From positions 5,961,501 to 6,025,500 of the forward strand of contig NZ_CP020104.1 in the NCBI RefSeq assembly GCF_002056795.1: a stretch of DNA of 64,000 nt, given 5' to 3'. The stretch comes from Spirosoma aerolatum. Lineage in GTDB: Bacteria > Bacteroidota > Bacteroidia > Cytophagales > Spirosomataceae. Shown piece by piece: positions 1 through 64,000 of this stretch. The notes under the pieces were generated by a model that was not told the DNA's origin, searched no databases, and saw only the letters and a list, made by a program, of their open reading frames with translations. How positions within the stretch are numbered: the stretch's first letter is position 1; each line of letters begins with the position of its first letter. Position numbers and translations under genes: made by a program.

Positions 1-383
1 GACAACGCGGACGTATTCAGCAGGCCATTCAGACTATTCAACAGCAATCTGCTTCCTCCTTTGTGGCTATCGAGGCCAGTCTAAAAAAACAGGGAAGCCA
101 GATCAACGTCAGCTATGGATTATCCGATACGGGCCCCTACCGAATCAATGTGGCATTAGTGCAGAAAGAAGCGCATACAGCGGTAAAAAACGGCGAAAAT
201 GGTGGCCGAACGTTAGTGAATACCAATGTGGTCCGGCAGTTTAAAACGCAGGACAATCCGACCAAATCGGGCACAGCAACTCTGCTCATTCCCAGCGATT
301 TGACAACCGATCAGACGGCCGTACTGGTGTACGTCCAACGAACTGACAATCAGCAAATCGTGGGCGCTAAACTGTTACAATGA
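1..383 (+). CDS. DUF1223-type secreted thioredoxin-fold protein, C-terminal part
   Basis: The reading frame is already open at the left edge (codons from position 3) and ends at a TGA at 381-383, so only the last roughly 126 residues are present. The visible part has the pattern of the C-terminal half of DUF1223 proteins: a beta-strand region with the phrase NVALVQKEAHTAVKNGEN, then GGRTLVNTNVVRQF, then a terminal strand with VQRTDNQQIVGAKLLQ. DUF1223 proteins are secreted, thioredoxin-fold proteins of unknown function, common in Bacteroidota. The N-terminal thioredoxin-like half lies outside the window, so any catalytic cysteines cannot be checked. Confidence 0.75.
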   Translation, partial: QRGRIQQAIQTIQQQSASSFVAIEASLKKQGSQINVSYGLSDTGPYRINVALVQKEAHTAVKNGENGGRTLVNTNVVRQFKTQDNPTKSGTATLLIPSDLTTDQTAVLVYVQRTDNQQIVGAKLLQ

Positions 384-414
384 AGTCAGATTGGTTTTAC
401 CAACAACAGCCTGT

Positions 415-774
415 TTATTTTTCCTGAATAATCCGTTTAACCCCCTCACACATCAATTTGATCCGATGATAGGAAGCATCTGTATTAGTGTCTTTATCAA
501 GCAGTATTCGTAGCCTGCCTTCATCCTCTTCCAGCTTGAATTCGGTATTATCGTCAAGCCTGGTGGTTATGTCAATGTGGTCACCTTTAACGGAGGTAGC
601 AGGCGCCATCTTGACATTAATAAAATCCTGAACACGTTGGGTTTTTGCCTTATCGTATTTGGCCACAAATTCATATTCATCATCCGAGTCAGATACCGAA
701 ATAGACAGATCGCCATTCCCGGAGCAGGCCGATACGATGCCTACAATAAAGAGTCCATACAGTATATTGTTCAT
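415..774 (-). CDS. Small lipoprotein of unknown function
   Basis: A 119-residue protein if started at the Met at 774; in-frame Mets also exist at 783 and 819, but this start gives a clean lipoprotein signal (MNNILYGLFIVGIVSAC, lipobox VSAC). The mature part is acidic (SDSDDEYEFVAKYDK) and has no domain I recognise. It lies convergent to the DUF1223 gene and on the same strand as the downstream rhamnosidase gene. Export to a membrane as a lipoprotein is the only role that can be supported. Start choice is moderately uncertain. Confidence 0.6.
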   Translation of the reverse strand: MNNILYGLFIVGIVSACSGNGDLSISVSDSDDEYEFVAKYDKAKTQRVQDFINVKMAPATSVKGDHIDITTRLDDNTEFKLEEDEGRLRILLDKDTNTDASYHRIKLMCEGVKRIIQEK

Positions 775-887
775 AGTGATCATTGTTTTACAAGGAACTA
801 TGCAATATACAGTAGTCAATATAACCCCTCCTTCTCAACTACACCAACGGTTCTTCCGCAGGATAAGTGATTTGACAATCAGCCAGA

Positions 888-3272
888 TCACAAACTCACT
901 GTCTGTTTTCCAGCTTTCAGTGGCACCGTTTTCCCCTTCCACCGCAACGTACCCGTTAAGTTGGTCGGTAAGGTTACACTGCCTGTTAGTCCACCTGTAG
1001 GCGTTTTCTGAAATTGAACAGCAATCTCACCCAAGGGGTGTGGCATCTTACCGTCCACTGTGGTCAGATCGCCCAGGAATGGCTCGATTCGCACAACCCG
1101 GAAACCAGGTTCGCCCGGTCGGATGCCGCAGGTCATGGACAAAAACTCATACAGGGGTGAAGCACTCCAGGCGTGGCAATCGGAGCGAGTTGGTTCAGGA
1201 TTTTCGGCGAAGGTGGTTAGGCCCATCGCCAGCATATCGCGCCAGGGTTTTAGCTGCGCAACGAACTGATCGCCCATGCCCGTTTTTTTCAGTGCCTCGA
1301 ACAAGTAAAATTTGAAGTAAAACGTAGCCTGTGTCAGCGAGGTATCCGTCATGGTTTTCTGCAACAAAACTTTTTGCTGCTCAGCCGAAACGGCGTTGGT
1401 TAGAACCGCCAGTATGTTGGCATGCTGGCTAAATGAGCTTTTCTCCGGGGTATCGGCAAACAGATTACGACTCGCATCCCAGCATTGTTCATAAACGGAT
1501 TTGTTGAGCCGCCGGGCCAGTTCGCGGTAGTGTTCGGCCCGTTCGTTCTGGCCGTAATGCGCCAGCAAATCGCCTGCCCGCGTGTAGGTATATGCCTGTT
1601 GCAGCGACAGAATACTCGATCCGCCTTTCCTGGCTCCATTCGGAACCCCACCTGCAATTTCATCCTTCGCATTCTTCCACTTCGACCAGTCAACGAAATT
1701 CCACCACTCCATTGGTCCATTCAGGCCAGTTTTGGCAATTCGTTGCTCATGCCAGTCGAGCACGCTTAAAACGCCTGGAAGCAACGATTTTACGAAGGCA
1801 TCGTCTTGCCGGTGCATCCAGTAATCATGAATCATGCACACCCAGAACAGCGAAAATGTCGGGATTACCTGCAAATCGGCCGATGGGTAGCGGCTTTGCG
1901 TTAATCCATCGCTGAATCGGCTATGGTCATAATCCATGATTGCTTTGCGCATCAGTCGATCATCGCCCGATACATACAGCGAAATAAGGGACTGAATGCG
2001 CGTATCGCCTGTATACTGTAACTGCTCGTAATACGGGCAATCGTAATAGGTTTCACCCGCACAAAGTCGGGCCGTTCGCCAACCCACATTCCAGAGTGGC
2101 TTCAACGTAGTGTCGCTGGCTGTAAACTGCGCTTTTTCGTCAAACGGATAACCCGTAAACTGCCCGATCAGATTGTCCAGCACAAGCGGTTCCTCTTTCG
2201 TTTCAACCGTCAGTTGCAGGTAGCGATAGGTGCGAAACCACAACGGCCGGAAGGTTCGTTTATCGGTTCCATCGGCCACAAACTGATCGTCGAAACCACG
2301 AATAGTCCGGCCTTCAACCTCATTCCGATTGCCTTTTTGTCCTTTGGCATCGATCAAGGCTTCGGCATACGAAAGGGTAACCACGCCACCTTTCCCCTTG
2401 CTGACAGTCAATTCAGGATAGGCATTCGTCAAATGGCCCTGATCGAGCAGAAACACCGCTTTTGTATTCTTCGAAACCGTCACTGGCGAATTACCCTGTA
2501 AAAAGGCATTGTCCATTTTGCCATTTTCGGCCCGTCGAACACTAGCCAGCCGGATAGGCTTCTCCTCCATCATCGGAATCGTGCGAGGTACTAATCCCCA
2601 GTTCCCATCTGTACCCAGGCCACGCGGTTTTGCCGGAAACCCAAACGCTTTCGCGGCCGCCCAGCTTTTATCGTCGAACGTTGACGATTCCCAACCCCAT
2701 GGATACTGTGCCGCATCGACCCGGTCGCCATCGCCCATGACAATGTAGGTACGGAGCTTCGGAATATCGTTTTTGATGGGGGAATAGGCAAGGTTATGAA
2801 ATACCTTCCAGCTAGCATCGGTATTAGCCGCTTTTTCGGCATCGGTATCACCCTGAACGATAAAACCAAGCTGGTAGCTCATTTGCGCAAAGGGAGCCCC
2901 TTCGCCCATGTACCAGACCTGTGCCGCCAGCACGTTTCGGCCCATCTGCAAATACGGAGCTAAATCCAGCGTTTCGTAGTTCCAGTTCAGCAAATCGCTA
3001 CGCGCGGGCCCAAGTGCTACGGCTTTCCCGTTAACGAAAAATCGATAGCGGTTATCGGCCGACACATGCACCACAAACCGGGCTGGTTTTTGGGCCAGAT
3101 CGATTGCTTTGCGGAAATGATAAATGCCATATTGGCGAGCCGACGCCGTAGGGTGAACAATCCACCGGGCCGACCAGTATTGTGAAGTCCAGGGTGAGGG
3201 CGTCGCAGGCGTTTGGGCAATAGCGACAGCCGAAACCAGAAAGAGCAGAGCGAGTAAGAATCGGTAAGGCAT
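888..3272 (-). CDS. Alpha-L-rhamnosidase-like glycoside hydrolase (GH78 type)
   Basis: About 794 residues. A signal peptide (MPYRFLLALLFLVSAVAIAQ) supports the start at 3272 rather than the longer in-frame ATG at 3344. After an N-terminal beta-sandwich region (WSARWIVHP near the start, VSADNRYRFFVNG), the (alpha/alpha)6 catalytic domain contains DCPYYEQLQYTGDTR at about residues 405-420, the counterpart of the DCPxRxExxGWTGD signature of GH78, and HAWSASP near residue 700, the usual end of the barrel. A C-terminal beta domain follows. GH78 enzymes remove terminal L-rhamnose from pectin side chains or glycosides by inversion. It is exported, probably periplasmic or surface acting, and diverges from a xylulokinase gene. 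The QRDERLGW part of the signature is altered to YYEQLQY, so a related sub-family is possible. Confidence 0.85.
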   Translation of the reverse strand: MPYRFLLALLFLVSAVAIAQTPATPSPWTSQYWSARWIVHPTASARQYGIYHFRKAIDLAQKPARFVVHVSADNRYRFFVNGKAVALGPARSDLLNWNYETLDLAPYLQMGRNVLAAQVWYMGEGAPFAQMSYQLGFIVQGDTDAEKAANTDASWKVFHNLAYSPIKNDIPKLRTYIVMGDGDRVDAAQYPWGWESSTFDDKSWAAAKAFGFPAKPRGLGTDGNWGLVPRTIPMMEEKPIRLASVRRAENGKMDNAFLQGNSPVTVSKNTKAVFLLDQGHLTNAYPELTVSKGKGGVVTLSYAEALIDAKGQKGNRNEVEGRTIRGFDDQFVADGTDKRTFRPLWFRTYRYLQLTVETKEEPLVLDNLIGQFTGYPFDEKAQFTASDTTLKPLWNVGWRTARLCAGETYYDCPYYEQLQYTGDTRIQSLISLYVSGDDRLMRKAIMDYDHSRFSDGLTQSRYPSADLQVIPTFSLFWVCMIHDYWMHRQDDAFVKSLLPGVLSVLDWHEQRIAKTGLNGPMEWWNFVDWSKWKNAKDEIAGGVPNGARKGGSSILSLQQAYTYTRAGDLLAHYGQNERAEHYRELARRLNKSVYEQCWDASRNLFADTPEKSSFSQHANILAVLTNAVSAEQQKVLLQKTMTDTSLTQATFYFKFYLFEALKKTGMGDQFVAQLKPWRDMLAMGLTTFAENPEPTRSDCHAWSASPLYEFLSMTCGIRPGEPGFRVVRIEPFLGDLTTVDGKMPHPLGEIAVQFQKTPTGGLTGSVTLPTNLTGTLRWKGKTVPLKAGKQTVSL

Positions 3273-3325
3273 AGAAAAAGGCTTAGCAGTCGCAAAATAA
3301 CGACATCCTAAGCCTTTTTCTATGC
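3269..3325. repeat. 18-bp perfect inverted repeat over the GH78 start codon
   Basis: Left arm 3269-3286 (GCATAGAAAAAGGCTTAG) is the exact reverse complement of 3308-3325; the 21-nt loop contains a second small pair, GTCG/CGAC. The ATG of the rhamnosidase (complement of 3270-3272) sits inside one arm, so in an mRNA starting upstream the start codon would be base paired. A TTATTTTG sequence in the loop resembles a -7 box (consensus TAnnTTTG); if that is the promoter the hairpin could not form in RNA. Confidence 0.7.
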
Positions 3326-3499
3326 TTTGCTGTCCTGTGCTCATTCATCGTCAGCACTTTTTTGCTCTTCGATACCTGATTGACTGCCCACCTAAATAGC
3401 ACGAGAAACTAAGCAAATTACTCATGACTGTCATCTGATTTCCTAAACTATGCCCTTCCCTTTGTACTTTCGTGCAGGAACTCCTAAAGCAATAACCGA

Positions 3500-4981
3500 A
3501 TGTATTTTCTTGGATTCGACCTCGGCAGTTCGTCTGTCAAAGCGTGTTTGATTGAAGCGGAAAGCGGTAAAGCCGTAGCGTCAGCATTTTTTCCTCAGCC
3601 CGAAATGGTGATTGAGGCCCCACAGCCGGGCTTTGCCGAACAGCAACCGGAAATCTGGTGGCAAAACGCCTGCCTGGCGAGTAAAGCCGTTATGCAGCAG
3701 GCAGCTATCCAACCCAGCGACGTAAAAGCCATCGGTATTTCGTATCAAATGCACGGGCTGGTCGTTGTCGACAAAGCCTTTAACGTCTTACGGCCTTCCA
3801 TTATCTGGTGCGATAGCCGGGCCGTTCCCTATGGTAATGCTGCTTTTGATGCCCTGGGGCACGACCGCACCCTGCATCATCTGCTCAACTCACCGGGCAA
3901 TTTTACAGCCGCTAAACTGGCCTGGGTAAAAGCCAACGAACCCAATGTGTACGCGCAGGTGGCTCATTTCATGCTCCCCGGCGACTACCTCGCAGCCCGT
4001 ATGACCGGCGACATCGTGACCACCGCATCGGGTCTTTCGGAAGGGGCTTTCTGGGACTTTCAGGCCAATGAACCTGCCCAGTTTCTGCTCGATTATTTCG
4101 GTTTCAGTTCGTCGCTGATTCCAACGATTAAACCAACGTTTGCTCCGCAGGGTGAACTATTGGCTTCGGCAGCCGCCGAGCTTGGTCTTGCTGCGGGTAC
4201 GCCGGTTACCTACCGCGCTGGCGACCAACCCAACAATGCTTTGTCGTTAAACGTGCTGGAACCCGGACAGATTGCCGCTACGGCAGGCACATCGGGCGTT
4301 GTATATGGTGTTAGCGATCAGGCGAAATACGATCCCCAATCACGGGTCAATACATTTCTGCACGTTAGCCATACAGCCGAAGCCCCACGGTATGGGGTAT
4401 TGCTGTGCGTAAACGGCACGGGTATTCTGAATAGCTGGCTTCGAAACCAGGTACTGGGCCGCTCAATCAGTTATGCCGACATGAACGTACTGGCTCATGA
4501 AGCGCCGATCGGTGCCGATGGGCTAGTCTGCCTGCCCTTTGGTAATGGTGCCGAACGGATGCTGGAAAATGCTGATCTGGGTGCATCCTTCCATGGACTG
4601 CAACTGACCCGTCATGGCTTACCGCATCTGATTCGGGCTGCGCAGGAAGGTATCGTTTTCGCCCTGTACTACGGTATTCAGATCATGGAAAGCGTAGGCG
4701 TCGGACTGCAAACTATCCGGGCAGGCGAAGCCAATATGTTCCTGAGTCCACTCTTCCGCGATACCCTCGCCAACCTTACCGGAGCCACCATTGAGCTATA
4801 CAATACCGATGGGGCGCAGGGTGCTGCACGCGGAGCCGGAATGGGACTTGGCTATTACAAAAATGCCCAGGAAGCATTCTCTGGCCTACACGTTACGAAA
4901 ACCATTGAGCCCGATATGCGAGCACAGGAAGCTTATCGGGATGCTTATGCAAAGTGGCAACAAAATTTAAGCGTTCGCTAA
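3500..4981 (+). CDS. xylB: Xylulokinase (FGGY family)
   Basis: A 493-residue FGGY carbohydrate kinase of normal length. The N-terminal phosphate-binding motif GFDLGSSSVKACLIE is complete, followed by QPGFAEQQPEIWW and the substrate region SYQMHGLVVVD (the MHG tripeptide typical of xylulokinases). The C-terminal half has the catalytic-Asp motif GDQPNNAL near residue 241 and AATAGTSGVVYGV. It phosphorylates D-xylulose to xylulose 5-phosphate in the cytosol for entry into the pentose phosphate pathway. No xylose isomerase is adjacent; the neighbour is a divergent rhamnosidase. A TACTTTCG at 3465-3472, close to the TAnnTTTG -7 consensus, lies 28 bp upstream of the ATG. Confidence 0.9.
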   Translation: MYFLGFDLGSSSVKACLIEAESGKAVASAFFPQPEMVIEAPQPGFAEQQPEIWWQNACLASKAVMQQAAIQPSDVKAIGISYQMHGLVVVDKAFNVLRPSIIWCDSRAVPYGNAAFDALGHDRTLHHLLNSPGNFTAAKLAWVKANEPNVYAQVAHFMLPGDYLAARMTGDIVTTASGLSEGAFWDFQANEPAQFLLDYFGFSSSLIPTIKPTFAPQGELLASAAAELGLAAGTPVTYRAGDQPNNALSLNVLEPGQIAATAGTSGVVYGVSDQAKYDPQSRVNTFLHVSHTAEAPRYGVLLCVNGTGILNSWLRNQVLGRSISYADMNVLAHEAPIGADGLVCLPFGNGAERMLENADLGASFHGLQLTRHGLPHLIRAAQEGIVFALYYGIQIMESVGVGLQTIRAGEANMFLSPLFRDTLANLTGATIELYNTDGAQGAARGAGMGLGYYKNAQEAFSGLHVTKTIEPDMRAQEAYRDAYAKWQQNLSVR

Positions 4982-5067
4982 CGCAATCCAATAGCCAATT
5001 TTATATATTGGACCTGTCTAAACGTTCTTTTCTACGCTTTAAACAGGTCCATTTACTTATAAACGCT

Positions 5068-5823
5068 ATGAAAAAACTGGTCTTACTTCTATCTGTTTGG
5101 GTAGCAATGGTGGGTTGTATGCCAACTATTCAGGTCGTTACGTTGCGGGGCTCAAACGTAAGCCCATCGCAGGAAGGGCTGGCAATGGATAATGATACGC
5201 TCACGCTTCGTTACAATTTTGCCAGTGAGCGGGGCCTGATGCAGCTTAGTATAGTTAATAAACTCAACAAACCGCTATATGTCGACTGGAAACGGTCGTC
5301 GTTCATTATTGGGCAGGACAAAGTCGATTATTGGTCAGATGTGTCCGATGTCCATTTAAGCGGTTCGGCGTCGCGCTATAGTCGGTATGCCTCTTCCGTC
5401 TATCTGGGTGGAACGATCAAGAAACAGGAACCTATTGCGTTTATTCCGCCCCAAACCAAGCTCGAAAAGAAGCAGTTTGTCGTCGTTCCGCAAGGCAGTG
5501 TTCGCCTGACGGGGCCATCTACGATCGAGCAGGAAAAAGCGAAATGGACTGACCGGAAAAAACCAGTCGATATTGTCAATTACGCGTATTCGGCCGATCA
5601 ATCGCCGTTGACGTTCCGGAATTACCTGACACTTTCGACCGATAAAGATTTCAAGACCGAATTTACGATCGATACCAAATTCTGGGCTTCGGACGTGAAA
5701 GTGCTCCCTCGGGATCAGATTCTCACTCAACAAACGAGCACCACCTATGATGGAAGAGGTTATTATATACCCGCCGTCTTCAAACAGCCCGATGCCTTCT
5801 ACGTTCAATTACCTACCCAGTAA
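5068..5823 (+). CDS. Lipoprotein of unknown function
   Basis: A 251-residue protein. The frame is open back to 4954 but the Met at 5068 begins a clear lipoprotein signal peptide, MKKLVLLLSVWVAMVGC, so that start is chosen; 4954 would overlap xylB. The mature part shows beta-rich sequence (LSIVNKLNKPLYVDWKRSSF, then FIPPQTKLEKKQFVVVPQG) resembling the beta-sandwich of other Bacteroidota lipoproteins that carry an IVNKTDKPLYVDW-like phrase, but I cannot name a family with certainty. It lies 86 bp after xylB and 32 bp before the next gene, on the same strand. Confidence 0.75.
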   Translation: MKKLVLLLSVWVAMVGCMPTIQVVTLRGSNVSPSQEGLAMDNDTLTLRYNFASERGLMQLSIVNKLNKPLYVDWKRSSFIIGQDKVDYWSDVSDVHLSGSASRYSRYASSVYLGGTIKKQEPIAFIPPQTKLEKKQFVVVPQGSVRLTGPSTIEQEKAKWTDRKKPVDIVNYAYSADQSPLTFRNYLTLSTDKDFKTEFTIDTKFWASDVKVLPRDQILTQQTSTTYDGRGYYIPAVFKQPDAFYVQLPTQ

Positions 5824-5855
5824 ATGCTAAATTCATTTCGAAACAACGTACGTCA

Positions 5856-6320
5856 ATGAACCCTATTTTCACCAAACTAAACTATAAAGCACAATCGGAA
5901 ATAGCCGTTATCAATGCGCCCGACGAGTTTCAGCCCATTCTGAATGATATGCGAGAACTCACGACAATCGTTACTGAACCGAATCTGATTCAGGCAGGTA
6001 CGTTTGCGATAGCCTTTGTCAAAACGCAGCAGGAAGTGGATTCCGTTAGTCAGCAACTAGCCAACAAAATCCAGGGTGATGGGTTGCTTTGGTTGGCTTA
6101 TCCAAAAGGCTCGTCAAAAAAATATACATGCGATTTCAACCGTGATACGGGATGGGCTATACTAGGTCTGTTAGGGTTTGAACCTGTTCGAATGGTAGCG
6201 ATTGATAATGATTGGAGCGCTTTGCGATTCCGGCGAGTAGAATACATCAAAAAAATGACCCGAAACGAGAAAGGAGCCCTTTCGGAGCAGGGAAAAGCAA
6301 AAGTGCGTGGCGAAGTCTAA
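5856..6320 (+). CDS. DUF3052-like protein
   Basis: A 154-residue cytosolic protein with no signal peptide. The central pattern, DGLLWLAYPKGSSKK followed by a helical stretch and then VRMVAIDNDWSALRFRRVEY, matches my memory of the DUF3052 family, in which the phrases are LWV(S/A)WPK and V(C/A)IDE(T/V)WSGL(R/K). The family is uncharacterised. A basic tail (KMTRNEKGALSEQGKAKVRGEV) follows. It is co-directional with the lipoprotein before it and the small membrane protein after it. Family assignment is by motif memory only. Confidence 0.6.
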   Translation: MNPIFTKLNYKAQSEIAVINAPDEFQPILNDMRELTTIVTEPNLIQAGTFAIAFVKTQQEVDSVSQQLANKIQGDGLLWLAYPKGSSKKYTCDFNRDTGWAILGLLGFEPVRMVAIDNDWSALRFRRVEYIKKMTRNEKGALSEQGKAKVRGEV

Positions 6321-6386
6321 AAGGGGCTTCCCTGTTTGTGAGGTCAGGAATTACTATTCTTAGTTTTCATTTTAGGTCTGCCCATT

Positions 6387-6524
6387 ATGGCGCTGGTCGA
6401 TGTGGTGCGCAGTGAATTTCGTGGATCGAACGACAAGTTAATATGGGTTATTATCATCGTTTTCCTTAACATTATAGGTGCTTTGCTCTATTTTTTCATC
6501 GGACGAAACCAGCGTATTTCATGA
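6387..6524 (+). CDS. PLDc_N-domain small membrane protein, start uncertain or damaged
   Basis: A short frame encoding MALVDVVRSEFRGSNDKLIW, then a membrane helix (VIIIVFLNIIGALLYFFIG) and RNQRIS, the pattern of the PLDc_N (phospholipase D nuclease N-terminal) small membrane proteins. Those proteins have two helices, and the first (ELLFLVFILGLPI) is encoded upstream in the same open frame from 6342, but that stretch has no ATG, GTG or TTG; only ATT (6369, 6384) and CTG (6378) are available before the ATG at 6387. The TGA at 6522-6524 overlaps the next gene's ATG as ATGA, suggesting translational coupling. Confidence 0.6.
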   Translation: MALVDVVRSEFRGSNDKLIWVIIIVFLNIIGALLYFFIGRNQRIS

Positions 6525-6988
6525 AACCATTTCTATGCCTTATTGGGCTCTGTTTAGCCATCCCCTCCTTTGCTCAGTCGCAGGATGAAGCAGCCGTTAA
6601 AACAACCATTAAACTGATGTTCGACGGGATGCGCAAAGGCGATTCCACGCAGATCAAAAATACATTTCTACCGGGTGCTTCTCTTCAATCTATCGCCAAA
6701 AATAAAGAGGGAGAGATTTCGGTACGGAACGAAGACATCGGCAAGTTTGCAGCCTCTGTTGTCAAGTATCCGGCCTTTGCGCTCGATGAGCGTCTATCGG
6801 GGATGGAAATAAAAATAGATGCCGAACTCGCTACCGCCTGGACACCCTATGTGTTTTATCTGAACGACAAAAAAAGCCACTGTGGCGTTAATGCCTTTAC
6901 GCTGGTAAAAGTGAATGGCAACTGGAAGATTCAAAGCATTATTGACACCCGTCGGCGCGACAACTGCCCGGATCTACCCAAATCATAA
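6521..6988 (+). CDS. Secreted NTF2-like (lumazine-binding-like) protein
   Basis: A 155-residue protein with a signal peptide ending in SFAQ. The mature part starts QDEAAVKTTIKLMFDGMRKGDSTQIKNTFLPG, the opening helix pair of the NTF2-like fold (often annotated as putative lumazine-binding or nuclear transport factor 2 family), and ends with the fold's beta sheet (CGVNAFTLVKVNGNWKIQSIIDTRR). These proteins are usually non-enzymatic small-molecule binders or of unknown role. Its ATG overlaps the stop of the PLDc_N gene by four bases. It is convergent with the enoyl-CoA hydratase gene, 9 bp away. Confidence 0.8.
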   Translation: MKPFLCLIGLCLAIPSFAQSQDEAAVKTTIKLMFDGMRKGDSTQIKNTFLPGASLQSIAKNKEGEISVRNEDIGKFAASVVKYPAFALDERLSGMEIKIDAELATAWTPYVFYLNDKKSHCGVNAFTLVKVNGNWKIQSIIDTRRRDNCPDLPKS

Positions 6989-6997
6989 CTCAAACGT

Positions 6998-7810
6998 TCA
7001 TCCCCACTTCGGCAGCCGTTTTTCCAGAAAAGCGGCCATGCCTTCTTTAGCGTCGGGCGTTTGCTGAAGTTGCTGAAACTGTTCGTATAAAAAAGCCTGC
7101 TGTTCGCTCGATGGCAGGCTTTTTAGCTGTTGAAAAGCCCGAAGTCCGAACTGCATAGCCGTCGGCGAATACCGTTTTAACTCAGCCACCAGATCAGCAA
7201 CAGCGTTGTCCAGTTCACCCACTGGCACCACATGCGTAACCAATCCTACTGCCTTAGCGTCATTTGCGGTGAGTGTCTGCGCCCGTAGGCACAGGTCAAG
7301 CGCCGTTCGGGCAGACATGATCTCGAGTAAAACAGCCAGCACCTGAAACGGAAATAGTCCTCGTTTTACTTCGGGCAAACTAAAGGTTGCCACTTCCGAT
7401 GCCACCACGTAGGTACTACCGCCTACCAATAAAAAACCACCCGCATATACTGGCCCCTGAACTCGCGCAATGCAGGGCTTATGAAGTTCTGTCATCAATT
7501 CACCTAACCGAACTGGACCCGTTGGAGCCGGTACGGTTGTGTTTTCACCATCGCCCTGCGAAAGGCTCTTCAGATCCATACCGGCACAAAACGTATCGCC
7601 TTCAGCCGCCAGCACAACGAGCCAAACGTCTGATTTGTAATGCGCATAGGCTAGGGCAAATGCCAGTTCGGTAAGCATTGACGGATGTAGCGCATTCTTT
7701 TTCTGAGGTCTGTTTAGCGTTATGGCAAACACATGATCGTTGAGCGATGTGAGCAGGTAACGAAATCCCCCAGCGGGTAAAGAATCGGCTTGTTCAGCAG
7801 TGTACAACAT
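6998..7810 (-). CDS. Enoyl-CoA hydratase/isomerase family protein
   Basis: A 270-residue crotonase-fold protein of typical length. It shows the substrate-binding motif TLNRPQKKNALHPSM near residue 35, the first oxyanion-hole segment GDTFCAGMDLKSL near residues 70-80, the second around YAGGFLLVGGSTYVVAS, and ATFSLPEVKRGLFP, in which the Glu aligns with a catalytic glutamate of hydratases. The exact reaction (hydration, isomerisation, or branched-chain degradation) cannot be read from the sequence. It is transcribed divergently from the T9SS-sorted protein with about 110 bp between them. Confidence 0.85.
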   Translation of the reverse strand: MLYTAEQADSLPAGGFRYLLTSLNDHVFAITLNRPQKKNALHPSMLTELAFALAYAHYKSDVWLVVLAAEGDTFCAGMDLKSLSQGDGENTTVPAPTGPVRLGELMTELHKPCIARVQGPVYAGGFLLVGGSTYVVASEVATFSLPEVKRGLFPFQVLAVLLEIMSARTALDLCLRAQTLTANDAKAVGLVTHVVPVGELDNAVADLVAELKRYSPTAMQFGLRAFQQLKSLPSSEQQAFLYEQFQQLQQTPDAKEGMAAFLEKRLPKWG

Positions 7811-7919
7811 GGCAGAAAGGTACGGAAATACCGTTTACAAAATCTTTTCCGACCTCATATATGGTTATATCGCCATTTTGAGTTATCTGGATGATAAAGC
7901 TTTCTTCCTATACTTCCCC

Positions 7920-9035
7920 ATGAGAACCATTACATTTCTGTGCCTGATGCTGTTAGGCATTCCAGCCGTTCGGGCTACCCACATGATTGGTGGCTATATT
8001 CAGGCAAAATCTGTTTCAGCATCATCGCTGACCTACGAAGTAACGCTCATTTTATACATGAACGAGGTACAGGGCAAACAGGCAGCCGATCAGGCCGATA
8101 GTTATATCATCTGTTTCGGGGATGGCACCAGCCAGAACGTAACCCGGCAAAACCGATTGTTCATAGCAAACAATACGATGAGTATCAACACCTACCGCAT
8201 TAATCACACGTACCCGGCTCCCAACACCTATACCTTAACCTCGATCATTTCGAATCGGTCAATGGTTCAGAACATCACAAAGGCCGACTACCAGCTTTTT
8301 ACCCTGAGCACCGTCATCAACACCAATGTAGTCAATCAGACGCCAACCCCTGGTTATCCGTCGGCGGGTTTTCAGGCTGGGGTCGATAAAAAGCTTATTC
8401 TATCGTTAAAAGCAACCGATGCCGATGGCGACAGCCTGGTTTACGGATTAGCCAAAGCGCTGACCAGTACCGACGAAAAGTCCTGCGATAGACGTCAGGC
8501 GCCCACCTATCAGTTTCCGAATGATGTAACCCGCCAGGGAATTTTCAAGCTTAACAGCCAGACGGGTGAACTGATCTGGGATGCTCCTACCCAGGCAGGA
8601 CTTTACAGCCTGGTTATTACGATCGACGAATACAGGAATGGGTCATTTATCAGCCAGACAACTGAAGAACTTACTGTAACCATTTACGATTCACCCGGAA
8701 CACCTACCCCAATTCCACCCTACGAACCCGCTATTCTGGGAACTGGCAGTATCGTTACCAATACGGTCGTGTATTCCGACCCAGATGTCGTATTTATCAC
8801 CTTTCCCAACCCAGTCGAAGGTAGGATGCAGGTTGTGATTCAAACGAGCAATCCTACCACGGCTACCCTGCAACTGACGGATGTAAATGGCCGAAAATTA
8901 CACGAATTGAACTTTGCCAAAGCAGCCCGGCAACACGAACAGGTCATTGGTATGGATAGTCTGACGCCCGGAATCTATATGCTTCGCGCCGACATCAATG
9001 GCCGGTCCTTGCTAAGGAAGATTGTAAAGCGGTGA
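7920..9035 (+). CDS. Secreted protein with type IX secretion sorting domain
   Basis: A 371-residue protein; the start at 7920 is chosen because MRTITFLCLMLLGIPAVRA is a signal peptide. It begins with ATHMIGGYI, the usual opening of Bacteroidota gliding-motility-associated or PKD-like surface proteins, and contains a cadherin/PKD-like beta region (LKATDADGDSLVYGLA, FKLNSQTGELIWDAPTQAG). The last roughly 80 residues form a type A T9SS C-terminal domain (FPNPVEG, LQLTDVNGRKL, GIYMLRADINGRSLLRKIVKR). It should cross the outer membrane by T9SS and be surface attached or released. The specific role is unknown. Confidence 0.85.
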   Translation: MRTITFLCLMLLGIPAVRATHMIGGYIQAKSVSASSLTYEVTLILYMNEVQGKQAADQADSYIICFGDGTSQNVTRQNRLFIANNTMSINTYRINHTYPAPNTYTLTSIISNRSMVQNITKADYQLFTLSTVINTNVVNQTPTPGYPSAGFQAGVDKKLILSLKATDADGDSLVYGLAKALTSTDEKSCDRRQAPTYQFPNDVTRQGIFKLNSQTGELIWDAPTQAGLYSLVITIDEYRNGSFISQTTEELTVTIYDSPGTPTPIPPYEPAILGTGSIVTNTVVYSDPDVVFITFPNPVEGRMQVVIQTSNPTTATLQLTDVNGRKLHELNFAKAARQHEQVIGMDSLTPGIYMLRADINGRSLLRKIVKR

Positions 9036-9074
9036 TTTTGCCAGATTTCTAGCGTCATCAGGGTAAAACAAGTC

Positions 9075-10052
9075 TCAAAACAACTGTTTCCAGGTTCCTT
9101 TCATCCAGTTGTATTTGAGCGTACTGGGAAGTGCCCGCCAGAAGTATTTATTAATTTCAACGGCAAACGAAGGCTGCATATAACAATTGATAGCGCAGCC
9201 TTCGCAGCCGGGCAAACGACCTTCCAGCGCAACCAGTTCCTGTACGTCGTCGGAGCGATACAGGTCGAACAGCTTACCGTCGATGGAAAACTCTTTCAGC
9301 CCTAAATGATAGCAGGGTAGCACCAGCTTGTTTTCGGGAGAGATAACGAGGGTGGTACTACCTGCCCGACAAACCGGATCTTCGACCTGATTACCACCAT
9401 CGCGTCGAAGCTGGATAAATCCATCGTTCAGGTACACATTCGGTTGTTTGCCCCACCACGACATCTGCTGAAGGGCATCTTCTGAAAAGCGTTCACCCGT
9501 CTCGACCGTGTTGTATTCGAACACGGGATTCAGAATAAGTACCAGGCCATTAGGCTGGCAAATCTCGTCGTATAGTTGTCTGATCTGGTGAACATTATGC
9601 TCAAATACAGTAAACAGAATATCTGGTTGTTCGCCCAGTTTCCGGGCAATGGCGATGGATTCCATCACCTTATCGAAGCACTTTACCCCACGCGAACGGT
9701 CGTGTTCTTCGGCAATGGGCGAATCGAGCGAAAAGTGGAGCATATCGACCAGTCCACGGAGCTTGTCAGCCTGCTTCGGATAGAGCAGTGCGTTGGTGGT
9801 AACCGTCGTGATAAAGCCAAGTCGTTTGGCTTCCTGAAGCAATTCGGGCAGTTGGCGGTGCAGTAAAGGTTCCCCACCCGTAAAATCGATAACCCGAACC
9901 CCTAATTTTTTTAAGTCACCCAGATTTTGCCGGGCATTTTCAAGCGTGACATAGGGTGAAGGCCGCTCCCATATATCACAAAAACTACAGGTCGCATTGC
10001 AGCGGTAGGTGATGTAGTAATTGCAAAGTACCGGATGGGAGATAAGGCGCAT
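9075..10052 (-). CDS. Radical SAM protein with C-terminal cysteine cluster
   Basis: A 325-residue radical SAM enzyme. The start at 10052 (MRLISHPVLC) puts the cluster motif CxxxCxxC at residues 18, 22 and 25 (CNATCSFC). FTGGEPLL follows about 50 residues later, the SAM-binding GGE motif. The C-terminal region has more cysteines (DPVCRAG, LPCYHLG, CEGCAINCYM), as in SPASM or similar auxiliary-cluster domains. Substrate unknown; related proteins modify peptides or lipids. It lies downstream of accD on the same strand with a 30-bp-stem hairpin between them. Confidence 0.8.
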   Translation of the reverse strand: MRLISHPVLCNYYITYRCNATCSFCDIWERPSPYVTLENARQNLGDLKKLGVRVIDFTGGEPLLHRQLPELLQEAKRLGFITTVTTNALLYPKQADKLRGLVDMLHFSLDSPIAEEHDRSRGVKCFDKVMESIAIARKLGEQPDILFTVFEHNVHQIRQLYDEICQPNGLVLILNPVFEYNTVETGERFSEDALQQMSWWGKQPNVYLNDGFIQLRRDGGNQVEDPVCRAGSTTLVISPENKLVLPCYHLGLKEFSIDGKLFDLYRSDDVQELVALEGRLPGCEGCAINCYMQPSFAVEINKYFWRALPSTLKYNWMKGTWKQLF

Positions 10053-10064
10053 AAGAAAGGAGCG

Positions 10065-10134
10065 AGGAGTTAGGAGCGAGAATGGCTGACGCATCAAGAA
10101 AAATATGCGTCAGCCATTCTCACTCCTAACTCCT
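10065..10134. repeat. 30-bp inverted repeat, family A copy 1 (accD / radical SAM gap)
   Basis: Arms 10065-10094 and 10105-10134 are reverse complements over 30 bp with one mismatch and a 10-nt loop. The arms contain TTAGGAG and GAGGAGT phrases and the word GCTGACGCAT, which returns in the loop of copy 2 at 17080-17163. The element starts 4 bp after the accD stop and ends 12 bp before the radical SAM start. It could act as a terminator or RNA-stability element, but no T tract follows on the transcribed strand. Confidence 0.75.
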
Positions 10135-10138
10135 AATA

Positions 10139-10984
10139 CTATAACACCAGCATCTTAAACAAGCTCACAACTTTGTCTTTCAGATCTTTCCGGTCGACAA
10201 TGAAATCGAGGAAGCCGTGTTCGAGCACAAATTCAGCACTTTGAAACCCTTTGGGCAGATCTTTGCCGATGGTTTCGCGAATAACGCGTGGTCCTGCAAA
10301 CCCGATCAGTGCATTCGGCTCAGCAATGTTAAAATCGCCCAGCATAGCATACGAAGCCGTAACGCCACCCGTTGTCGGATCGGTCAGGAGCGAGATGTAG
10401 GGCAATCTGGCTTTATCCAGCAAAGCAAGTTTAGCCGATGTTTTGGCCATTTGCATGAGCGAAAAACCAGCTTCCATCATCCGGGCGCCCCCCGAACGTG
10501 AGATCATCAGAAAGGGCGTCTTATTGGCAATGGCATGATCGATAGCACGAGCAATTTTTTCACCAACAACCGATCCCATCGAACCGCCGATAAAATTGAA
10601 GTCCATAACGGCCATCGTTACGGTCAGTCCATTCATGGAGCCATAAGCTGTGCGAACCGCATCTTTGAGCCCTGTTTTCTCAATGGTCGATTTGATCCGC
10701 ACCGGATATGGTTTGGTATCGACAAATTTGAGCGGATCGCCTGAGCGCATATCAGCATCGAGTTCGGTGAACTCGTTATCGTCAAACAGCAGCGCGAAAT
10801 AGGCTTCTGAGCCAATTTTTTCGTGATAATTGCAATGAATGCAGGTATAAGCGTTGAGTTTATGCTCCCGCGTTTGCATTGCTTTTTTACAATTTGGGCA
10901 CTGATACCACAACCCGTCGGGAGCTTCCCGCTTCATTTCGGTTGGGGTCTGAATACCCTTATCTTTTCGGACGAACCAAGACAT
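10139..10984 (-). CDS. accD: Acetyl-CoA carboxylase carboxyltransferase subunit beta
   Basis: A 281-residue protein of normal AccD length. The N-terminal zinc ribbon has cysteines at residues 29, 32, 48 and 51 (CPNC, CIHC). The crotonase-like carboxyltransferase core follows with [35 protein letters not shown] and [16 protein letters not shown], all AccD signatures, and [10 protein letters not shown]. With AccA it transfers the carboxyl group from carboxybiotin to acetyl-CoA to make malonyl-CoA, the committed step of fatty acid synthesis. accA, accB and accC are not in the window. Confidence 0.95.
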
Positions 10985-11177
10985 TTTTCAGTTTGCGATT
11001 TTCTGGAAAGGGTCGTAAAGGTACGAAGAAAACGAGACCATCCTCTTAAAGTTACGGCTATAGTCAACCACTCAGCCCTCGAATAGTTGCAGAACCAACC
11101 GATTCAACCCCAAACCAGATAGTCGTTTTTAGGGAACATGGCTTTTTTATGCCCGATAAACGTGTTGTTTTGTGGGT

Positions 11178-11633
11178 ATGAAACACATAGTCACGGTCTT
11201 ACTGCTGGGCATCACGTTCTCGGCTTTTAGTCAGGCTTCAGTAGCCTATTACCCATTCAATAGTCTGGTTACGGTCAGTACCAACGCCGACCGGGCTTTT
11301 TGGCTCGATGCCCGCCTGCAAACAAACACCGTATTCGGCTCGCTCAGTACCACCATCTGCCCCATGATCAACGTGACGAGGAAGCCACAGGTCAATTACT
11401 ACACTGGGCTGGGGGTGCGGTTCAACGTGCTCAACAATCTCGACGACCGGGATATTCTGGAAGGCTACTCGTTACACGTTGGTGTACGTGTGCGGCCACT
11501 GCCGATGTTCCCCAATTTGCGGGTTGCGTTTGAGCTGGCTCCATATTCGCGCAAAGACTTTAAAACCGGCAACCTTCAATCGTTCCTGGGTCTGGTTTAC
11601 CAGTTCAGCAAAAAGCCTAAACTAACCCAGTAG
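11178..11633 (+). CDS. Small exported protein, possible outer-membrane beta protein
   Basis: A 151-residue protein. The ATG at 11178 starts a signal peptide ending FSAFSQ; an in-frame GTG six bases earlier is ignored. The mature part has alternating strands (ASVAYYPFNSLVTVSTNADRA, YYTGLGVRFNVL, GYSLHVGVRVRP, LRVAFELAPYS) and ends with FLGLVYQFSKK, consistent with a small beta-barrel or a fragment-like beta protein. I do not recognise a named family. Convergent with the phytanoyl-CoA dioxygenase gene, with a 15-bp-stem hairpin between. Confidence 0.7.
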   Translation: MKHIVTVLLLGITFSAFSQASVAYYPFNSLVTVSTNADRAFWLDARLQTNTVFGSLSTTICPMINVTRKPQVNYYTGLGVRFNVLNNLDDRDILEGYSLHVGVRVRPLPMFPNLRVAFELAPYSRKDFKTGNLQSFLGLVYQFSKKPKLTQ

Positions 11634-11637
11634 CCAT

Positions 11638-11680
11638 CCAAGGTATAGTCGTTTCCGTCCGTGTTACGACTATACCTTGG
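11638..11680. terminator. 15-bp perfect hairpin between convergent genes
   Basis: Arms CCAAGGTATAGTCGT at 11638-11652 and its exact complement at 11666-11680, loop 13 nt, placed 5 bp after the stop of the upstream gene and 23 bp before the stop of the converging dioxygenase gene. The position fits a bidirectional terminator, although there is no long T run. Confidence 0.65.
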
Positions 11681-11702
11681 GTATTGCCTTATAGATATTG
11701 CA

Positions 11703-12530
11703 CTATCGGGCGTCATAAAGAATCGGGTTCAGGGCACTATCGGCCGTAGTGCCAACGGTTTTACTCTGCAACCAGGTTTTCCAGTCGGCAATCCGATTGT
11801 CGTTATCGGGCTCCGTTACCCGAATATCCTTATCCATATAAATCATGGTCATGACCCGACGCGCCTGCGACGAACTATTTGCGCCCGCCCGGTGGAAGGT
11901 CCAGCCCGCGTGAAAGCTCACTTCACCCAATTCGAAAGGGGTTTCGTTGACGGCAAAGGTTTTTAGTGCTTCGGCAATCTGCTGCTCCGACTCATCCGAT
12001 ATTTTGAGATCCCGACCGATATTCACCGTCTGGCTGCGTTCGGCAAACGCCAGTGGCCCCATTTCGTAGGGGGTATCCTGAAGCGGAATCCAAACCGTAA
12101 TGGTCTTATCGCTCGAAAGCGGCCAGTAATATTGATCGGCATGCCAGGGTGTTATCCCACCTGACGGCTCCTTGTACAGCGCCTGGTCGTGATACAGTCG
12201 CACCCCTTCAACACCCATCAGTTCAGCCGCGATTCGGGCCAGTCGTCGAGAGAAAACAAACGTTTTGATCGCGTCATTTTCGCGCCAGAGGTTCATTACC
12301 TGCAAAAACGCCCGCTCATACGTAGTGCGTTCTTCCATTGGTTTGGTAAGCGTATTGAGCTTAAATACCCATTCGGTAATTAAATCACCGTAATACGCCA
12401 ATAGGTCCGGGCTGAGTACGTGTTTTAGTTTTACATAGCCATTCTCCCGGTAAAAGGTAATAGCCTCCGATGGTAGTGCATAGGGCTCGTCAAGTTGAGC
12501 CAGTCGGTTTTCAGTCGAGTTCGTAATCAT
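11703..12530 (-). CDS. Phytanoyl-CoA dioxygenase (PhyH) family protein
   Basis: A 275-residue Fe(II)/2-oxoglutarate dioxygenase. The metal triad is visible: His130 and Asp132 in WHADQYYW and His213 in GWTFHRAGANSS, with Arg224/225 placed to bind 2-oxoglutarate. Length and pattern match the bacterial PhyH family, which hydroxylates varied small substrates; the substrate here is not predictable. It is divergent from an AraC regulator, 156 bp apart, suggesting that the regulator controls it. This arrangement looks like a sensor-plus-catabolic-enzyme pair, possibly linked with the GH43 gene beyond. Confidence 0.85.
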   Translation of the reverse strand: MITNSTENRLAQLDEPYALPSEAITFYRENGYVKLKHVLSPDLLAYYGDLITEWVFKLNTLTKPMEERTTYERAFLQVMNLWRENDAIKTFVFSRRLARIAAELMGVEGVRLYHDQALYKEPSGGITPWHADQYYWPLSSDKTITVWIPLQDTPYEMGPLAFAERSQTVNIGRDLKISDESEQQIAEALKTFAVNETPFELGEVSFHAGWTFHRAGANSSSQARRVMTMIYMDKDIRVTEPDNDNRIADWKTWLQSKTVGTTADSALNPILYDAR

Positions 12531-12637
12531 GATCTGCGTTCTAATTGATACCTCAAAATTCTTCGTTCAGCCGCAGAACCCAGTCCTGTGATTTATCCAT
12601 AAAGTGTAAAATTTTATCCTATCTATAATCTATCTCA

Positions 12638-12667
12638 TTGACAACAAGCTAATAAATAGCATCTTTG
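12638..12667 (+). promoter_or_regulatory. Probable promoter of the AraC regulator gene
   Basis: TTG at 12638-12640 (in ATTGACA) and CATCTTTG at 12660-12667, with a 19-bp spacer, match the Bacteroidota -33/-7 pattern TTTG...TAnnTTTG except for the first -7 base. It lies 20 bp upstream of the ATG of the AraC gene. Confidence 0.5.
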
Positions 12668-12686
12668 ACTAATCGAGAGCAATACC

Positions 12687-13547
12687 ATGCGTGCGCAATT
12701 AGAGAAAACACAGCTTCAGGACGAACGGTCGGTAGCCGCTCAACGATTCGCCGTTCCTTATTTTTTAGCACCCTTTCATTTCCATCCCGAATTTGAGCTG
12801 ACTTATATTGTTCAAGGATCGGGCAAACGATTCGTTGGGGTAAGTATTGATAATTTTGAAGCGGGTGATTTGATTCTATTGGGTTCTAACCTGCCACACT
12901 ACTGGCGCAGTGACTCAGCGTACTACCAGAACCCATCCCTTCGGTCAGAAGCGATTGTAGTTCATTTTTCGCTTTCGTTTAGTGATCAAGTGATCAAGCA
13001 TCTCCCCGAATGTCGTTCAGTGGTACAGTTACTGGCTCAATCCCAACACGGTATTCAGTTCCTGAAAACCCAGTCATTGATCAATGATCTGGCCAAGCTG
13101 GTCGATTTGAATGGAGTTGGGCGAGTCTGTGCGTTTATGGGGTTACTGGACTCATTGGCCAGCCACCCCGATAAACGACTGTTGAATAGCTCAGTCAGTT
13201 CGTTAAGCACGAAAGAAATAGAAAATGACCGGATGAAGCGCATCATTGAGTATACGCTGGCCAATTTCCAGAACAACATTTCTCTGAGCGATGTAGCCAA
13301 TGTAGCCCATCTGACAGTTACGTCATTTTGCCGCTACTTTCAGAAATACACCCATAAAACGTACATCGCCTATCTGAATGAGATCAGGATTAGCCACGCC
13401 CGGAAATTACTGGCCGACAGCCCACTAAGTATTCAGGAAATTGGGTTCATAAGCGGCTTTCAGAACCTGTCGAACTTTCACCGGTTGTTCAGACAACAAA
13501 CCGGACTTTCGCCATTGGCCTTTCGCAAATTAGGCCAGCTAGGATAA
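12687..13547 (+). CDS. AraC family transcriptional regulator
   Basis: A 286-residue cytosolic regulator. Residues 20-110 form a cupin-like sensing domain (FAPFHFHPEFELTYIVQGSGKRFVG, FEAGDLILLGSNLPHYW). The last 100 residues are the double helix-turn-helix of AraC/XylS, with ISLSDVANVAHLTVTSFCRYFQKYTHKTYIAYLNEIR and then the second helix pair ending QNLSNFHRLFRQQTGLSPLAFRK. The cupin domain implies a small ligand, often a sugar or uronic acid. Neighbours suggest targets: the divergent PhyH gene and the GH43 gene 55 bp downstream on the same strand. Confidence 0.9.
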   Translation: MRAQLEKTQLQDERSVAAQRFAVPYFLAPFHFHPEFELTYIVQGSGKRFVGVSIDNFEAGDLILLGSNLPHYWRSDSAYYQNPSLRSEAIVVHFSLSFSDQVIKHLPECRSVVQLLAQSQHGIQFLKTQSLINDLAKLVDLNGVGRVCAFMGLLDSLASHPDKRLLNSSVSSLSTKEIENDRMKRIIEYTLANFQNNISLSDVANVAHLTVTSFCRYFQKYTHKTYIAYLNEIRISHARKLLADSPLSIQEIGFISGFQNLSNFHRLFRQQTGLSPLAFRKLGQLG

Positions 13548-13602
13548 AGCGAGATCCACAGCTTCCGCTTATTTTTGTAGAAGGTATGTTTATTGTATTT
13601 AC

Positions 13603-14595
13603 ATGATGTCGCTTTTACGCCCTACCCTATTTGTTGTTTTTCTCTTCGCAATTTCCTTCAGTAGTCTGGCCCAACAGAACCGCAAAACCGAATCGGGCAA
13701 TCCTGTTTTTCCGGGCTGGTATGCTGATCCCGAAGGCACTATTTTCGGTAAGCAGTACTGGATTTACCCAACCTTTTCGGCTCCGTATAATCAACAGGTG
13801 TTTTTCGATGCCTTTTCCTCACCCGATTTGGTGAACTGGACGAAGCACAGCCGGATTCTGGATTCAACGGCTGTAAAATGGGCCAAACGGGCTATGTGGG
13901 CCCCCGCTATTGTTGAAAAAGGTGGAAAGTATTTTCTATTCTTTGGGGCTAATGATATTCATGATGACAAGAAAGAAGTTGGAGGGATTGGCGTGGCGGT
14001 AGCCGATAATCCGGCAGGGCCATTTCGGGATTACCTTGGTAAACCGTTGGTGGGCCAGATTCACAACGGTGCCCAACCCATCGATCAGTTTGTTTTTAAA
14101 GACAAAGACAATCAATATTACCTGATCTATGGCGGTTGGGGGCACTGCAATATTGCTCGATTGAAAAACGATTTCACGGGTTTCCTTCCTTTCCCCGACG
14201 GAACAACGTTTCGGGAAATAACGCCTAAAAACTATGTAGAGGGGCCAATCATGTTTGTTCGGAAGGGCGTCTACTACTTTATGTGGTCGGAAGGAGGCTG
14301 GACAGGGCCAGATTATTCGGTTGCCTACGCCACATCGTCGTCGCCGTTTGGTCCGTTTGAACGAGTCGGTAAGATTCTACAGCAAGATCCCCAGGTAGCA
14401 AGAGGTGCAGGTCATCACTCTGTTATTCAGATTCCCGGAACCGACGAATGGTATATTATTTACCACCGCCGACCACTAACCGAAACCGATGGAAACCACC
14501 GCGAAACCTGCATCGATCGCATGTATTTTGATGAAAAAGGAGCTATTAAACCTGTAAAAATTACCGTCGAAGGAGTTAAAGCCAGGAAACTTTAA
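13603..14595 (+). CDS. Glycoside hydrolase family 43 protein
   Basis: A 330-residue exported five-bladed beta-propeller glycosidase. Signal peptide to about residue 24 (SFSSLAQ). The three catalytic residues can be placed: general base Asp42 in WYADPE, pKa-modulating Asp161 in PIDQFVF, and general acid Glu213 in NYVEGPIMF. GH43 enzymes are arabinofuranosidases, xylosidases or galactosidases acting on plant hemicellulose or pectin; the specificity cannot be decided from the sequence. The phrase GAGHHSVIQIPGTDEWYIIYHRR near the end is typical. Probably controlled by the AraC gene before it. Confidence 0.9.
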   Translation: MMSLLRPTLFVVFLFAISFSSLAQQNRKTESGNPVFPGWYADPEGTIFGKQYWIYPTFSAPYNQQVFFDAFSSPDLVNWTKHSRILDSTAVKWAKRAMWAPAIVEKGGKYFLFFGANDIHDDKKEVGGIGVAVADNPAGPFRDYLGKPLVGQIHNGAQPIDQFVFKDKDNQYYLIYGGWGHCNIARLKNDFTGFLPFPDGTTFREITPKNYVEGPIMFVRKGVYYFMWSEGGWTGPDYSVAYATSSSPFGPFERVGKILQQDPQVARGAGHHSVIQIPGTDEWYIIYHRRPLTETDGNHRETCIDRMYFDEKGAIKPVKITVEGVKARKL

Positions 14596-14681
14596 CGGAA
14601 AGGCTCAGAAAAGCAGTAGGGATGAAAAGGCGGTTTATGAACTACCTTTTCATCCCTACTGCTTTTCTGAGCCTTTCCGTT
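14594..14681. terminator. 37-bp perfect hairpin between convergent GH43 and ctpA
   Basis: Arms 14594-14630 and 14645-14681 are exact reverse complements over 37 bp with a 14-nt loop. The left arm overlaps the GH43 stop codon and the right arm ends 2 bp before the ctpA stop. It is followed by TTTT on the plus strand and, on the minus strand, the GH43 end reads AAAGTTTCC. A bidirectional terminator is the simplest role; the stem is far longer than a usual intrinsic terminator. Confidence 0.75.
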
Positions 14682-14682
14682 T

Positions 14683-16413
14683 TTACTTCTGATTATACGA
14701 CATTGGATTGTGCTCTAGTTTATCAGCCCGGTCGAATAGCTTGAGTGCCTTCTGGTACGTATCATCCGATTGACTGATAATTTTGAAAAACTCGTTATTC
14801 TGACCCGCTTTGTTGGCCTTCTGATAGACTGAGCGAGCCACCAGGGCTTTAATCTGATTGCGGATGTATGCCTTCGAGCGATTATATTCTTTCTCGTTGA
14901 ACTTAATGCCTTCGTTGGTGGCTAGTTTTACGAGTTGGTTCATCTGCTCATCGGTGATAGTAACCGTACGGTTAAACTCGTCGAACGGCATCTTTTCCAG
15001 CTTCTTCTGATTATCGTTGGCGTATTCCATCGCGTACTCCCGAATAATATTTTTGCCATAAAGCTGCACCAGATACATAGTCTGCCAGGTCGAATCGCGG
15101 GGAATGAAATAGTCAGGCGTAATACCACCACCACCGTATACCGTCCGGCCACCATCGGTTTTAAACTTCAGCTTCGGATCATTCTTGATCGAGTCGGCAA
15201 TATAGTATTCACCGCGTTTGGAGCGTAGTTCGAGATCTTTCTCATAATCACCCTCCTGCCCCGGCACGTAAGGCTTCTGGATACTACGGCCACTTGGTGT
15301 GTAATAGCGCGAAATGGTTAGCCGCAACTCCGAGCCATCCGACAAGGTTACGGGCATCTGTACAAGCCCTTTCCCGAACGACCGACGGCCCGCAATCAAG
15401 GCCCGGTCGTGATCCTGCAACGCACCCGACACAATTTCCGAGGCCGATGCACTTCCCTCATCGATCAGCACAACCAGCGCCCCTTCTTCAAACTGGCCAG
15501 CAATGTGGGCGTAGGTTTTACGGTCGTAGCGGTTGTCTTTCCCATCGGTGTAAACCAGCAACTTATTGCCCGAAATAAACTCATCGGCAATATTGGTGGC
15601 CCGGTCCATATAGCCACCCGGATTGTTGCGAAGGTCGAGCATCAACTGCGACATTCCTTTCGCTTTCAACGATCCAAGGGCCGTTTTGAACTCGTCATAG
15701 GTGGTTTCAGAGAATCGGTTGATTTTGATGTAGCCCGTTTTGCCATCGATCATATACGCGGCATCGACCGAGTAAGTCGGTATCCGGTCGCGGGTAATCA
15801 TGAAGTCTTTCGGCTGTTTGTCGCCTTTACGTAGAATTGTCAGTTTAACCTCCGTACCTCGTTTTCCACGCAGAGCCTTAAACACCGAACTGTTTTCGAC
15901 TTTACCTGACGTCGCCAACGGTTTATCATCCACTTTGATGATCTTATCGCCACTCATAATCCCGGCAGCTTCAGAGGGGCCACCTGCCAGCGGAGTAACG
16001 ACATATACGGTGTCTTTATAAATATTGAACTCCACACCGATGCCATCAAATCCACCTTCCAGTTGCGAACGGGCAGCAACAGCATCCTGCGGGTTCATAT
16101 AAGCTGTATGCGGATCGAGCTTTTCGAGCATTTTCGTGATCGAATAATCGACGAGATCGTCGGTATTGACCGTATCGACGTAGTTATTTTCGATCAATTG
16201 CAGAATTTCCCGGTATTTGGTGTAGCCCCGCCCTATGTTATTCAGGCTTTTGGTACCGCCAAAAAAAGTAGCCCCTACGAGCATACCGCCAGCCAGCGTT
16301 ATGCCCAACAGCATTGGTAAACGAACCGTTGCCTTATCATTCTGTATTCGATTACCAGCCCCAGAAGGCTGACGTTCAGGCTGATCATCCGTAGTGTTTG
16401 CTCGATCCTCCAT
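14683..16413 (-). CDS. ctpA: C-terminal processing peptidase, S41 family
   Basis: A 576-residue membrane-anchored protease. Residues 31-52 form a single membrane helix after a polar N-terminus, so the rest is periplasmic. A PDZ domain spans about 115-200 (FDGIGVEFNIYKDTVYVVTPLAGGPSEAAGI). The S41 core contains the catalytic Ser323 in GSASASE and Lys348 in FGKGLVQ, 25 residues apart as in E. coli Prc and other CtpA proteins. A C-terminal helical extension follows. It cleaves C-terminal ends of periplasmic or secreted proteins. Gene symbol is by family, since several paralogs are usual in Bacteroidota. Confidence 0.9.
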   Translation of the reverse strand: MEDRANTTDDQPERQPSGAGNRIQNDKATVRLPMLLGITLAGGMLVGATFFGGTKSLNNIGRGYTKYREILQLIENNYVDTVNTDDLVDYSITKMLEKLDPHTAYMNPQDAVAARSQLEGGFDGIGVEFNIYKDTVYVVTPLAGGPSEAAGIMSGDKIIKVDDKPLATSGKVENSSVFKALRGKRGTEVKLTILRKGDKQPKDFMITRDRIPTYSVDAAYMIDGKTGYIKINRFSETTYDEFKTALGSLKAKGMSQLMLDLRNNPGGYMDRATNIADEFISGNKLLVYTDGKDNRYDRKTYAHIAGQFEEGALVVLIDEGSASASEIVSGALQDHDRALIAGRRSFGKGLVQMPVTLSDGSELRLTISRYYTPSGRSIQKPYVPGQEGDYEKDLELRSKRGEYYIADSIKNDPKLKFKTDGGRTVYGGGGITPDYFIPRDSTWQTMYLVQLYGKNIIREYAMEYANDNQKKLEKMPFDEFNRTVTITDEQMNQLVKLATNEGIKFNEKEYNRSKAYIRNQIKALVARSVYQKANKAGQNNEFFKIISQSDDTYQKALKLFDRADKLEHNPMSYNQK

Positions 16414-16778
16414 TTATTTGTTACTTAACAGGTGTCGTTTACCTTCTAAACGTTTTGAAGATAGCGAAATGTTTGCCAGAAATCGTATCTGTTCTTAAAA
16501 TTTCATAAGAAGCGGTTTACGGTAGCTATTTGAACCCGAAAGGTGCGGATTTTGCTTGTTGACAGGCAGGAAGATCTCACGAATTCAGGTACGCCTAGGT
16601 GAACTCCTGAATGATAAAGACCCGGATATTGCTCGAAAGCTACTGACCGATGGGCATTTTGTAGAGAAACGTATGGACCGGGGCGGAGTGAGTTAAGACC
16701 TTTTTCTCACTTTTCTGGCTTACCGGAAAGTATTCTTACTTTTACGGAACATTTAGTCAGTTGCTCCCAATCAATCTT
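16414..16778. other. Intergenic region between ctpA and the Dabb gene
   Basis: Divergent gap of 365 bp. It should hold the ctpA promoter, but no good TAnnTTTG on the minus strand was found. GGTTTACGGT near 16513 resembles the unit of hairpin family C. From 16526 a frame without start (only TTG at 16556 and 16559) runs to TAA at 16694-16696 and reads ELLNDKDPDIARKLLTDG, KRMDRGGVS near its end; it looks protein-like and may be a degraded gene end. No hit can be named. Confidence 0.4.
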
Positions 16779-17078
16779 ATGTTTGTACATACTGTCTTTT
16801 TCTGGCTTCACCATCCTGAAAGCCAGGCCGACCACGACGCACTCCGCGCAGGGCTCGAATCACTGAAAGCCGTTACCGATATTTCGGCAGCTTACATTGG
16901 CACGCCTGCTGAAACCCGTCGACCTGTTATTGACCATACCTACGATTTTTCTTTGACCTTTGTCTTTGCTGATAAAGCCGCTCATGATACCTATCAGACC
17001 CACCCTATTCACCTGGCCTTCGTCGATCAGTGTGCCCATCTGTGGCAGCGCGTGCAGGTCTATGACATGGTAGAGTAA
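16779..17078 (+). CDS. Dabb (stress-responsive A/B barrel) family protein
   Basis: A 99-residue protein; the ATG at 16779 (MFVHTVFFWL) is preferred because the family begins with M-x-H-x-V-(F/L)-F. It has the dimeric ferredoxin-like pattern: beta strand HTVFFWLHHP, helix DHDALRAGLESLKAV, strand DFSLTFVFADKAAHDTYQTHPIHLAFV with the family's conserved H, and C-terminal strand VQVYDMV. Dabb proteins are small cytosolic alpha-beta barrel dimers, usually of unknown enzymatic role. Convergent with ohr. Confidence 0.8.
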   Translation: MFVHTVFFWLHHPESQADHDALRAGLESLKAVTDISAAYIGTPAETRRPVIDHTYDFSLTFVFADKAAHDTYQTHPIHLAFVDQCAHLWQRVQVYDMVE

Positions 17079-17079
17079 T

Positions 17080-17163
17080 AGTATTAGGAGCGAGGAGTGA
17101 GTATTAGGAGGTGCTGAGCTGACGCATACCTTTTCCTAATACTCACTCCTCGCTCCTAATACT
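17080..17163. repeat. 30-bp perfect inverted repeat, family A copy 2
   Basis: Arms 17080-17109 and 17134-17163 are exact complements over 30 bp. Each arm carries AGTATTAGGAG at its ends and GCGAGGAGTGAG in the middle. The 24-nt loop contains AGCTGACGCAT, the same word found in copy 1 at 10085-10094. It fills the whole gap between the convergent Dabb and ohr genes. Confidence 0.8.
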
Positions 17164-17168
17164 CCTAT

Positions 17169-17582
17169 TTACACCATTACCTCAATCTTCATCTCCATAT
17201 TCCCTTTTACAGCTTTCGAATAAGGGCATACCGTGTGGGCCGTTTCGGCTAGTTGCTGCAATTCGTCGTGGTCCATACCCGGTGCTTTTACTACAATTTT
17301 GCCCGCCAGGAACATCGAGTTGCCATCTTTATTGAGCGAAATGCTAACCTCAACAGCGTGTTCGGGCAGGATGATTTTTCGACGGGAAGCTACCGTCATC
17401 AGAGCGCTGTTGTAGCATGAGCTATACGCAGCAGCAAAGAGCATTTCTGGATTGGCGGCTTTCCCTTCGCCGTGCATTTCAACTGGCTTTCGGACATCCA
17501 GTTCCAAAATTCCATCGAGCGATTTTACATCCCCATCTCGGCCCCCAACGTTGCTGACGGTGGCAGTGTATACTGTTTCCAT
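17169..17582 (-). CDS. ohr: Organic hydroperoxide resistance protein (Ohr/OsmC)
   Basis: A 137-residue Ohr of normal length. Both redox cysteines are present: Cys56 in YSSCYNSAL and Cys119 in TVCPYSKA, and the N-terminus METVYTATVSNVGGRDG matches Ohr. It reduces organic and fatty-acid hydroperoxides in the cytosol with lipoylated-protein-derived electrons. OhrR-type regulators (MarR family) often sit beside it, but none does here; the only MarR gene is 13 kb away with the efflux operon. The 336-bp upstream region should hold its promoter. Confidence 0.93.
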   Translation of the reverse strand: METVYTATVSNVGGRDGDVKSLDGILELDVRKPVEMHGEGKAANPEMLFAAAYSSCYNSALMTVASRRKIILPEHAVEVSISLNKDGNSMFLAGKIVVKAPGMDHDELQQLAETAHTVCPYSKAVKGNMEMKIEVMV

Positions 17583-17918
17583 GAATACAAATGATCTGTT
17601 TTAAACTAAGTAGCACCAGGCTATGTCAAGGTAAACGTACTGCTGACAGAAAAGTTAGATGTTTGTTCATTGCTTGAATAGGCAACCTTGCACTATTTGC
17701 CTCATCTTTATACAGAAGGGCAAACTATTTGCATACGATTTCTCGGGTTAGAGCATCGGATAGGTTTTCCCTTCGCCCAATGCCCCGCCCCCCTTGTCCT
17801 ATGCAAATCATTTCGTATTTTGAACTACCTTTGTCTAAGCAACTTACTCAGACTTAAGCTGCAATAGATCGAGGTAGAGCACGTTTTTGGTTAGTATGTT
17901 TGCTTATAAGCGACCAGT
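17583..17918. other. Divergent control region between ohr and the TPR gene
   Basis: 336 bp without a gene. An exact Bacteroidota -7 box, TACCTTTG, lies at 17826-17833 and points to the TPR gene, giving a leader of about 80 nt; no -33 TTG at proper spacing was found. TTTGCATA (17728-17735) and its inverse TATGCAAA (17800-17807), and a direct repeat ACTATTTGC (17692-17700, 17724-17732), may be protein-binding sites. Confidence 0.45.
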
Positions 17919-19691
17919 ATGAACACGTTATATAAATTTTTCTGGAGTCGACTAGTCATTGGTAGTATTAGTCTGCTTTTCTGGTTTAGCACCTTACCAG
18001 CCTCTGCTCAACGACGACGAGAAAAAGCAGGCCCGGATACGACATTAGCCAAAGCGGCTACCACTACTACCGCCCGCATTGAGGCCGAAACGCAGTTTAC
18101 CGAAGGTGTTCGCTATTTGATGACCGATGAGCCCGTTAAGGCCATTGCCCAGTTCAACAAATTGCTCCAGAAAGAACCTGCCAATGCGGCAGCTCAGTAT
18201 TCGCTTGCCAACGCATTACAAAAAACCGGCAAAATCGCTGAAGCTCTGCCCCACGCAACAAAAGCCTACTCGCTGGATAATCAGAATAAATATTATGCCC
18301 TGCTGCTGGCTGAGTTGTACGTCAAACAGAAACGGTATAGCGAAGCCGAAGAGTTATATGAAAAACTCCTGAAAAAAGGGCCCGAAAATGCCGAATATGG
18401 AGTTGAATTAGCCGCTATCTATCTATTCAACGACAAGCCCGATAAAGCACTGGAAGCCTATAACAACGTCGAGCGCGAACTAGGGCTCAACGAAGAAATT
18501 ATCCGACAGAAACAGCGTATTTACCTCAAACAGAACAAGATTGATAAGGCCGTTGAGGAAGCCGAAAAATTGGTAGCTTCGGAGCCTACCGAGCCGGATT
18601 ACCTGCTTGAAGGAGCCGAGCTGCTGATTGCCAACGACCGCACCGATCAGGCCATTAGCTGGATTGAACGAGCCCTTAAACTCAATGCCGATTTACCCCA
18701 GGCCCATGTGCTCCTGGCCGATATTTATCGCAGGAAAGGTGACATGACTCGTGTTAGCCAGGAACTGAACCTTGTCCTGTCGAATCCAAATCTGGAAGCG
18801 GGTTTGAAAGCCCGCGTCTTATCGAGCTATGTAGGAATGACCAGTGAAAGCCCAACCGCTCAAAAAGATGCGTTGTCAATGGCTCAAAACTTAGCCAAAA
18901 GCTCGCCCAATGATCCCAAAACTCAGGTTATGCTGGGCGACCTATTGATGCAGCAGGGCAAGAAGGCAGAAGCACGCGACGCCTATGCTAAAGCCGCCCG
19001 GCTGGATGGATCGATTTATGAAGTATGGGGGGCTTTACTTCAACTGGATGGCGAGCTGAACCAGGTAGATAGTTTACTGACGCACTCCGAACAAGCGCTG
19101 GAAGTATTCCCTACGCAAGGCCTATTTTGGTATTCCAATGGTTCGGCCAATCTATATAAGCGAAAGTATCAGCAAGCCGTCGATGCGCTTGAAGAAAGCA
19201 AGAAACTACTGGCCGCCAGCTCAAATACTGAATTGAAGCGTGGCATTGATGCCCAATTGGGCGACGCTTACAACGGTCTGGGCGATCATGCCAAATCGGA
19301 CGAAGCTTACGAATCCGTTCTGAAAGTTGATCCCCTGAACGATCATGTACTGAACAACTACAGCTATTTTCTGTCGTTGCGGAAAGCAAACCTGCCACGC
19401 GCTTTACAACTAGCCCAGAAACTCGTTGAACGGAACCCAACCAACGCCACCTATTTAGATACCTATGCCTGGGTTTTGTACGTTTCGAAAGACTATGCAA
19501 AGGCCCGGCAATACCTGGAAAAAGCCCTGGCCGATCCGGCTAATGTCAGCGGAACTATCATCGAACATTATGGCGATGTACTGTATCAACTCGGTCAGCA
19601 CGATAAAGCCGTTGAACAGTGGAAACAGGCAAAAGCCAAAGGTGGTGCCAGCCCTGATTTAGATAAAAAGATCGCTACTGGAAAGTTGTAA
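17919..19691 (+). CDS. Secreted tetratricopeptide repeat protein
   Basis: A 590-residue protein with a signal peptide (ending LPASAQ) followed by about a dozen TPR-type helix pairs, for example AIAQFNKLLQKEPANAAAQYSLANALQKTGKIAEAL and AEELYEKLLKKGPENAEYGVELAAIYLFNDKPDKALEAY. TPR arrays are protein-interaction scaffolds; in Bacteroidota this particular gene order, TPR then DUF4292 lipoprotein then EnvC-like protein, is recurrent and suggests an envelope role. Transcribed together with the next two genes, with 97 bp and 30 bp gaps, the first containing a long imperfect hairpin. Confidence 0.9.
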   Translation: MNTLYKFFWSRLVIGSISLLFWFSTLPASAQRRREKAGPDTTLAKAATTTTARIEAETQFTEGVRYLMTDEPVKAIAQFNKLLQKEPANAAAQYSLANALQKTGKIAEALPHATKAYSLDNQNKYYALLLAELYVKQKRYSEAEELYEKLLKKGPENAEYGVELAAIYLFNDKPDKALEAYNNVERELGLNEEIIRQKQRIYLKQNKIDKAVEEAEKLVASEPTEPDYLLEGAELLIANDRTDQAISWIERALKLNADLPQAHVLLADIYRRKGDMTRVSQELNLVLSNPNLEAGLKARVLSSYVGMTSESPTAQKDALSMAQNLAKSSPNDPKTQVMLGDLLMQQGKKAEARDAYAKAARLDGSIYEVWGALLQLDGELNQVDSLLTHSEQALEVFPTQGLFWYSNGSANLYKRKYQQAVDALEESKKLLAASSNTELKRGIDAQLGDAYNGLGDHAKSDEAYESVLKVDPLNDHVLNNYSYFLSLRKANLPRALQLAQKLVERNPTNATYLDTYAWVLYVSKDYAKARQYLEKALADPANVSGTIIEHYGDVLYQLGQHDKAVEQWKQAKAKGGASPDLDKKIATGKL

Positions 19692-19692
19692 A

Positions 19693-19780
19693 ACGATTTA
19701 CGGTTTACAACTTTCGGTTGGTTGACACAGGAAGCGTTGATGCGCCACCTAACTGAAAGCGGTAAACCGTAAGTCGAAAC
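19693..19780. repeat. Imperfect long inverted repeat, family C copy 1
   Basis: The strand reads CGATTTACGGTTTACAACTTTC at the left and, near 19755-19778, the near-complement GAAAGCGGTAAACCGTAAGTCG on the right, giving roughly 25-30 paired bases with some mismatches. The TTTACGGTTTAC unit recurs at 34455-34550. Located between the TPR and DUF4292 genes, inside a probable operon. Confidence 0.6.
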
Positions 19781-19788
19781 TAGCCCCA

Positions 19789-20673
19789 ATGAATAAATTT
19801 TTGTGCTTTATAGCATCCCTGATCGTAGTACTGTTTTTGGAAGGTTGTCGACGGCAGCATATGTCGCGCACTACCAATCCGGTTAGTTCTCCCACTTCGG
19901 TTTCTACATCCAAACCTGACTCGACTCTGGCAACCCGCCCTTCGTCAAGCACTCTGACCGATTCAACAACGATGAGCCGGCCAACTCGTCCGGGTATTGA
20001 AGAGGCCAGAGCCAATGTAGCCGAAATTGATTTCCGGTATCTGACGGCTAAATCGAGAATTTCATTCAAGAGCCAGCAACAGGACATCGACAATGCCAAC
20101 GTAACGATTCGGGTTCGGAAAGACAGCCTGATCTGGGTATCCGTTTCAAAGCTGGGAATCGAAGCCGTTCGTGGTGAGATTACAAAGGATTCCATTACGA
20201 TAATCGACAAAATTCATAAAGAATACTCGGTTTATGACTTCCCGACACTGAGTCGGCAGTTTAACTTTAATATGAATTTTGAGCTGCTCCAGGCACTGAT
20301 TGTTGGGAATCTACCCCTTCCCAAGCGCCCGGCGCAAAAGATCAAAAACGAGCGGGATTACCTGCTGCTCCGTCAGAGCGAAGGGAAGGTACTGGTCGAA
20401 AACTATATTGGTGAAAACGACCGGAAGCTGAAAAAACTGATGGTTACCGAGCAGCCAACCAAAAACACACTGAGACTGGATTATGAGGATTTTACCTCGC
20501 TCAATAACTTCCTGTTTCCCTACACGAGCCTGGTAACCCTCGATTATCAATCGAAAGCGGACGGGCAATTCTATCAGACCTTACTTCGTATTAAGCATAA
20601 CAAAGTTGAACTGGTTGATAAAAGTCCGGGATTTCCGTTTTCCATCCCGGCTTCGTATACTCGTCGACCTTAA
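19789..20673 (+). CDS. DUF4292 family lipoprotein
   Basis: A 294-residue protein. The lipoprotein signal ends FLEGC, Cys at about residue 20, followed by a long Ser/Thr-rich linker to residue 72. From there the DUF4292 pattern appears: IDFRYLTAKSRISFKSQQQDIDNANVTIRVRKDSLIWVSVSKLGIEAVRGEITKDSITIIDK, then YSVYDFPTLSRQFNFNMNFELLQALIVGN. The family is restricted mostly to Bacteroidota and resembles LolA/LolB-like beta sheets; that link is from memory. It may be an outer-membrane lipoprotein. Its neighbours (TPR protein, EnvC-like) point to envelope biogenesis. Confidence 0.85.
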   Translation: MNKFLCFIASLIVVLFLEGCRRQHMSRTTNPVSSPTSVSTSKPDSTLATRPSSSTLTDSTTMSRPTRPGIEEARANVAEIDFRYLTAKSRISFKSQQQDIDNANVTIRVRKDSLIWVSVSKLGIEAVRGEITKDSITIIDKIHKEYSVYDFPTLSRQFNFNMNFELLQALIVGNLPLPKRPAQKIKNERDYLLLRQSEGKVLVENYIGENDRKLKKLMVTEQPTKNTLRLDYEDFTSLNNFLFPYTSLVTLDYQSKADGQFYQTLLRIKHNKVELVDKSPGFPFSIPASYTRRP

Positions 20674-20703
20674 CCCACTGCACATTTGTTGGTCTTAACA
20701 GCC

Positions 20704-22131
20704 ATGTACCCCAAATTTCCATTCCATTCCCGCGCTATCTACTGGTCAGTACTTAACCTGATCTTGTTCAGTATGGGTTGGTTTGTTGCTACAGCACAGG
20801 CTCCGCAAACGCAGCGGAATCGACAGGTGCTCGAACGTGAGAAAAAGCAGAACCTGGAAAAAATGAACCAGATCCGCACCATTCTGAAACAAACCGCATC
20901 GGAAAAGCAAGTCGGCCTGGGCCAGTTAAAAGCCATCGAACAGCAGATTCAGACCCAGTCGCGACAAATCGGTCTGTTGAATAAAGACCTTAAACTTACT
21001 GAATCCGAAATTGCCGAATTACGTCAGGCCAGTCAGGCGTTAACCAACGATCTGAACAAGTTAAAAGCTGAATACGGCTCCATGATCTATGCAGCCGACA
21101 AACGACGTCAGCAGGTCAACCCACTTGGTTTTTTGTTTGCCGCCAACAACTTCAATCAGTTAGTAGCCCGGTATCGGTACTTACGCCAGTATTCAGATGC
21201 CCGACAGAGCCAGGTTCGGCAGATGAATAATGTTCAGACGATGTTGCAGGGCAAACAAAAAGCTACGCAGCACAAACGAGCCGAGCAAAAAAACACCCTG
21301 GGTGCCAAAGTAAAAGAAGCTAAAAAGCTCGAGACCTTAAAGGTCGAGAAAAATGTCGTTGTAAAAGAACTAAGTAAGAAAGAAGCTGAGCTACAGGCCG
21401 AGCTTGCCGAAAGTCGACGGGCCATCAACCGATTGGAAACCATGATTACCCGGCTGATTGCCCGCGAAGCCCGTGAGCGTGCCGAACGGGAGGCCCGCGA
21501 ACGCGCTGAGCGCGAACGACTGGCACGCGTTGAAGCCGCCCGAAAAGCAGCCGAACGCAAACGGGCTGAAGAAGCGATAGCAGCCGCCGAAAAAGCCGGT
21601 GAAAAACCAGCCCCAGCCGATGTAGCCAAAGTAGAGCGTCCGGCCGAACCCGAACCCGTTGCTAAAAAGCCTGACGAGCGACGGAATAACAACCTGAACG
21701 ACGAAGAAACAGCCCTGGCCTCCTCGTTTACAGCGTCCAGGGCACATTTGCCATGGCCGGTAACTAAAGGCTTTATTTCGGACCATTTTGGCCGGAAGCC
21801 CCATCCTGTACTAAAAGGAATTTACGTTGAAAACCAAGGCGTTGATATTCAAACCAATGCCGGGGAGGAAGTCCGTGCCGTTTATGATGGAGTTGTTCAG
21901 GATGTAACCAACATACCGGGCATGAACAATGTGGTGGCTATTCAACATGGCGATTACTTCACCATTTATGCTAAACTGAAGAGCGTATCCGTTCGGGCTG
22001 GGCAACGCATAAAAGCTCGGGAAAACATTGGCACAGTAGCCACCGACAAAAACGGCATCTCGGAGATGCAATTCCAAATCTGGAAAGAATTTACCAAGCT
22101 TAACCCCGAGTCCTGGCTAGTTCCGAGGTAA
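20704..22131 (+). CDS. EnvC-like murein hydrolase activator with M23 domain
   Basis: A 475-residue secreted protein. The ATG at 20704 is chosen because the TTG at 20686 adds only six residues. A signal peptide is followed by a long coiled coil (residues about 35-300, rich in REKKQNLEKMNQIR, AEREARERAERERLARVEAA), then a Pro/Glu-rich linker, and an M23 peptidase domain (HPVLKGIYVENQGVDIQTNAGEEV). The usual HxxxD...HxH zinc triad is modified: HPV and ..ENQGVDI.. lack the catalytic HxH, and AIQHGDYFTIYAKLKSV replaces the final HxH. As in E. coli EnvC this suggests an inactive M23 domain that activates amidases. Confidence 0.85.
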   Translation: MYPKFPFHSRAIYWSVLNLILFSMGWFVATAQAPQTQRNRQVLEREKKQNLEKMNQIRTILKQTASEKQVGLGQLKAIEQQIQTQSRQIGLLNKDLKLTESEIAELRQASQALTNDLNKLKAEYGSMIYAADKRRQQVNPLGFLFAANNFNQLVARYRYLRQYSDARQSQVRQMNNVQTMLQGKQKATQHKRAEQKNTLGAKVKEAKKLETLKVEKNVVVKELSKKEAELQAELAESRRAINRLETMITRLIAREARERAEREARERAERERLARVEAARKAAERKRAEEAIAAAEKAGEKPAPADVAKVERPAEPEPVAKKPDERRNNNLNDEETALASSFTASRAHLPWPVTKGFISDHFGRKPHPVLKGIYVENQGVDIQTNAGEEVRAVYDGVVQDVTNIPGMNNVVAIQHGDYFTIYAKLKSVSVRAGQRIKARENIGTVATDKNGISEMQFQIWKEFTKLNPESWLVPR

Positions 22132-22241
22132 ACAGCATATCGTTGTAGGGTCATCGAGCTGGCGGGTTGTTCTCTGCTGATCACAACCGAATTGTCGGCC
22201 CGGTCCATAACTTTACAACGTTATAACTCTACAACTTAAAA

Positions 22242-23060
22242 ATGTCTGTTCATAATCCCGATATCAAGCGCGTTACGACGCACACCATTCAGGAACTAAA
22301 GAATAAAGGTGAAAAAATATCGGCGCTGACTGCCTACGATTATTCGATGGCGCGGGTAGTCGATGCGGCTGGTGTCGAACTGATTCTGGTTGGCGATTCG
22401 GCCTCCAATGTCATGGCTGGGCACGAAACTACATTGCCGATCACACTGGACCAGATGATTTATCATGCCAGTTCTGTTGTTCGGGCCGTCAAGCGGGCCT
22501 TGGTTGTCGTCGATCTGCCTTTTGGCTCCTATCAGGGCAACTCGTCAGTAGCGTTGCAATCCGCTATTCGTATCATGAAAGAGTCGGGAGCCCACGCTGT
22601 TAAAATGGAAGGCGGCCTCGAAATCAAGGAATCGATCATTCGCATTCTAAGCGCTGGGGTTCCGGTCATGGGGCACCTGGGGCTAACTCCGCAGTCTATT
22701 TATAAATTTGGCACCTATGCCGTTCGGGCTAAAGAGGAGGCCGAAGCGGAGAAATTAATGGCCGATGCTCATATGCTTGAAGAGCTGGGTTGCTTTGCCG
22801 TAGTACTCGAAAAAATTCCCGCTCTGCTCACCAAAACCGTATCGACCAGCTTAACAATACCAACTATCGGAATCGGGGCAGGTCCCGATGCCGACGGGCA
22901 AATTCTGGTCATTCATGATTTGCTGGGTATCAATAATGAGTTTAAACCCCGCTTCCTGCGTCGATACGCCAACCTGCACCAGATCATGACTGAGGCCATT
23001 GCTCATTATGTTGATGATGTAAAAGCGAACGACTTTCCGAACGAGAAGGAAGCGTATTGA
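22242..23060 (+). CDS. panB: 3-methyl-2-oxobutanoate hydroxymethyltransferase
   Basis: A 272-residue PanB. It contains [51 protein letters not shown] at residues 22-70, the signature with the metal-binding DS and D, LPFGSYQ and KMEGG at the active site, and the late [24 protein letters not shown]. It transfers a hydroxymethyl group from 5,10-methylene-THF to ketoisovalerate, the first pantothenate step. Followed after 62 bp by an RluA-type gene; a hairpin lies between. Confidence 0.95.
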
Positions 23061-23065
23061 GTTAT

Positions 23066-23120
23066 GTAACGCGGGTGGAAACCCGTAGTAATAAAAAATG
23101 CGGGTTTCCACCCACGTTAC
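23066..23120. repeat. 20-bp inverted repeat between panB and the pseudouridine synthase gene
   Basis: Arms 23066-23085 and 23101-23120 are complementary over 20 bp with one mismatch, loop 15 nt. It starts a few bases after the panB stop and ends 2 bp before the next ATG. The longer in-frame start at 23057 for the next gene would translate straight through the hairpin and is rejected. Confidence 0.7.
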
Positions 23121-23122
23121 AC

Positions 23123-23854
23123 ATGAAAAGAAAACCATATCAAGTAGTTTACGAAGATAATCACCTGCTAATCGTCAATAAAGAGCCGGGTATTCTGGTA
23201 CAGGGAGACCGTACTGGCGATATTACCCTGCTGGACGTGTTGAAAGACTATATTAAAGAGAAGTATAATAAGCCAGGGGACGTATTTCTGGGGCTTGTGC
23301 ATCGGCTTGACCGCCCAGTTAGCGGTCTGGTTGTATTTGCTCGCACGTCAAAGGCTCTGGAACGCATGAACGAAATCTTTCGTAAGCGACAAGTACAGAA
23401 AACCTATTGGGCCGTAGTCCGTCAAAAGCCTCCCAAAAACGCGGATAAGCTCGTCAACTGGTTGGTCAAAGATGAACAGAAAAACCAGGTAACGGTCTAT
23501 GATTATGAAGTATCTAATTCCCAGAAAGCTGAATTATCGTACCGAGTACTGGGCAAAATTAACGAGCACTATTTACTGGAGGTAAATCCAATAACTGGTC
23601 GCCCTCACCAGATTCGTTCTCAATTGGCGCATATGGGTTGCCCAATTCGGGGTGATGTCAAATATGGGTATGATCGGGCCGTAGCCGACAAAAAAATCTA
23701 TTTACATGCCCGCCGTCTTTATTTCATTCATCCCGTTAAGAAAGAGCCTCTCATTTGCAAAGCGGGACTCCCAAACGATCCTTTCTGGGAGGAGTTTCTG
23801 GAATTGGATGATGAGAATTTCAAAGACAAGAACCTCGACTACATTTTTGAATAA
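23123..23854 (+). CDS. RluA family pseudouridine synthase
   Basis: A 243-residue enzyme lacking the N-terminal S4 domain, as many Bacteroidota RluA members do. The catalytic motif GLVHRLDRPVSGLVVFARTSKA places the nucleophilic Asp at about residue 63, in the HRLD(R)PVSG signature, and GRPHQIRSQLAHMGCPIRGDVKYGY is the second family signature. It isomerises uridine to pseudouridine in rRNA or tRNA; which position cannot be told. Start 23123 is chosen because the frame upstream runs through a hairpin. It follows panB with no clear functional link. Confidence 0.88.
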   Translation: MKRKPYQVVYEDNHLLIVNKEPGILVQGDRTGDITLLDVLKDYIKEKYNKPGDVFLGLVHRLDRPVSGLVVFARTSKALERMNEIFRKRQVQKTYWAVVRQKPPKNADKLVNWLVKDEQKNQVTVYDYEVSNSQKAELSYRVLGKINEHYLLEVNPITGRPHQIRSQLAHMGCPIRGDVKYGYDRAVADKKIYLHARRLYFIHPVKKEPLICKAGLPNDPFWEEFLELDDENFKDKNLDYIFE

Positions 23855-23880
23855 CTCGCCAACAGAATAGTCCTGAAATA

Positions 23881-23921
23881 GAAAGGCCGCACCTTCTGAT
23901 CCCCAGAAGGTGCGGCCTTTC
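23881..23921. terminator. 18-bp perfect hairpin terminator
   Basis: Arms GAAAGGCCGCACCTTCTG (23881-23898) and its complement (23904-23921), loop 5 nt, GC-rich core, 26 bp after the RluA-type gene. A-rich on one side and T-rich on the other fits a bidirectional intrinsic terminator for it and the converging small gene. Confidence 0.8.
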
Positions 23922-23976
23922 TGCTGGAAGCGAGTGCGCACTTACAACACTAGCTCCTCAATCTACTATCAATAAG

Positions 23977-24162
23977 TCAGGGCTCCGTTACCGTTGATGT
24001 AGTTGGCTGTTCCGTAGGGGCAACATCCAAGATAATCTGCTCCATTACACGTTCAATCATCTGCACGATCCCACGTAACGCTCCAAAGATGATGCAAAGC
24101 GGTAATATAATGGGCAGAAAGAAAACCCATTGAAAAATCATGTACAATCGAAAATTTCTCAT
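23977..24162 (-). CDS. Small membrane protein of unknown function
   Basis: A 61-residue protein with one long hydrophobic segment (MIFQWVFFLPIILPLCIIFGALRGIV) followed by an amphipathic stretch and an acidic/Thr-rich tail (DVAPTEQPTTSTVTEP). The composition looks like a real single-span membrane protein. It has no recognised family. It is convergent with the pseudouridine synthase gene and has a 390-bp AT-rich upstream region, in which CAAAATTA near 24257 (TAATTTTG on the minus strand) is a possible -7 box. Confidence 0.5.
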   Translation of the reverse strand: MRNFRLYMIFQWVFFLPIILPLCIIFGALRGIVQMIERVMEQIILDVAPTEQPTTSTVTEP

Positions 24163-24553
24163 TGGTTTAAGGAATAATTTTAACGATTAAAGTTACGGCT
24201 ACGGACAAATCAACAACTTATTCACTAACGTTTAATCTACCATTCTATTCTTATTCAAAATTAAACTTGCCTTAATACAAAAACAAGCTCAATTTGAAAA
24301 AGTTTATCATGATATTAAGGTGATTATAGTTTCTCCTAGTTAATACGCTGTTGCTGACCTAACCTACTTTACCCTTTGTCAATTATAATGCCAATATTAT
24401 ATCCTCTTTCTAATTTAATTAATATATAGCTAACATTGGCTCTTTATACTTCATTATTCATTCTTTATTTAATTAACCATACCCTATCATAGCATTATCC
24501 TATCATCTTTATAAATTCAGTAGATCATTCATACAGAATCACTATAAACAGTT
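24163..24553. other. AT-rich intergenic region
   Basis: About 390 bp, visibly more AT-rich than the surroundings, with no open frame of note on either strand. It may hold the promoter for the small membrane protein gene. No convincing RNA fold or repeat was found apart from the hairpin that follows. Confidence 0.5.
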
Positions 24554-24606
24554 ACAGGAGTTAGCAAAGTGATAACCGGATTGATTATCACTTTGCTAAC
24601 TCCTGT
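24554..24606. terminator. 22-bp perfect hairpin after the aminotransferase gene
   Basis: Arms 24554-24575 and 24585-24606 (ACAGGAGTTAGCAAAGTGATAA and complement) pair perfectly with a 9-nt loop. It begins 24 bp after the stop of the minus-strand aminotransferase gene, so it is well placed as its terminator. Confidence 0.7.
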
Positions 24607-24630
24607 ATGGTTCAAATTTGTTCTTCTTGC

Positions 24631-25848
24631 TTAACTCAGCGTTGCCACCGCTTCTTTAATCCGTTGAATTGCTTCGACCAACGATTCATCAGATGCAGCC
24701 GTTGAGATACGTAGGCAATTTGGAGCCCCAAACCCCGATCCTGCGACAGTAGCAACATAGGCTTTATTCAGCAACCATAGAGCAAAATCATCGGAGTTTT
24801 CAATGGTGGTTGTTCCATCCGATTTACCATAATAGTAGCTAATATCGGGGAACGCATAGAATGCTCCTTCGGGCACGTTTGTACGGAAATGAGGCACTTC
24901 TTTCAGCAGTTTAACCACCAGATCACGACGACGATGATAGGCTTTGGTCATCTCCATCGATGGCTCCAGCGGGCCCGTCAGAGCAGCTACCGTGGCTTTC
25001 TGAGCAATAGAATTCGTCCCCGACGTAACCTGACCCTGCAATTTCTCAACCCCTTCGGCAATCCACTTGGCAGCACCGATATACCCAATACGCCAACCCG
25101 TCATAGCAAAGCCTTTAGCAACGCCATTTACGGTAACAACCCGATCCGCAATCGCAGGGATCGATCCGATACTGAAATGACCTTCAGGAGTAAAGTTGAT
25201 ATACTCGTAAATTTCGTCGGCCAGTACATAAATATTTTCGTGACGGGCCACTACCTCACCAATGGCCCGCAACTCAGCCTCTGAATAAATAGAGCCAGTT
25301 GGGTTATTGGGCGACGCGTACATCACAATTTTAGTCCGATCCGTAATGGCGGCCTCAAACTGCTCGGGGGTCACTTTAAAGTTGTTCTCAAAGGAACCGT
25401 CGACGACCACAGCCTTACCTTCAGCCAGCTTCACCATTTCGGAATAACTAACCCAGTACGGCGAAAAAATAATTACCTCGTCGCCAGGATTGATCAGCAC
25501 CTGGATCACATTGGCCAGCGAGTGTTTGGCACCCGTCGACACAACGATATTTTCAGGCTTCCAGTCTATATTATTGTCGCGCTTGAATTTATCAGCAATG
25601 GCTTTACGAAGGTCAGGATAGCCCGCAACTGGCGAATACCCGTGGAAGCCGTCGTCAATGGCTTTCTTGGCGGCTTCGCAAATGTGTTGTGGGGTTTTAA
25701 AATCCGGCTCTCCTACGCTCAGGCTGATTACTTTGTGGCCCTGAGCAGCCAATTCACGAGCTTTCTTGGTCATCGCCAGCGTGGACGATTCTTCCAGCGC
25801 GTTGATGCGGTCGGCTAATAAACTCACGGTGTCAAGCGTGGCAGACAT
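24631..25848 (-). CDS. Aspartate/aromatic aminotransferase, class I PLP-dependent
   Basis: A 405-residue fold-type I aminotransferase. The motifs are FSPYWVSYSEMV, YASPNNPTGSIYSEAEL, VLADEIYEYINF and the PLP-binding lysine at about residue 245 in NGVAKGFAMTGWRIGYIG. The Arg that binds substrate carboxylate sits in CLRISTAASDESL near the end. It resembles AspC/AspB aspartate aminotransferases, but specificity among Asp, Tyr and Phe is not decided. Last of three minus-strand genes (FGE-type, folK, aminotransferase). TACCTTTG at the complement of 25890-25897 is an exact -7 box 42 bp upstream of its start. Confidence 0.9.
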   Translation of the reverse strand: MSATLDTVSLLADRINALEESSTLAMTKKARELAAQGHKVISLSVGEPDFKTPQHICEAAKKAIDDGFHGYSPVAGYPDLRKAIADKFKRDNNIDWKPENIVVSTGAKHSLANVIQVLINPGDEVIIFSPYWVSYSEMVKLAEGKAVVVDGSFENNFKVTPEQFEAAITDRTKIVMYASPNNPTGSIYSEAELRAIGEVVARHENIYVLADEIYEYINFTPEGHFSIGSIPAIADRVVTVNGVAKGFAMTGWRIGYIGAAKWIAEGVEKLQGQVTSGTNSIAQKATVAALTGPLEPSMEMTKAYHRRRDLVVKLLKEVPHFRTNVPEGAFYAFPDISYYYGKSDGTTTIENSDDFALWLLNKAYVATVAGSGFGAPNCLRISTAASDESLVEAIQRIKEAVATLS

Positions 25849-25889
25849 AAATTTGTTGTAGTTTTAATAAAATGATAACAAACTGGCAG

Positions 25890-25897
25890 CAAAGGTA
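25890..25897 (-). promoter_or_regulatory. -7 box upstream of the aminotransferase gene
   Basis: CAAAGGTA on the plus strand, TACCTTTG on the minus strand, an exact match to the Bacteroidota -7 consensus TAnnTTTG, 42 bp before the ATG. No clear -33 TTG. This lies between folK and the aminotransferase gene, so the latter can be transcribed separately. Confidence 0.5.
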
Positions 25898-25926
25898 CTA
25901 TGTTTTCATTGGAGCGGCTCTATTAT

Positions 25927-26406
25927 TTAAGAATTAAAAATTTTAACCTCACTAGTATCTGTGCACTCCGTCAGTAATTCTAGCGTTGTTTTCTGCAAAA
26001 TCGGATGGAGAAAGTCGGGGGCAATTTCGGCAAGTGGCACGAGCGTAAACCGACGTTGATGTAAATACGGATGAGGAATGGTAAGATGCGGAGTTTGTAT
26101 AATGAGCTGACCATAATACAACATATCAATGTCGATCAGCCGGGCGCCCCATCGCTCCAGCCGAACCCGGCCTAAGGCCTGCTCAATAGCCTGTGTTTGC
26201 CGCAGAAGTTCGTCAGGTGGTAAGGTTGTTTCCACCGCTACAACCTGATTCAGGTAAGTCGGCTGATCCGTTACGCCCCAGGGAGCCGTTTCATAAATAG
26301 CTGACCTTTGGGCTACAACCCCTACCCGGTCGGCAAGTAGCTCGTTGGCTCGATGCAAGGCTCTTATCCGGTCGCCCAGGTTGGCCCCGAGAAGTAGAAG
26401 TATCAT
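25927..26406 (-). CDS. folK: 2-amino-4-hydroxy-6-hydroxymethyldihydropteridine pyrophosphokinase
   Basis: A 159-residue HPPK of normal length. It has LLLGANLGDR at the N-terminus, VAQRSAIYETAPWGVTDQPTYLNQVVAVET in the middle and the metal/ATP signature RWGARLIDIDMLYYGQ, then LTIPHPYLHQRRFTLVPLAEIAPD. It transfers pyrophosphate from ATP to the pterin precursor of folate. It sits between the FGE-domain gene and the aminotransferase on the same strand, with a hairpin of family B upstream. Confidence 0.93.
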   Translation of the reverse strand: MILLLLGANLGDRIRALHRANELLADRVGVVAQRSAIYETAPWGVTDQPTYLNQVVAVETTLPPDELLRQTQAIEQALGRVRLERWGARLIDIDMLYYGQLIIQTPHLTIPHPYLHQRRFTLVPLAEIAPDFLHPILQKTTLELLTECTDTSEVKIFNS

Positions 26407-26408
26407 TT

Positions 26409-26477
26409 AGGATGCATGATATAAGATGCATGATATAAGGTCTCTACGTTAATGCATACTATATCATACAGCATACA
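26409..26477. repeat. Imperfect inverted repeat, family B copy 1
   Basis: Left half carries GATGCATGATATAAGATGCATGATATA and the right half a partly complementary GCATACTATATCATACAGCATACA. The unit GATGTATGATATA recurs at 30901-30919. It lies between folK and the FGE-domain gene. Confidence 0.5.
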
Positions 26478-26480
26478 TTC

Positions 26481-27485
26481 TCAGTAGTCCTTAATCACTT
26501 TAATATCATAATACGCCTTAATTTCATCGTCACTGGGCGTTTTAACTGGCCGCACAATCCGGAAACCCACGAAGGAAGCTGATGTGAGCCACCAATCTGA
26601 TTTAGGACTTTGCGGATCAAGGATTTTCCAGGCTGGTGCTGATGGCGTTCGGGCAGCCGATCGTAACACGTCTGGTTCATCGTCCCAGGAACCACCGCGC
26701 ACAGCGTTCGGATACAGTGTAGTTGTTGGCGCATACGGCTCCTTAACTTTACCACTGGCAACCTGCTTATAATAATCTTCGATGTACTGGTCTTTCGTCC
26801 ACTCCATTACATTACCGTGCATATCGTATAGCCCGAATGGATTTGGCTTTTTGGTACCCACTTTCTTATACCCTCCCCCACTATTGCCATTAAATACAGC
26901 GTACTCGCCTAATTTTTTTACATCCGCGCCAAACGAATAGGGCGTTGTTGTATTCGCTCGGCAGGCATATTCCCATTCTGCTTCGGTCGGCAGGCGATAG
27001 AATATACCCGTTTTGGCATAGAGCCAGGCACAAAACTTTATGGCCGCATACTGAGTCATGTTGATAGCCGGATAGCCTGCCCTCCCCATACCAAACGACA
27101 TATCGACATAGGGCGGGCTAGGCCGTGTTGTCGCATCGGTCTTCGTCAGATTGGCATCGGCCTGAGGGTATTTGGCGGCCATTTCCTTTTCCATATTGGT
27201 AAAGGCAAACAGGTCGTAAAGGTCCCATGTCACCTCGTATTTACCCATATAAAACGGCTCGATTGTTACGCTGTGCTGAGGGCTTTCGTCGGGTTTATGT
27301 CCTTTTTCGGAAGCGGGGCTACCCATTAAGAACTTGCCACCCGGAATTGCTACCATCGCATAGGTTTGGTCACTTCCAGGAACGACTTGGGTGTATGATT
27401 TAAACTCAGTAGTGGTTTGGGCACTCGTCAGACTGTTTACCCCAACTGTTAATGCCAGAATGGACAGGAGATGTTTAGGAAACAT
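26481..27485 (-). CDS. Secreted SUMF1/FGE-domain protein
   Basis: A 334-residue exported protein with a signal peptide ending LTSAQ. The formylglycine-generating-enzyme fold is visible: MVAIPGGKFLMGSPASEKGHKPDESPQHSVTIEPFYMGKYEVTWDLYDLF, then RLPTEAEWEYACRAN, NPFGLYDMHGNVMEWTKD and AVRGGSWDDEPDVLRSAAR. Despite the fold, most such Bacteroidota proteins are not sulfatase activators; gliding-motility proteins GldJ/GldK share it but carry a lipobox, which this one lacks. The role is unknown. It is the first gene of a minus-strand run with folK. Confidence 0.85.
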   Translation of the reverse strand: MFPKHLLSILALTVGVNSLTSAQTTTEFKSYTQVVPGSDQTYAMVAIPGGKFLMGSPASEKGHKPDESPQHSVTIEPFYMGKYEVTWDLYDLFAFTNMEKEMAAKYPQADANLTKTDATTRPSPPYVDMSFGMGRAGYPAINMTQYAAIKFCAWLYAKTGIFYRLPTEAEWEYACRANTTTPYSFGADVKKLGEYAVFNGNSGGGYKKVGTKKPNPFGLYDMHGNVMEWTKDQYIEDYYKQVASGKVKEPYAPTTTLYPNAVRGGSWDDEPDVLRSAARTPSAPAWKILDPQSPKSDWWLTSASFVGFRIVRPVKTPSDDEIKAYYDIKVIKDY

Positions 27486-27547
27486 TTTTGGTTATATAGA
27501 AAGAAACCATCATTGAACGGTAAAAGTACGAACGATTTTCTTTCTTG

Positions 27548-27555
27548 TACCTTTG
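27548..27555 (+). promoter_or_regulatory. -7 box of the PIN toxin-antitoxin operon
   Basis: TACCTTTG, an exact match to TAnnTTTG, 28 bp upstream of the antitoxin ATG. The region is divergent from the FGE-domain gene. No clear -33 TTG at 19-20 bp was found. Confidence 0.55.
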
Positions 27556-27583
27556 CGAAGTCAATCATTATAACCTATGCGTT

Positions 27584-27820
27584 ATGGAGCACAATCAGCC
27601 AACCCGACTTAATTCGATGCAACAGTACATGCTGCATTTGTTTGACCGGGAATTATCGCCCCAACAGGAAACTGAAATTCGGTTATTGCTATCGAATTAC
27701 TTTGCCAAACTAGTTGACGATGAAATGGATCGTATTGTGGCTGAACAAGGTATAACAGCCGACCAATTAGAAAAAGAAGCAAGCGTACATCGCCGAACGC
27801 CTTATCATCTTAAACGATGA
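27584..27820 (+). CDS. Antitoxin of a PIN-domain toxin pair
   Basis: A 78-residue acidic protein (MEHNQPTRLNSMQQYMLHLFDRE...). The Met at 27584 is used rather than the upstream frame. It is mostly helical and ends SVHRRTPYHLKR. No clear DNA-binding motif can be named. Its last codon overlaps the PIN gene start by four bases (ATGA), the usual toxin-antitoxin arrangement. Function as antitoxin is inferred from this position and size. Confidence 0.65.
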   Translation: MEHNQPTRLNSMQQYMLHLFDRELSPQQETEIRLLLSNYFAKLVDDEMDRIVAEQGITADQLEKEASVHRRTPYHLKR

Positions 27821-28233
27821 GGATAGTTATCGATACCAACTGCTTACTGGTCAGTAGTCCGAAAATAGCGAAAAGTCGCTGGTTATTTGACGCTGTATTG
27901 GCGGGAATCGTCGAAATGGCAGTAACAACTGATGTTTTAGAAGAGTATGAGGAAATTATCGGTACATTTTATAATTCACCAACACTGGCAAAAAATGTTC
28001 TGGAGACATTAGCTAATCGCCCTAATGGCTTAAAAGTTTCACCCTATTATTTCTGGTCATTAATTACAGAAGATTCTGACGACAACAAGTTTGTAGATTG
28101 TGCTGTAGTCTGTGGTGCAGACTTTCTCATTACTGAAGATAGTCATTATAAAATCCTGGAAACCATTCCGTTCCCCCGCATTCCTGTGCGAACGCGTGCC
28201 CAGTTTCAGAAAATACTTTTCCCAGACAATTAA
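27817..28233 (+). CDS. PIN-domain toxin (COG1569-type)
   Basis: A 138-residue PIN-domain protein. The Asp/Glu active site can be placed: Asp6 in VIDTN, Glu43 in VLEEYEE, Asp88/Asp89 with Asp94 in DDNKFVDCAV, and Asp108 in ITEDSHY. PIN toxins cut RNA (tRNA, rRNA or mRNA) in the presence of Mg2+ and are blocked by the antitoxin. Members of this COG1569-like family are often annotated as putative toxin components of type II systems. It overlaps the preceding gene by 4 bp. Confidence 0.8.
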   Translation: MRIVIDTNCLLVSSPKIAKSRWLFDAVLAGIVEMAVTTDVLEEYEEIIGTFYNSPTLAKNVLETLANRPNGLKVSPYYFWSLITEDSDDNKFVDCAVVCGADFLITEDSHYKILETIPFPRIPVRTRAQFQKILFPDN

Positions 28234-28265
28234 CGCTTTCTGCAACAGGCACCTTATTATCTGTT

Positions 28266-30161
28266 ATGAATTATCTCTCAGCCGAAAATTTAACGAAGTC
28301 GTACGGCGACCGTATTCTGTTTAAAAACCTGACGTTCGGTATCAACCGGGGCGATAAAGTAGCGATTGTAGGCGCTAATGGCTCTGGCAAAACGACGTTA
28401 CTCTCCATTCTGGCCGGGGCCGTTCCGCCCGACTCAGGCATTGTGAGCCACCGGAAAGATATTACGATCGGGTACCTCGATCAGCAACCCGATCTGAATA
28501 ATGCCCTCACCGTTATGGAGGTGGTACTGGCTGGCGAAAGTGCCCAGCTCGACGCCGTTCGTGCCTACGAACTTGCCCTTGCCCACGATGATCATGCAGC
28601 ACTGGAACGGGCAATGGTCGATATGGAAAAGCTTGAAGCCTGGGATTACGAAGCCCAAATCCGGCAAATTCTGGGTGAGTTGGGTATCCATGATGTGGAA
28701 CAGCCTGTCCGTTCTCTATCGGGCGGTCAACGCAAACGGGTAGCGCTTGCCCGCGTACTGATCCAGAGCCCCGATCTGTTGATCCTGGACGAGCCCACCA
28801 ACCACCTCGACCTGGAAGCTATTGAATACCTCGAAAACTTTCTGAATATCAACAATGGTACGCTCCTGATGGTGTCGCACGATCGGTATTTTCTGGATCG
28901 AGTCTGTAATCAGATTGCGGAGTTGGACAACGGGCAGCTCTATACCTACAAAGGCAACTACGCTTATTTTCTGGAAAAGAAAGACGAGCGTGAAACCGCA
29001 GCGGCCTCCGAACAGGCTAAAGACCGGAATACCTTTCGTCGTGAGCTGGAATGGATGCGTCGGCAACCGAAAGCGCGTGGCACTAAAGCCCAGTATCGAA
29101 TTGATGCCTTTGAAGAATTGAAAGAAAAAACAAGCGGACGGCGCAACGATGGCGAACTTGATCTGAACCTGCGCACAACCCGACTGGGCAGTAAAATTCT
29201 GGAGGTCGAAAACCTGAGCAAGCGCTTCGGCGATAAGGTATTGCTCGACCACTTTAATTACACATTCAAACGGTTCGACCGGGCAGGGCTGATTGGCAAA
29301 AACGGAATGGGTAAAACCACATTACTTAACCTGCTTACCAACCAACTTCGTCCTGATTCGGGCAAGATTACAACGGGAGGTACGGTCAAATTTGGCTATT
29401 ATACCCAGTCGGAGCTAGACATGCCCGAAAACCAGCGGGTCATTGATGTAGTACAGGAAGTGGCCGAGGTCATGAAATTAGAAAATGGCGATACCGTTAC
29501 GGCCTCTCAGTTACTAAGCCGATTTTTATTTGATCGTCATAAACAATACGATTATGTATCAAAACTGAGTGGTGGTGAAAAACGACGGCTGCAACTGTTG
29601 CTGGTACTGGTGCAGAACCCCAATTTTCTGATTCTGGACGAACCCACCAACGACCTTGACATCACAACGCTGAACGTCCTGGAAGATTTCTTACAGAGCT
29701 TTTCAGGCTGTGTACTCATCGTAACCCACGACCGCTATTTTATGGATCGGCTCGTGGAACATGTGTTTGTGCTGGAAGGCGAAGGTAAAGTCCGCGACTT
29801 TCCAGGCAACTATACCGACTACCGCGAATGGCGGGATAGCCAGCCCAAAAAATCAACTTTACAAAATGATAAACCGGCTTCAGCTAGTTCAAAGAACCAA
29901 TCTTCTTCGGCTGTAGTTTCTTCCGCAACGGTTCCGCCCAGTACTGTTAAGAAAAAGCTGTCGTTCAAAGAAATGCGCGAATACGAAACTCTTGAAAAAG
30001 AAATCGAGTCGCTGGAGCAACGAAAAGACGAGGTAGTGGGTCTTCTGAACGCGGGTGGTCACCATGAACAACTCATGGCCTGGGCTCTTGAAATTGAACA
30101 GCTTGATCGAAGCATCGCCGAAAAATCGGACCGATGGCTCGAACTGGCAGAATATATGTAA
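28266..30161 (+). CDS. ABC-F family ATPase (Uup/EttA type)
   Basis: A 631-residue protein with two ABC cassettes and no membrane segments. Cassette 1 has GANGSGKTTLLSILAG (residue about 36), LSGGQRKRVALARVL and LLILDEPTNHLDLEAIE; cassette 2 has GKNGMGKTTLLNLL, LSGGEKRRLQLLLVL and FLILDEPTNDLD. A charged linker of about 80 residues between them is the ABC-F signature. The C-terminus has a coiled coil (MREYETLEKEIESLEQRKDEVVGLL), seen in Uup-like members. They bind ribosomes and relieve stalling or act in DNA-related processes. Target is not decidable. Confidence 0.92.
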   Translation: MNYLSAENLTKSYGDRILFKNLTFGINRGDKVAIVGANGSGKTTLLSILAGAVPPDSGIVSHRKDITIGYLDQQPDLNNALTVMEVVLAGESAQLDAVRAYELALAHDDHAALERAMVDMEKLEAWDYEAQIRQILGELGIHDVEQPVRSLSGGQRKRVALARVLIQSPDLLILDEPTNHLDLEAIEYLENFLNINNGTLLMVSHDRYFLDRVCNQIAELDNGQLYTYKGNYAYFLEKKDERETAAASEQAKDRNTFRRELEWMRRQPKARGTKAQYRIDAFEELKEKTSGRRNDGELDLNLRTTRLGSKILEVENLSKRFGDKVLLDHFNYTFKRFDRAGLIGKNGMGKTTLLNLLTNQLRPDSGKITTGGTVKFGYYTQSELDMPENQRVIDVVQEVAEVMKLENGDTVTASQLLSRFLFDRHKQYDYVSKLSGGEKRRLQLLLVLVQNPNFLILDEPTNDLDITTLNVLEDFLQSFSGCVLIVTHDRYFMDRLVEHVFVLEGEGKVRDFPGNYTDYREWRDSQPKKSTLQNDKPASASSKNQSSSAVVSSATVPPSTVKKKLSFKEMREYETLEKEIESLEQRKDEVVGLLNAGGHHEQLMAWALEIEQLDRSIAEKSDRWLELAEYM

Positions 30162-30246
30162 AGAGTGAAAGAGCGAAAGAGCGAAAAGGGTGAAAAGCTA
30201 ACCCACTACTTTTTCGCTCTTTCACTCTTTCACTCTTTCACTCTTT
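30160..30246. repeat. Long inverted repeat, family D
   Basis: Left arm is built from AAAGAG[T/C]GAAAGAG units and the right arm from its complement, CTCTTTCACTCTTTCACTCTTT, giving about 30-38 paired bases with a few mismatches. It fills the gap between the ABC-F stop codon and the DedA start codon. Confidence 0.7.
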
Positions 30247-30250
30247 AAAC

Positions 30251-30898
30251 ATGAATCAGATTCTTGAGTTTTTTCGCTACCTGCTTAATTCCGAGGAAGT
30301 TATCCGAACGGGCGGACTGGTATTGATCACGCTTATTATTTTTGTAGAGAACGGTATTTTTTTCGGCTTCTTCCTTCCCGGCGATTATCTGCTGTTTTTG
30401 TCGGGTGTATTTGCCGGTACCAAGCTACTGAATGTACCCCTCTGGTTATTGCTTACCTGCATTTTTGGCGCAGCCGTGCTGGGCTCAGCGACGGGCTATC
30501 TGACGGGCTATTATTTTGGCGCGAGAATCAAGAATCGAGCAGACTCCCTATTTTTCAAGCAGAAATACATCGATAATACGCGAGATGCGTTCATGCGGTA
30601 TGGCAACAGTGCCTTAATCATCTCACGCTTTCTGCCGGTAGTTCGCACATTTGCTCCGCTCCTGGCTGGGCTTATCCACATGCCCGTTCAGTATTTTATG
30701 CTTTATAACATTATTGGTGGAGCTATTTGGGTACTAACACTTGTCGGGGGCGGATTTTATTTTGGCGAGCGTTTTCCCTGGATCGTAGATTATGTCCAGT
30801 ATATTATCATTTTCTTCCTGGCTATCACGACGTTTACCGTTGTAAAAGGGTATCTGAACGCCCGGAATGAAAAGAAAACGGAAAAGATTCCTGAGTAA
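30251..30898 (+). CDS. DedA family membrane protein
   Basis: A 215-residue integral membrane protein with several hydrophobic segments. The DedA signatures are GGLVLITLIIFVENGIFFGFFLPGDYLLFLSG and FMRYGNSALIISRFLPVVRTFAPLLAGLIHMP, in which the Arg/Pro residues are characteristic. DedA proteins are proton-dependent phospholipid (undecaprenyl phosphate or phosphatidylethanolamine) flippases in the inner membrane. The specific lipid is not decidable. Convergent with marR; a hairpin fills the space. Confidence 0.88.
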   Translation: MNQILEFFRYLLNSEEVIRTGGLVLITLIIFVENGIFFGFFLPGDYLLFLSGVFAGTKLLNVPLWLLLTCIFGAAVLGSATGYLTGYYFGARIKNRADSLFFKQKYIDNTRDAFMRYGNSALIISRFLPVVRTFAPLLAGLIHMPVQYFMLYNIIGGAIWVLTLVGGGFYFGERFPWIVDYVQYIIIFFLAITTFTVVKGYLNARNEKKTEKIPE

Positions 30899-30900
30899 GA

Positions 30901-30975
30901 ACGTAGGATGTATGATATAGGATGTAAGGTGTATGATGTAGTTCATCAGAGGCAATTATATCATACATCATACGT
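30901..30975. terminator. 19-bp hairpin between dedA and marR, family B copy 2
   Basis: Arms 30901-30919 (ACGTAGGATGTATGATATA) and 30957-30975 pair over 19 bp with one mismatch. The left arm begins 2 bp after the dedA stop and the right arm touches the marR stop, so it can end transcription from both sides. Contains the GATGTATGATATA unit also seen near 26409-26477. Confidence 0.65.
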
Positions 30976-31460
30976 CACTGGTCTGCTTTTTCCAATTCAG
31001 TAACCAGTGTATACATGGTTTCGATTACCTGCTCCATGCGGTCGTGGCCAACAATTGAATCAAATTTTGTTCGGGCTTCTTGCATACAGCCTTCCAGTGC
31101 AACGAACAACTCTTTTCCTCGTGCATTCAGAAAAATAATACTGGATCTTGAATCGTTGGGGTTCTTCTGTGTATAAATATAACCCTCTTCTTCCAGCAGA
31201 CCGACGATTTTACTCATCATTTGCTTCGTTACACAGGCTCGCTTGGCTAATTCATTATTTGTAGTCCCCTGTTCTTCGATGTTCGAGAGGAACATGAGGT
31301 AGCTCATTTTGAAATCCGTGTAACCAAGCGCGTGCAAGCGGGGTTCTATATAACTAGACGTAAATCGTTTCAGTCGCCAGAACAGCCGTCCCACCGACCG
31401 CTCCCGAATCAGCCGAAATTGGTCAAAATCAAAGGAATTCTTATGCGTTTCCACTATCAT
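30975..31460 (-). CDS. MarR family transcriptional regulator
   Basis: A 161-residue winged-helix repressor. Residues 20-110 fit the MarR fold: VGRLFWRLKRFTSSYIEPRLHALGYTDFKMSYLMFLSNIEEQGTTNNELAKRACVTKQMMSKIVGLLEEEGYIYTQKNPNDSRSSIIFLNARG, the recognition helix being TKQMMSKIVGLL and the wing NPNDSRSS. MarR proteins release DNA on ligand or oxidation. It is divergent from the emrA-emrB-tolC operon with three operator palindromes between (see 31508-31580), so it is likely its repressor and its own. Confidence 0.9.
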   Translation of the reverse strand: MIVETHKNSFDFDQFRLIRERSVGRLFWRLKRFTSSYIEPRLHALGYTDFKMSYLMFLSNIEEQGTTNNELAKRACVTKQMMSKIVGLLEEEGYIYTQKNPNDSRSSIIFLNARGKELFVALEGCMQEARTKFDSIVGHDRMEQVIETMYTLVTELEKADQ

Positions 31461-31507
31461 GAAAGCAAAATAAGAAAATCAGAAACAATTCTTTACAAAA
31501 TTTTGCA

Positions 31508-31580
31508 CAAATATAGTCAACCTGCTTGACTTTATAGTCAACCTAGTTTACTTTTGCCTCGATAGTCAAACAAGTTGACT
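31508..31580. promoter_or_regulatory. Divergent promoters with three MarR-type palindromic operators
   Basis: Operators with AGTCAA-N5-TTGACT: site 1 at 31515-31531 (perfect), site 2 at 31536-31552 (one mismatch, TTTACT), site 3 at 31564-31580 (perfect). Centres are 21 bp and 28 bp apart. The emrA promoter, TTG at 31526-31528, 20-bp spacer, TACTTTTG at 31549-31556, lies inside sites 1 and 2. On the minus strand TATATTTG (31515-31508) with a CAA complement of TTG at 31539-31541 is a candidate marR promoter. Confidence 0.8.
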
Positions 31581-31648
31581 AAGTGAATGGTTCGACTTTC
31601 GTTACGTACTCAACTCTATTGCCTATTACTTTATTGAACGCAGCATAT

Positions 31649-32761
31649 ATGGCAACTCTAACTCACGAACAAACAACAATGGAAGAAAAAAGCGGCCTTC
31701 GTACTTTTCTACCCCGCATCATTATTGGTGTGGTGTTATTGGTAGGAGGGTATTTTGGTTTTCAGGCGTATCGGCATGGCCAGCAATATGAAACAACAGA
31801 CAATGCACAGATTGAAGGCAACTCAGCCCCCGTACTAGCTCGCGTAGCCGGGTATGTCACCGCCGTTAATGTCGATGATTATGCCAACGTTAAGCAGGGC
31901 CAACAATTGATAACCATTGATCCTCAGGAATATGACGTAGCTCTGGCCCAGGCCGAAGCCGACTATCAGCAGTCGCTGGCGGATCTCGAGAATGCCCGCG
32001 CTGACCTGCAAAACGCCCAGGCGAACGCCCGTAATGTAGCCCAAAACGCCCGCGTAGCGCAGTCGAACGCACAGGTACAAGCCGCTCGTCGGGATAAAGC
32101 CCAACAGGATTTACAACGTGATCAGAACCTTTACAAAGAACAGTCGCTGACGCGCAAGCAGTTAGAAGACTCTCAAAACAATGCCGAGGTGCAACGTCGG
32201 CAGTACAATGCGAATGTCGAGCAGATTACCCTCGCCCAAACGTCGCAGTCAGTCGCTCAGGCAGGGATCGCTAAAGCCCAGGCAAACATTCAGAAGATAC
32301 AGGCCGTGCTGAAAGTAAAACAGGCCGCTATTGATAATGCCAAGCTGAAAGTAGGCTATGCACACATCACGGCCCCAATTGCCGGAAAAATCGGCCGGAA
32401 AAATGTAGTCGTTGGGCAGTACGTACAACCAGGACAAAACCTGTTTACGATCGTAGCCGACTCTACTTTCTGGGTCGTGGCCAACTTCAAAGAAACCCAA
32501 TTGGAGAAGATGCAGGTCGGTCAGCAGGTCGATATCAAACTGGATGCGTATCCTGAACTTGATATAAAAGGCCGTGTTTCATCGCTATCCGAAGCCACTG
32601 GCGCACGCTTTGCCCTGCTTCCTGCCGATAATGCATCGGGTAATTTCGTCAAAATCACTCAGCGTGTACCGGTGAAGATCGAAATCCTCAACCCCGAAAA
32701 GTACAAAAACCAACTGCGCGCCGGCTTAAGTGTAGACGCTGAAGTTCGGGTAGCTAATTAA
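31649..32761 (+). CDS. emrA: HlyD/EmrA-type membrane fusion protein
   Basis: About 370 residues. The ATG at 31649 is preferred over 31583, which would run from within the promoter region. One membrane helix (TFLPRIIIGVVLLVGGYFGFQAYRHG) is followed by the DNAQIEGNSAPVLARVAGYVTAVNV barrel-sandwich half, a long coiled-coil hairpin (QAEADYQQSLADLENARADLQNAQANARN... to NIQKIQAVLKVKQAAIDNAKL) and the second sandwich half KVGYAHITAPIAGKIGRK. It links the EmrB pump to TolC. First gene of the efflux operon under the operators above. Confidence 0.9.
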   Translation: MATLTHEQTTMEEKSGLRTFLPRIIIGVVLLVGGYFGFQAYRHGQQYETTDNAQIEGNSAPVLARVAGYVTAVNVDDYANVKQGQQLITIDPQEYDVALAQAEADYQQSLADLENARADLQNAQANARNVAQNARVAQSNAQVQAARRDKAQQDLQRDQNLYKEQSLTRKQLEDSQNNAEVQRRQYNANVEQITLAQTSQSVAQAGIAKAQANIQKIQAVLKVKQAAIDNAKLKVGYAHITAPIAGKIGRKNVVVGQYVQPGQNLFTIVADSTFWVVANFKETQLEKMQVGQQVDIKLDAYPELDIKGRVSSLSEATGARFALLPADNASGNFVKITQRVPVKIEILNPEKYKNQLRAGLSVDAEVRVAN

Positions 32762-32763
32762 TC

Positions 32764-32860
32764 AGTATTAGGCGTGAGGAGCGAGAAGCGAGTAGAGAGA
32801 ATACTCTGTTTAGCCAGTTCGCATCAGCATTCTCACTGCTCATTTCTCGCTCCTAATACT
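32764..32860. repeat. Imperfect inverted repeat, family A copy 3
   Basis: AGTATTAGG at the left pairs with CCTAATACT at the right; further in, AGCGAGAA pairs with TTCTCGCT after a 7-nt insertion, and GAGAAT with ATTCTC. The terminal AGTATTAGG and AGGAGCGAG words are shared with copy 2 at 17080-17163. It fills the gap between emrA and emrB in the efflux operon and may adjust the ratio of the two products. Confidence 0.65.
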
Positions 32861-32870
32861 TAAAAAATTT

Positions 32871-34451
32871 ATGGCACAACAAAGTGGCTTTGGTCGCTGG
32901 ATCGTCGTCATTACGGCCGTATCCGCAGCGATCATGGAACTGATCGATACGTCGATTGTCAATGTCGGCCTCAATGACATTGCGGGTAATCTGGGCGCAA
33001 CGATTGAAGATGTGGCCTGGGTTGTAACGTCATATGCCATTGCCAACGTCATCGTAATTCCTATGACGAGCTTTTTGCAACGGTATTTTGGGCGCAAAAA
33101 CTACTACATCGGTTCTATTATTTTATTCACCCTGGCTTCTTATGGGTGCGGTTTCGCCAGTGATCTATGGACCCTGGTTTTCTTCCGATTCCTACAGGGG
33201 ATCGGGGGTGGGGCTTTGCTTTCGACCTCACAGGGGCTTATGTATGATGCTTTCCCACCTTCGCAACGTGCAGTAGCATCAGCGTTGTTTGGGATGGGAA
33301 TCGTATTGGGGCCAACACTCGGGCCAACACTGGGAGGCTATATTATCGATAATTACCACTGGAGCTGGATGTTTTACATCAACGTTCCGATCGGGATTAT
33401 TGCCGTTCTACTTAGCCTGACCTTTATCGAGAAAAAAGAAGACGAGCTCAACATCGATCGAAAGTCCATTCCAATCGATCAGATCGGCATTTTGCTGCTG
33501 GCCGTGGGCATTGGTGCATTGCAATATGTACTGGAGCGCGGTGAAGCCGACGACTGGTTCGATGACAGTGTAATCCGTTGGCTAACGGGTATATCGGCCT
33601 TTGCGATTCCGGCCTTTATCTGGTGGGAGTTGCGAGGCACCAAAGAGCCTGTCGTGGATCTGCGCGTAATGAAAAATCGTAACCTGTTTATCGGGTCGAT
33701 TCTGGTAGTGGTGGTGGGCTACGGGTTATTTACATCTGTTCTGCTCTACCCCCTATTTGCACAACGTATTGTTGGCTTAACAGCTACGCAAACGGGCAAA
33801 CTGCTCATTCCGGGCGGCCTGGTAACGCTTCCGATGTTTGCTATTACAGGCCGTATGCTGGCTAAAGGGGTTTCGCCCAGGCTCATTGTTACGCTGGGTT
33901 ATGTCGCCTTTGCTTCCTTCTGTTTCCTGATGTCGACCTACAATATGAATGCCTCCAATGGCGACTTCATTACGGCACTAATCATTCGGGGTATTGGCCT
34001 GGCCTTGGTAAACGTACCGCTCATTAACCAGTCGGTTTCGTCGCTGGAACCCCGTCAGATGCCTACCGGTATCGCTATTGTGAACATGATGCGGCAAATT
34101 GGCGGTGCGTTCGGGGTAGCCATTACTAACACCTACGTTACGCAACGTACAGCCGTTCACCGAGGGGATCTGGTGTCGAATCTGCAACCGGGCGAGATGT
34201 TAACAACGGAACGTGTGAATACCATGACACAAGCTTTGGTTGCTAAAGGGGTTAATGCACTGGATGCTGTCACGGGGGCATACAAAAATCTCGACCTGAT
34301 TATCACCAAACAGGCACTGATGATTTCGTACCTCGACACCTTCCGGCTCGCGGGATTGTTCTTCGTGGTTTCGTTCCCGCTTCTGTTTTTACTACAAAAG
34401 AAAAAAATGGACGCTGCAGCCGCCAAAGCGGTAGCCGAGTCAGCACACTAA
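32871..34451 (+). CDS. emrB: DHA2 family MFS drug efflux pump (EmrB type)
   Basis: A 526-residue protein with 14 predicted membrane helices, the size of DHA2-family pumps. Helix 1 carries the signature MELIDTSIVNVGLNDIAG; motif A, GRKNYYIGSIILF; motif C, GPTLGPTLGGYIIDN. It exports hydrophobic drugs with proton antiport through EmrA and TolC. Encoded between the adaptor and TolC genes, with long hairpins in both gaps. Confidence 0.93.
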   Translation: MAQQSGFGRWIVVITAVSAAIMELIDTSIVNVGLNDIAGNLGATIEDVAWVVTSYAIANVIVIPMTSFLQRYFGRKNYYIGSIILFTLASYGCGFASDLWTLVFFRFLQGIGGGALLSTSQGLMYDAFPPSQRAVASALFGMGIVLGPTLGPTLGGYIIDNYHWSWMFYINVPIGIIAVLLSLTFIEKKEDELNIDRKSIPIDQIGILLLAVGIGALQYVLERGEADDWFDDSVIRWLTGISAFAIPAFIWWELRGTKEPVVDLRVMKNRNLFIGSILVVVVGYGLFTSVLLYPLFAQRIVGLTATQTGKLLIPGGLVTLPMFAITGRMLAKGVSPRLIVTLGYVAFASFCFLMSTYNMNASNGDFITALIIRGIGLALVNVPLINQSVSSLEPRQMPTGIAIVNMMRQIGGAFGVAITNTYVTQRTAVHRGDLVSNLQPGEMLTTERVNTMTQALVAKGVNALDAVTGAYKNLDLIITKQALMISYLDTFRLAGLFFVVSFPLLFLLQKKKMDAAAAKAVAESAH

Positions 34452-34454
34452 ATA

Positions 34455-34550
34455 GGTTTACGGTTTTCAGCTATCGGCATACTATAGCTGGACCAAACTA
34501 ACGTAGGTATTCCAGCGCACCGAAAGCGATAAACCGTAAACTGTAAACCT
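34455..34550. repeat. Imperfect inverted repeat, family C copy 2
   Basis: AGGTTTACGGTTT at the left pairs with AAACCGTAAACTGTAAACCT at the right (the right arm has an extra TTTAC unit), and GCTGG pairs with CCAGC further in. The TTTACGGTTT unit matches copy 1 at 19693-19780. It lies between emrB and tolC. Confidence 0.6.
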
Positions 34551-34558
34551 CTCAAAGT

Positions 34559-35887
34559 ATGAACACTAAACTTTTAATACTGACTTCGTTGCTGGCAATC
34601 GGAGCGGCTCAGGCACAGAATCAGTCTGTTCCCGACGACTTACGAGCCCTAATCCAGCAGGCTAATGCGTATTATCCGGTGCTGAAACAGCAACAACAGC
34701 AAATTCAGGCGGGTGATTTACGGACTGATATTGCCCGATCGGCCCTGAAACCAAACGTATCCGGTAACGCGAGCTATCAATACCTTACACCCGTGGCACA
34801 GGCCACGTTGCCGGTCGATGGGGTGAACCGAACCATTCAGTTTCAGCCGAATCACAACGTCAATGCCTATGTTGGTGTTGGCCAAACCATTTACGACTGG
34901 GGCCGCACCAAAGCGTCGGTGCAGCAGGCTGCCGATAATGTACAGGTACTCCGTAGAAATATGGAAATTACCCAGCAATCGCTGGCCTATCAGGTTGCCG
35001 CTGCCTATTATGGCGTAGGCTTCTTGCAACGGAGCCTAAGTGTCCAGGATTCAGTAATCCGCACGGCGGGTGCGAATGTGCAACTACTGGTTACCCGCCT
35101 GCAAAATGGCGATGCGCTTCAATATGACGTGCTAACGCAACAGGTTCGGGTAAAAACGGCTCAGAACCGTAAAATTGAAATTCAAAATCAGCTGGAGCGG
35201 CAACTTGCCTTGTTAACTTACCTAACCGGCAATCCGAATCCCGATATTAGCCAGGCCGTAAACCAGTTCAATCTGGAAACGGCGGGCAGTAACGTAACCA
35301 CACAGCCCTATACACTGGCCAACGATGCCCAATCGGCACTGGCAGGCAATAAGGATGTACAACTAGCGCAGGACCGGATTCGTCAGGCCGAAACCGATAT
35401 TCTGGTCAACAACTTATCGGGCCGACCGAATCTTAGTTTTTCTGGATCAGCGGGTTACCGAAACGGCTATCTACCCGAAATAAATACTCCTCGGTTCAAT
35501 ATTGCGGCTGGCGTATCACTGGCTGTACCAATCTACTCAGGAAACCGTTATAAGTTACAGAACCAGGCAGCCCAACTGAACCTGAACGCCAGCCGATATG
35601 CCCTGGAGAGTGCGAATGCCCAGGTACGCCAGAGTATTGCCCAGCTCAATGCCGACATCCGAAGCAACCTGACGCGACTAGCCAATCTGGAGACGCAGGT
35701 CATTCAGTCGAAAAAAGCGCTCGATATTGCCAACGCTCGTTTACGAAATGGGGTCATCACCAATGTGGAGCTACAAAGCGCCGAAACGGGCGTAGAAGAA
35801 GCCGAATTAGGCCGCCTGAATTTCCAGTATCAATTATTGCTCAATCAGTTGGAATTAAAACGACTCCTGGGCGAGAACCTGCTTTGA
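34559..35887 (+). CDS. tolC: TolC family outer-membrane efflux protein
   Basis: A 442-residue exported protein with a signal peptide ending AQAQ. It has the two-repeat TolC pattern: long helices (TIYDWGRTKASVQQAADNVQVLRRNMEITQQSLAYQVAAAYYGVGFLQRSL) and the second half SLAVPIYSGNRYKLQNQAAQLNLNASRYALESANAQVRQSIAQLNADI. It forms the trimeric outer-membrane channel of the EmrAB pump. Third gene of the operon; similar proteins are outer-membrane factors for many pumps. Confidence 0.9.
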   Translation: MNTKLLILTSLLAIGAAQAQNQSVPDDLRALIQQANAYYPVLKQQQQQIQAGDLRTDIARSALKPNVSGNASYQYLTPVAQATLPVDGVNRTIQFQPNHNVNAYVGVGQTIYDWGRTKASVQQAADNVQVLRRNMEITQQSLAYQVAAAYYGVGFLQRSLSVQDSVIRTAGANVQLLVTRLQNGDALQYDVLTQQVRVKTAQNRKIEIQNQLERQLALLTYLTGNPNPDISQAVNQFNLETAGSNVTTQPYTLANDAQSALAGNKDVQLAQDRIRQAETDILVNNLSGRPNLSFSGSAGYRNGYLPEINTPRFNIAAGVSLAVPIYSGNRYKLQNQAAQLNLNASRYALESANAQVRQSIAQLNADIRSNLTRLANLETQVIQSKKALDIANARLRNGVITNVELQSAETGVEEAELGRLNFQYQLLLNQLELKRLLGENLL

Positions 35888-35989
35888 GTCTGTCGGCTTC
35901 ATTAAAATTTCATAAATCCACATACTAAACTGCCCCAAAAAAGGATTTTATAAGCGTATAGTAGGTTGAACTAAACAAAGAGCCATGTT

Positions 35990-36220
35990 ATGAAAGAACG
36001 AGTGATTGATATCCTGAAGCAATTTGGCGTCTCTGAATCATCGGTTACAGAGCAGACCCATTTCTCGCGTGATCTTGGTTTAGATAGTCTCGACAGCGTT
36101 GATCTGATTATGCAACTAGAGCAGGAATTTGGCATCCGTATCCCTGACGAAGACCATCACAAGCTAGCTACCATGCAAGGCGTACTAACCTATCTGGAAG
36201 CCGAGCAGGCCGTTGTTTAA
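35990..36220 (+). CDS. acpP: Acyl carrier protein
   Basis: A 76-residue acidic ACP of normal size. The phosphopantetheine attachment serine is Ser33 in LGLDSLDSVDL. It carries acyl chains by a 4'-phosphopantetheine arm. It stands alone (102 bp after tolC, convergent with ggt), not in a fatty-acid cluster; whether it is the main AcpP or a specialised ACP cannot be told. Sequence differs from the usual Bacteroidota AcpP in the start MKERVIDILKQFGVSESSVTEQTHFSRDLGL. Confidence 0.85.
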   Translation: MKERVIDILKQFGVSESSVTEQTHFSRDLGLDSLDSVDLIMQLEQEFGIRIPDEDHHKLATMQGVLTYLEAEQAVV

Positions 36221-36251
36221 CCGCCCTCCTTCTCAACAATATTTTTATACA

Positions 36252-36315
36252 AACCGTGAGGACGCAATAGACGCAAAGAGTAGTTTACTTCTGCGCCTGT
36301 TGCGTCCTCGCGGTT
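36252..36315. terminator. Long hairpin between acpP and ggt
   Basis: Left AACCGTGAGGACGCAATAG pairs with the right half CTGTTGCGTCCTCGCGGTT over about 25 bp with a few mismatches. It lies between the stop of the ACP gene and the stop of the converging gamma-glutamyltransferase gene. Confidence 0.7.
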
Positions 36316-36333
36316 ATGGGTAACTGAAACGGG

Positions 36334-38139
36334 TTAATAGCCACGCGCTGTATTATCCGCTCTAGGATCGGATGCGCCTTCATAAGAACCGTCGGGTCGG
36401 ATGAGTACGCAGTCCATGCGTCCGAGCGTATTGGTCAGTTTTTCCAGAATATACCCTCGGTTTTGGAGCGCCTGAACTGTGGCTTCGGAGAAAGCCCCGT
36501 TTTCGAACGTTGTTTTATCGGGTAGCCACTGGTGGTGGAATTTAAGGGCATTGACGGCCTGCTGCATCGTCATGCCATGCTCAATAACGTTCAGGATGGT
36601 TTGGTAAACCGACGTGATGATCGTTGAGCCACCGGGCGTACCAACGACCATAAAGAGCTTGCCATCTTTTTCCAGAATGGTTGGCGTCATGGACGACAGC
36701 ATCCGCTTACCGGGGGCAATGGCATTGGCCTGATTACCGATCAGACCGAACATATTCGGAACGCCCGGCTTCACACTGAAATCGTCCATCTCGTTGTTCA
36801 TGAAAAAGCCCGCTCCACCAATCACCACTCGGCTACCATACCCCCCATTGAGGGTTGTAGTGATACTGACTGCATTCCCCTCTTTATCAACAATAGAGAA
36901 GTGCGTGGTTTCTAGACTTTCGTAACCAGGGATGGTTCCACCTTTTACATTTCGGCTATCGGTCGCTTTGGCCCACGAAAAATCCGTCCATCGATTACGC
37001 AGATAGTCGGGGCTGATCAGTTGACTTACAGGCACCTTTACAAAGTCGGGATCACCCAAGAATTTGGCGCGGTCGGCATACACACGTCGTTCAGCTTCGA
37101 TCATCACCTGTACCGTACTATCGCGATTCCAGCCCCATTTACGCAAGGGATAAGGCTCCGTAAAGCGCATCATCTGCAACAGAGCTACCCCCCCGCTCGA
37201 CGTTGGCGGCATCGTAATCACATTGTATTCCTTATACTTTGCCTGAATAGGCTCCCGCCAAGTGGCATGATAGTTTTTAAGATCTTCTTCGGTAATAAAC
37301 CCTTTTCCCCGCACCATTTCTTCGGCCAGTAACCTAGCCGTTTCGCCTTCATAAAAGCCAGCCCGGCCCTGTGCCTGAATCCGTTGTAAGGTTTTCGCCA
37401 GATCCGACTGCACCAGCAAATCGCCCTTTTGCCAGCTTACGGTATCGGCAGGAACAGCACTTTTCAAAAAGTAATTTTTACCCGGATTGATCTTGAGTAG
37501 ATCGGTTTTGATGCGGTTCAGGCCGAGAGCGTCCCGCTCAGTCAGGGCAAATCCTTTAGCGGCCAGATCGATAGCAGGTTGTAACACCTGGGCCCAGGTT
37601 AGTTTGCCAAATCGCTTATGCGCTTCGACCATGCCATCGACCGATCCAGGAACACCACTGGCCAGGTGTCCGCTGATACTCAGTCCGGGTATTACATTTC
37701 CCAGGGAGTCGAGATACATATTCTGCGTAGCGCGGCCAGGGGCTTTTTCACGATAATCGAGCGTATAGGCTTTGCCCGTCTGGTCGCGATACACCATAAA
37801 GCCCCCTCCACCGATATTACCCGCACCCGGATACACTACAGCCAGCGCAAACTGCACTGCCACAGCCGCATCGACTGCATTACCGCCCGCTTTCAGGATG
37901 TTCAGCCCCACCTGCGATGCTTCGGGGTGTGCCGACGCGACCATCCCGTTACGCCCAATAACCCCCACACGATCGGAGAAAAATGGCTTTATGGATGGAT
38001 CTTCATCGCGGTACTGATAAACGCCCTGACTTTGGCTGACTTTGGTGCTCGCAGTGGTCGATGGGGCCTGGGTTTTACAAGCTGGCAAGCCACCGGCAAC
38101 AAGCAGCCACAGAGCATATCGGATAATACGTTGGTTCAT
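36334..38139 (-). CDS. ggt: Gamma-glutamyltransferase, lipoprotein form
   Basis: A 601-residue Ntn-type enzyme. The signal peptide carries a lipobox (GGLPAC, Cys21), so it is probably anchored in a membrane. The autoprocessing site and nucleophile Thr411 begin the small subunit (TTHFSIVDKEGNAVSITTTLN), as in E. coli Thr391. GGNAVDAAVA and PGSVDGMVEAHKRFG are family signatures. It transfers the gamma-glutamyl group of glutathione to water or amino acids in the periplasm. Divergent from the MacB-type permease, 209 bp away. Confidence 0.93.
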   Translation of the reverse strand: MNQRIIRYALWLLVAGGLPACKTQAPSTTASTKVSQSQGVYQYRDEDPSIKPFFSDRVGVIGRNGMVASAHPEASQVGLNILKAGGNAVDAAVAVQFALAVVYPGAGNIGGGGFMVYRDQTGKAYTLDYREKAPGRATQNMYLDSLGNVIPGLSISGHLASGVPGSVDGMVEAHKRFGKLTWAQVLQPAIDLAAKGFALTERDALGLNRIKTDLLKINPGKNYFLKSAVPADTVSWQKGDLLVQSDLAKTLQRIQAQGRAGFYEGETARLLAEEMVRGKGFITEEDLKNYHATWREPIQAKYKEYNVITMPPTSSGGVALLQMMRFTEPYPLRKWGWNRDSTVQVMIEAERRVYADRAKFLGDPDFVKVPVSQLISPDYLRNRWTDFSWAKATDSRNVKGGTIPGYESLETTHFSIVDKEGNAVSITTTLNGGYGSRVVIGGAGFFMNNEMDDFSVKPGVPNMFGLIGNQANAIAPGKRMLSSMTPTILEKDGKLFMVVGTPGGSTIITSVYQTILNVIEHGMTMQQAVNALKFHHQWLPDKTTFENGAFSEATVQALQNRGYILEKLTNTLGRMDCVLIRPDGSYEGASDPRADNTARGY

Positions 38140-38348
38140 AGATACGTTTCAGGTTAAATCGTGATCGGCTGGTAAACTACAAAAATAACCGACGACGGCA
38201 GATCACCAAATCAACCACTTATCCTGCATAACCCGGCCCTTATCCGAAAAAAGTTGGCGAAAGTCTACCGGGCGAGTACATTCACAAAACGGAATAGCCT
38301 GTTGCTGAACACGCGCTTCTGTTCGTTCACACTTTTACGTTTTACTGG

Positions 38349-39590
38349 GTGAGATTCCTTCGTCAGATATTTGAAAGCTTCCGGTTCTCCTGGCAGGCCC
38401 TGCGCTCAAACCTGCTTCGTACCACGCTCTCCTTACTGGGCGTTACGGTCGGGATTTTCGCCATTATTGCCGTGTTTACCCTGGTTGATTCGCTCGAACG
38501 AAACATCAAGGATAGCCTGTCCTTCATTGGCGACAAAGTCGTGTATGTGCAAAAATGGCCCTGGATTTTTGGTGGGGAGTTTCAATGGTGGAAATACTTC
38601 CAGCGGCCTGTACCGACCTATTCTGAATACCGTTTTCTGAGCGACCGACTCGAAAGTGCAGAAGCCATCGTGGCTATGGATTTTAAAGGGCGAGTAACCA
38701 TTAAGCATGATAATAATAGCATGGCATCGCTTATTCAGGGAACCACACTGGATTACAACAAGATTTCAGAAGTCCCCATCGAACAAGGCCGCTACTTCAC
38801 CCAACAGGAGATCGATGTTGCCCGTAACGTAGCCATTATCGGAGCCGATGTCGCCGAAAATCTCTTTCCTGGTCAAGATCCGGTTGGCAAGACCTTCAAA
38901 CTAAGTGGTCATAACTTCACCGTTATTGGCGTACAACGAAAAAAAGGAGAGAGTATCCTGAACGTGGGTGGCAATCCCGATATTAAATGCCTAATCCCTT
39001 ATGGTGCTTTTGCCAAGATGTTCCATTCTGTTCAACCCGACATCGACATTGCCATCAAAGGCTATGACACCGACGAAGGATTGGTAGAACTGGAAAGCGA
39101 AATCCGGGGCTTACTTCGTACCCGACGCGGTCTGCGCCCATTACAGGAAGATAATTTTGCGATTAATCGACCCGAAGCAGCCGCCCAAGCCATCAGTGGG
39201 ATTTTTTCCGTTCTGACCATAGCTGGTTGGGTAATCGGCGGGTTTTCCATTCTGATTGGCGGATTCGGAATCGCCAATATCATGTTTGTCAGTGTGAAAG
39301 AGCGAACGAACATAATCGGTATTCAGAAATCGCTGGGAGCCAAAAATTATTTTATCCTGTGCCAGTTCCTGTTCGAAGCTGTTCTGTTAAGTTTAGTAGG
39401 TGGGATAGCAGGTATTTTTTTGGTATACCTACTATCATTTATGGATTTAGGAAGCCTTGATCTTCAGCTCACCCCCGGCAATATTACACTAGGACTGGGC
39501 GTATCAAGCGTGATTGGTATACTATCGGGGATTATACCCGCTTTTTCGGCTGCGCGCATGGACCCTGTTATTGCGATTCGGGCTAAGTAA
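38349..39590 (+). CDS. MacB-type ABC transporter permease
   Basis: A 413-residue protein with the GTG start at 38349. One N-terminal membrane segment (LLRTTLSLLGVTVGIFAIIAVFTLVDSLERNI), a periplasmic MacB-PCD domain, and three more membrane segments with the FtsX signature (GFGIANIMFVSVKERTNIIGIQKSLGAKNYFI). These proteins move lipoproteins or substrates out of the membrane by a mechanotransmission action and need a separate ATPase, which is not next to it. FtsX-type proteins of this form are numerous in Bacteroidota; the substrate is unknown. Confidence 0.85.
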   Translation: MRFLRQIFESFRFSWQALRSNLLRTTLSLLGVTVGIFAIIAVFTLVDSLERNIKDSLSFIGDKVVYVQKWPWIFGGEFQWWKYFQRPVPTYSEYRFLSDRLESAEAIVAMDFKGRVTIKHDNNSMASLIQGTTLDYNKISEVPIEQGRYFTQQEIDVARNVAIIGADVAENLFPGQDPVGKTFKLSGHNFTVIGVQRKKGESILNVGGNPDIKCLIPYGAFAKMFHSVQPDIDIAIKGYDTDEGLVELESEIRGLLRTRRGLRPLQEDNFAINRPEAAAQAISGIFSVLTIAGWVIGGFSILIGGFGIANIMFVSVKERTNIIGIQKSLGAKNYFILCQFLFEAVLLSLVGGIAGIFLVYLLSFMDLGSLDLQLTPGNITLGLGVSSVIGILSGIIPAFSAARMDPVIAIRAK

Positions 39591-39607
39591 ATGAGTAATA
39601 GCAAGCA

Positions 39608-41281
39608 TTAATGCTCACTATCACCCCGAGGGACAACTAATACGACGTCTTCTTTTTCGATAATCACCTGCCCTTCAGCAAGACCTTTTGGTTTTCGCAC
39701 AAACTTTTTTGGGGTTACTGTCACCGGGCATAAGCTGTCGGTCCGTCGTTTCGAGTACCAGGCCGCCAACTCAGCCGCTCGCTCGATTACATTTTTTGGA
39801 AACGGTTTCCCTGCCTGGTATTTAATAATTACGTGCGACCCCGCTACATCACGGGCGTGTAGCCAGAGGTCATCTTTATAGGCATAGCGCTGGGTTAGTA
39901 AATCATTATTCTTCGCATTTCGACCGATCAGAATGCGAAACGTATCGACTGTAACCTGCTTGAAAAGCGAATCTATAGCTTGCGGTATCCCTGCTTTTTC
40001 GGATCCATCCGCCAGCAGTTCGTGCTGCTTCACGTACCGACGTAGATCTTTTAATGTTTGCATAGACAGTATATCCTGTTTTTGCAGATTGATCCGGGCC
40101 ACATCGGCCTCCCGTGTCGTTATTAAATCCGTTAAATACTGTTCCTCTATTTTTTCATTTTTTGCTTTACGGTAAAAGTTTTCAGCATTTTTTTGCGGAC
40201 TTAAATCCGGCTTGAGTTTGAGTGTAACAGGCTGATCATGATAGAAATCGTATAGGGTTACTCGTTCAGGAGACCGTGCTCCCGGAACTGACGGAATATC
40301 GTGCAGATTTGCCATCAGAATATGCCCCATCTGTTCATGGCTAATGCCGTCTTCCCGCAAAATCATTCGTTGAAGCGTCGATTCCAATTGCGCTTCAGCC
40401 CTTTTTTGACGTTTTTCGAGTAGCCGAAGTAAGTTTGCTTTCTCAGCATCAAATACACTCAGGCCATTATAACGACTATAAAATCGGTTAGCGGCCTCAA
40501 TTGGGTCTGAAAATTCCTGCTCTATATGGCCATAAGGCAACAGACTTAGCGCAGGTTTATGGTCGAAGCGGGTAAGATAATACTGCGGTTTTTCCAACTG
40601 CCGAAGCACATCCTGGATGATAGCCCACTTATCCTGAGGGGTCGCCTGAATCAACTGTTGCCATTGCTCGTCAATCCATCGGTTTACCAGTTTACCAAAC
40701 GTTGGAAACAATGTACGATACTCAAATCCAGCCTGCTCAAACGCTTCATAAGATTGATCAATTGGGCGCTCAAATGCAGAAAGCATCAACTTCTCATCCG
40801 TCAACAATTGGCGGTTAAATAGATCTATAACTTTATCATGATGGAATGCCAGTAAGTTCGGGCGGTTACCGAAGAATTTGAACACCAATGTGAAGTTATC
40901 CTCCAGTTCAATGGCCAGACACCGTTCGTTTAAAAAAGACCGAACGCCAATAACAGCCCGTTCGCTACCTTCACCCCCTATCACCGTTTCAAACAGATCA
41001 ACGCTATTGGTACGAGCTCGCTGTACACGATCAGGAAACATCATCCCTGAGAAATCCGGTCGGAGGGTAGCTTTAATATATAACGGTTTATAGTAATTGA
41101 CTTTGCCCTTAGCTTCTGCGAAAACCAGTACGACTTCATCACGATCCTGGCTATAACATTCCATAAATCGCAACGGTATTTTCTTTTCTGGTGCCTCATC
41201 AAAATAGGGGGTAAAACTACCTATTAGCCTCACTTGAAGAGCTTGAGTAAGTTGCCGCAGAAAGTAATAGTTTGTATGCAT
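39608..41281 (-). CDS. rqcH: NFACT family protein RqcH
   Basis: A 557-residue NFACT protein with the three-domain layout: N-terminal NFACT-N (RQLTQALQVRLIGSFTPYF...), a coiled-coil centre (RLLEKRQKRAEAQLESTLQRM and a second helix pair) and the C-terminal NFACT-R (DUF814) domain with DLWLHARDVAGSHVIIKYQAGKPFPKNVIERAAELAAWYSKRR. By family it binds the 60S/50S-like large subunit with peptidyl-tRNA and adds alanine tails to stalled nascent chains. The -7 box TACTTTTG sits 8 bp upstream of the ATG (see 41289-41296). mutS2 is 6 kb away. Confidence 0.85.
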   Translation of the reverse strand: MHTNYYFLRQLTQALQVRLIGSFTPYFDEAPEKKIPLRFMECYSQDRDEVVLVFAEAKGKVNYYKPLYIKATLRPDFSGMMFPDRVQRARTNSVDLFETVIGGEGSERAVIGVRSFLNERCLAIELEDNFTLVFKFFGNRPNLLAFHHDKVIDLFNRQLLTDEKLMLSAFERPIDQSYEAFEQAGFEYRTLFPTFGKLVNRWIDEQWQQLIQATPQDKWAIIQDVLRQLEKPQYYLTRFDHKPALSLLPYGHIEQEFSDPIEAANRFYSRYNGLSVFDAEKANLLRLLEKRQKRAEAQLESTLQRMILREDGISHEQMGHILMANLHDIPSVPGARSPERVTLYDFYHDQPVTLKLKPDLSPQKNAENFYRKAKNEKIEEQYLTDLITTREADVARINLQKQDILSMQTLKDLRRYVKQHELLADGSEKAGIPQAIDSLFKQVTVDTFRILIGRNAKNNDLLTQRYAYKDDLWLHARDVAGSHVIIKYQAGKPFPKNVIERAAELAAWYSKRRTDSLCPVTVTPKKFVRKPKGLAEGQVIIEKEDVVLVVPRGDSEH

Positions 41282-41288
41282 AATGTTA

Positions 41289-41296
41289 CAAAAGTA
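41289..41296 (-). promoter_or_regulatory. -7 box of rqcH inside a palindrome
   Basis: On the minus strand TACTTTTG (plus CAAAAGTA), a good match to TAnnTTTG. It lies within the palindrome GTTAC-AAAA-GTAAC (41285-41298). The box is so close to the ATG that the mRNA would be nearly leaderless. Confidence 0.5.
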
Positions 41297-41400
41297 ACAT
41301 CAGAAGTACTCAAGTTTTTTATGAAGCGATTTTTTTAAAAAATTCAGTAAAACAGAGCGTTTATATAACAAAATAAATAATCAATATAATTATTTTAAAA

Positions 41401-41425
41401 TAATATGCTGATTATCAGCATATTA
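41401..41425. promoter_or_regulatory. 11-bp perfect palindrome upstream of susC
   Basis: TAATATGCTGA (41401-41411), TTA, TCAGCATATTA (41415-41425), a perfect inverted repeat in an AT-rich 289-bp divergent gap between rqcH and susC. It is 146 bp upstream of the susC start. An operator is the likely function, but no cognate regulator is next to it. Confidence 0.5.
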
Positions 41426-41570
41426 ATAAAATATAACATATAATTTTATTAATAAAAAATTAATTCAGGCATTTTTTAGGATGGTTTTTTATTACGATTT
41501 CTTTTTGAAATATAATTTAACTAACCTAATATTGATGCGTTTACTCATTTTTCAAACCAACCTAATCTTC

Positions 41571-44500
41571 ATGAAAGCATCGTTCTACAGGTTTCTGCAG
41601 ACCGCTTTTCTGGGTGCAGTCCTACTGCTTTGGAGCCTCCATGCTTCAGCCCAAGACCGTCGGGTGACGGGTAAAATTACGGGGGCCGATGGAGCCGTAC
41701 CCGGAGCCAACATCGTCCTGAAAGGGACCCAAACTGGTACCTCTTCCGACGCCAGTGGTAATTTCTCAATCAATGTTCGAGGTAGCAGTCCCGTACTGGT
41801 AATCTCGGCCATCGGCTTCAAAACCCAGGAAGTCAATGTGGGCAATCAAAGCAACCTTGACGTCCGTCTTGAAGACGAAGCCACCGCCCTGAGCGAAGTC
41901 GTCGTTACCGGGTACTCCACCGAAAACCGCCGGGATGTAACCGGAGCCGTTTCCACCGTTAAACCCGCTCAGTTAAAGGTCGTTCCTTCCACCAACGTCG
42001 AACAACAATTGCAGGGTCGGGTAGCCGGGGTCACCGTCATCACCAACGGACAGCCAGGTACTTCGTCCCAGGTTCGGGTTCGGGGCTTCGGTTCGTTCGG
42101 GGGTAACCAGCCACTTTATGTGGTCGATGGCGTACCAACCCAGACGATTGCCTTCCTGGCGCCTGATGATATTGAATCGACCACCGTCCTGAAAGATGCC
42201 GCTTCGGCTTCGATCTATGGAGCCCGGGCCGCTTCCGGGGTGATCGTTATCACCACCCGCAAAGGCCAGCGTCGGGCCCAAAAGCTGAGCGTAAGCTACG
42301 ATGGTCTTTATGGGGCTACCGATCCAGGCAAGAGCCTGCCGATCCTCAACCCCCAGGAGCAGGCTGACTGGACCTGGCAGGCTCGTAAGAATGACATTTA
42401 TCAGGGCACCTATCCATCCAACGACTTCAAAGGCTTAGCCGGAGGTCAGTATGGGGAAGGGGCTACGCCGGTGTTACCGGATTATCTGCTGGTGGGTAGC
42501 CGTTCGGGCTTGTCGGCTTCGCAGGTGGATCTGACCGCAGAAGCAGCCAAGTACAACGTCAACCCAGCCAACGGGGCGATCTATAACGTCATTCCGTCTA
42601 ACAAAGCGGGTACCAACTGGTACAAAGAGATCACCCGGGTGGCTCCGCTGATGCGGCACAACATTGGTTTTTCGGGCGGTACCGAATCGAGCCGGTTCTA
42701 TGTAGCGCTGGGCATGCAGCAACAGGCCGGTATCATTACTTATAATGAATACTCGCGCTACACGCTACGGGCCAACACTGAGTTCGACATCACCAAGAAA
42801 CTCCGCTTTGGCGAAAACTTCCAACTCGCTTATGTGAAGACAAAAGGCCTTTTGGGCGGTGTTGGTAGCATTCTGGGTAACTCGACCAACAACAACTCGT
42901 CTTCATCATCCGACGAAAACGAAGTATTGTCCGCTTATCGGATGCCACCGATCATTCCGGTGTATAACTCCTTCGGAGGGTATGCCGGTACAGCTGCTCC
43001 GGGCTTCAACAACCCACGTAACCCGGTTGCTGACCGTCAGGCACGAGCCAATGATGCTTCCTTCCAGATTTTCGGATTCGGTAATGCCTACCTGGAGTAT
43101 GATGTGATTCCATCCCTGACCCTGCGCAGCAGCTTGGGGGGTACTTACTTTACCAACTACTTTAATAGCTATGGTCGGGTGCAGTATGAGAACTCGGAAA
43201 ACAACACCACCTATACCTACAGCGAAGGTGCTGGCTACGGCTTAGCCTGGACGTTTACCAACACCGCTCACTTCAAGCAGAAGTTTGGTATCCATGACAT
43301 CGACGCCCTGGCCGGTATCGAAGCCCTCAATACAGGCTTGGGCCGTAACATCAGCGGTTCAGGTCAGAACCCCTTCTCGACCGACCCTAACTATGTAACC
43401 ATCAGCACCACCACACCGGGAGCTACTCGTGGCGTTGGTAGCGGTTACAGCCTGGGAAACAAGTTCTACTCGCTGTTTGGTCAGGTACGCTATACCTTCA
43501 ATGATAAATATATCATTACGGGCGTTGTTCGCCGGGATGGTTCATCGCAATTTGCCGCTGCTAGCCGGTACGGGGTTTTCCCAGCCGTGTCGGCCGCCTG
43601 GCGTTTGTCATCCGAAGACTTCATGAAGAATCTGCCCTGGGTATCTGACCTGAAAATTCGCGGTGGATACGGTACCATGGGTAACTCCAACTTCCTGAAT
43701 GCCACCAACCAGTACAGCCTCTATGCAGGAGGTGCCGGTCAGGGATACGACATCGGTGGAACCAACAACTCGATTGCGGCTGGTTTCTATCGTAGCCAGA
43801 TCGGAAACCCCGCTGCCAAGTGGGAAACCAACGTGACCAGCAACATCGGTATCGACGGAGCCTTCTTCAACAACAAACTCGAAGTCGTGCTTGACTTCTG
43901 GCGCCGGGATACCAAAGACCTGCTCTACCAACTGGCTCTGCCCGGTGTAGTAGGCGTTCGTTCAGGGGCCCCATTCAAAAACCTGGCCAGCATGCGTAAC
44001 GAAGGGATCGACATCCTGGTCACCAACCGGGGCAACATCAACAGCGATCTGAGCTACGAAGTGACGGCCATTGCCGGTTTGCTCAACAACAAGATCGTCG
44101 CAATCGACCCGCTGGTGCCTTACTTCTACGGTGGGGGTACGCGTCTGAGTGGCAACGTAGTACGCAACGAGCCAGGTCATGATCTGTCGTCGTTCTACGG
44201 CTACAAAGTGATCGGTCTGTTCAACAGCAAGGAAGAAGTGGCCGCTGCTCCCACCCAGGAAGGCGCGGGTCCAGGTCGGTTCCGCTATGCCGACACCAAC
44301 GGGGATGGTAAAATCACGGCTGATGACCGGCAGTATCTGGGCAGCCCGATTCCGAAAATGACAGGTAGTATCACCCTGACGCTGAAGTACAAAGGCTTCG
44401 ATCTGAACACTAACCTGTACACCTCGCTGGGCAACAAGATCTTCAATAACCAGCGTTGGTTCACCGATTTCTATCCCTCCTTCACGGGGGCGGCTATGGG

Positions 44501-44855
44501 AGCTCGGGTAAAAGATTCATGGTTGCCTACGCACACCAATACAACGGTGCCCATTTTCGAGAGTGCGTCGAACTTCAGCACCAACACCCAGCCCAACTCC
44601 TACTACGTAGAGAACGGTTCGTATGCCCGGATGCAGTACCTGACCCTGGGGTATACTTTCCCCTCGACGATCCTCAACAAGATCAACATGAATCGGCTGC
44701 GTATATCGTTATCGGCTACCAACCTGTTCACCATCACCAAATACACGGGTATGGACCCAGGTGTAGGTGGCTCGGCGGATACCAACTTCGGTATCGATGT
44801 GGGTAACTACCCCGTTCAGCGTGGCTACAACGTTGGCTTAAGCTTCGGGTTCTAA
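41571..44855 (+). CDS. SusC/RagA family TonB-linked outer-membrane protein
   Basis: About 1094 residues. The Met at 41571 begins a signal peptide ([16 protein letters not shown]), so upstream in-frame Mets (41481, 41535) are rejected. Then a carboxypeptidase-like domain ([52 protein letters not shown]), a plug domain ([47 protein letters not shown], then [20 protein letters not shown]) and a large beta barrel ending [10 protein letters not shown]. It forms the outer-membrane transporter of the SusCD complex and needs TonB. No FecR or sigma factor sits beside it. Codons end in C/G far more often than in neighbouring genes, suggesting strong expression. Confidence 0.95.
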   Translation: [1094 protein letters not shown]

Positions 44856-44945
44856 TAGGCTATGTAAGAAAGGTTAGTCTGTTTGCATAATCTGACTAAC
44901 CTTTCAAAGAATCACCTTGATATCTTTTTAAGGCTCAAAAGCACA

Positions 44946-46682
44946 ATGAAAACACTGATTACCAAAGGCACGCTGACCGCCACTCTGCTGATGGCCGTCT
45001 CTTTTGCCTGTACCGACAAATTCCTGGAAGTGCCCGCCACCGGACAGCTATCCGGTGCCCAGCTTACGACTAAAGCGGGTCTGGATGGTCTGCTGATGGG
45101 GGCCTACGCCCAGCTCAACGCCCGGGGCTTCTCCCAGTCAGCCAGCTCTTTCAACTGGGTGCGGGGTAGCGTATCTGGGGGCGAAGCCAACAAAGGCTCC
45201 AACTCCGGCGACTTTAACGCCCTGACTCCCTACGAAACCTACCAGCTCCTGCCCTCCAGTGGTGAAGTCAACGCCAAATGGAATGCCATGTATGAAGGGG
45301 TGGCTCGCTGTAACTCCGTACTCCGTTCACTCGGCTCTGCCGGATCGGATGTGACGGCCGCTCAAAAAACGGGACTTCAGGCTGAAGCCCGCTTTCTGCG
45401 AGGTCACTACTATTTCGAACTGAAACGGAACTTCAACATGGTGCCCTTCATCGACGAAACCGTCGATTACGGCACCGGCATCGAGAAAGTAGCCAACAAT
45501 GCCGACATCTGGCCCAAGATCGAAGCCGACTTCAAGTTCGCGCAGGATAACCTGCCCGCTACCCAGTCGTCCGTGGGTCGGGCCAACAAGTGGGCCGCGA
45601 TGGCCTATCTGGCGAAGACCTACCTCTACGAGAAGAAGTACACGGAGGCCAAGGCCCTCTTCGATCAGGTCATCACCAGTGGGGTTACCAGCAATGGCCT
45701 GAAGTATAAATTGCTGGATAACTATTCGGACAACTTCAATGCCGCTAAAGACAACGGTTCGGAGTCCGTGTTTGCCATCCAGGCCGCTGCCAATGCCGGT
45801 AGCTCGGATAACGCTAACCCCGATCTGGTGCTGAACTTCCCTTACAACACGGGTTCGAATGGTCCGGCTGGGTGCTGCGGATTCTTCGCTCCCAGCTTCG
45901 AATTAGCTAACTCGTTCCGGGTCGACGCCAAAGGCTTACCGCTGCTGGATGGTTCCTATAACACGGGCGCTAATCAGCTGAAAACCGACCAGGGGATTGC
46001 CTCTAGTGCGGCTTTCACCCCCGATGCGGGTCCGGTCGATCCTCGTCTGGATTGGTCAATTGGCCGTCGGGGCATCCAATACCTGGACTGGCAGCCTCAC
46101 CCTGGTCTGGACTGGATTCGTGACCAGAGCTTTGCGGGTCCTTACTCCCCCAAGAAGTTCGTCTTCTACAAGTCACAGGATAAGGTGCTGACCGATGGTA
46201 GCTCGTGGACGGATGGTTACTCGGCCATCAACTACAACATCATCCGGTTTGCCGATGTGCTGCTGATGGCGGCAGAATGTGAAGTCGAAGTAGGCAGTTT
46301 AGCAACCGCCACCAACTATGTCAACATGGTGCGCACACGAGCAGCTAACCCTGCCGGTTTTGTAACCCAGAATGGCAAGCCAGCGGCTAACTATGTGATC
46401 AGCAATTATCCAACGTTTGCCGATAAAGCCACGGCTCGTGCCGCTGTTCAGTTCGAGCGGAAGCTGGAGCTATCGGGAGAAGGTCACCGGTTCTATGATC
46501 TGGTTCGTTGGGGCACAGCGGCCACGGTACTGAACGCCTTCCTGGCTTATGAGAGCAAGCTGTTGCCGACGGCTTATTCGGGTGGCAAGTTCACGGCAGG
46601 ACGTGATGAGTATCAGCCCATTCCGCAAACCCAGATCGACTATCAGGGTAAGGATGTGCTGGCACAAAACCCCGGCTACTAA
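44946..46682 (+). CDS. SusD/RagB family nutrient-binding lipoprotein
   Basis: About 578 residues. The Met at 44946 begins a lipoprotein signal with Cys22 (MAVSFAC), so the frame upstream is rejected. The SusD N-terminus (TDKFLEVPATGQLS), TPR-like middle (LRGHYYFELKRNFNMVPFIDETVDYGTG) and C-terminal RagB part (RKLELSGEGHRFYDLVRWG, IPQTQIDYQGKDVLAQNPGY) are complete. It caps SusC as a lid and binds the substrate. Substrate class is not predictable; no hydrolase is linked to the pair here. The same C-ending codon preference as in susC is seen. Confidence 0.95.
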   Translation: MKTLITKGTLTATLLMAVSFACTDKFLEVPATGQLSGAQLTTKAGLDGLLMGAYAQLNARGFSQSASSFNWVRGSVSGGEANKGSNSGDFNALTPYETYQLLPSSGEVNAKWNAMYEGVARCNSVLRSLGSAGSDVTAAQKTGLQAEARFLRGHYYFELKRNFNMVPFIDETVDYGTGIEKVANNADIWPKIEADFKFAQDNLPATQSSVGRANKWAAMAYLAKTYLYEKKYTEAKALFDQVITSGVTSNGLKYKLLDNYSDNFNAAKDNGSESVFAIQAAANAGSSDNANPDLVLNFPYNTGSNGPAGCCGFFAPSFELANSFRVDAKGLPLLDGSYNTGANQLKTDQGIASSAAFTPDAGPVDPRLDWSIGRRGIQYLDWQPHPGLDWIRDQSFAGPYSPKKFVFYKSQDKVLTDGSSWTDGYSAINYNIIRFADVLLMAAECEVEVGSLATATNYVNMVRTRAANPAGFVTQNGKPAANYVISNYPTFADKATARAAVQFERKLELSGEGHRFYDLVRWGTAATVLNAFLAYESKLLPTAYSGGKFTAGRDEYQPIPQTQIDYQGKDVLAQNPGY

Positions 46683-46704
46683 GCTAATCAAGACTAGTTT
46701 TTAC

Positions 46705-46736
46705 AAAAAAGCCACCCAATCCCGGGTGGCTTTTTT
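46705..46736 (+). terminator. Intrinsic terminator of the susCD operon
   Basis: A6 GCCACCC (46711-46717), short loop, GGGTGGC (46724-46730), T6: a classic intrinsic terminator of 7 GC-rich bases plus A6/T6, 22 bp after the susD stop. Confidence 0.85.
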
Positions 46737-46795
46737 GTATATAAACATTATTAGGAAGCACCGGTTATTTTTATACATCAAAACATACTAACGTT

Positions 46796-47056
46796 ATGGC
46801 TAATCATAAAACCACAGACCAACCAGGCTCCAATGATATGCAGCCTAATCGGGAACGAACACGCAACCAACAGGCACACGACACAAGTGGTCAACGACCC
46901 AACGCCGAGCAAACGATGACAAATGCCAACAAAAGCAAGCAGGGGCCAGAAAACGAACACATGCATCAGGAGATGAGCAAAGCCGAGCTTGCCGATGAAC
47001 GGGGTGGCCATGGTCACTCAGGTCATAGCGGCAACCGTAACGGAAGCCGTAAGTAA
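46796..47056 (+). CDS. Small hydrophilic disordered protein
   Basis: An 86-residue, very hydrophilic protein without hydrophobic core, signal peptide or membrane segment. It is rich in N, Q, H, G and K, and its last third reads ELADERGGHGHSGHSGNRNGS, with a GGHGHSGHSG patch that could bind metal. The composition resembles stress-related, intrinsically disordered proteins (KGG/con-10-like), but the match is general only. It lies between susD and mutS2 with hairpins on both sides. Confidence 0.6.
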   Translation: MANHKTTDQPGSNDMQPNRERTRNQQAHDTSGQRPNAEQTMTNANKSKQGPENEHMHQEMSKAELADERGGHGHSGHSGNRNGSRK

Positions 47057-47060
47057 TGCC

Positions 47061-47097
47061 GAATGCTGAATGATTCTACAAAAATCATTCAGCATTC
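47061..47097. terminator. 15-bp perfect hairpin
   Basis: GAATGCTGAATGATT (47061-47075) and its complement (47083-47097), loop 7 nt, after the small hydrophilic protein gene. A terminator is likely. Confidence 0.7.
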
Positions 47098-47198
47098 CCC
47101 TTCCTTGAACCCACTTATATTCTCTTCTGTTATCTATTTAGTAAATATGGTAATACACGAAAGCTTATAGCACTTTTACTGCTGAACAAACTGATTAA

Positions 47199-49646
47199 AT
47201 GCTTTACCCAAATACCTTAGAGGTTAAACTAGGTTTTGATTCTATCCGTGAACGGCTTAAAGAAGCCTGCGTGAGTCCACTGGGACAGGATTATGTCGAA
47301 AAAATCCGATTCACGGATAATACCCAACTAATTGATAAATTACTCCGTCAGACTACTGAATTCAAACAGATTGTTCAGTACGAACCTGATTTTCCAACTA
47401 GTAATTATATTGATGTTCGCCCCCATCTAAGCCGTGCGCGTGTAGAAGGACTCGCCCTAACAGAAGCCGAATTCTTTGATCTTAAATTAGCTCTTCGAAC
47501 GGTTCAGGATTGTTTACGCTTTTTAACCCGGCATGCAGATACCCACCAAAGTGATTCAAAGCGTGACGAAGTCAGTAATTTCCCGTTTTTACGAGAATTA
47601 GCAGGCCCCGTTAGCCTTGACAAAAAACTGACTGATTCACTTGAGCGGGTAATCGACGACCGAGGTAATGTTCGGGACTCAGCTTCGCCAGAACTAGCCA
47701 GTATCCGTCGGCGAATAATTGGTGAGCAAGCCAATCTTCGAAAACGACTTGATAGCATTCTACGGCAGGCCAGGCAAAACGGCTGGATACCCGACGACCT
47801 TTCCCTAACCGTACGTGGTGGACGTTTAGTCATTCCAATTGCTGCCGAACACAAACGTAAGATTAAAGGGTTTGTCCATGATGAATCACAGACTGGTCAG
47901 ACTGTCTTTCTAGAGCCTGCCGAAGTTTTCGATGCCAACAACGAAATCCGTGAGCTTGAATACGAAGAGCGACGTGAGATTTACCGGATTTTATTGGCTC
48001 TTACTGATCAAATCCGCCCACATCTGGATGACTTACGCAAAGCGGTTAATTTCCTGGCCCAGATTGATTTCATTCGGGCAAAGGCCAAATTAGCAGTTCA
48101 GTTGGAGGCTTCCATGCCCAAATTACTGGAGCGGCCCCTTGTGAACTGGACAAATGCCCGGCACCCTCTACTCTACCTGTCGTTCATGAAACAGGGAAAA
48201 ACAGTAGTCCCACTACAGGTTCGACTGGATGAAAAGGCCCGAATCCTCATTATTTCCGGGCCGAACGCTGGAGGTAAGTCAGTTGCTCTCAAAACGATTG
48301 GCCTACTGCAGTATATGCTCCAGTGTGGGCTCTTAGTCCCTATGGAAGATTACTCGGAAATGGGCGTTTTTCAGAATTTATTTATCGACATTGGCGATGA
48401 GCAATCCCTGGAAAACGACCTGAGTACCTATTCATCACACCTGACCTCCATGAAGCAGTTCCTGATTGGAGCCAATAAACGTACCTTATTTCTGATCGAC
48501 GAATTTGGTACGGGTACCGAACCTGGCCTGGGTGGAGCTATTGCCGAATCTATTCTGGAAGATCTGGCCAAATCAGGGGCCTACGGCGTTATCAATACGC
48601 ACTACACCAACCTGAAAGTTATGGCCGACAAAACGCCGGGGTTGGTCAATGGAGCCATGCGATTTGATGGTGAACATCTCGAACCACTCTATCAATTAGA
48701 AATTGGTCGTCCAGGCTCATCATTTGCGTTTGAGATTGCCCAGAAAATCGGATTACCGAAAGGTGTAATTGACCGGGCGAAAGAAAAACTGGGGACTCAG
48801 CAGGTTAACTTTGAGAAATTACTGAAAGAACTGGATATTGAAAAGCGGGTGTTCTCCGAAAAGAACCTGGAAATCAGTATTAATCAGCGGAAACTTGCTC
48901 AGCAATTAGCTGAATACACAGCCCTGAAAACCCGTCTGGACAATGAACAGAAGAAGATCGTTAACGAGGCTAAGCAAAAGGCGAAAACCCTCGTTCAGGA
49001 AGCGAATCAGCGCATCGAAAACACCATTCGGGAGATCAAAGAGAACAAGGCTGAACGCATAGCTACTAAACAGGTTCGGCAGGAATTAGAGCGTTTTGAG
49101 CAAAAAGAACTCAAGCCAGAACCTATCCTTGCTGAAGCCCCAAAACCCCTCGAGGAAGAGTTCGAGAAAGATAACGGTGCCATCGCCGTAGGAAGTTACG
49201 TTCGGATTACCGGACAAAATGCCATTGGTGAAGTCATATCACTTCGGGGAAAAGATGCTGAAATTCGCATTGGTGACCTGAAATCGACTATAAAGCTTAA
49301 CCGTCTTGAAAAAGTCAGCCGAAAAACGTTTAAAGACGCTACAGAAGTCCGTGATGACCGGCCTCGAAGCCAGGGCGTCGATATGAACGAGAAAATGCAG
49401 AACTTTAGCTTTAACCTCGACATTCGGGGCAAACGTGGCGAAGAAGCGTTGGGAGAGGTCGATCGTTTTTTCGACGACGCGCTAATGCTCGGCTACCCCG
49501 AATTACGCATAGTACATGGTAAAGGCGACGGTATCCTGCGAACCCTCGTTCGAAATCATCTGCGCGGCTATAAACAGGTAGCCCGAATGGAAGATGAACA
49601 CGCCGACCGAGGTGGTGCAGGCGTTACTATTGTGAAAATGAAATAA
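47199..49646 (+). CDS. mutS2: Endonuclease/ribosome-rescue protein MutS2
   Basis: An 815-residue MutS2. The ATPase core has Walker A GPNAGGKSVALKTIGLL (about residue 352) and LIDEFGTGTEPGLGGAIAESIL, with the MutS-type TYSSHLTSMKQF. The coiled-coil clamp is residues about 510-650 (LEISINQRKLAQQLAEYTALKTRLDNEQKKIVNEAKQK). The C-terminal Smr domain (LDIRGKRGEEALGEVDRFFDDALMLGYPELRIVHGKGDGILRTLV) is complete. MutS2 lacks the mismatch domain; in Bacillus it acts on collided ribosomes (renamed RqcU), which would connect it to RqcH nearby. Confidence 0.95.
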   Translation: MLYPNTLEVKLGFDSIRERLKEACVSPLGQDYVEKIRFTDNTQLIDKLLRQTTEFKQIVQYEPDFPTSNYIDVRPHLSRARVEGLALTEAEFFDLKLALRTVQDCLRFLTRHADTHQSDSKRDEVSNFPFLRELAGPVSLDKKLTDSLERVIDDRGNVRDSASPELASIRRRIIGEQANLRKRLDSILRQARQNGWIPDDLSLTVRGGRLVIPIAAEHKRKIKGFVHDESQTGQTVFLEPAEVFDANNEIRELEYEERREIYRILLALTDQIRPHLDDLRKAVNFLAQIDFIRAKAKLAVQLEASMPKLLERPLVNWTNARHPLLYLSFMKQGKTVVPLQVRLDEKARILIISGPNAGGKSVALKTIGLLQYMLQCGLLVPMEDYSEMGVFQNLFIDIGDEQSLENDLSTYSSHLTSMKQFLIGANKRTLFLIDEFGTGTEPGLGGAIAESILEDLAKSGAYGVINTHYTNLKVMADKTPGLVNGAMRFDGEHLEPLYQLEIGRPGSSFAFEIAQKIGLPKGVIDRAKEKLGTQQVNFEKLLKELDIEKRVFSEKNLEISINQRKLAQQLAEYTALKTRLDNEQKKIVNEAKQKAKTLVQEANQRIENTIREIKENKAERIATKQVRQELERFEQKELKPEPILAEAPKPLEEEFEKDNGAIAVGSYVRITGQNAIGEVISLRGKDAEIRIGDLKSTIKLNRLEKVSRKTFKDATEVRDDRPRSQGVDMNEKMQNFSFNLDIRGKRGEEALGEVDRFFDDALMLGYPELRIVHGKGDGILRTLVRNHLRGYKQVARMEDEHADRGGAGVTIVKMK

Positions 49647-49656
49647 TTTACCGATC

Positions 49657-49723
49657 ACGGTATTTGGTTCATGGTTTAAAATTGACTTTCTCTTACGTCA
49701 GCCCACCGTATACCAAATACCGT
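49657..49723. repeat. 12-bp inverted repeat, family C copy 3
   Basis: ACGGTATTTGGT (49657-49668) pairs with ACCAAATACCGT (49712-49723); the right arm continues TAAACC, echoing the TTTACGGT unit of copies 1 and 2. Located between mutS2 and the HAD gene. Confidence 0.55.
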
Positions 49724-49741
49724 AAACCTTGCACCTAAACG

Positions 49742-50404
49742 ATGAAAGCTGTAATTTTTGATATGGATGGCGTGCTGGTCGATACCAACCCACACCACCG
49801 GATTGCCTGGGGCGAATATTATCAACGAAATGGGAAAAGCCTGAGTGATGACGACTTTGTTCAGTATGTTTCTGGGAAACACAACAAAGATATAGTCGCT
49901 CATTTGTTTGCCAATCAACCACTTACTCATGAAGAAATCCTCCGGCTGAGTAACGAGAAGGAAGCCCTGTTTCGGGAGCTATATAGCCCGGTGATTACAC
50001 CCGTCGCTGGTTTAATCCCATTCTTACAAGCCCTTCAATCCGCCGGTATTCGGATGGCGGTAGCGACCTCGGCCCCTGCTGAAAATTTAGATTTTGTCGT
50101 CGACACGCTGAATATTCGGCCCTATTTCGACGCCTTACTCAACGAAAGCATGGTCAGCCATCCCAAACCCGATCCGGAAATTTACCAGAAAGCCATGGCT
50201 ATGCTTGGCGTTGAACCTGCCGAAAGTGTCATTTTTGAGGATTCGATGACGGGCATTCAGGCGGCTAAGGCGTCGGGAGCAACCGTAGTTGGCATGGCTA
50301 CCACCCAAACGCCCGACGAGTTACGCCCATTCGTAGACGACACGGCCCATGATTTTACCGAATTAAACCTTGACCGCATCCAGCGGCTAGTTAAAGTTTT
50401 TTAG
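49742..50404 (+). CDS. HAD superfamily phosphatase, beta-phosphoglucomutase-like
   Basis: A 220-residue HAD hydrolase. Asp7 and Asp9 form the nucleophile pair in FDMDGVLVDTNPHH; a helical cap follows; motif 2 is in MAVATSAPAENL; and motif 4, in PKPDPEIYQKAMAMLGVEPAESVIFEDSMTGIQAAKASGATVVGM, carries the lysine and acidic cluster. Similar proteins are beta-phosphoglucomutases or 2-deoxyglucose-6-phosphate phosphatases; the sugar cannot be specified. Its stop meets an AT-rich region downstream. Confidence 0.88.
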   Translation: MKAVIFDMDGVLVDTNPHHRIAWGEYYQRNGKSLSDDDFVQYVSGKHNKDIVAHLFANQPLTHEEILRLSNEKEALFRELYSPVITPVAGLIPFLQALQSAGIRMAVATSAPAENLDFVVDTLNIRPYFDALLNESMVSHPKPDPEIYQKAMAMLGVEPAESVIFEDSMTGIQAAKASGATVVGMATTQTPDELRPFVDDTAHDFTELNLDRIQRLVKVF

Positions 50405-50612
50405 AAAAGGAGGACTTTAATTATCATAATAAGTTTTCTAAAGATATAGTTGTTTTTCAACTCCATCTGGTTTACTAGTAGAGCTATATCCGATAAAAAC
50501 TTTGAAAAATCTGTAGCGTCTATTATATTTGTATCAACAGTACACGCCACGCTACCCATAAGAACAGCGTCCCAGGGCGTGTCTTTTGCTTTTATAAGCA
50601 ATCTCCACTGCT
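50401..50612 (-). other. Antisense open frame opposite the abi leader
   Basis: A minus-strand frame of about 70 codons (TTG or internal ATG start) ending at TAA 50401-50403, reading KQWRLLIKAKDTPWDAVLM... LSDIALLVNQMELKNNY. It looks protein-like, is AT-rich like the abi gene and overlaps the predicted abi promoter and leader. It may be a remnant, a small protein or chance. Low confidence. Confidence 0.25.
50501..50531 (+). promoter_or_regulatory. Promoter of the Abi_2 gene
   Basis: TTTG at 50501-50504 and an exact -7 box TATATTTG at 50524-50531, spacer 19 bp. Start of transcription is expected about 50537-50540, leaving a leader of about 100 nt before the ATG at 50641. Confidence 0.65.
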
Positions 50613-50613
50613 T
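50538..50613 (+). ncRNA. Structured leader, candidate antitoxin RNA or attenuator
   Basis: A hairpin of 12 bp with a 5-nt bulge: ACACGCC-ACGCT (50542-50553), 12-nt loop, AGCGT (50566-50570), bulge CCCAG, GGCGTGT (50576-50582). It is followed by the U-rich CUUUUGCUUUU (50583-50593), so it looks like a terminator, and by a smaller hairpin AAGCA/TGCTT (50596-50613). A structured RNA between the promoter and a HEPN-type toxin gene recalls RNA-antitoxin systems. Function is inference only; no expression data. Confidence 0.45.
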
Positions 50614-50640
50614 TTCAAGTATATTTTATGAGCTATATAC

Positions 50641-51549
50641 ATGTATAATAAAGGGGCTCTTACAATAGAACAACAAATCAACCAATTAAAAGAGCGTGGA
50701 TTAAAGATCACTGAACAGGATAACGCATCTCATTTCCTTAGTCAAATTAGTTATTATAGATTAGCTGGCTACTGGTGGCCAATGCAGGAAGATAAAGTAA
50801 CTCATACGTTTAAGCCTAATAGCCGCTTTTCGGATGTAATTGCACTGTACGACTTCGATAGGAAATTAAGAATACTACTATTCGATATTATCGAAAAGAT
50901 AGAAATAAGCTTAAGGACAAAATTAATATACCATCTATCAAATGACGAAGACCCTTGGTGGTTCCAAAATACAAGCTTATTTCAAAATACCAGTGAGTTG
51001 GTTAAATCTCTTTTTATACTAGACGAAGAGATCGAACGCTCAAAAGACATATTTATTAAAGAGCACAAGAGAAAACATAAAGATGACTTACGATTCCCTC
51101 CTGCATGGAAAACTCTTGAGCTAACAAGCTTCGGCAGTTTATCAAGATTATATGGTAACCTTAAAAATAACATCAAGGCTAAAGACACAATAGCTAAAGA
51201 ACTTGGTACAGTTAATCATACTTTTTTACCTAGCTGGCTCCAGTCTATTGCTCAAATAAGGAATTTCTGCGCTCACCATAGCAGACTATGGAACCGAAAT
51301 CTACCAGGTAAACCTAAGCTACTGCCAAATCCTCCCAATCGATGGATTAAGGATATACCTAAGGAAAATGAATTCCCTATGCTGTATGTGCATTTATGCT
51401 GCATGAAATATCTATTAAATGTTATAGACCCTGAGAACCAATTTAAGGAAAGATTGGCAGGGCTACTGGTAGAATACCCAAACGTTGACCCTAATGCTTT
51501 AGGCTTAAAACCTGATTGGCAGAACGAACCTCTGTGGAATAAAGTATAG
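50641..51549 (+). CDS. Abi_2 family (AbiF/AbiD-like) HEPN-type protein
   Basis: A 302-residue cytosolic protein. The family opening is QQINQLKERGLKITEQDNASHFLSQISYYRLAGYWWP and the core is FSDVIALYDFDRKLRILLFDIIEKIEISLRTKLIYHL. Near the C-terminal third, RNFCAHHSRLWNR (residues 207-219) gives a HEPN RNase motif, Arg207-x4-His212. Abi_2 proteins are phage-abortive-infection or toxin-like RNases. The gene is visibly more AT-rich than its neighbours, which fits acquisition. It has its own promoter and structured leader and no protein antitoxin partner. Confidence 0.85.
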   Translation: MYNKGALTIEQQINQLKERGLKITEQDNASHFLSQISYYRLAGYWWPMQEDKVTHTFKPNSRFSDVIALYDFDRKLRILLFDIIEKIEISLRTKLIYHLSNDEDPWWFQNTSLFQNTSELVKSLFILDEEIERSKDIFIKEHKRKHKDDLRFPPAWKTLELTSFGSLSRLYGNLKNNIKAKDTIAKELGTVNHTFLPSWLQSIAQIRNFCAHHSRLWNRNLPGKPKLLPNPPNRWIKDIPKENEFPMLYVHLCCMKYLLNVIDPENQFKERLAGLLVEYPNVDPNALGLKPDWQNEPLWNKV

Positions 51550-51876
51550 AGACCTAGATCTCATAATTCACGTTAAAGCAGGCATTTAAGAAACCCATTT
51601 TGATATGGCTGATATGTATTTTACTTAGCATTTTCGAATTCATCTATCTCGGCTTTCAATTAAAGCTGTAAGCTTCTGACAGTTTCAATCTAGGATGAAA
51701 CTACAACTTAAAGTTTTTTAACAGCATTGAACAGGAGGAATCAGTATTTTTGCTGATTCCCACATCAGAAAATGGGTTGTCATTTGTGGCCATAATTAGT
51801 CGTAACCCGAAAGACAGACCATTAAACCTTACTTGATTAGCCTAGTCAAAACCAAACACGTATTATTCGGTTCGCG
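51550..51876. other. Intergenic region downstream of the Abi_2 gene
   Basis: 327 bp without a convincing gene. It holds a perfect 8-bp hairpin, GGAATCAG (51737-51744) with CTGATTCC (51753-51760), and a 6-bp pair GTTTCA/TGAAAC further upstream. It may contain the end of the acquired insert and the promoter of the next gene. No -7 box of good quality was seen. Confidence 0.4.
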
Positions 51877-52659
51877 ATGCTCAAACAACTCCTTTTTTGT
51901 CTTTGTCTGGTTGTATTGATCAGTAAATCAGACACCGTATGGGCTCAAGGGAAATACGTAATTGGAACGGTCATTGATCAAACGACCCAAAAAACAGTCG
52001 ACAAGGTTTTTGTCGTGAATCAACGCACGCGGCAACGGGCTCGTACCAACGCATCAGGACGATTCTTTTTGACAGTACAACCCGGTGATTCACTGATTCT
52101 TACCAGCCAGCTTTACAACAGAGTCGGTATTCGGTATGATGGTTCCGATAACCCAACTATCGTTGCCAAAGCCCTCCCTCCTATGCCCTACCGTGTGGTC
52201 GATCTAGACGAAGTAACGGTAACCGGGAAACGCTATGAAGAAGTAAAGCGGGAAATCAAAGAATTACTCGACGAGCCTGTGGCCACCAAGAAAGTGAGTG
52301 GCGAACAGGCATTCGATCGCATTGCTGACGGTGCAGGTGTCACCCTTCTCTACGAAGTGTTCGGCAAACGCCCAAAGTCGGACAGAAAAGCATATTATAT
52401 CATGCAACAGGACCGCCGTCATGAACTAGCCCTCGAACGCTTCCGGCTATTGGTTGAACAATCGACCAACCTGAAAGCCGACGAGATCGACCGCTTCTTC
52501 GATTTCTGCGACCTGGACGAAGATTTCCTGCTCAAATCTGAAGACTACGATTTGATCAATACCATTCAGCAACTTCGGAGCCGTTACCGCCAGGGAATGA
52601 CGCGCCCCAGCCGACTGGCCCCCGATCCTAATCAGTCGGCGCCAAAGCCTCGTCCATAG
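51877..52659 (+). CDS. Carboxypeptidase-regulatory-like secreted protein
   Basis: A 260-residue exported protein with a signal peptide ending VWAQ. The first roughly 90 residues form a beta-sandwich resembling carboxypeptidase-regulatory-like domains (GTVIDQTTQKTVDKVFVVNQRTRQRARTNASGRFFLTVQPGDSLILTSQ), as seen at the N-terminus of SusC-like proteins, and VVDLDEVTVTGKR. The rest is helical with acidic phrases (FFDFCDLDEDFLLKSEDYDLI) and no known family. Its last 32 bp overlap the end of the converging MOSC gene. Confidence 0.75.
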   Translation: MLKQLLFCLCLVVLISKSDTVWAQGKYVIGTVIDQTTQKTVDKVFVVNQRTRQRARTNASGRFFLTVQPGDSLILTSQLYNRVGIRYDGSDNPTIVAKALPPMPYRVVDLDEVTVTGKRYEEVKREIKELLDEPVATKKVSGEQAFDRIADGAGVTLLYEVFGKRPKSDRKAYYIMQQDRRHELALERFRLLVEQSTNLKADEIDRFFDFCDLDEDFLLKSEDYDLINTIQQLRSRYRQGMTRPSRLAPDPNQSAPKPRP

Positions 52660-53134
52660 TCAAAACCGTTACAACATCGCCTATCTGAATGCTTCCGCCT
52701 TTCAGCACGCGGGCGGTTAGTCCACCGTGACCGCGCATGGCATTGTAGCCCCCAGGTCCCAGAGCCGTTTCCATTTTCGAACAAGGATGGCACTGCCCGG
52801 TAATCTCCAGGACAACATCGCCAATCTGAATCTGATGGTCTTTAAGGGCCGTCAGATTCAGGCCCGAAATAACCAGATTTCGACGCAGAAGTGCCGGATC
52901 GACCTGCTCATGCCCCGTTAGCGAGGCTACAACGGGCAAGTACTCCGCCTGAATAAGGGTCACATGCCGATTGCCACTGCGACCGCTGTAATGATCGCCC
53001 ACCAGGCCTTTTTTTTCGGATACCTCGACGGCATCAACCACATTCATAAACGCATCCCGCTCGGGTCGAAGGCCAATCCATTCTAACCGTCCCGGACGGG
53101 GAAAGGTGTTGAGTAAGTCTTTGATAGTCTGCAC
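52628..53134 (-). CDS. MOSC domain protein
   Basis: A 168-residue protein with the MOSC fold: GLVGDHYSGRSGNRHVTLIQAEYLPVVASL, RRNLVISGLNLTALKDHQIQIGDVVLEITGQCHPCSKME (with the conserved Cys) and GGLTARVLKGGSIQIGD. MOSC domains bind pterin-molybdenum cofactor sulfur or act as Moco-linked sulfurtransferases and reductases. It stands alone; no partner reductase is near. The gene ends 32 bp inside the converging gene's end. Confidence 0.85.
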   Translation of the reverse strand: MQTIKDLLNTFPRPGRLEWIGLRPERDAFMNVVDAVEVSEKKGLVGDHYSGRSGNRHVTLIQAEYLPVVASLTGHEQVDPALLRRNLVISGLNLTALKDHQIQIGDVVLEITGQCHPCSKMETALGPGGYNAMRGHGGLTARVLKGGSIQIGDVVTVLTMDEALAPTD

Positions 53135-53295
53135 CGGGATTTAGCTAATTTAAGGATTAAAGGGATTTTGTAAAGCGCTAATCAGAAAACAGCTCAGAAA
53201 CATAATCTGTTTTATTTCTTGCAATTTTTCAAGGGCTTAAATTGCCTGGAAGCAAAATCCAGGCAATCCAGTAATCCGTTAAATCCCGGTCCGAA

Positions 53296-55998
53296 TTACC
53301 GACCAAATTTCAATGTCGTTCCGATTCGGAAACCCAACCCCTGGTATTTGGCATCCTGCCACTGTGAGATAACTTCTACCCGGAAAAACGGAAATACCTG
53401 AGGAATCAGTCCGTCCAGACCATACCCTATTTCGGTATAATTCTTCGACGCGGGGGTATAGAGGTAATGCACAAACAGGTTCTCTTTCAGTCCAATGAGT
53501 CGCACCAGGGTCAACTGCGTAATGAAGAACTTTCTGAATTCAGCCAGTACATGGGCTTCGGCAAACCGTTTGCCGGTGCTATATTGATAGTAAGGCAGTA
53601 GCCGATAGGTAGAAACAGCATCGCCCTGCTGAAAGAAAAACTCATTACCAGCAAAGTGCTTGAAATCCGGGAAGTACACCTGCCGATCGTTGACAAAGGC
53701 CCCCGCACTCAACTGATAATTCAGCCGACTCCGAATCCCCGTCTCGAACGAGTGGCTAATCGTAGCTTGTAGGAAATCATAGTCAGCGTCGGCCATGCCT
53801 TTCCGGTAATTCAGCGTTAATACAGGTGCATCGTTGGCGCGACGGGCAATGCGTCGGCCATTCCGAATGATGTATTCCGTTGAGCCTAAACGGGCCGAAG
53901 CCGACAAATTAAATACCAGTGCGTTATGTGTTGGGAAGGCTGTGCTGGCTACTTCGGCATTGTCGGGCCGATTCGGGGTAAACGTCCGGTTGCGCCAATC
54001 AATCCACGGTTTGAGATCTTCCCGATAGTTGGCCAGTTCGGTACGTCGGGCATATTCCAGACTTCCCGTTACCTTCAGTCGGTCGTGAAACGGCGAGGCA
54101 TTGACCGTCAGATTCAGGTAATCTTTCTGATACAGCTTGATAAAATTCTGTTCGAACAACAACGTTGTCAACGAGTTCAGAAAGGGGCTGATCGGATTAT
54201 CAGGATTGAACTGATTCAGATACCTGCCGCCTGAAATCCCTAGTTTCGTATTCCTATACTGATACCCCAGTTGGCCGTATCCAACGAACTGTTTCCGGCC
54301 AAATTGGTAACGCCCTGTGCCCCCAACCGTCCATTCACCAAGGGGAATCTTTACAAACCGATTCACGGAATCCACTTTAGGACTATACCGAAGAGTCAAC
54401 GCTCCTTCGAGTGTGTATCCTTCCACGGTATTGTATTCAATCCGTTCAATGGGACTGGTATAGGCCAACGACGTTCGTTTCGCCAAACGCCAGGTATGCC
54501 CAAACAGCAAATGGTCGACACCAAACTTTTTCTTTTTCTTGTTGAGGCTGTCCTGTCGGGCACTATCGGCTTTTAGCTCAACTTTGGTTTTGATCTGACG
54601 AATCAGGCCCAGACTATCGGCTTTGTTATAGCTTTTGATTTCGGCCGTCGTTAGTGGAACCGACCGAAGCGAATCCCAGAACGTATTGGAACGACGACGC
54701 GCCATTGAATCCACCACCATCGAATCATTTCGGACAACGGCTACATCTTCTTTACGTTTTTTTCGGGCCTCTTTTTCCTGCTTTTCATACTCCTTTACCA
54801 TTTGCCGCAGGTTTTTGGTCGAAAATTCCTTCTGCTTTTTCACCAGATCATCTAACTGAGCGCCTTTGATTTCTCCTTTCGACAACGTTTGGGCGGGTGG
54901 GGCTTTCTTCTCATCGGCCACTTCAATATCCTCCACAAAGGCTGGATTCACCACAAATTCGCTGAAGGTCAGGTTTCGGATGTAGTACCCTTCAGCCTTT
55001 ACGCCCAGATAGGACCCTTTGCCACTATACCGTTGATTGACAGGCATCCAGACGCCCTGTACGGGGCTGCATATATGCCGAATGGTAAACGAGATGCCAA
55101 TGTTATTGACCGTTTCCAACTGCAAACTATGAATGGCCCAGGTATTTTCCAGGATATAGATAGTCCCCCGAAATACGCCCTCGCCATACTGACGCGGAAT
55201 GACCTGAATTTTACTCACTTCGACCGGAACGCCCCCGGCACCAACTTCACGAAATGTGCCCTTGTACTCGAACTTGTAATAGGCAAAGGCTTTGGGCGAT
55301 AAAGGTGATACCGTTTCAGCAATAACCGGATCGTAAAAACTGGCGTTAAAGAACCGGCTCGGGTTCAGGAAATCGCCCTGTGAATTTCGATTGGCGATGA
55401 TGCGTTGCCGATAGGTATTGGGCTGGGTAAAGATCACTTCCGAAACCGTTTCATTCAGTAAGGGTACGCCTACTTTAAAATTGGCTTCGCGTTCGGCTTC
55501 CTTCAGTTGCTTCTTAAACGCCATTTCGGCCAGATTCGGCAAATCCGTGACGGTGATCGACGATTTGGTGTATACTCTTGCCTTAAATCGCTGTACCTGA
55601 AGCTGATGAAAACGACTTTTGGCAATGGCCCGACGCATAATAGTATAAGCAGGATCTTCATTACCCGCTTTGGTTTGCACCTCCGCCAACCGTAACGCCT
55701 GTTCTTCGAGAGTCGCATCCAGCGTAATAAAACCTGTGGTTATCTCTACCGATTTCTGAATAGTCTGGAAACCCAGATACTGAAATACGATGTCGTACTT
55801 ACCCGGTGCCAGTCCTATTTCGTACCGTCCTTCGGCATTCGTAATGGTCCCGTTTGGCGTTCCTTTCACGATCACAGCCGCAAAGGGAAGAACTTCACCC
55901 TGTTTGTTTTTGACGATCCCCCGTAGACCCGTACTACCTTGCGCCAGCACGACTATCGAATAGATAAGAAAAAGTAAACTGAGTATGACTGATTTCAT
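53296..55998 (-). CDS. DUF5686 outer-membrane protein with carboxypeptidase-like domain
   Basis: A 900-residue protein with a signal peptide ending VLAQ and a carboxypeptidase-regulatory-like domain (STGLRGIVKNKQGEVLPFAAVIVKGTPNGTITNAEGRYEIGLAPGKYDIVFQYLGFQ). A DUF5686 region follows (EDPAYTIMRRAIAKSRFHQLQVQRFKARVYTK... RYSGKGSYLGVKAEGYYIRNLTFSEF), then a C-terminal beta-rich section ending GIGFRIGTTLKFGR, consistent with a barrel. The family is Bacteroidota-specific with unknown function; transport or envelope assembly is possible. Stands alone on its strand. Confidence 0.88.
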   Translation of the reverse strand: MKSVILSLLFLIYSIVVLAQGSTGLRGIVKNKQGEVLPFAAVIVKGTPNGTITNAEGRYEIGLAPGKYDIVFQYLGFQTIQKSVEITTGFITLDATLEEQALRLAEVQTKAGNEDPAYTIMRRAIAKSRFHQLQVQRFKARVYTKSSITVTDLPNLAEMAFKKQLKEAEREANFKVGVPLLNETVSEVIFTQPNTYRQRIIANRNSQGDFLNPSRFFNASFYDPVIAETVSPLSPKAFAYYKFEYKGTFREVGAGGVPVEVSKIQVIPRQYGEGVFRGTIYILENTWAIHSLQLETVNNIGISFTIRHICSPVQGVWMPVNQRYSGKGSYLGVKAEGYYIRNLTFSEFVVNPAFVEDIEVADEKKAPPAQTLSKGEIKGAQLDDLVKKQKEFSTKNLRQMVKEYEKQEKEARKKRKEDVAVVRNDSMVVDSMARRRSNTFWDSLRSVPLTTAEIKSYNKADSLGLIRQIKTKVELKADSARQDSLNKKKKKFGVDHLLFGHTWRLAKRTSLAYTSPIERIEYNTVEGYTLEGALTLRYSPKVDSVNRFVKIPLGEWTVGGTGRYQFGRKQFVGYGQLGYQYRNTKLGISGGRYLNQFNPDNPISPFLNSLTTLLFEQNFIKLYQKDYLNLTVNASPFHDRLKVTGSLEYARRTELANYREDLKPWIDWRNRTFTPNRPDNAEVASTAFPTHNALVFNLSASARLGSTEYIIRNGRRIARRANDAPVLTLNYRKGMADADYDFLQATISHSFETGIRSRLNYQLSAGAFVNDRQVYFPDFKHFAGNEFFFQQGDAVSTYRLLPYYQYSTGKRFAEAHVLAEFRKFFITQLTLVRLIGLKENLFVHYLYTPASKNYTEIGYGLDGLIPQVFPFFRVEVISQWQDAKYQGLGFRIGTTLKFGR

Positions 55999-56193
55999 AA
56001 AGTAAGGCTGTATTCTATAACGAATATACTAAAACTAGTGAATGGGAACTTTAGTCAGGTAAGTTGGCAGGTCCACCGGCTGTCATCGTATGCTGAAGAT
56101 GCAGATATAAATCGATGGGTTGCCTGATCCGATTGTTAAAAAACTTTAACTCTTTATGTATCTTGCCCGTAAACTGCTATCAACCTGAACGAT

Positions 56194-57567
56194 ATGTCAA
56201 AACCAGTACGCTTCCTCTTCAACTTACTCTGCTTTAATCTAACGTTCATTACCTCGGTTGCTATTGCCCAGCCTTCCACCGTTTTGCCCGAACGCGAACG
56301 GGCGCGGGTTGTCGACGAAATTCTGGACGATCGCTTCGCCAATCTGCTCCCTCAACTGATGCGTCGCGAAGGGATCGATATGTGGATCATTATCTCCCGC
56401 GAATACAACGAAGACCCGGTATTACGCACCATGCTACCCAGCACCTGGCTCTCGGCCCGTCGGCGAACGATTATGGTTTTCTTTGACAATGGGAAGGAAC
56501 GGCCCGCCGATGCGATTGAAAAACTGGCCATTGCCCGCTACGACGTAGGAAACCTGCTCAAAGGTGCATGGGACATTGATGTTCGGCCTAACCAGTGGGA
56601 AGCGCTGGTTAAAGTGATTGAAGAACGGAAACCCAAAAAGATCGGCTTGAACATGTCGCCCAACTACGCTCATGCTGATGGTCTTTCATTTACTGAACAC
56701 GATGAATTTCTGAAAAAGCTTCCCGCCGATTACCAGAAACGCGTTGTATCAGCGGAGAAACTGGCTGTTGGCTGGCTCGAAACCCGTACCGAAAAAGAAA
56801 TGGCGATCTATCCGCTCATTTGCCGGTTATCGCACCAGATTATTCAGGAGGGCTTTTCGGAGCAGGTGATTCAGCCGGGTGTAACCACTACCGAAGACGT
56901 GGTCTGGTGGTTTCGGCAGCGCATTACCAACCTTGGCCTGGATACGTGGTTCCACCCAACAGTCGATATTCAACGCGCCGATGCTGAGGACTTCAATCAC
57001 CTCCGCACCTTCTCGAAACGCCCTGATAAGCAGGTAATCATGCCCGGCGACCTGATTCATGTTGATTTTGGCATCACTTACCTGCGCCTGAACACCGACC
57101 AGCAACAGCATGCCTACGTACTACGCCCCGGCGAAACCGACGTCCCCGAGTCCATCAAAACCGCATTCAAACAGGGCAACCGACTACAGGATATTTTGAC
57201 TGAGCAGTTTAAGCTGGGTAAAACCGGCAACCAGATGCTACTGGCAGCGCTGGAGCAATCGAAGAAAGAAGGCATCAACGGCACCATCTATACGCACCCG
57301 ATTGGCGTTCATGGACACGCGGCAGGCCCGACCATTGGCCTCTGGGACCAGCAGAAAGGCGTTCCTGGCCCCGGTGATTATCCCTTATTGGCCAATACCG
57401 CTTATTCCATCGAACTGAACGCAGCCGTCGAAATTCCTGAATGGAAAAAAGTGGTACGCATCATGCTCGAAGAAGACGGCTTTTTCGACGGAAAAACCTT
57501 CCGTTACATCGACGGCCGCCAAACCGAAATCTATACCATCCCCAGGAAATTAGGCTATGTGAAGTGA
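56194..57567 (+). CDS. M24 family Xaa-Pro aminopeptidase-like protein
   Basis: A 457-residue exported protein; a signal peptide (FLFNLLCFNLTFITSVAIAQ) precedes the enzyme. The M24 metal ligands are visible: Asp in HVDFG, Asp in LNTDQQ, His in THPIGVHGHAAGP, Glu in SIELNAAVEIP and Glu in IMLEEDGFF. The N-terminal creatinase-like domain includes REGIDMWIIISREYNEDP. It is likely a periplasmic peptidase of proline-containing peptides; exact specificity is uncertain. Divergent from the DUF5686 gene. Confidence 0.88.
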   Translation: MSKPVRFLFNLLCFNLTFITSVAIAQPSTVLPERERARVVDEILDDRFANLLPQLMRREGIDMWIIISREYNEDPVLRTMLPSTWLSARRRTIMVFFDNGKERPADAIEKLAIARYDVGNLLKGAWDIDVRPNQWEALVKVIEERKPKKIGLNMSPNYAHADGLSFTEHDEFLKKLPADYQKRVVSAEKLAVGWLETRTEKEMAIYPLICRLSHQIIQEGFSEQVIQPGVTTTEDVVWWFRQRITNLGLDTWFHPTVDIQRADAEDFNHLRTFSKRPDKQVIMPGDLIHVDFGITYLRLNTDQQQHAYVLRPGETDVPESIKTAFKQGNRLQDILTEQFKLGKTGNQMLLAALEQSKKEGINGTIYTHPIGVHGHAAGPTIGLWDQQKGVPGPGDYPLLANTAYSIELNAAVEIPEWKKVVRIMLEEDGFFDGKTFRYIDGRQTEIYTIPRKLGYVK

Positions 57568-57705
57568 GGTAGAGAAGGTTGGTCGAGTCGAACAGAGAGT
57601 GTTTGTTGGAAATACATCGTTTAACGACACATTATTAACTAACAATCAATTTGATTATACTTATTAGTGCATACAACAAAATAACTAATACCCCTAACCT
57701 TTATT

Positions 57706-58236
57706 ATGAGATTTGTTGTGAATCTTCTCGTTATGTGCCTTATGGGAGCAAGTGTTTTTGGCCAATCCTCTGAGGAAATAGCATTTATTCAAAATCTCTT
57801 TGGCCAATCTGCGAAACTTATCTACACGGATAAATTAGGTGAATACGAAGTTAAGCGTATGGAGAAAGCCTTGTCAAAGGATACTCTATACGATGTTTTT
57901 GTAACTAACTTAAAGGACCCCAATAATCGTTTAGTACTGACTAGGCCAGAGCGTAACTATATCCAACAGGAATTAGCATCACAATCTAAAGTAACTTGGT
58001 CTAGTCAACTCTTTGAACATGGTAAAAGGATTACTCAAGCTAGTAGCGATAGTTTGCAGGCCGGCTTTAGAATCTACAGCTTTTCAAATCCTATCTTCAT
58101 TCGCAACCATTCATTGTGCATTTTTTATTCCGGTTATACGTGTAGTTCTCGATGTGGAGAGGGGAAATTAGTCATTTTCAAGAAACAGAATGATACCTGG
58201 GTGGCTTGGCTAGAACTCTACCGGTGGATTAGCTAG
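57706..58236 (+). CDS. Secreted protein of unknown function
   Basis: A 176-residue protein with a signal peptide (MRFVVNLLVMCLMGASVFGQ). The mature part has no recognised domain; phrases such as RMEKALSKDTLYDVFVTNLKD and TLFEHGKRITQASSDSLQ-like stretches suggest a helical then beta protein ending NDTWVAWLELYRWIS, with four cysteines (CIFYSGYTCSSRCGEG). Its base composition is AT-rich like the next genes, beginning an AT-rich block up to 60.6 kb. Confidence 0.65.
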   Translation: MRFVVNLLVMCLMGASVFGQSSEEIAFIQNLFGQSAKLIYTDKLGEYEVKRMEKALSKDTLYDVFVTNLKDPNNRLVLTRPERNYIQQELASQSKVTWSSQLFEHGKRITQASSDSLQAGFRIYSFSNPIFIRNHSLCIFYSGYTCSSRCGEGKLVIFKKQNDTWVAWLELYRWIS

Positions 58237-58263
58237 AACATTAAATATATAAAATAAGCCAAT

Positions 58264-58422
58264 ATGGGGAATACGGGGCACTGGTGGAAGACAATATGGT
58301 ATAGCTTACGTTTACTGGTTTGGTCCCGTAAGGAACAAAGACGGCTAAAGTATAACGCTAAAAAATCCAATATAATTAAGCTTGGCTGGAAGACGGAAAT
58401 AAAAGGCGACAAACAGGCTTAA
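58264..58422 (+). CDS. Possible small basic protein
   Basis: A 52-residue frame (ATG 58264, TAA 58420-58422) rich in Lys, Arg and Trp: MGNTGHWWKTIWYSLRLL, then VWSRKEQRRLKYNAKKSN. It is below the size at which genes are usually called and has no recognised family; the aromatic-basic start could be an amphipathic, membrane-binding helix. It sits between the hypothetical gene and the Crp/Fnr gene on the same strand. Confidence 0.3.
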   Translation: MGNTGHWWKTIWYSLRLLVWSRKEQRRLKYNAKKSNIIKLGWKTEIKGDKQA

Positions 58423-58493
58423 AAGCCAGGAATCAGCAAGCCACATCGCCAAGCTGGTGGCAAGTGTAACAGAGACAATAACATATAGAAACA

Positions 58494-59075
58494 ATGCAAG
58501 ACACATTATTTGACTTTATTTCAAAATACATTACTGTAACAGAAGAGGAGAAGAATGCAATCCTTTCTTTGGACCTATTTCACTCGGTAAAGAAAGGGAC
58601 GACTTTACTCAAAGAAGGACAAAAATCGAAAGATAGCTACTTTGCCCTGAAAGGTTGTATTCGAACCTATTATGTACTGGATGGCGACGAAAAAACAACT
58701 GCTTTCTACACAGAGATGGAGGCCTTAACACCGCCTTGTGTCATTAGCAAAACTCCGTCCGACTATTATATAAGTTGTGTAGAAGACAGCATACTTCTAA
58801 TTTCAAATACGGATATGGAAGCAGAGGTGAACAGCAAATTTCCAAAGTTTGATACCATGTGCAGAATCCTGTCGGAAGAACTGTTAGCGAAGCAACGAAT
58901 TGATTTTGACGAGTTTAAAACGTCTTCCCCTGAACAACGCTACCTGAACTTACTACAAAACAGACCAGACCTTATCCAACGTATTCCACAGCATCAATTA
59001 GCGAGCTACTTAGGTATCAAGCCCCAATCGTTGAGCAGGCTGAGAGCCAGAATTGTAGAGAAAAGTAAGGGATAG
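58494..59075 (+). CDS. Crp/Fnr family transcriptional regulator
   Basis: A 193-residue regulator. Residues 10-105 form a cyclic-nucleotide-binding-like sensor (VKKGTTLLKEGQKSKDSYFALKGCIRTYYVLDGDEKTTAFYTEMEA), without the conserved cAMP-contacting motif. The C-terminal HTH is SSPEQRYLNLLQNRPDLIQRIPQHQLASYLGIKPQSLSRLRARI. It probably binds TTnACTTAAGTnAA sites placed before the two paralogs that follow it (59086, 59922), the first starting 10 bp after its stop codon. Confidence 0.88.
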   Translation: MQDTLFDFISKYITVTEEEKNAILSLDLFHSVKKGTTLLKEGQKSKDSYFALKGCIRTYYVLDGDEKTTAFYTEMEALTPPCVISKTPSDYYISCVEDSILLISNTDMEAEVNSKFPKFDTMCRILSEELLAKQRIDFDEFKTSSPEQRYLNLLQNRPDLIQRIPQHQLASYLGIKPQSLSRLRARIVEKSKG

Positions 59076-59085
59076 AGTTCATTTC

Positions 59086-59130
59086 TTAACTTAAGTGAAC
59101 GACTGATGGTACGTCACCAATCTTCCTTTG
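59086..59130 (+). promoter_or_regulatory. Crp/Fnr-type operator 1 with -7 box
   Basis: TTAACTTAAGTGAA (59086-59099), core ACTTAAGT palindromic, then 23 bp, then the -7 box TTCCTTTG (59123-59130) and the ATG at 59156. No -33 TTG is present, so an activator is expected to take its place. The same site and spacing precede the second paralog. Confidence 0.7.
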
Positions 59131-59155
59131 CATTATCATTTAACAACAAATTGAT

Positions 59156-59776
59156 ATGCAAAAGAAAATTTTATCGTTCACGTTGACCTTATTAATAGCA
59201 GGCTGTTTACACGTTAAAGCGCAAAATACCCGACAAGACAGTACGTACAAACGGTGGTTCGTTGGGAGTACGCTCCTGATGTTTGGTAATTTTGATAAAG
59301 TAAACAGCCCTGAGTTTATACAAGTAAATGTTGGCTATCGGATAACACCTCGCGATGTCGTTTCCTTTGAATTTAAACGGTCCATTTATTCCTGGCCACT
59401 AGGTATCCCCTGGGGCCCCTCATTTGATGCACCAGGGCTAAACTATTCCGGACATGCCCGCATACTTGCCCCTACAGTAGCCTACCAGCGTTTTTGGTGG
59501 AAAGGAGCCTATACATCCGTCCATGCATTGAATGCTTTTGAAAAATATCTGGATGAGACTAATAAAAAGATCGGAAATGGATACACCCTATATCTGACCT
59601 TTCGTTTGGGCTACCAGATTAAACTACTTAAAAACCGTTTCTTTTTTGAGCCATCTATTGGATTAAGTTATTGGCCCATAAGAACCAATGTACCCCAATC
59701 CTTTAAAGCCGTAGAAAATAAATGGCCTAACTACTTCCCCTGGGAGCCAGGGCTTCATATTGGGTATAATTTTTAG
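59156..59776 (+). CDS. Outer-membrane-type paralog 1
   Basis: A 206-residue exported protein. The signal peptide ends VKAQ. The mature sequence begins TRQDSTYKRWFVGSTLLMFGNFDKVNSPEFIQVNVGYRITPRDVVSFEFKR and alternates strands to the end, LGYQIKLLKNRFFFEPSIGLSYWPIRTNV and WEPGLHIGYNF; the final aromatic residue is typical of beta-barrel proteins. It is a tandem duplicate of the gene at 59996. It is probably activated by the adjacent Crp/Fnr regulator. No named family is recognised. Confidence 0.75.
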   Translation: MQKKILSFTLTLLIAGCLHVKAQNTRQDSTYKRWFVGSTLLMFGNFDKVNSPEFIQVNVGYRITPRDVVSFEFKRSIYSWPLGIPWGPSFDAPGLNYSGHARILAPTVAYQRFWWKGAYTSVHALNAFEKYLDETNKKIGNGYTLYLTFRLGYQIKLLKNRFFFEPSIGLSYWPIRTNVPQSFKAVENKWPNYFPWEPGLHIGYNF

Positions 59777-59921
59777 TAATGAACTCGTTTACTGAAAGCA
59801 GTTATTTTCTCACTTCTTATGGACTTTCTGAAACAATACATCTTCAGGAAGTCCATAAAGCAATACCAAAAAATAGCCAAATTCTTGTCAAAATAACTGC
59901 CTTTGCCAGCAGCTTCCTTTC

Positions 59922-59966
59922 TTAACTTAAGTGAACGATTTTAGGCCTATTGTCAATCTACTTTTG
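59922..59966 (+). promoter_or_regulatory. Crp/Fnr-type operator 2 with -7 box
   Basis: TTAACTTAAGTGAA (59922-59935), 23 bp, TACTTTTG (59959-59966), then ATG at 59996. The spacing from operator to -7 box is identical to operator 1. The surrounding sequence (TTTCTTAACTTAAGTGAACGA) is shared by both sites. Confidence 0.7.
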
Positions 59967-59995
59967 CATGAACGTTTACTATAATTAAAACAGAC

Positions 59996-60619
59996 ATGCA
60001 AAAGTATATTTTATGGATTGGCTTAGCCTTCGTGTTGGCAGGCAGTTTACGGGTGCATGCACAATATGCCAAAGAAGACAGTACGTACAAACGGTGGTTC
60101 GTTGGGAGCACGCTGTTTTTATTGGGCAATCTGGCTACTACAAACACTCCCGACTTCGCGCAACTCAATGTAGGATACCGGATTACAGGAAAGGATGTAC
60201 TTTCTGTTGAACTAATAACCTGGAAATATGCCTGGCCACTTGGCATTAACCCATTTTTCAACCAATCATACGGAAAGCCAGAAGAGAAATTCCCTGGGTA
60301 TATAAGAGACTATGGTATTGGTCTTGCTTATCAACGTTTTTTTTGGAAAGGTCTTTACGCAGCAGTCCACGTAATGCCTATGTGGCAAACCTTTTTGAAT
60401 AACAACGGTGCTAAGGTGGATAATGGTTTTCATATTTTCAACTCGTATCGAGTTGGTTATCACATAAAACTCTTCAAGGATCGATTGTTTATACAACCAT
60501 CACTTGGTATTGCTGGCCGTCCTTACCACACTAAAATGCCTGACGGTTTTACCGTAAAAGATGACAAGTGGCCCAAATACACGCCTGAACCAGGGCTACA
60601 TTTCGGTTATAACTTTTAG
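59996..60619 (+). CDS. Outer-membrane-type paralog 2
   Basis: A 207-residue exported protein with a signal peptide ending HAQ. It matches paralog 1 throughout (YAKEDSTYKRWFVGSTLFLLGNLATTNTPDFAQLNVGYRITGKDVLSVEL; end EPGLHFGYNF). A 34-nt block encoding DSTYKRWFVGS is identical in the two genes at the nucleotide level (59235-59268, 60075-60108), much closer than the rest. Probably an outer-membrane beta-barrel; the pair is likely a recent duplication under the same regulator. Function unknown. Confidence 0.75.
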   Translation: MQKYILWIGLAFVLAGSLRVHAQYAKEDSTYKRWFVGSTLFLLGNLATTNTPDFAQLNVGYRITGKDVLSVELITWKYAWPLGINPFFNQSYGKPEEKFPGYIRDYGIGLAYQRFFWKGLYAAVHVMPMWQTFLNNNGAKVDNGFHIFNSYRVGYHIKLFKDRLFIQPSLGIAGRPYHTKMPDGFTVKDDKWPKYTPEPGLHFGYNF

Positions 60620-60778
60620 CTGGTAACTATGAATACCCGGTGATACTCTAACTGCAATGCCCACCATCGCCAATACGTAAGTCGTTAGTGGCTTCTTACA
60701 GGACCAAGAATAACCAAGAGTAATTCTTCCTCTCTACTAGCTTTTCAGGCTGCATAATCTCTCCCATCGCCCGCCTTT

Positions 60779-62062
60779 ATGCAAACGAAGGAAGCCGTTC
60801 ATACTGAGGCAGTCAGCAGCCTGTACCGGAACTATGTTCTGGTAATGCTGACACTGGTCTATGTCTTCAACTTTGTGGACCGGCAACTCCTTGTGATTCT
60901 TCAGGAATCCATCAAACGGGACCTGCACCTGTCCGATACACAGCTTGGGCTACTCTCCGGGTTTACATTTGCGCTGTTTTATGTTACCCTGGGTATTCCC
61001 ATCGCTCGTTTTGCCGATAAAACAAACCGTCGAAACACGGTAGCCGCGTCGCTGGCGATATGGAGTGTCATGACGGCCTGTTCGGGTCTGGTGCGGAACT
61101 TCATCCAATTACTGCTAGCTCGTATTGGCGTGGGCATTGGCGAGGCTGGGGGGAGCCCTCCAGCCCATGCCATGATTTCTGATTACTTCCCTCCCGAAAA
61201 ACGCTCCACAGCACTCTCGATTTACTCAACCGGCATCTATTTCGGCATACTGGTCGGTTTTTTAATGGGCGGCTATCTCAATCAGCATCTTGGCTGGCGC
61301 ACCGCATTTTATGTGGTGGGGATACCGGGGGTTATCTTCTCGTTGCTGTTTTATGTGACCGTGAAAGAGCCTCGACGCGGGGCTACGGATTTGGTTACAG
61401 CCAAGACCCAAGAATCGCCTTCGTTACGCGAGGTTTTAAAGCAGTTGTATGCTACCAAAACCTTCGTTTACCTGGCGTTGGCCACAGGCTTGCACGTCTT
61501 TTGCATCTATGGTCTGACGAATTGGGCACCGTCGTTTCTGGCAAGGCTTCACGGCATGAAAAACGCAGAAATAGGTGCCCTACTGGGTCCCATCTTTGGT
61601 CTTGGCGGAGCATTTGGTTCGTTCGCGGGAGGGCTTCTGACAGATCGTTTTGGCAAGACGGATAAACGGCGGTATCTGAGCATTCCGGCCTATGCCATTA
61701 TGCTTTCGATTCCGTGCGCGGCTGGTACTATTTTTCTACAAAATACGGCATCGACGATTGTTTGCCTGGGTTTGACCGCATCGCTTCAGAGTACCTATCT
61801 AGGCCCTTCGGTAGCTGTTTCGCACAGCCTCGTTCCGGCATCGATGCGGTCGCTGACTTCCGCTATTCTGTTTTTTGCCCTCAACTTCATTGGATTGGGG
61901 TTTGGCCCGCTGGTTGTCGGTATGCTTAGCGATGGGCTGGCTCCGTCGTTAGGTGCCGAATCGCTGCGCTGGGCCATGTCGATTACGATCCTAATAAGCT
62001 TTGGCTCAGTAACGCTCTTTTTGATTGCAGCTAAAAAGCTGACAACTGATTTATCCCGATAA
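60779..62062 (+). CDS. MFS transporter, spinster-type
   Basis: A 427-residue transporter with 12 membrane segments. Motif A-like GFTFALFYVTLGIPIARFADKTNRRNTVAASLAIWS and RIGVGIGEAGGSPPAHAMISDYFPPEKRSTALSIYSTGIYFGILVGFLMGGYL match the spinster-like family (also annotated as anion:cation symporters). Substrate unknown. Co-directional with the serine hydrolase 33 bp downstream, so the two may be co-transcribed. Confidence 0.88.
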   Translation: MQTKEAVHTEAVSSLYRNYVLVMLTLVYVFNFVDRQLLVILQESIKRDLHLSDTQLGLLSGFTFALFYVTLGIPIARFADKTNRRNTVAASLAIWSVMTACSGLVRNFIQLLLARIGVGIGEAGGSPPAHAMISDYFPPEKRSTALSIYSTGIYFGILVGFLMGGYLNQHLGWRTAFYVVGIPGVIFSLLFYVTVKEPRRGATDLVTAKTQESPSLREVLKQLYATKTFVYLALATGLHVFCIYGLTNWAPSFLARLHGMKNAEIGALLGPIFGLGGAFGSFAGGLLTDRFGKTDKRRYLSIPAYAIMLSIPCAAGTIFLQNTASTIVCLGLTASLQSTYLGPSVAVSHSLVPASMRSLTSAILFFALNFIGLGFGPLVVGMLSDGLAPSLGAESLRWAMSITILISFGSVTLFLIAAKKLTTDLSR

Positions 62063-62095
62063 GCTGCCAGAACTTTCTTCCTTAACCAACTGACT

Positions 62096-63406
62096 ATGAA
62101 GCGTTACATCTCCATTACCTGGCTGCTATCCTGCCTTCTTTCGTATACCTACACGGCGAAGGGCCAGCCCAAAACTACCGTTTTGACCGAAGCTGCTCCT
62201 ACAGCGGGTGGCTTTTCTGCCGATCGACTGGCCCGTCTGGATGCAGGAATGGACGATTGGGTAAAACAGAAATGGGTGAACGGTTCGGTGGTGCTGATCG
62301 CCCGGCACGGCAAAATCGTATTCTACAAAGCACACGGGTATAATGATCTAACTAAAAAAGTACCGCTCGACAAGAATGGCATTTTCCGGGTTGCCTCTCA
62401 GACCAAAGCGCTTACCTGCGTGTCGGTCATGATGCTTTGGGAAGAAGGTAAATTTTCGCTGGACGATCCGGTTTCCAAATTCATTCCGTCCTTCGCCAAT
62501 GCTAAAGTGCTGGCGACCTTCAATCCAAAAGATACTACTTACACCACTGTGCCAGCGAAACGGCCCGTTACTATTCGTGATCTGCTAACGCATACATCGG
62601 GTTTAGGCTACCCAGCCATCGGCACACCGGCCGAAAATGCCATTTATGCCAAAAGTAATATGACGGGAGGGGTGGGCGTAAAAGACCAGAAGCTTTCCGA
62701 CGCCATGACTCGTCTGGGTAGTCTGCCGCTCTTTTTCCAACCTGGCGAACAATGGCGATACGGCCTGAATATGGATGTATTAGGTTACCTGGTCGAGTTG
62801 TGGTCGGGTATGTCGCTGGAAGCGTTTTTCCAGAAACGAATCTGCCAGCCACTGGGTATGAAAGATACCTATTTCAATTTACCGCCCGAAAAAGGCCCGC
62901 GACTGGTCAACTTTTTCCTCGGCGACTCCACCGGAACGATCCAAAAGCAGGCATCGGTCTTTGGCGGAGCACTCGACATGAATTATCCGTTACAGAAAAC
63001 GGATTACTTTTCGGGAGGTGGCGGTTTGTCGTCCACTGTTTACGATTATGCCATTTTCCTGCAAATGCTGCTGAATGGTGGCGAGTACAATGGGGTGCGC
63101 CTGCTGGCCCGAAATACGGTACGCCTGATGACCATGAATCAAATCGGTGACCTAAACCCCAACATTGGCGACCATGCCCGCGACAATACATTCGGTTTCG
63201 GTTTTCTGGTCATTTCTGAAAATGGAAGCAAGTTTACCCCCAGCCAGGTAGGTACGTATTCCTGGGGTGGTGTGTTTTCAACATCGTACTGGGTCGATCC
63301 CAAAGAAGATATGCTGGTGTTGATCTACCGACAAATGTGGGGGCCATACGTGTCAAACACCGACAAAGCCTTCAAGCCGTTGGTCTATCAGGCAATTAAT
63401 GATTGA
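62096..63406 (+). CDS. Serine hydrolase, class C beta-lactamase family
   Basis: A 436-residue exported protein with a signal peptide (WLLSCLLSYTYTAKGQ). The SxxK motif is SQTK in VASQTKALTCVSVMMLWEEGKF (about residue 101); the YxN-type motif lies in WRYGLNMDVLGYLVE; a late WGG motif (SWGGVFSTSYWVDPKEDMLVLIYRQM) takes the position of the HTG/KTG box. Members of this family are esterases, D-aminopeptidases or peptidases more often than true beta-lactamases. It follows the MFS gene on the same strand. Confidence 0.88.
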   Translation: MKRYISITWLLSCLLSYTYTAKGQPKTTVLTEAAPTAGGFSADRLARLDAGMDDWVKQKWVNGSVVLIARHGKIVFYKAHGYNDLTKKVPLDKNGIFRVASQTKALTCVSVMMLWEEGKFSLDDPVSKFIPSFANAKVLATFNPKDTTYTTVPAKRPVTIRDLLTHTSGLGYPAIGTPAENAIYAKSNMTGGVGVKDQKLSDAMTRLGSLPLFFQPGEQWRYGLNMDVLGYLVELWSGMSLEAFFQKRICQPLGMKDTYFNLPPEKGPRLVNFFLGDSTGTIQKQASVFGGALDMNYPLQKTDYFSGGGGLSSTVYDYAIFLQMLLNGGEYNGVRLLARNTVRLMTMNQIGDLNPNIGDHARDNTFGFGFLVISENGSKFTPSQVGTYSWGGVFSTSYWVDPKEDMLVLIYRQMWGPYVSNTDKAFKPLVYQAIND

Positions 63407-63452
63407 TAGAAGCTAAGCAAATCATTGAAAATAGATTAGGTTGATTTTTGTC

Positions 63453-63512
63453 ATCCCGACGCAGGAGGGATCTCAAGTGTCGGAAAATTCGAGATCCCTC
63501 CTGCGTCGGGAT
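63453..63512. terminator. 22-bp perfect hairpin between convergent genes
   Basis: ATCCCGACGCAGGAGGGATC... (63453-63474) and its complement 63491-63512, 22 bp with a 16-nt loop, between the serine hydrolase and the RND adaptor gene. Perfect arms; likely bidirectional terminator or a repeat-family member. Confidence 0.7.
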
Positions 63513-63564
63513 AACAAAAAATCGAATCCAAATAATCTAAACTACTCTATATTGAACACTTGTA

Positions 63565-64000
63565 CTACTTCACATTCACTGGTGCGCCATCGCGGATTTC
63601 TTCGCTGGCAGTCGTTACGAGTTGATCGCCTTCGTTCAGATCGCCGAAGATTTCGATTTTATTATCGGCCTCAAGTCCTTTTTTAACCGGAACCCACTCC
63701 GATTTTCCTTCCTTTACCCGAATCACAAAGACACCCGTTGTGGAGTTGACCAGCGCGGCTTTCGGAACAATAAATGTATTGCTCTGCGTAGGTAGGGGAA
63801 GCGTCACTTCGGCCACCATACCAGGCAAGAGCTTTTTGTCGTTGTTGATCACATCGACCTCTACCCGCTCCGAACGCAACCGCTTGTCCAACGCGCCCGA
63901 TAGCCGTTTGATTTTCCCCGTAAATGTGCGGTTCGGAAACGTTTTGACCGTAAAGCTCACCTCGCTTCCCGCATGCACATAACCCGTGTAGGCCTCGGGC
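63565..64000 (-). CDS. RND efflux periplasmic adaptor, C-terminal part
   Basis: The frame is open past the right edge; about 145 C-terminal residues are visible. The phrases HAGSEVSFTVKTFPNRTFTGKIKRLSGALDKRLRSERVEVDVINNDKKLLPGMVAEVTLP and VPKAALVNSTTGVFVIRV and VKKGLEADNKIEIFGDLNEGDQLV are typical of the beta-barrel and membrane-proximal domains of RND adaptors (AcrA/MexA/CusB type). The inner-membrane pump should lie beyond the window. Partial, so no further detail. Confidence 0.85.
   Translation of the reverse strand, partial: PEAYTGYVHAGSEVSFTVKTFPNRTFTGKIKRLSGALDKRLRSERVEVDVINNDKKLLPGMVAEVTLPLPTQSNTFIVPKAALVNSTTGVFVIRVKEGKSEWVPVKKGLEADNKIEIFGDLNEGDQLVTTASEEIRDGAPVNVK

Follow-up and report, generated by a model that had tools for sequence, protein, structure and literature searches.

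The window, a 64,000-nt stretch of the Spirosoma aerolatum genome, carries on its forward strand a single open reading frame of 302 aa (50641–51549, +) that Pfam, PADLOC and PDB matches identify as an abiF/abiD (Abi_2) HEPN ribonuclease toxin gene. The encoded protein scores 195.8 bits against Abi_2 (Pfam PF07751; cut-off 25.6), is labelled AbiD by PADLOC, and is the only Abi_2 match genome-wide (a single contig of 7.96 Mb). At E ≤ 1 the PDB yields a single match for it, 8vz6 (E 8.5e-58; window protein residues 12–299), which a figure legend in a review describes as the PbAbiF-ncRNA complex (PMC12737573). An initial annotation of the window had claimed an intact HEPN RNase motif (Arg207-x4-His212) and the absence of a protein antitoxin gene. 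Indeed, R207-N-F-C-A-H212 is present (51259–51276, +) and aligns with R210/H215 of PbAbiF, the double mutant of which is reported to be inactive (PMC12373285), and the R, N and H of the RNxxxH pattern are invariant in 60/60 aligned AbiF proteins, the window protein included. The neighbouring genes encode a HAD hydrolase and a carboxypeptidase-regulatory-like protein and are both also found in relatives, in keeping with the claim that no protein antitoxin is encoded here.

Upstream of the toxin gene, TTTG (50501–50504, +) and TATATTTG (50524–50531, +) are separated by a 19-nt spacer and form the promoter that had been proposed from the sequence; going by the Bacteroidota promoter consensus, we take them to be −33- and −7-type boxes. 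The second box stands exactly 4 nt ahead of a conserved RNA, and after these 4 nt comes AACAGUAC. Sigma-70-like sites were near chance as a bare pattern (9 against 4.9 expected, sd 2.2), and that consensus does not cover Bacteroidota. The RNA (50536–50592, +) is 57 nt long and matches our model R1 with 89.4 bits, which is the score of a training sequence. Its hairpin occupies 50542–50582, exactly where a 12-bp bulged hairpin had been described, and is supported by the fold and by covariation. It consists of a 7-bp outer stem (ACACGCC, 50542–50548, paired with GGCGUGU, 50576–50582), a 5-bp inner stem (ACGCU, 50549–50553, paired with AGCGU, 50566–50570), a 12-nt apical loop, ACCCAUAAGAAC (50554–50565), and a 5-nt 3' internal bulge, CCCAG (50571–50575), all on the plus strand. 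A U-rich tract, likely an attenuator, follows the stem (50584–50593, +): CUUUUGCUUUU stands right after the 3' arm of the hairpin, and UCUUUU, made up of the stem end and the U-rich tract, does not vary among the 21 host copies in alignment A3 (see below).

The hairpin folds at −19.1 kcal/mol (z −3.24; 1/200 shuffles as good), and we exclude chance on the strength of these shuffles and of the element's presence ahead of the toxin gene in 17/17 close homologues. For the whole 105-nt leader, the advantage over shuffles is only moderate (z −1.99; 10/200 as good). The initial annotation had called the leader terminator-like, a claim favoured by the conserved U-rich tract but not by the bare terminator-like pattern (50567–50580), which is at chance level in the window (1 found, 0.9 expected). 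A smaller second hairpin is found in the window's leader as described (50587–50600), but is not conserved among the homologues' leaders. The main hairpin itself is a conserved antitoxin-type RNA rather than just a terminator.

A scan of genome contigs gave 35 loci related to the window AbiF, and the leader alignment comprised the window and its 17 closest homologues with a full gene (L001–L017, 62–77% protein identity); L039, a closer relative known only in part (86% over residues 140–299), lay outside this comparison. By record title, the 17 homologues are Bacteroidota, an Ignavibacterium MAG (L015) and a Limnohabitans MAG (L004), bearing in mind that MAG labels can be wrong. The 57-nt element is present in all 17 leaders with its spacing to the promoter box kept, and the sequences on both flanks are unalike. 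A further locus cut by a contig end (L034) also carries the RNA, and L035 carries a damaged part of it. In A3, an alignment of 21 host copies made with MAFFT and not fitted to any structure, 99.1% of the cells are paired, and there are 15 double-change cells against a shuffle mean of 4.5, a value reached in 0/500 shuffles. Shifting the pairing partner by 1–3 columns destroyed this signal. The double changes fall in only 3/12 pairs, a count reached by 35/500 shuffles, and the number of further pair types in A3 is no higher than in shuffles. A covariation check on homologous leaders had been suggested alongside the initial annotation, and its outcome is a structure that is both conserved and covarying. 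The promoter box is conserved as well: TAnnTT[TC]G stands at this distance from the RNA in 22 of the 27 copies examined from hosts, and the remaining five differ by one letter. This count covers the 21 copies of A3 and L018, L021, L024 and L040–L042, and leaves out other R1 matches, e.g. L003:1489, L020 and L022:2942. The apical loop varies among host copies, being longer in L004, L007 and L009–L011 and one nucleotide shorter in L008. We had also considered mimicry of the tRNA-Met anticodon loop by the apical loop, and dropped this idea because the homologues differ there (CCGUUAG in L015, CCUUAAG in L014).

Across 395 genomes of the window's class, R1 gave 21 matches in 19 genomes. An Abi_2 frame lies on the strand of the RNA within the 3-kb locus in 16 cases (two in two pieces, one partial), and the other five loci (L239, L241, L253, L254, L257) are without Abi_2 in the same 3 kb. 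L239, L253, L254 and L257 are chromosomal toxin-less copies, which could be remnants or trans-acting antitoxins. At L241 (1–1600, minus strand), the window-class RNA is accompanied by a second, RF03085-like hairpin (by eye, below the Rfam cut-off), no Abi_2 is found, and an HsdR gene (HSDR_N) comes after the hairpins. In Sphingobacterium nematocida (L003:1–3903), a stretch of 3.9 kb holds three Abi_2 genes, one of them cut by the locus end, and each has an abiF-type RNA leader of its own, all different. In L041, a relative of the window's genus, a group I intron match (767–982) lies approximately 440 nt upstream of the abiF-type RNA.

We next compared the RNA with the abiF RNA family of Rfam, RF03085 (37-bit cut-off). 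This family gave no match to the window at gathering or at E ≤ 10, an Rfam search of the leader at E ≤ 10 returned only chance-like matches, e.g. a plant microRNA, and RF03085 at gathering had no match in L001–L020. It does match L025, L026, L030, L031 and L023, the first four of which are nearest to PbAbiF among the 35 related loci, and it was found in 7/295 genomes of the window's class, with an Abi_2 homologue at 6/7 loci. The seventh locus, L050, has an RF03085 RNA and no Abi_2 homologue within 2.4 kb. RF03085 has a 6-bp stem, a 1-nt bulge, a 3-bp stem, an 11-nt loop and a 6-nt 3' bulge. The window RNA resembles it in its nested stems, one-sided 3' bulge, similar size and position upstream of Abi_2, but the apical loop is CUCUCAACGAU in RF03085 as opposed to ACCCAUAAGAAC in the window. 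R1 scores some RF03085-class members weakly (E 0.0019 for L023, 0.0066 for L025, 0.007 for L026, 0.049 for L049 and 0.57 for L030) and gave no score on the others. Given the shared architecture and these weak scores, the two classes are therefore probably one superfamily with two loop types, and the window RNA is best read as belonging to an RNA class that Rfam does not contain.

For the most part, loop type goes with AbiF clade. When 60 AbiF proteins were placed on a tree (39 labelled with the new loop, 13 with the Rfam loop, 6 with both, 2 unknown), the loop label changes 10 times compared with 19.5 times in shuffles (0/200 as low), a clustering that is inflated by near-copies among the 60 proteins. 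Labels were assigned manually to L002, L004, L007, L009–L011, L019, L027, L028, L032, L038, L045, L244, L256 and L258, and by regular expressions to the others. One AbiF subclade mixes loops (L023, L043, L049 versus L245, L246, L255), and some leaders, e.g. those of L051 and L252, contain one element of each loop type in tandem.

The promoter, the RNA and the toxin gene together make up an inserted unit of 1,317 bp (50404–51720), delimited by its absence from relatives. A 13-bp direct repeat, TTAAAGTTTTTTA, lies at its left border (50391–50403, +), inside the 3' end of the HAD hydrolase gene, and again at its right border (51708–51720, +), at a spacing of 1317, so that the unit includes one repeat copy. 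The GC content is 35–37% in 500-nt windows across 50500–51999, compared with about 45–55% in the flanks. Among 19 relatives of the genus that were fetched, none has Abi_2 at the HAD locus. The HAD and carboxypeptidase-regulatory-like genes are less than 175 bp apart in 17/19; in L273 they are separated by 871 bp without an Abi_2 match, and in L284 the HAD locus was fetched and the carboxypeptidase-regulatory-like gene was not seen. The nearest relative, L272 (97% protein identity for HAD, 99.6% for the carboxypeptidase-regulatory-like protein), has TTAAAGTTTTTTA once in the stretch examined and no unit. We noticed no transposase frame within the 1,317 bp. The simplest reading would be that the unit was gained in the window's lineage, the alternative being loss across the repeats in all relatives; the earlier suggestion that the AT-rich insert was acquired fits well with a low-GC, repeat-bounded unit that relatives lack.

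From these features, it is very probable that the window contains an AbiF-kind, type III-like RNA toxin-antitoxin unit of the abortive infection type. Judged by sequence, the toxin gene is preceded by a putative RNA gene, and this in turn by a promoter. Between the RNA and the toxin lies the conserved U-tract, but a terminator pattern only at chance level. Tandem repeats like those of ToxIN are absent, as no direct repeat of at least 12 nt was found within the leader; single RNA units are also the state of most AbiF leaders examined. The earlier reading of an RNA-controlled Abi_2 toxin is supported by a covarying structure in the leaders of 17/17 close homologues, and what it stated on small-RNA control of AbiF and on the link to the origin of Cas13 was correct (PMC12373285, PMC12165695, PMC12737573).

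Two related systems have been described. PbAbiF-AbiFr (8vz6; Zilberzwige-Tal et al., Cell 2025, as cited in PMC12373285 and PMC12737573) has a full-length related HEPN toxin with R and H at the same places as in the window protein, and PbAbiF is reported to be bound by its own small RNA. It differs in that PbAbiF has 35% protein identity to the window AbiF and belongs to a separate AbiF clade. Moreover, its nearest relatives (L025, L026, L030, L031) carry RF03085-class RNAs whereas the window has another loop and bulge, a comparison that is made through the RNAs of these relatives. For AbiFCd-RCd22 of C. difficile phi027, PMC12373285 describes a leader RNA, a shared promoter, premature termination with read-through, and neutralisation of the toxin by the RNA. 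There, RCd22 has two RF03085 motifs and a separate terminator hairpin, as opposed to one motif of another loop class in the window.

By analogy, a short RNA would be transcribed from near 50536 off the TAnnTTTG promoter, with most transcripts ending in the U-rich tract and a minority reading through into abiF. The inner stem, loop and bulge of the RNA would bind AbiF and block its HEPN site, as expected from PbAbiF and AbiFCd. This neutralisation step rests on the AbiFCd-RCd22 and PbAbiF literature, where RNA-protein binding and neutralisation are reported (PMC12373285, PMC12737573). Upon phage takeover, depletion of the RNA could then release free AbiF dimers that cut RNA and stop growth.

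We also found the RNA on viral contigs. A first pattern for IMG/VR, which left the outer stem free but prescribed the bulge, the inner stem and the greater part of the loop, matched 57 contigs, and the same pattern reversed as a control matched 0. A second pattern with 12 loop bases left free gave 36 matches, 9 of them new, for a total of 66 viral contigs, which represent 19 sequence clusters and not 66 independent cases. Under this second pattern 27/36 loops fit ACCCNTNAGANC and 34/36 do so within one change, and loop conservation therefore goes beyond what this pattern imposed. R1 scores all 66 loci, with 67 matches. A whole-record search for PF07751 found 0/66 (0/36 and 0/30), many of these records being fragments and none of the 66 being classed as at least 90% complete; in the control for this search, both L259 and L260 were found (2/2). 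Ten large proteins were picked from the viral contigs, and 7 of them belong by their matches to phage families with a known function (portal, large terminase, primase, helicase, ribonucleotide reductase). RF03085 was over its cut-off at none of the 9 class-A viral loci searched. One viral RNA (L074:7165–7221) scores 89.4 bits like the window copy and has its own TAnnTTTG box, with no Abi_2 in the record. INPHARED, searched with the window RNA and one phage copy, gave no match, and so we found no named isolate with the window loop class.

Alignment A4, which contains 49 distinct viral rows and leans to the model to which it was aligned, has 98.1% of its cells paired and 69 double-change cells against a shuffle mean of 16.1 (0/500), spread over 5/7 outer pairs. 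Compensatory outer-stem changes of this kind point to selection, and the viral loci thereby show toxin-less copies under structural selection, as would be expected of a phage mimic, with the reservation that the alignment is model-fitted and many records are fragments. In addition, 34/66 viral loci have a tRNA gene within 150 nt, compared with 4.1 expected at random places (9.95 versus 1.36 when weighted by the 19 sequence clusters). A tRNA occurs in the stretch examined at 40 loci, and in 40/40 the RNA and its closest tRNA share a strand; 24/66 viral copies start no more than 2 nt from the 3' end of a tRNA ("down" at distance 0 in our tRNA table denotes overlap with that end). No tRNA was seen in the stretch examined at 26/66 loci, so the tRNA link is frequent and not general. 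Second abiF-type loop motifs on the same strand within 400 nt are enriched, with 11 in 50.2 kb versus 10 in 528 kb elsewhere, though found by motif and stemming from 4/19 clusters; this motif count was used in place of a strict second-hairpin descriptor, which fitted 1/66 viral loci.

RNAs with the Rfam loop occur in phages as well. An RF03085-like pattern was noisy (at least 120 viral stretches, 80 of them listed; 69 for the reversed control), and we therefore rely on the covariance model: among 50 whole records searched from the 80 listed, RF03085 was found at E ≤ 0.001 in 42/50 and over cut-off in 32/50, and PF07751 in 0/50. A stem of at least 5 bp, present in 64/80 listed loci, was rejected as a measure, since by our estimate so lax a test would also admit about 3 in 10 matches that arise by chance. 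In INPHARED, an RF03085-like query at E ≤ 10 matched 62 records, of which 8 were fetched. Five of these are over the RF03085 cut-off (S-CREM1, Thibault, PZL-Ah8, PZL-Ah152, CGphi29); Caulobacter RW, Pseudanabaena Pan2 and a faecal clone were discarded as carriers, being below the gathering score, and PF07751 was found in 0/8. In PZL-Ah8 and PZL-Ah152, which are T7-like Aeromonas phage isolates (Studiervirinae), the RNA has the head-to-tail connector gene on one side and the capsid assembly gene on the other. A loop-only viral scan, itself noisy, gave a good outer stem in 31/67 new loci among the matches listed, with Abi_2 in the stretch at 1/31 of these (L340). Some viral contigs do have both RNA and Abi_2, among them L259 and L260, where the RNA is upstream of the gene, and L340, where both are in the stretch.

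A plausible explanation for the stand-alone phage copies, often in tRNA clusters, is that they act as decoy antitoxins against AbiF, and our analysis inclines us to favour it with some caution. The argument for decoys is one of logic, backed by a precedent from ToxIN, the toxin family of which is unrelated to AbiF. ToxIN likewise combines an RNA antitoxin with an RNase toxin, and the pseudo-ToxI RNA of phage phiTE is reported to mimic this antitoxin and neutralise the toxin (PMC3475682); it differs in that the window's antitoxin RNA is without tandem repeats and the phage copies often lie beside tRNA genes. A second parallel is the abiF sRNA of the lytic cyanophage S-CREM1 (L263), an RF03085 RNA located between tRNA genes (PMC9964418). 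This is one phage with the Rfam loop, and the available text of PMC9964418 mentions three phage genomes in Rfam, and neither an AbiF gene in the phage nor a decoy proposal. In our literature search, this was the one report of an abiF RNA in a phage that makes no mention of an AbiF gene, and neither AbiF RNA decoys in phages nor the window loop class turned up; Zilberzwige-Tal et al. (2025, Cell) may contain either.

The phage copies could instead reflect a general phage or host element, e.g. one belonging to tRNA clusters, that was merely captured by AbiF, in which case they would not be decoys. Their frequency and common position beside tRNA genes agree with this, as do the 42/50 pattern-chosen viral records with RF03085 and the 0/50 with PF07751. 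We nevertheless consider it unlikely, as 16/21 host model matches adjoin Abi_2, 22/27 host copies have their own promoter box compared with 3/66 viral copies, and the loop type tracks AbiF clade. That the phage copies are unselected remnants of lost AbiF modules is less probable still: the outer-stem compensatory changes, the placement beside tRNA genes, the loss of the host promoter box, and the Rfam-class RNA between structural genes of T7-like Aeromonas phage isolates all argue against decay, even though some viral contigs have RNA and Abi_2 together (L259, L260, L340) and a few toxin-less host copies exist. Also improbable is a leader that serves purely as a cis attenuator of the HEPN gene (a conditional terminator or riboswitch-like element) and binds no protein, for although the stem is followed by a conserved U-rich tract and the C. 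difficile abiF RNA is reported to act also in cis by termination (PMC12373285), the loop and bulge letters are conserved beyond a terminator's needs, phage copies occur without Abi_2 in the record and in several cases without a U-tract (by eye), and the relatives PbAbiF and AbiFCd reportedly bind their RNA.

Returning to the decoy reading, we lean slightly towards a broader version of it, in which stand-alone AbiF antitoxin RNAs of several loop classes are spread among phages, some of these being large, rich in tRNA genes and presumably infecting Bacteroidota. Many of the RNAs would lie in tRNA clusters from which tRNA processing would cut them free. This would amount to a widespread RNA-only counter-defence against AbiF, with tandem hairpins of different classes covering different AbiF clades. 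If the phage copies are decoys, antitoxin RNA mimicry would be a common phage strategy and not a special case of phiTE, it would be invisible to protein-based anti-defence screens, and there would be evidence that AbiF matters in nature. Cas13 is held to descend from AbiF and its RNA (PMC12737573, PMC12373285). An RNA class missed by Rfam, with a loop type that for the most part tracks AbiF clade, offers natural pairs and swaps for studying RNA discrimination by AbiF, and telling its own RNA from others would be the step that was later turned into guide binding.

Lastly, two minor observations concern the viral records. We noticed tmRNA genes on contigs with a toxin-less abiF RNA (L112:3066–3244, L053:9275–9667 and L104:841–1227), one of which is permuted, and in a faecal phage clone (L266:3350–3413) a DUF3800-VIII RNA lies approximately 300 nt from a weak abiF-like match.
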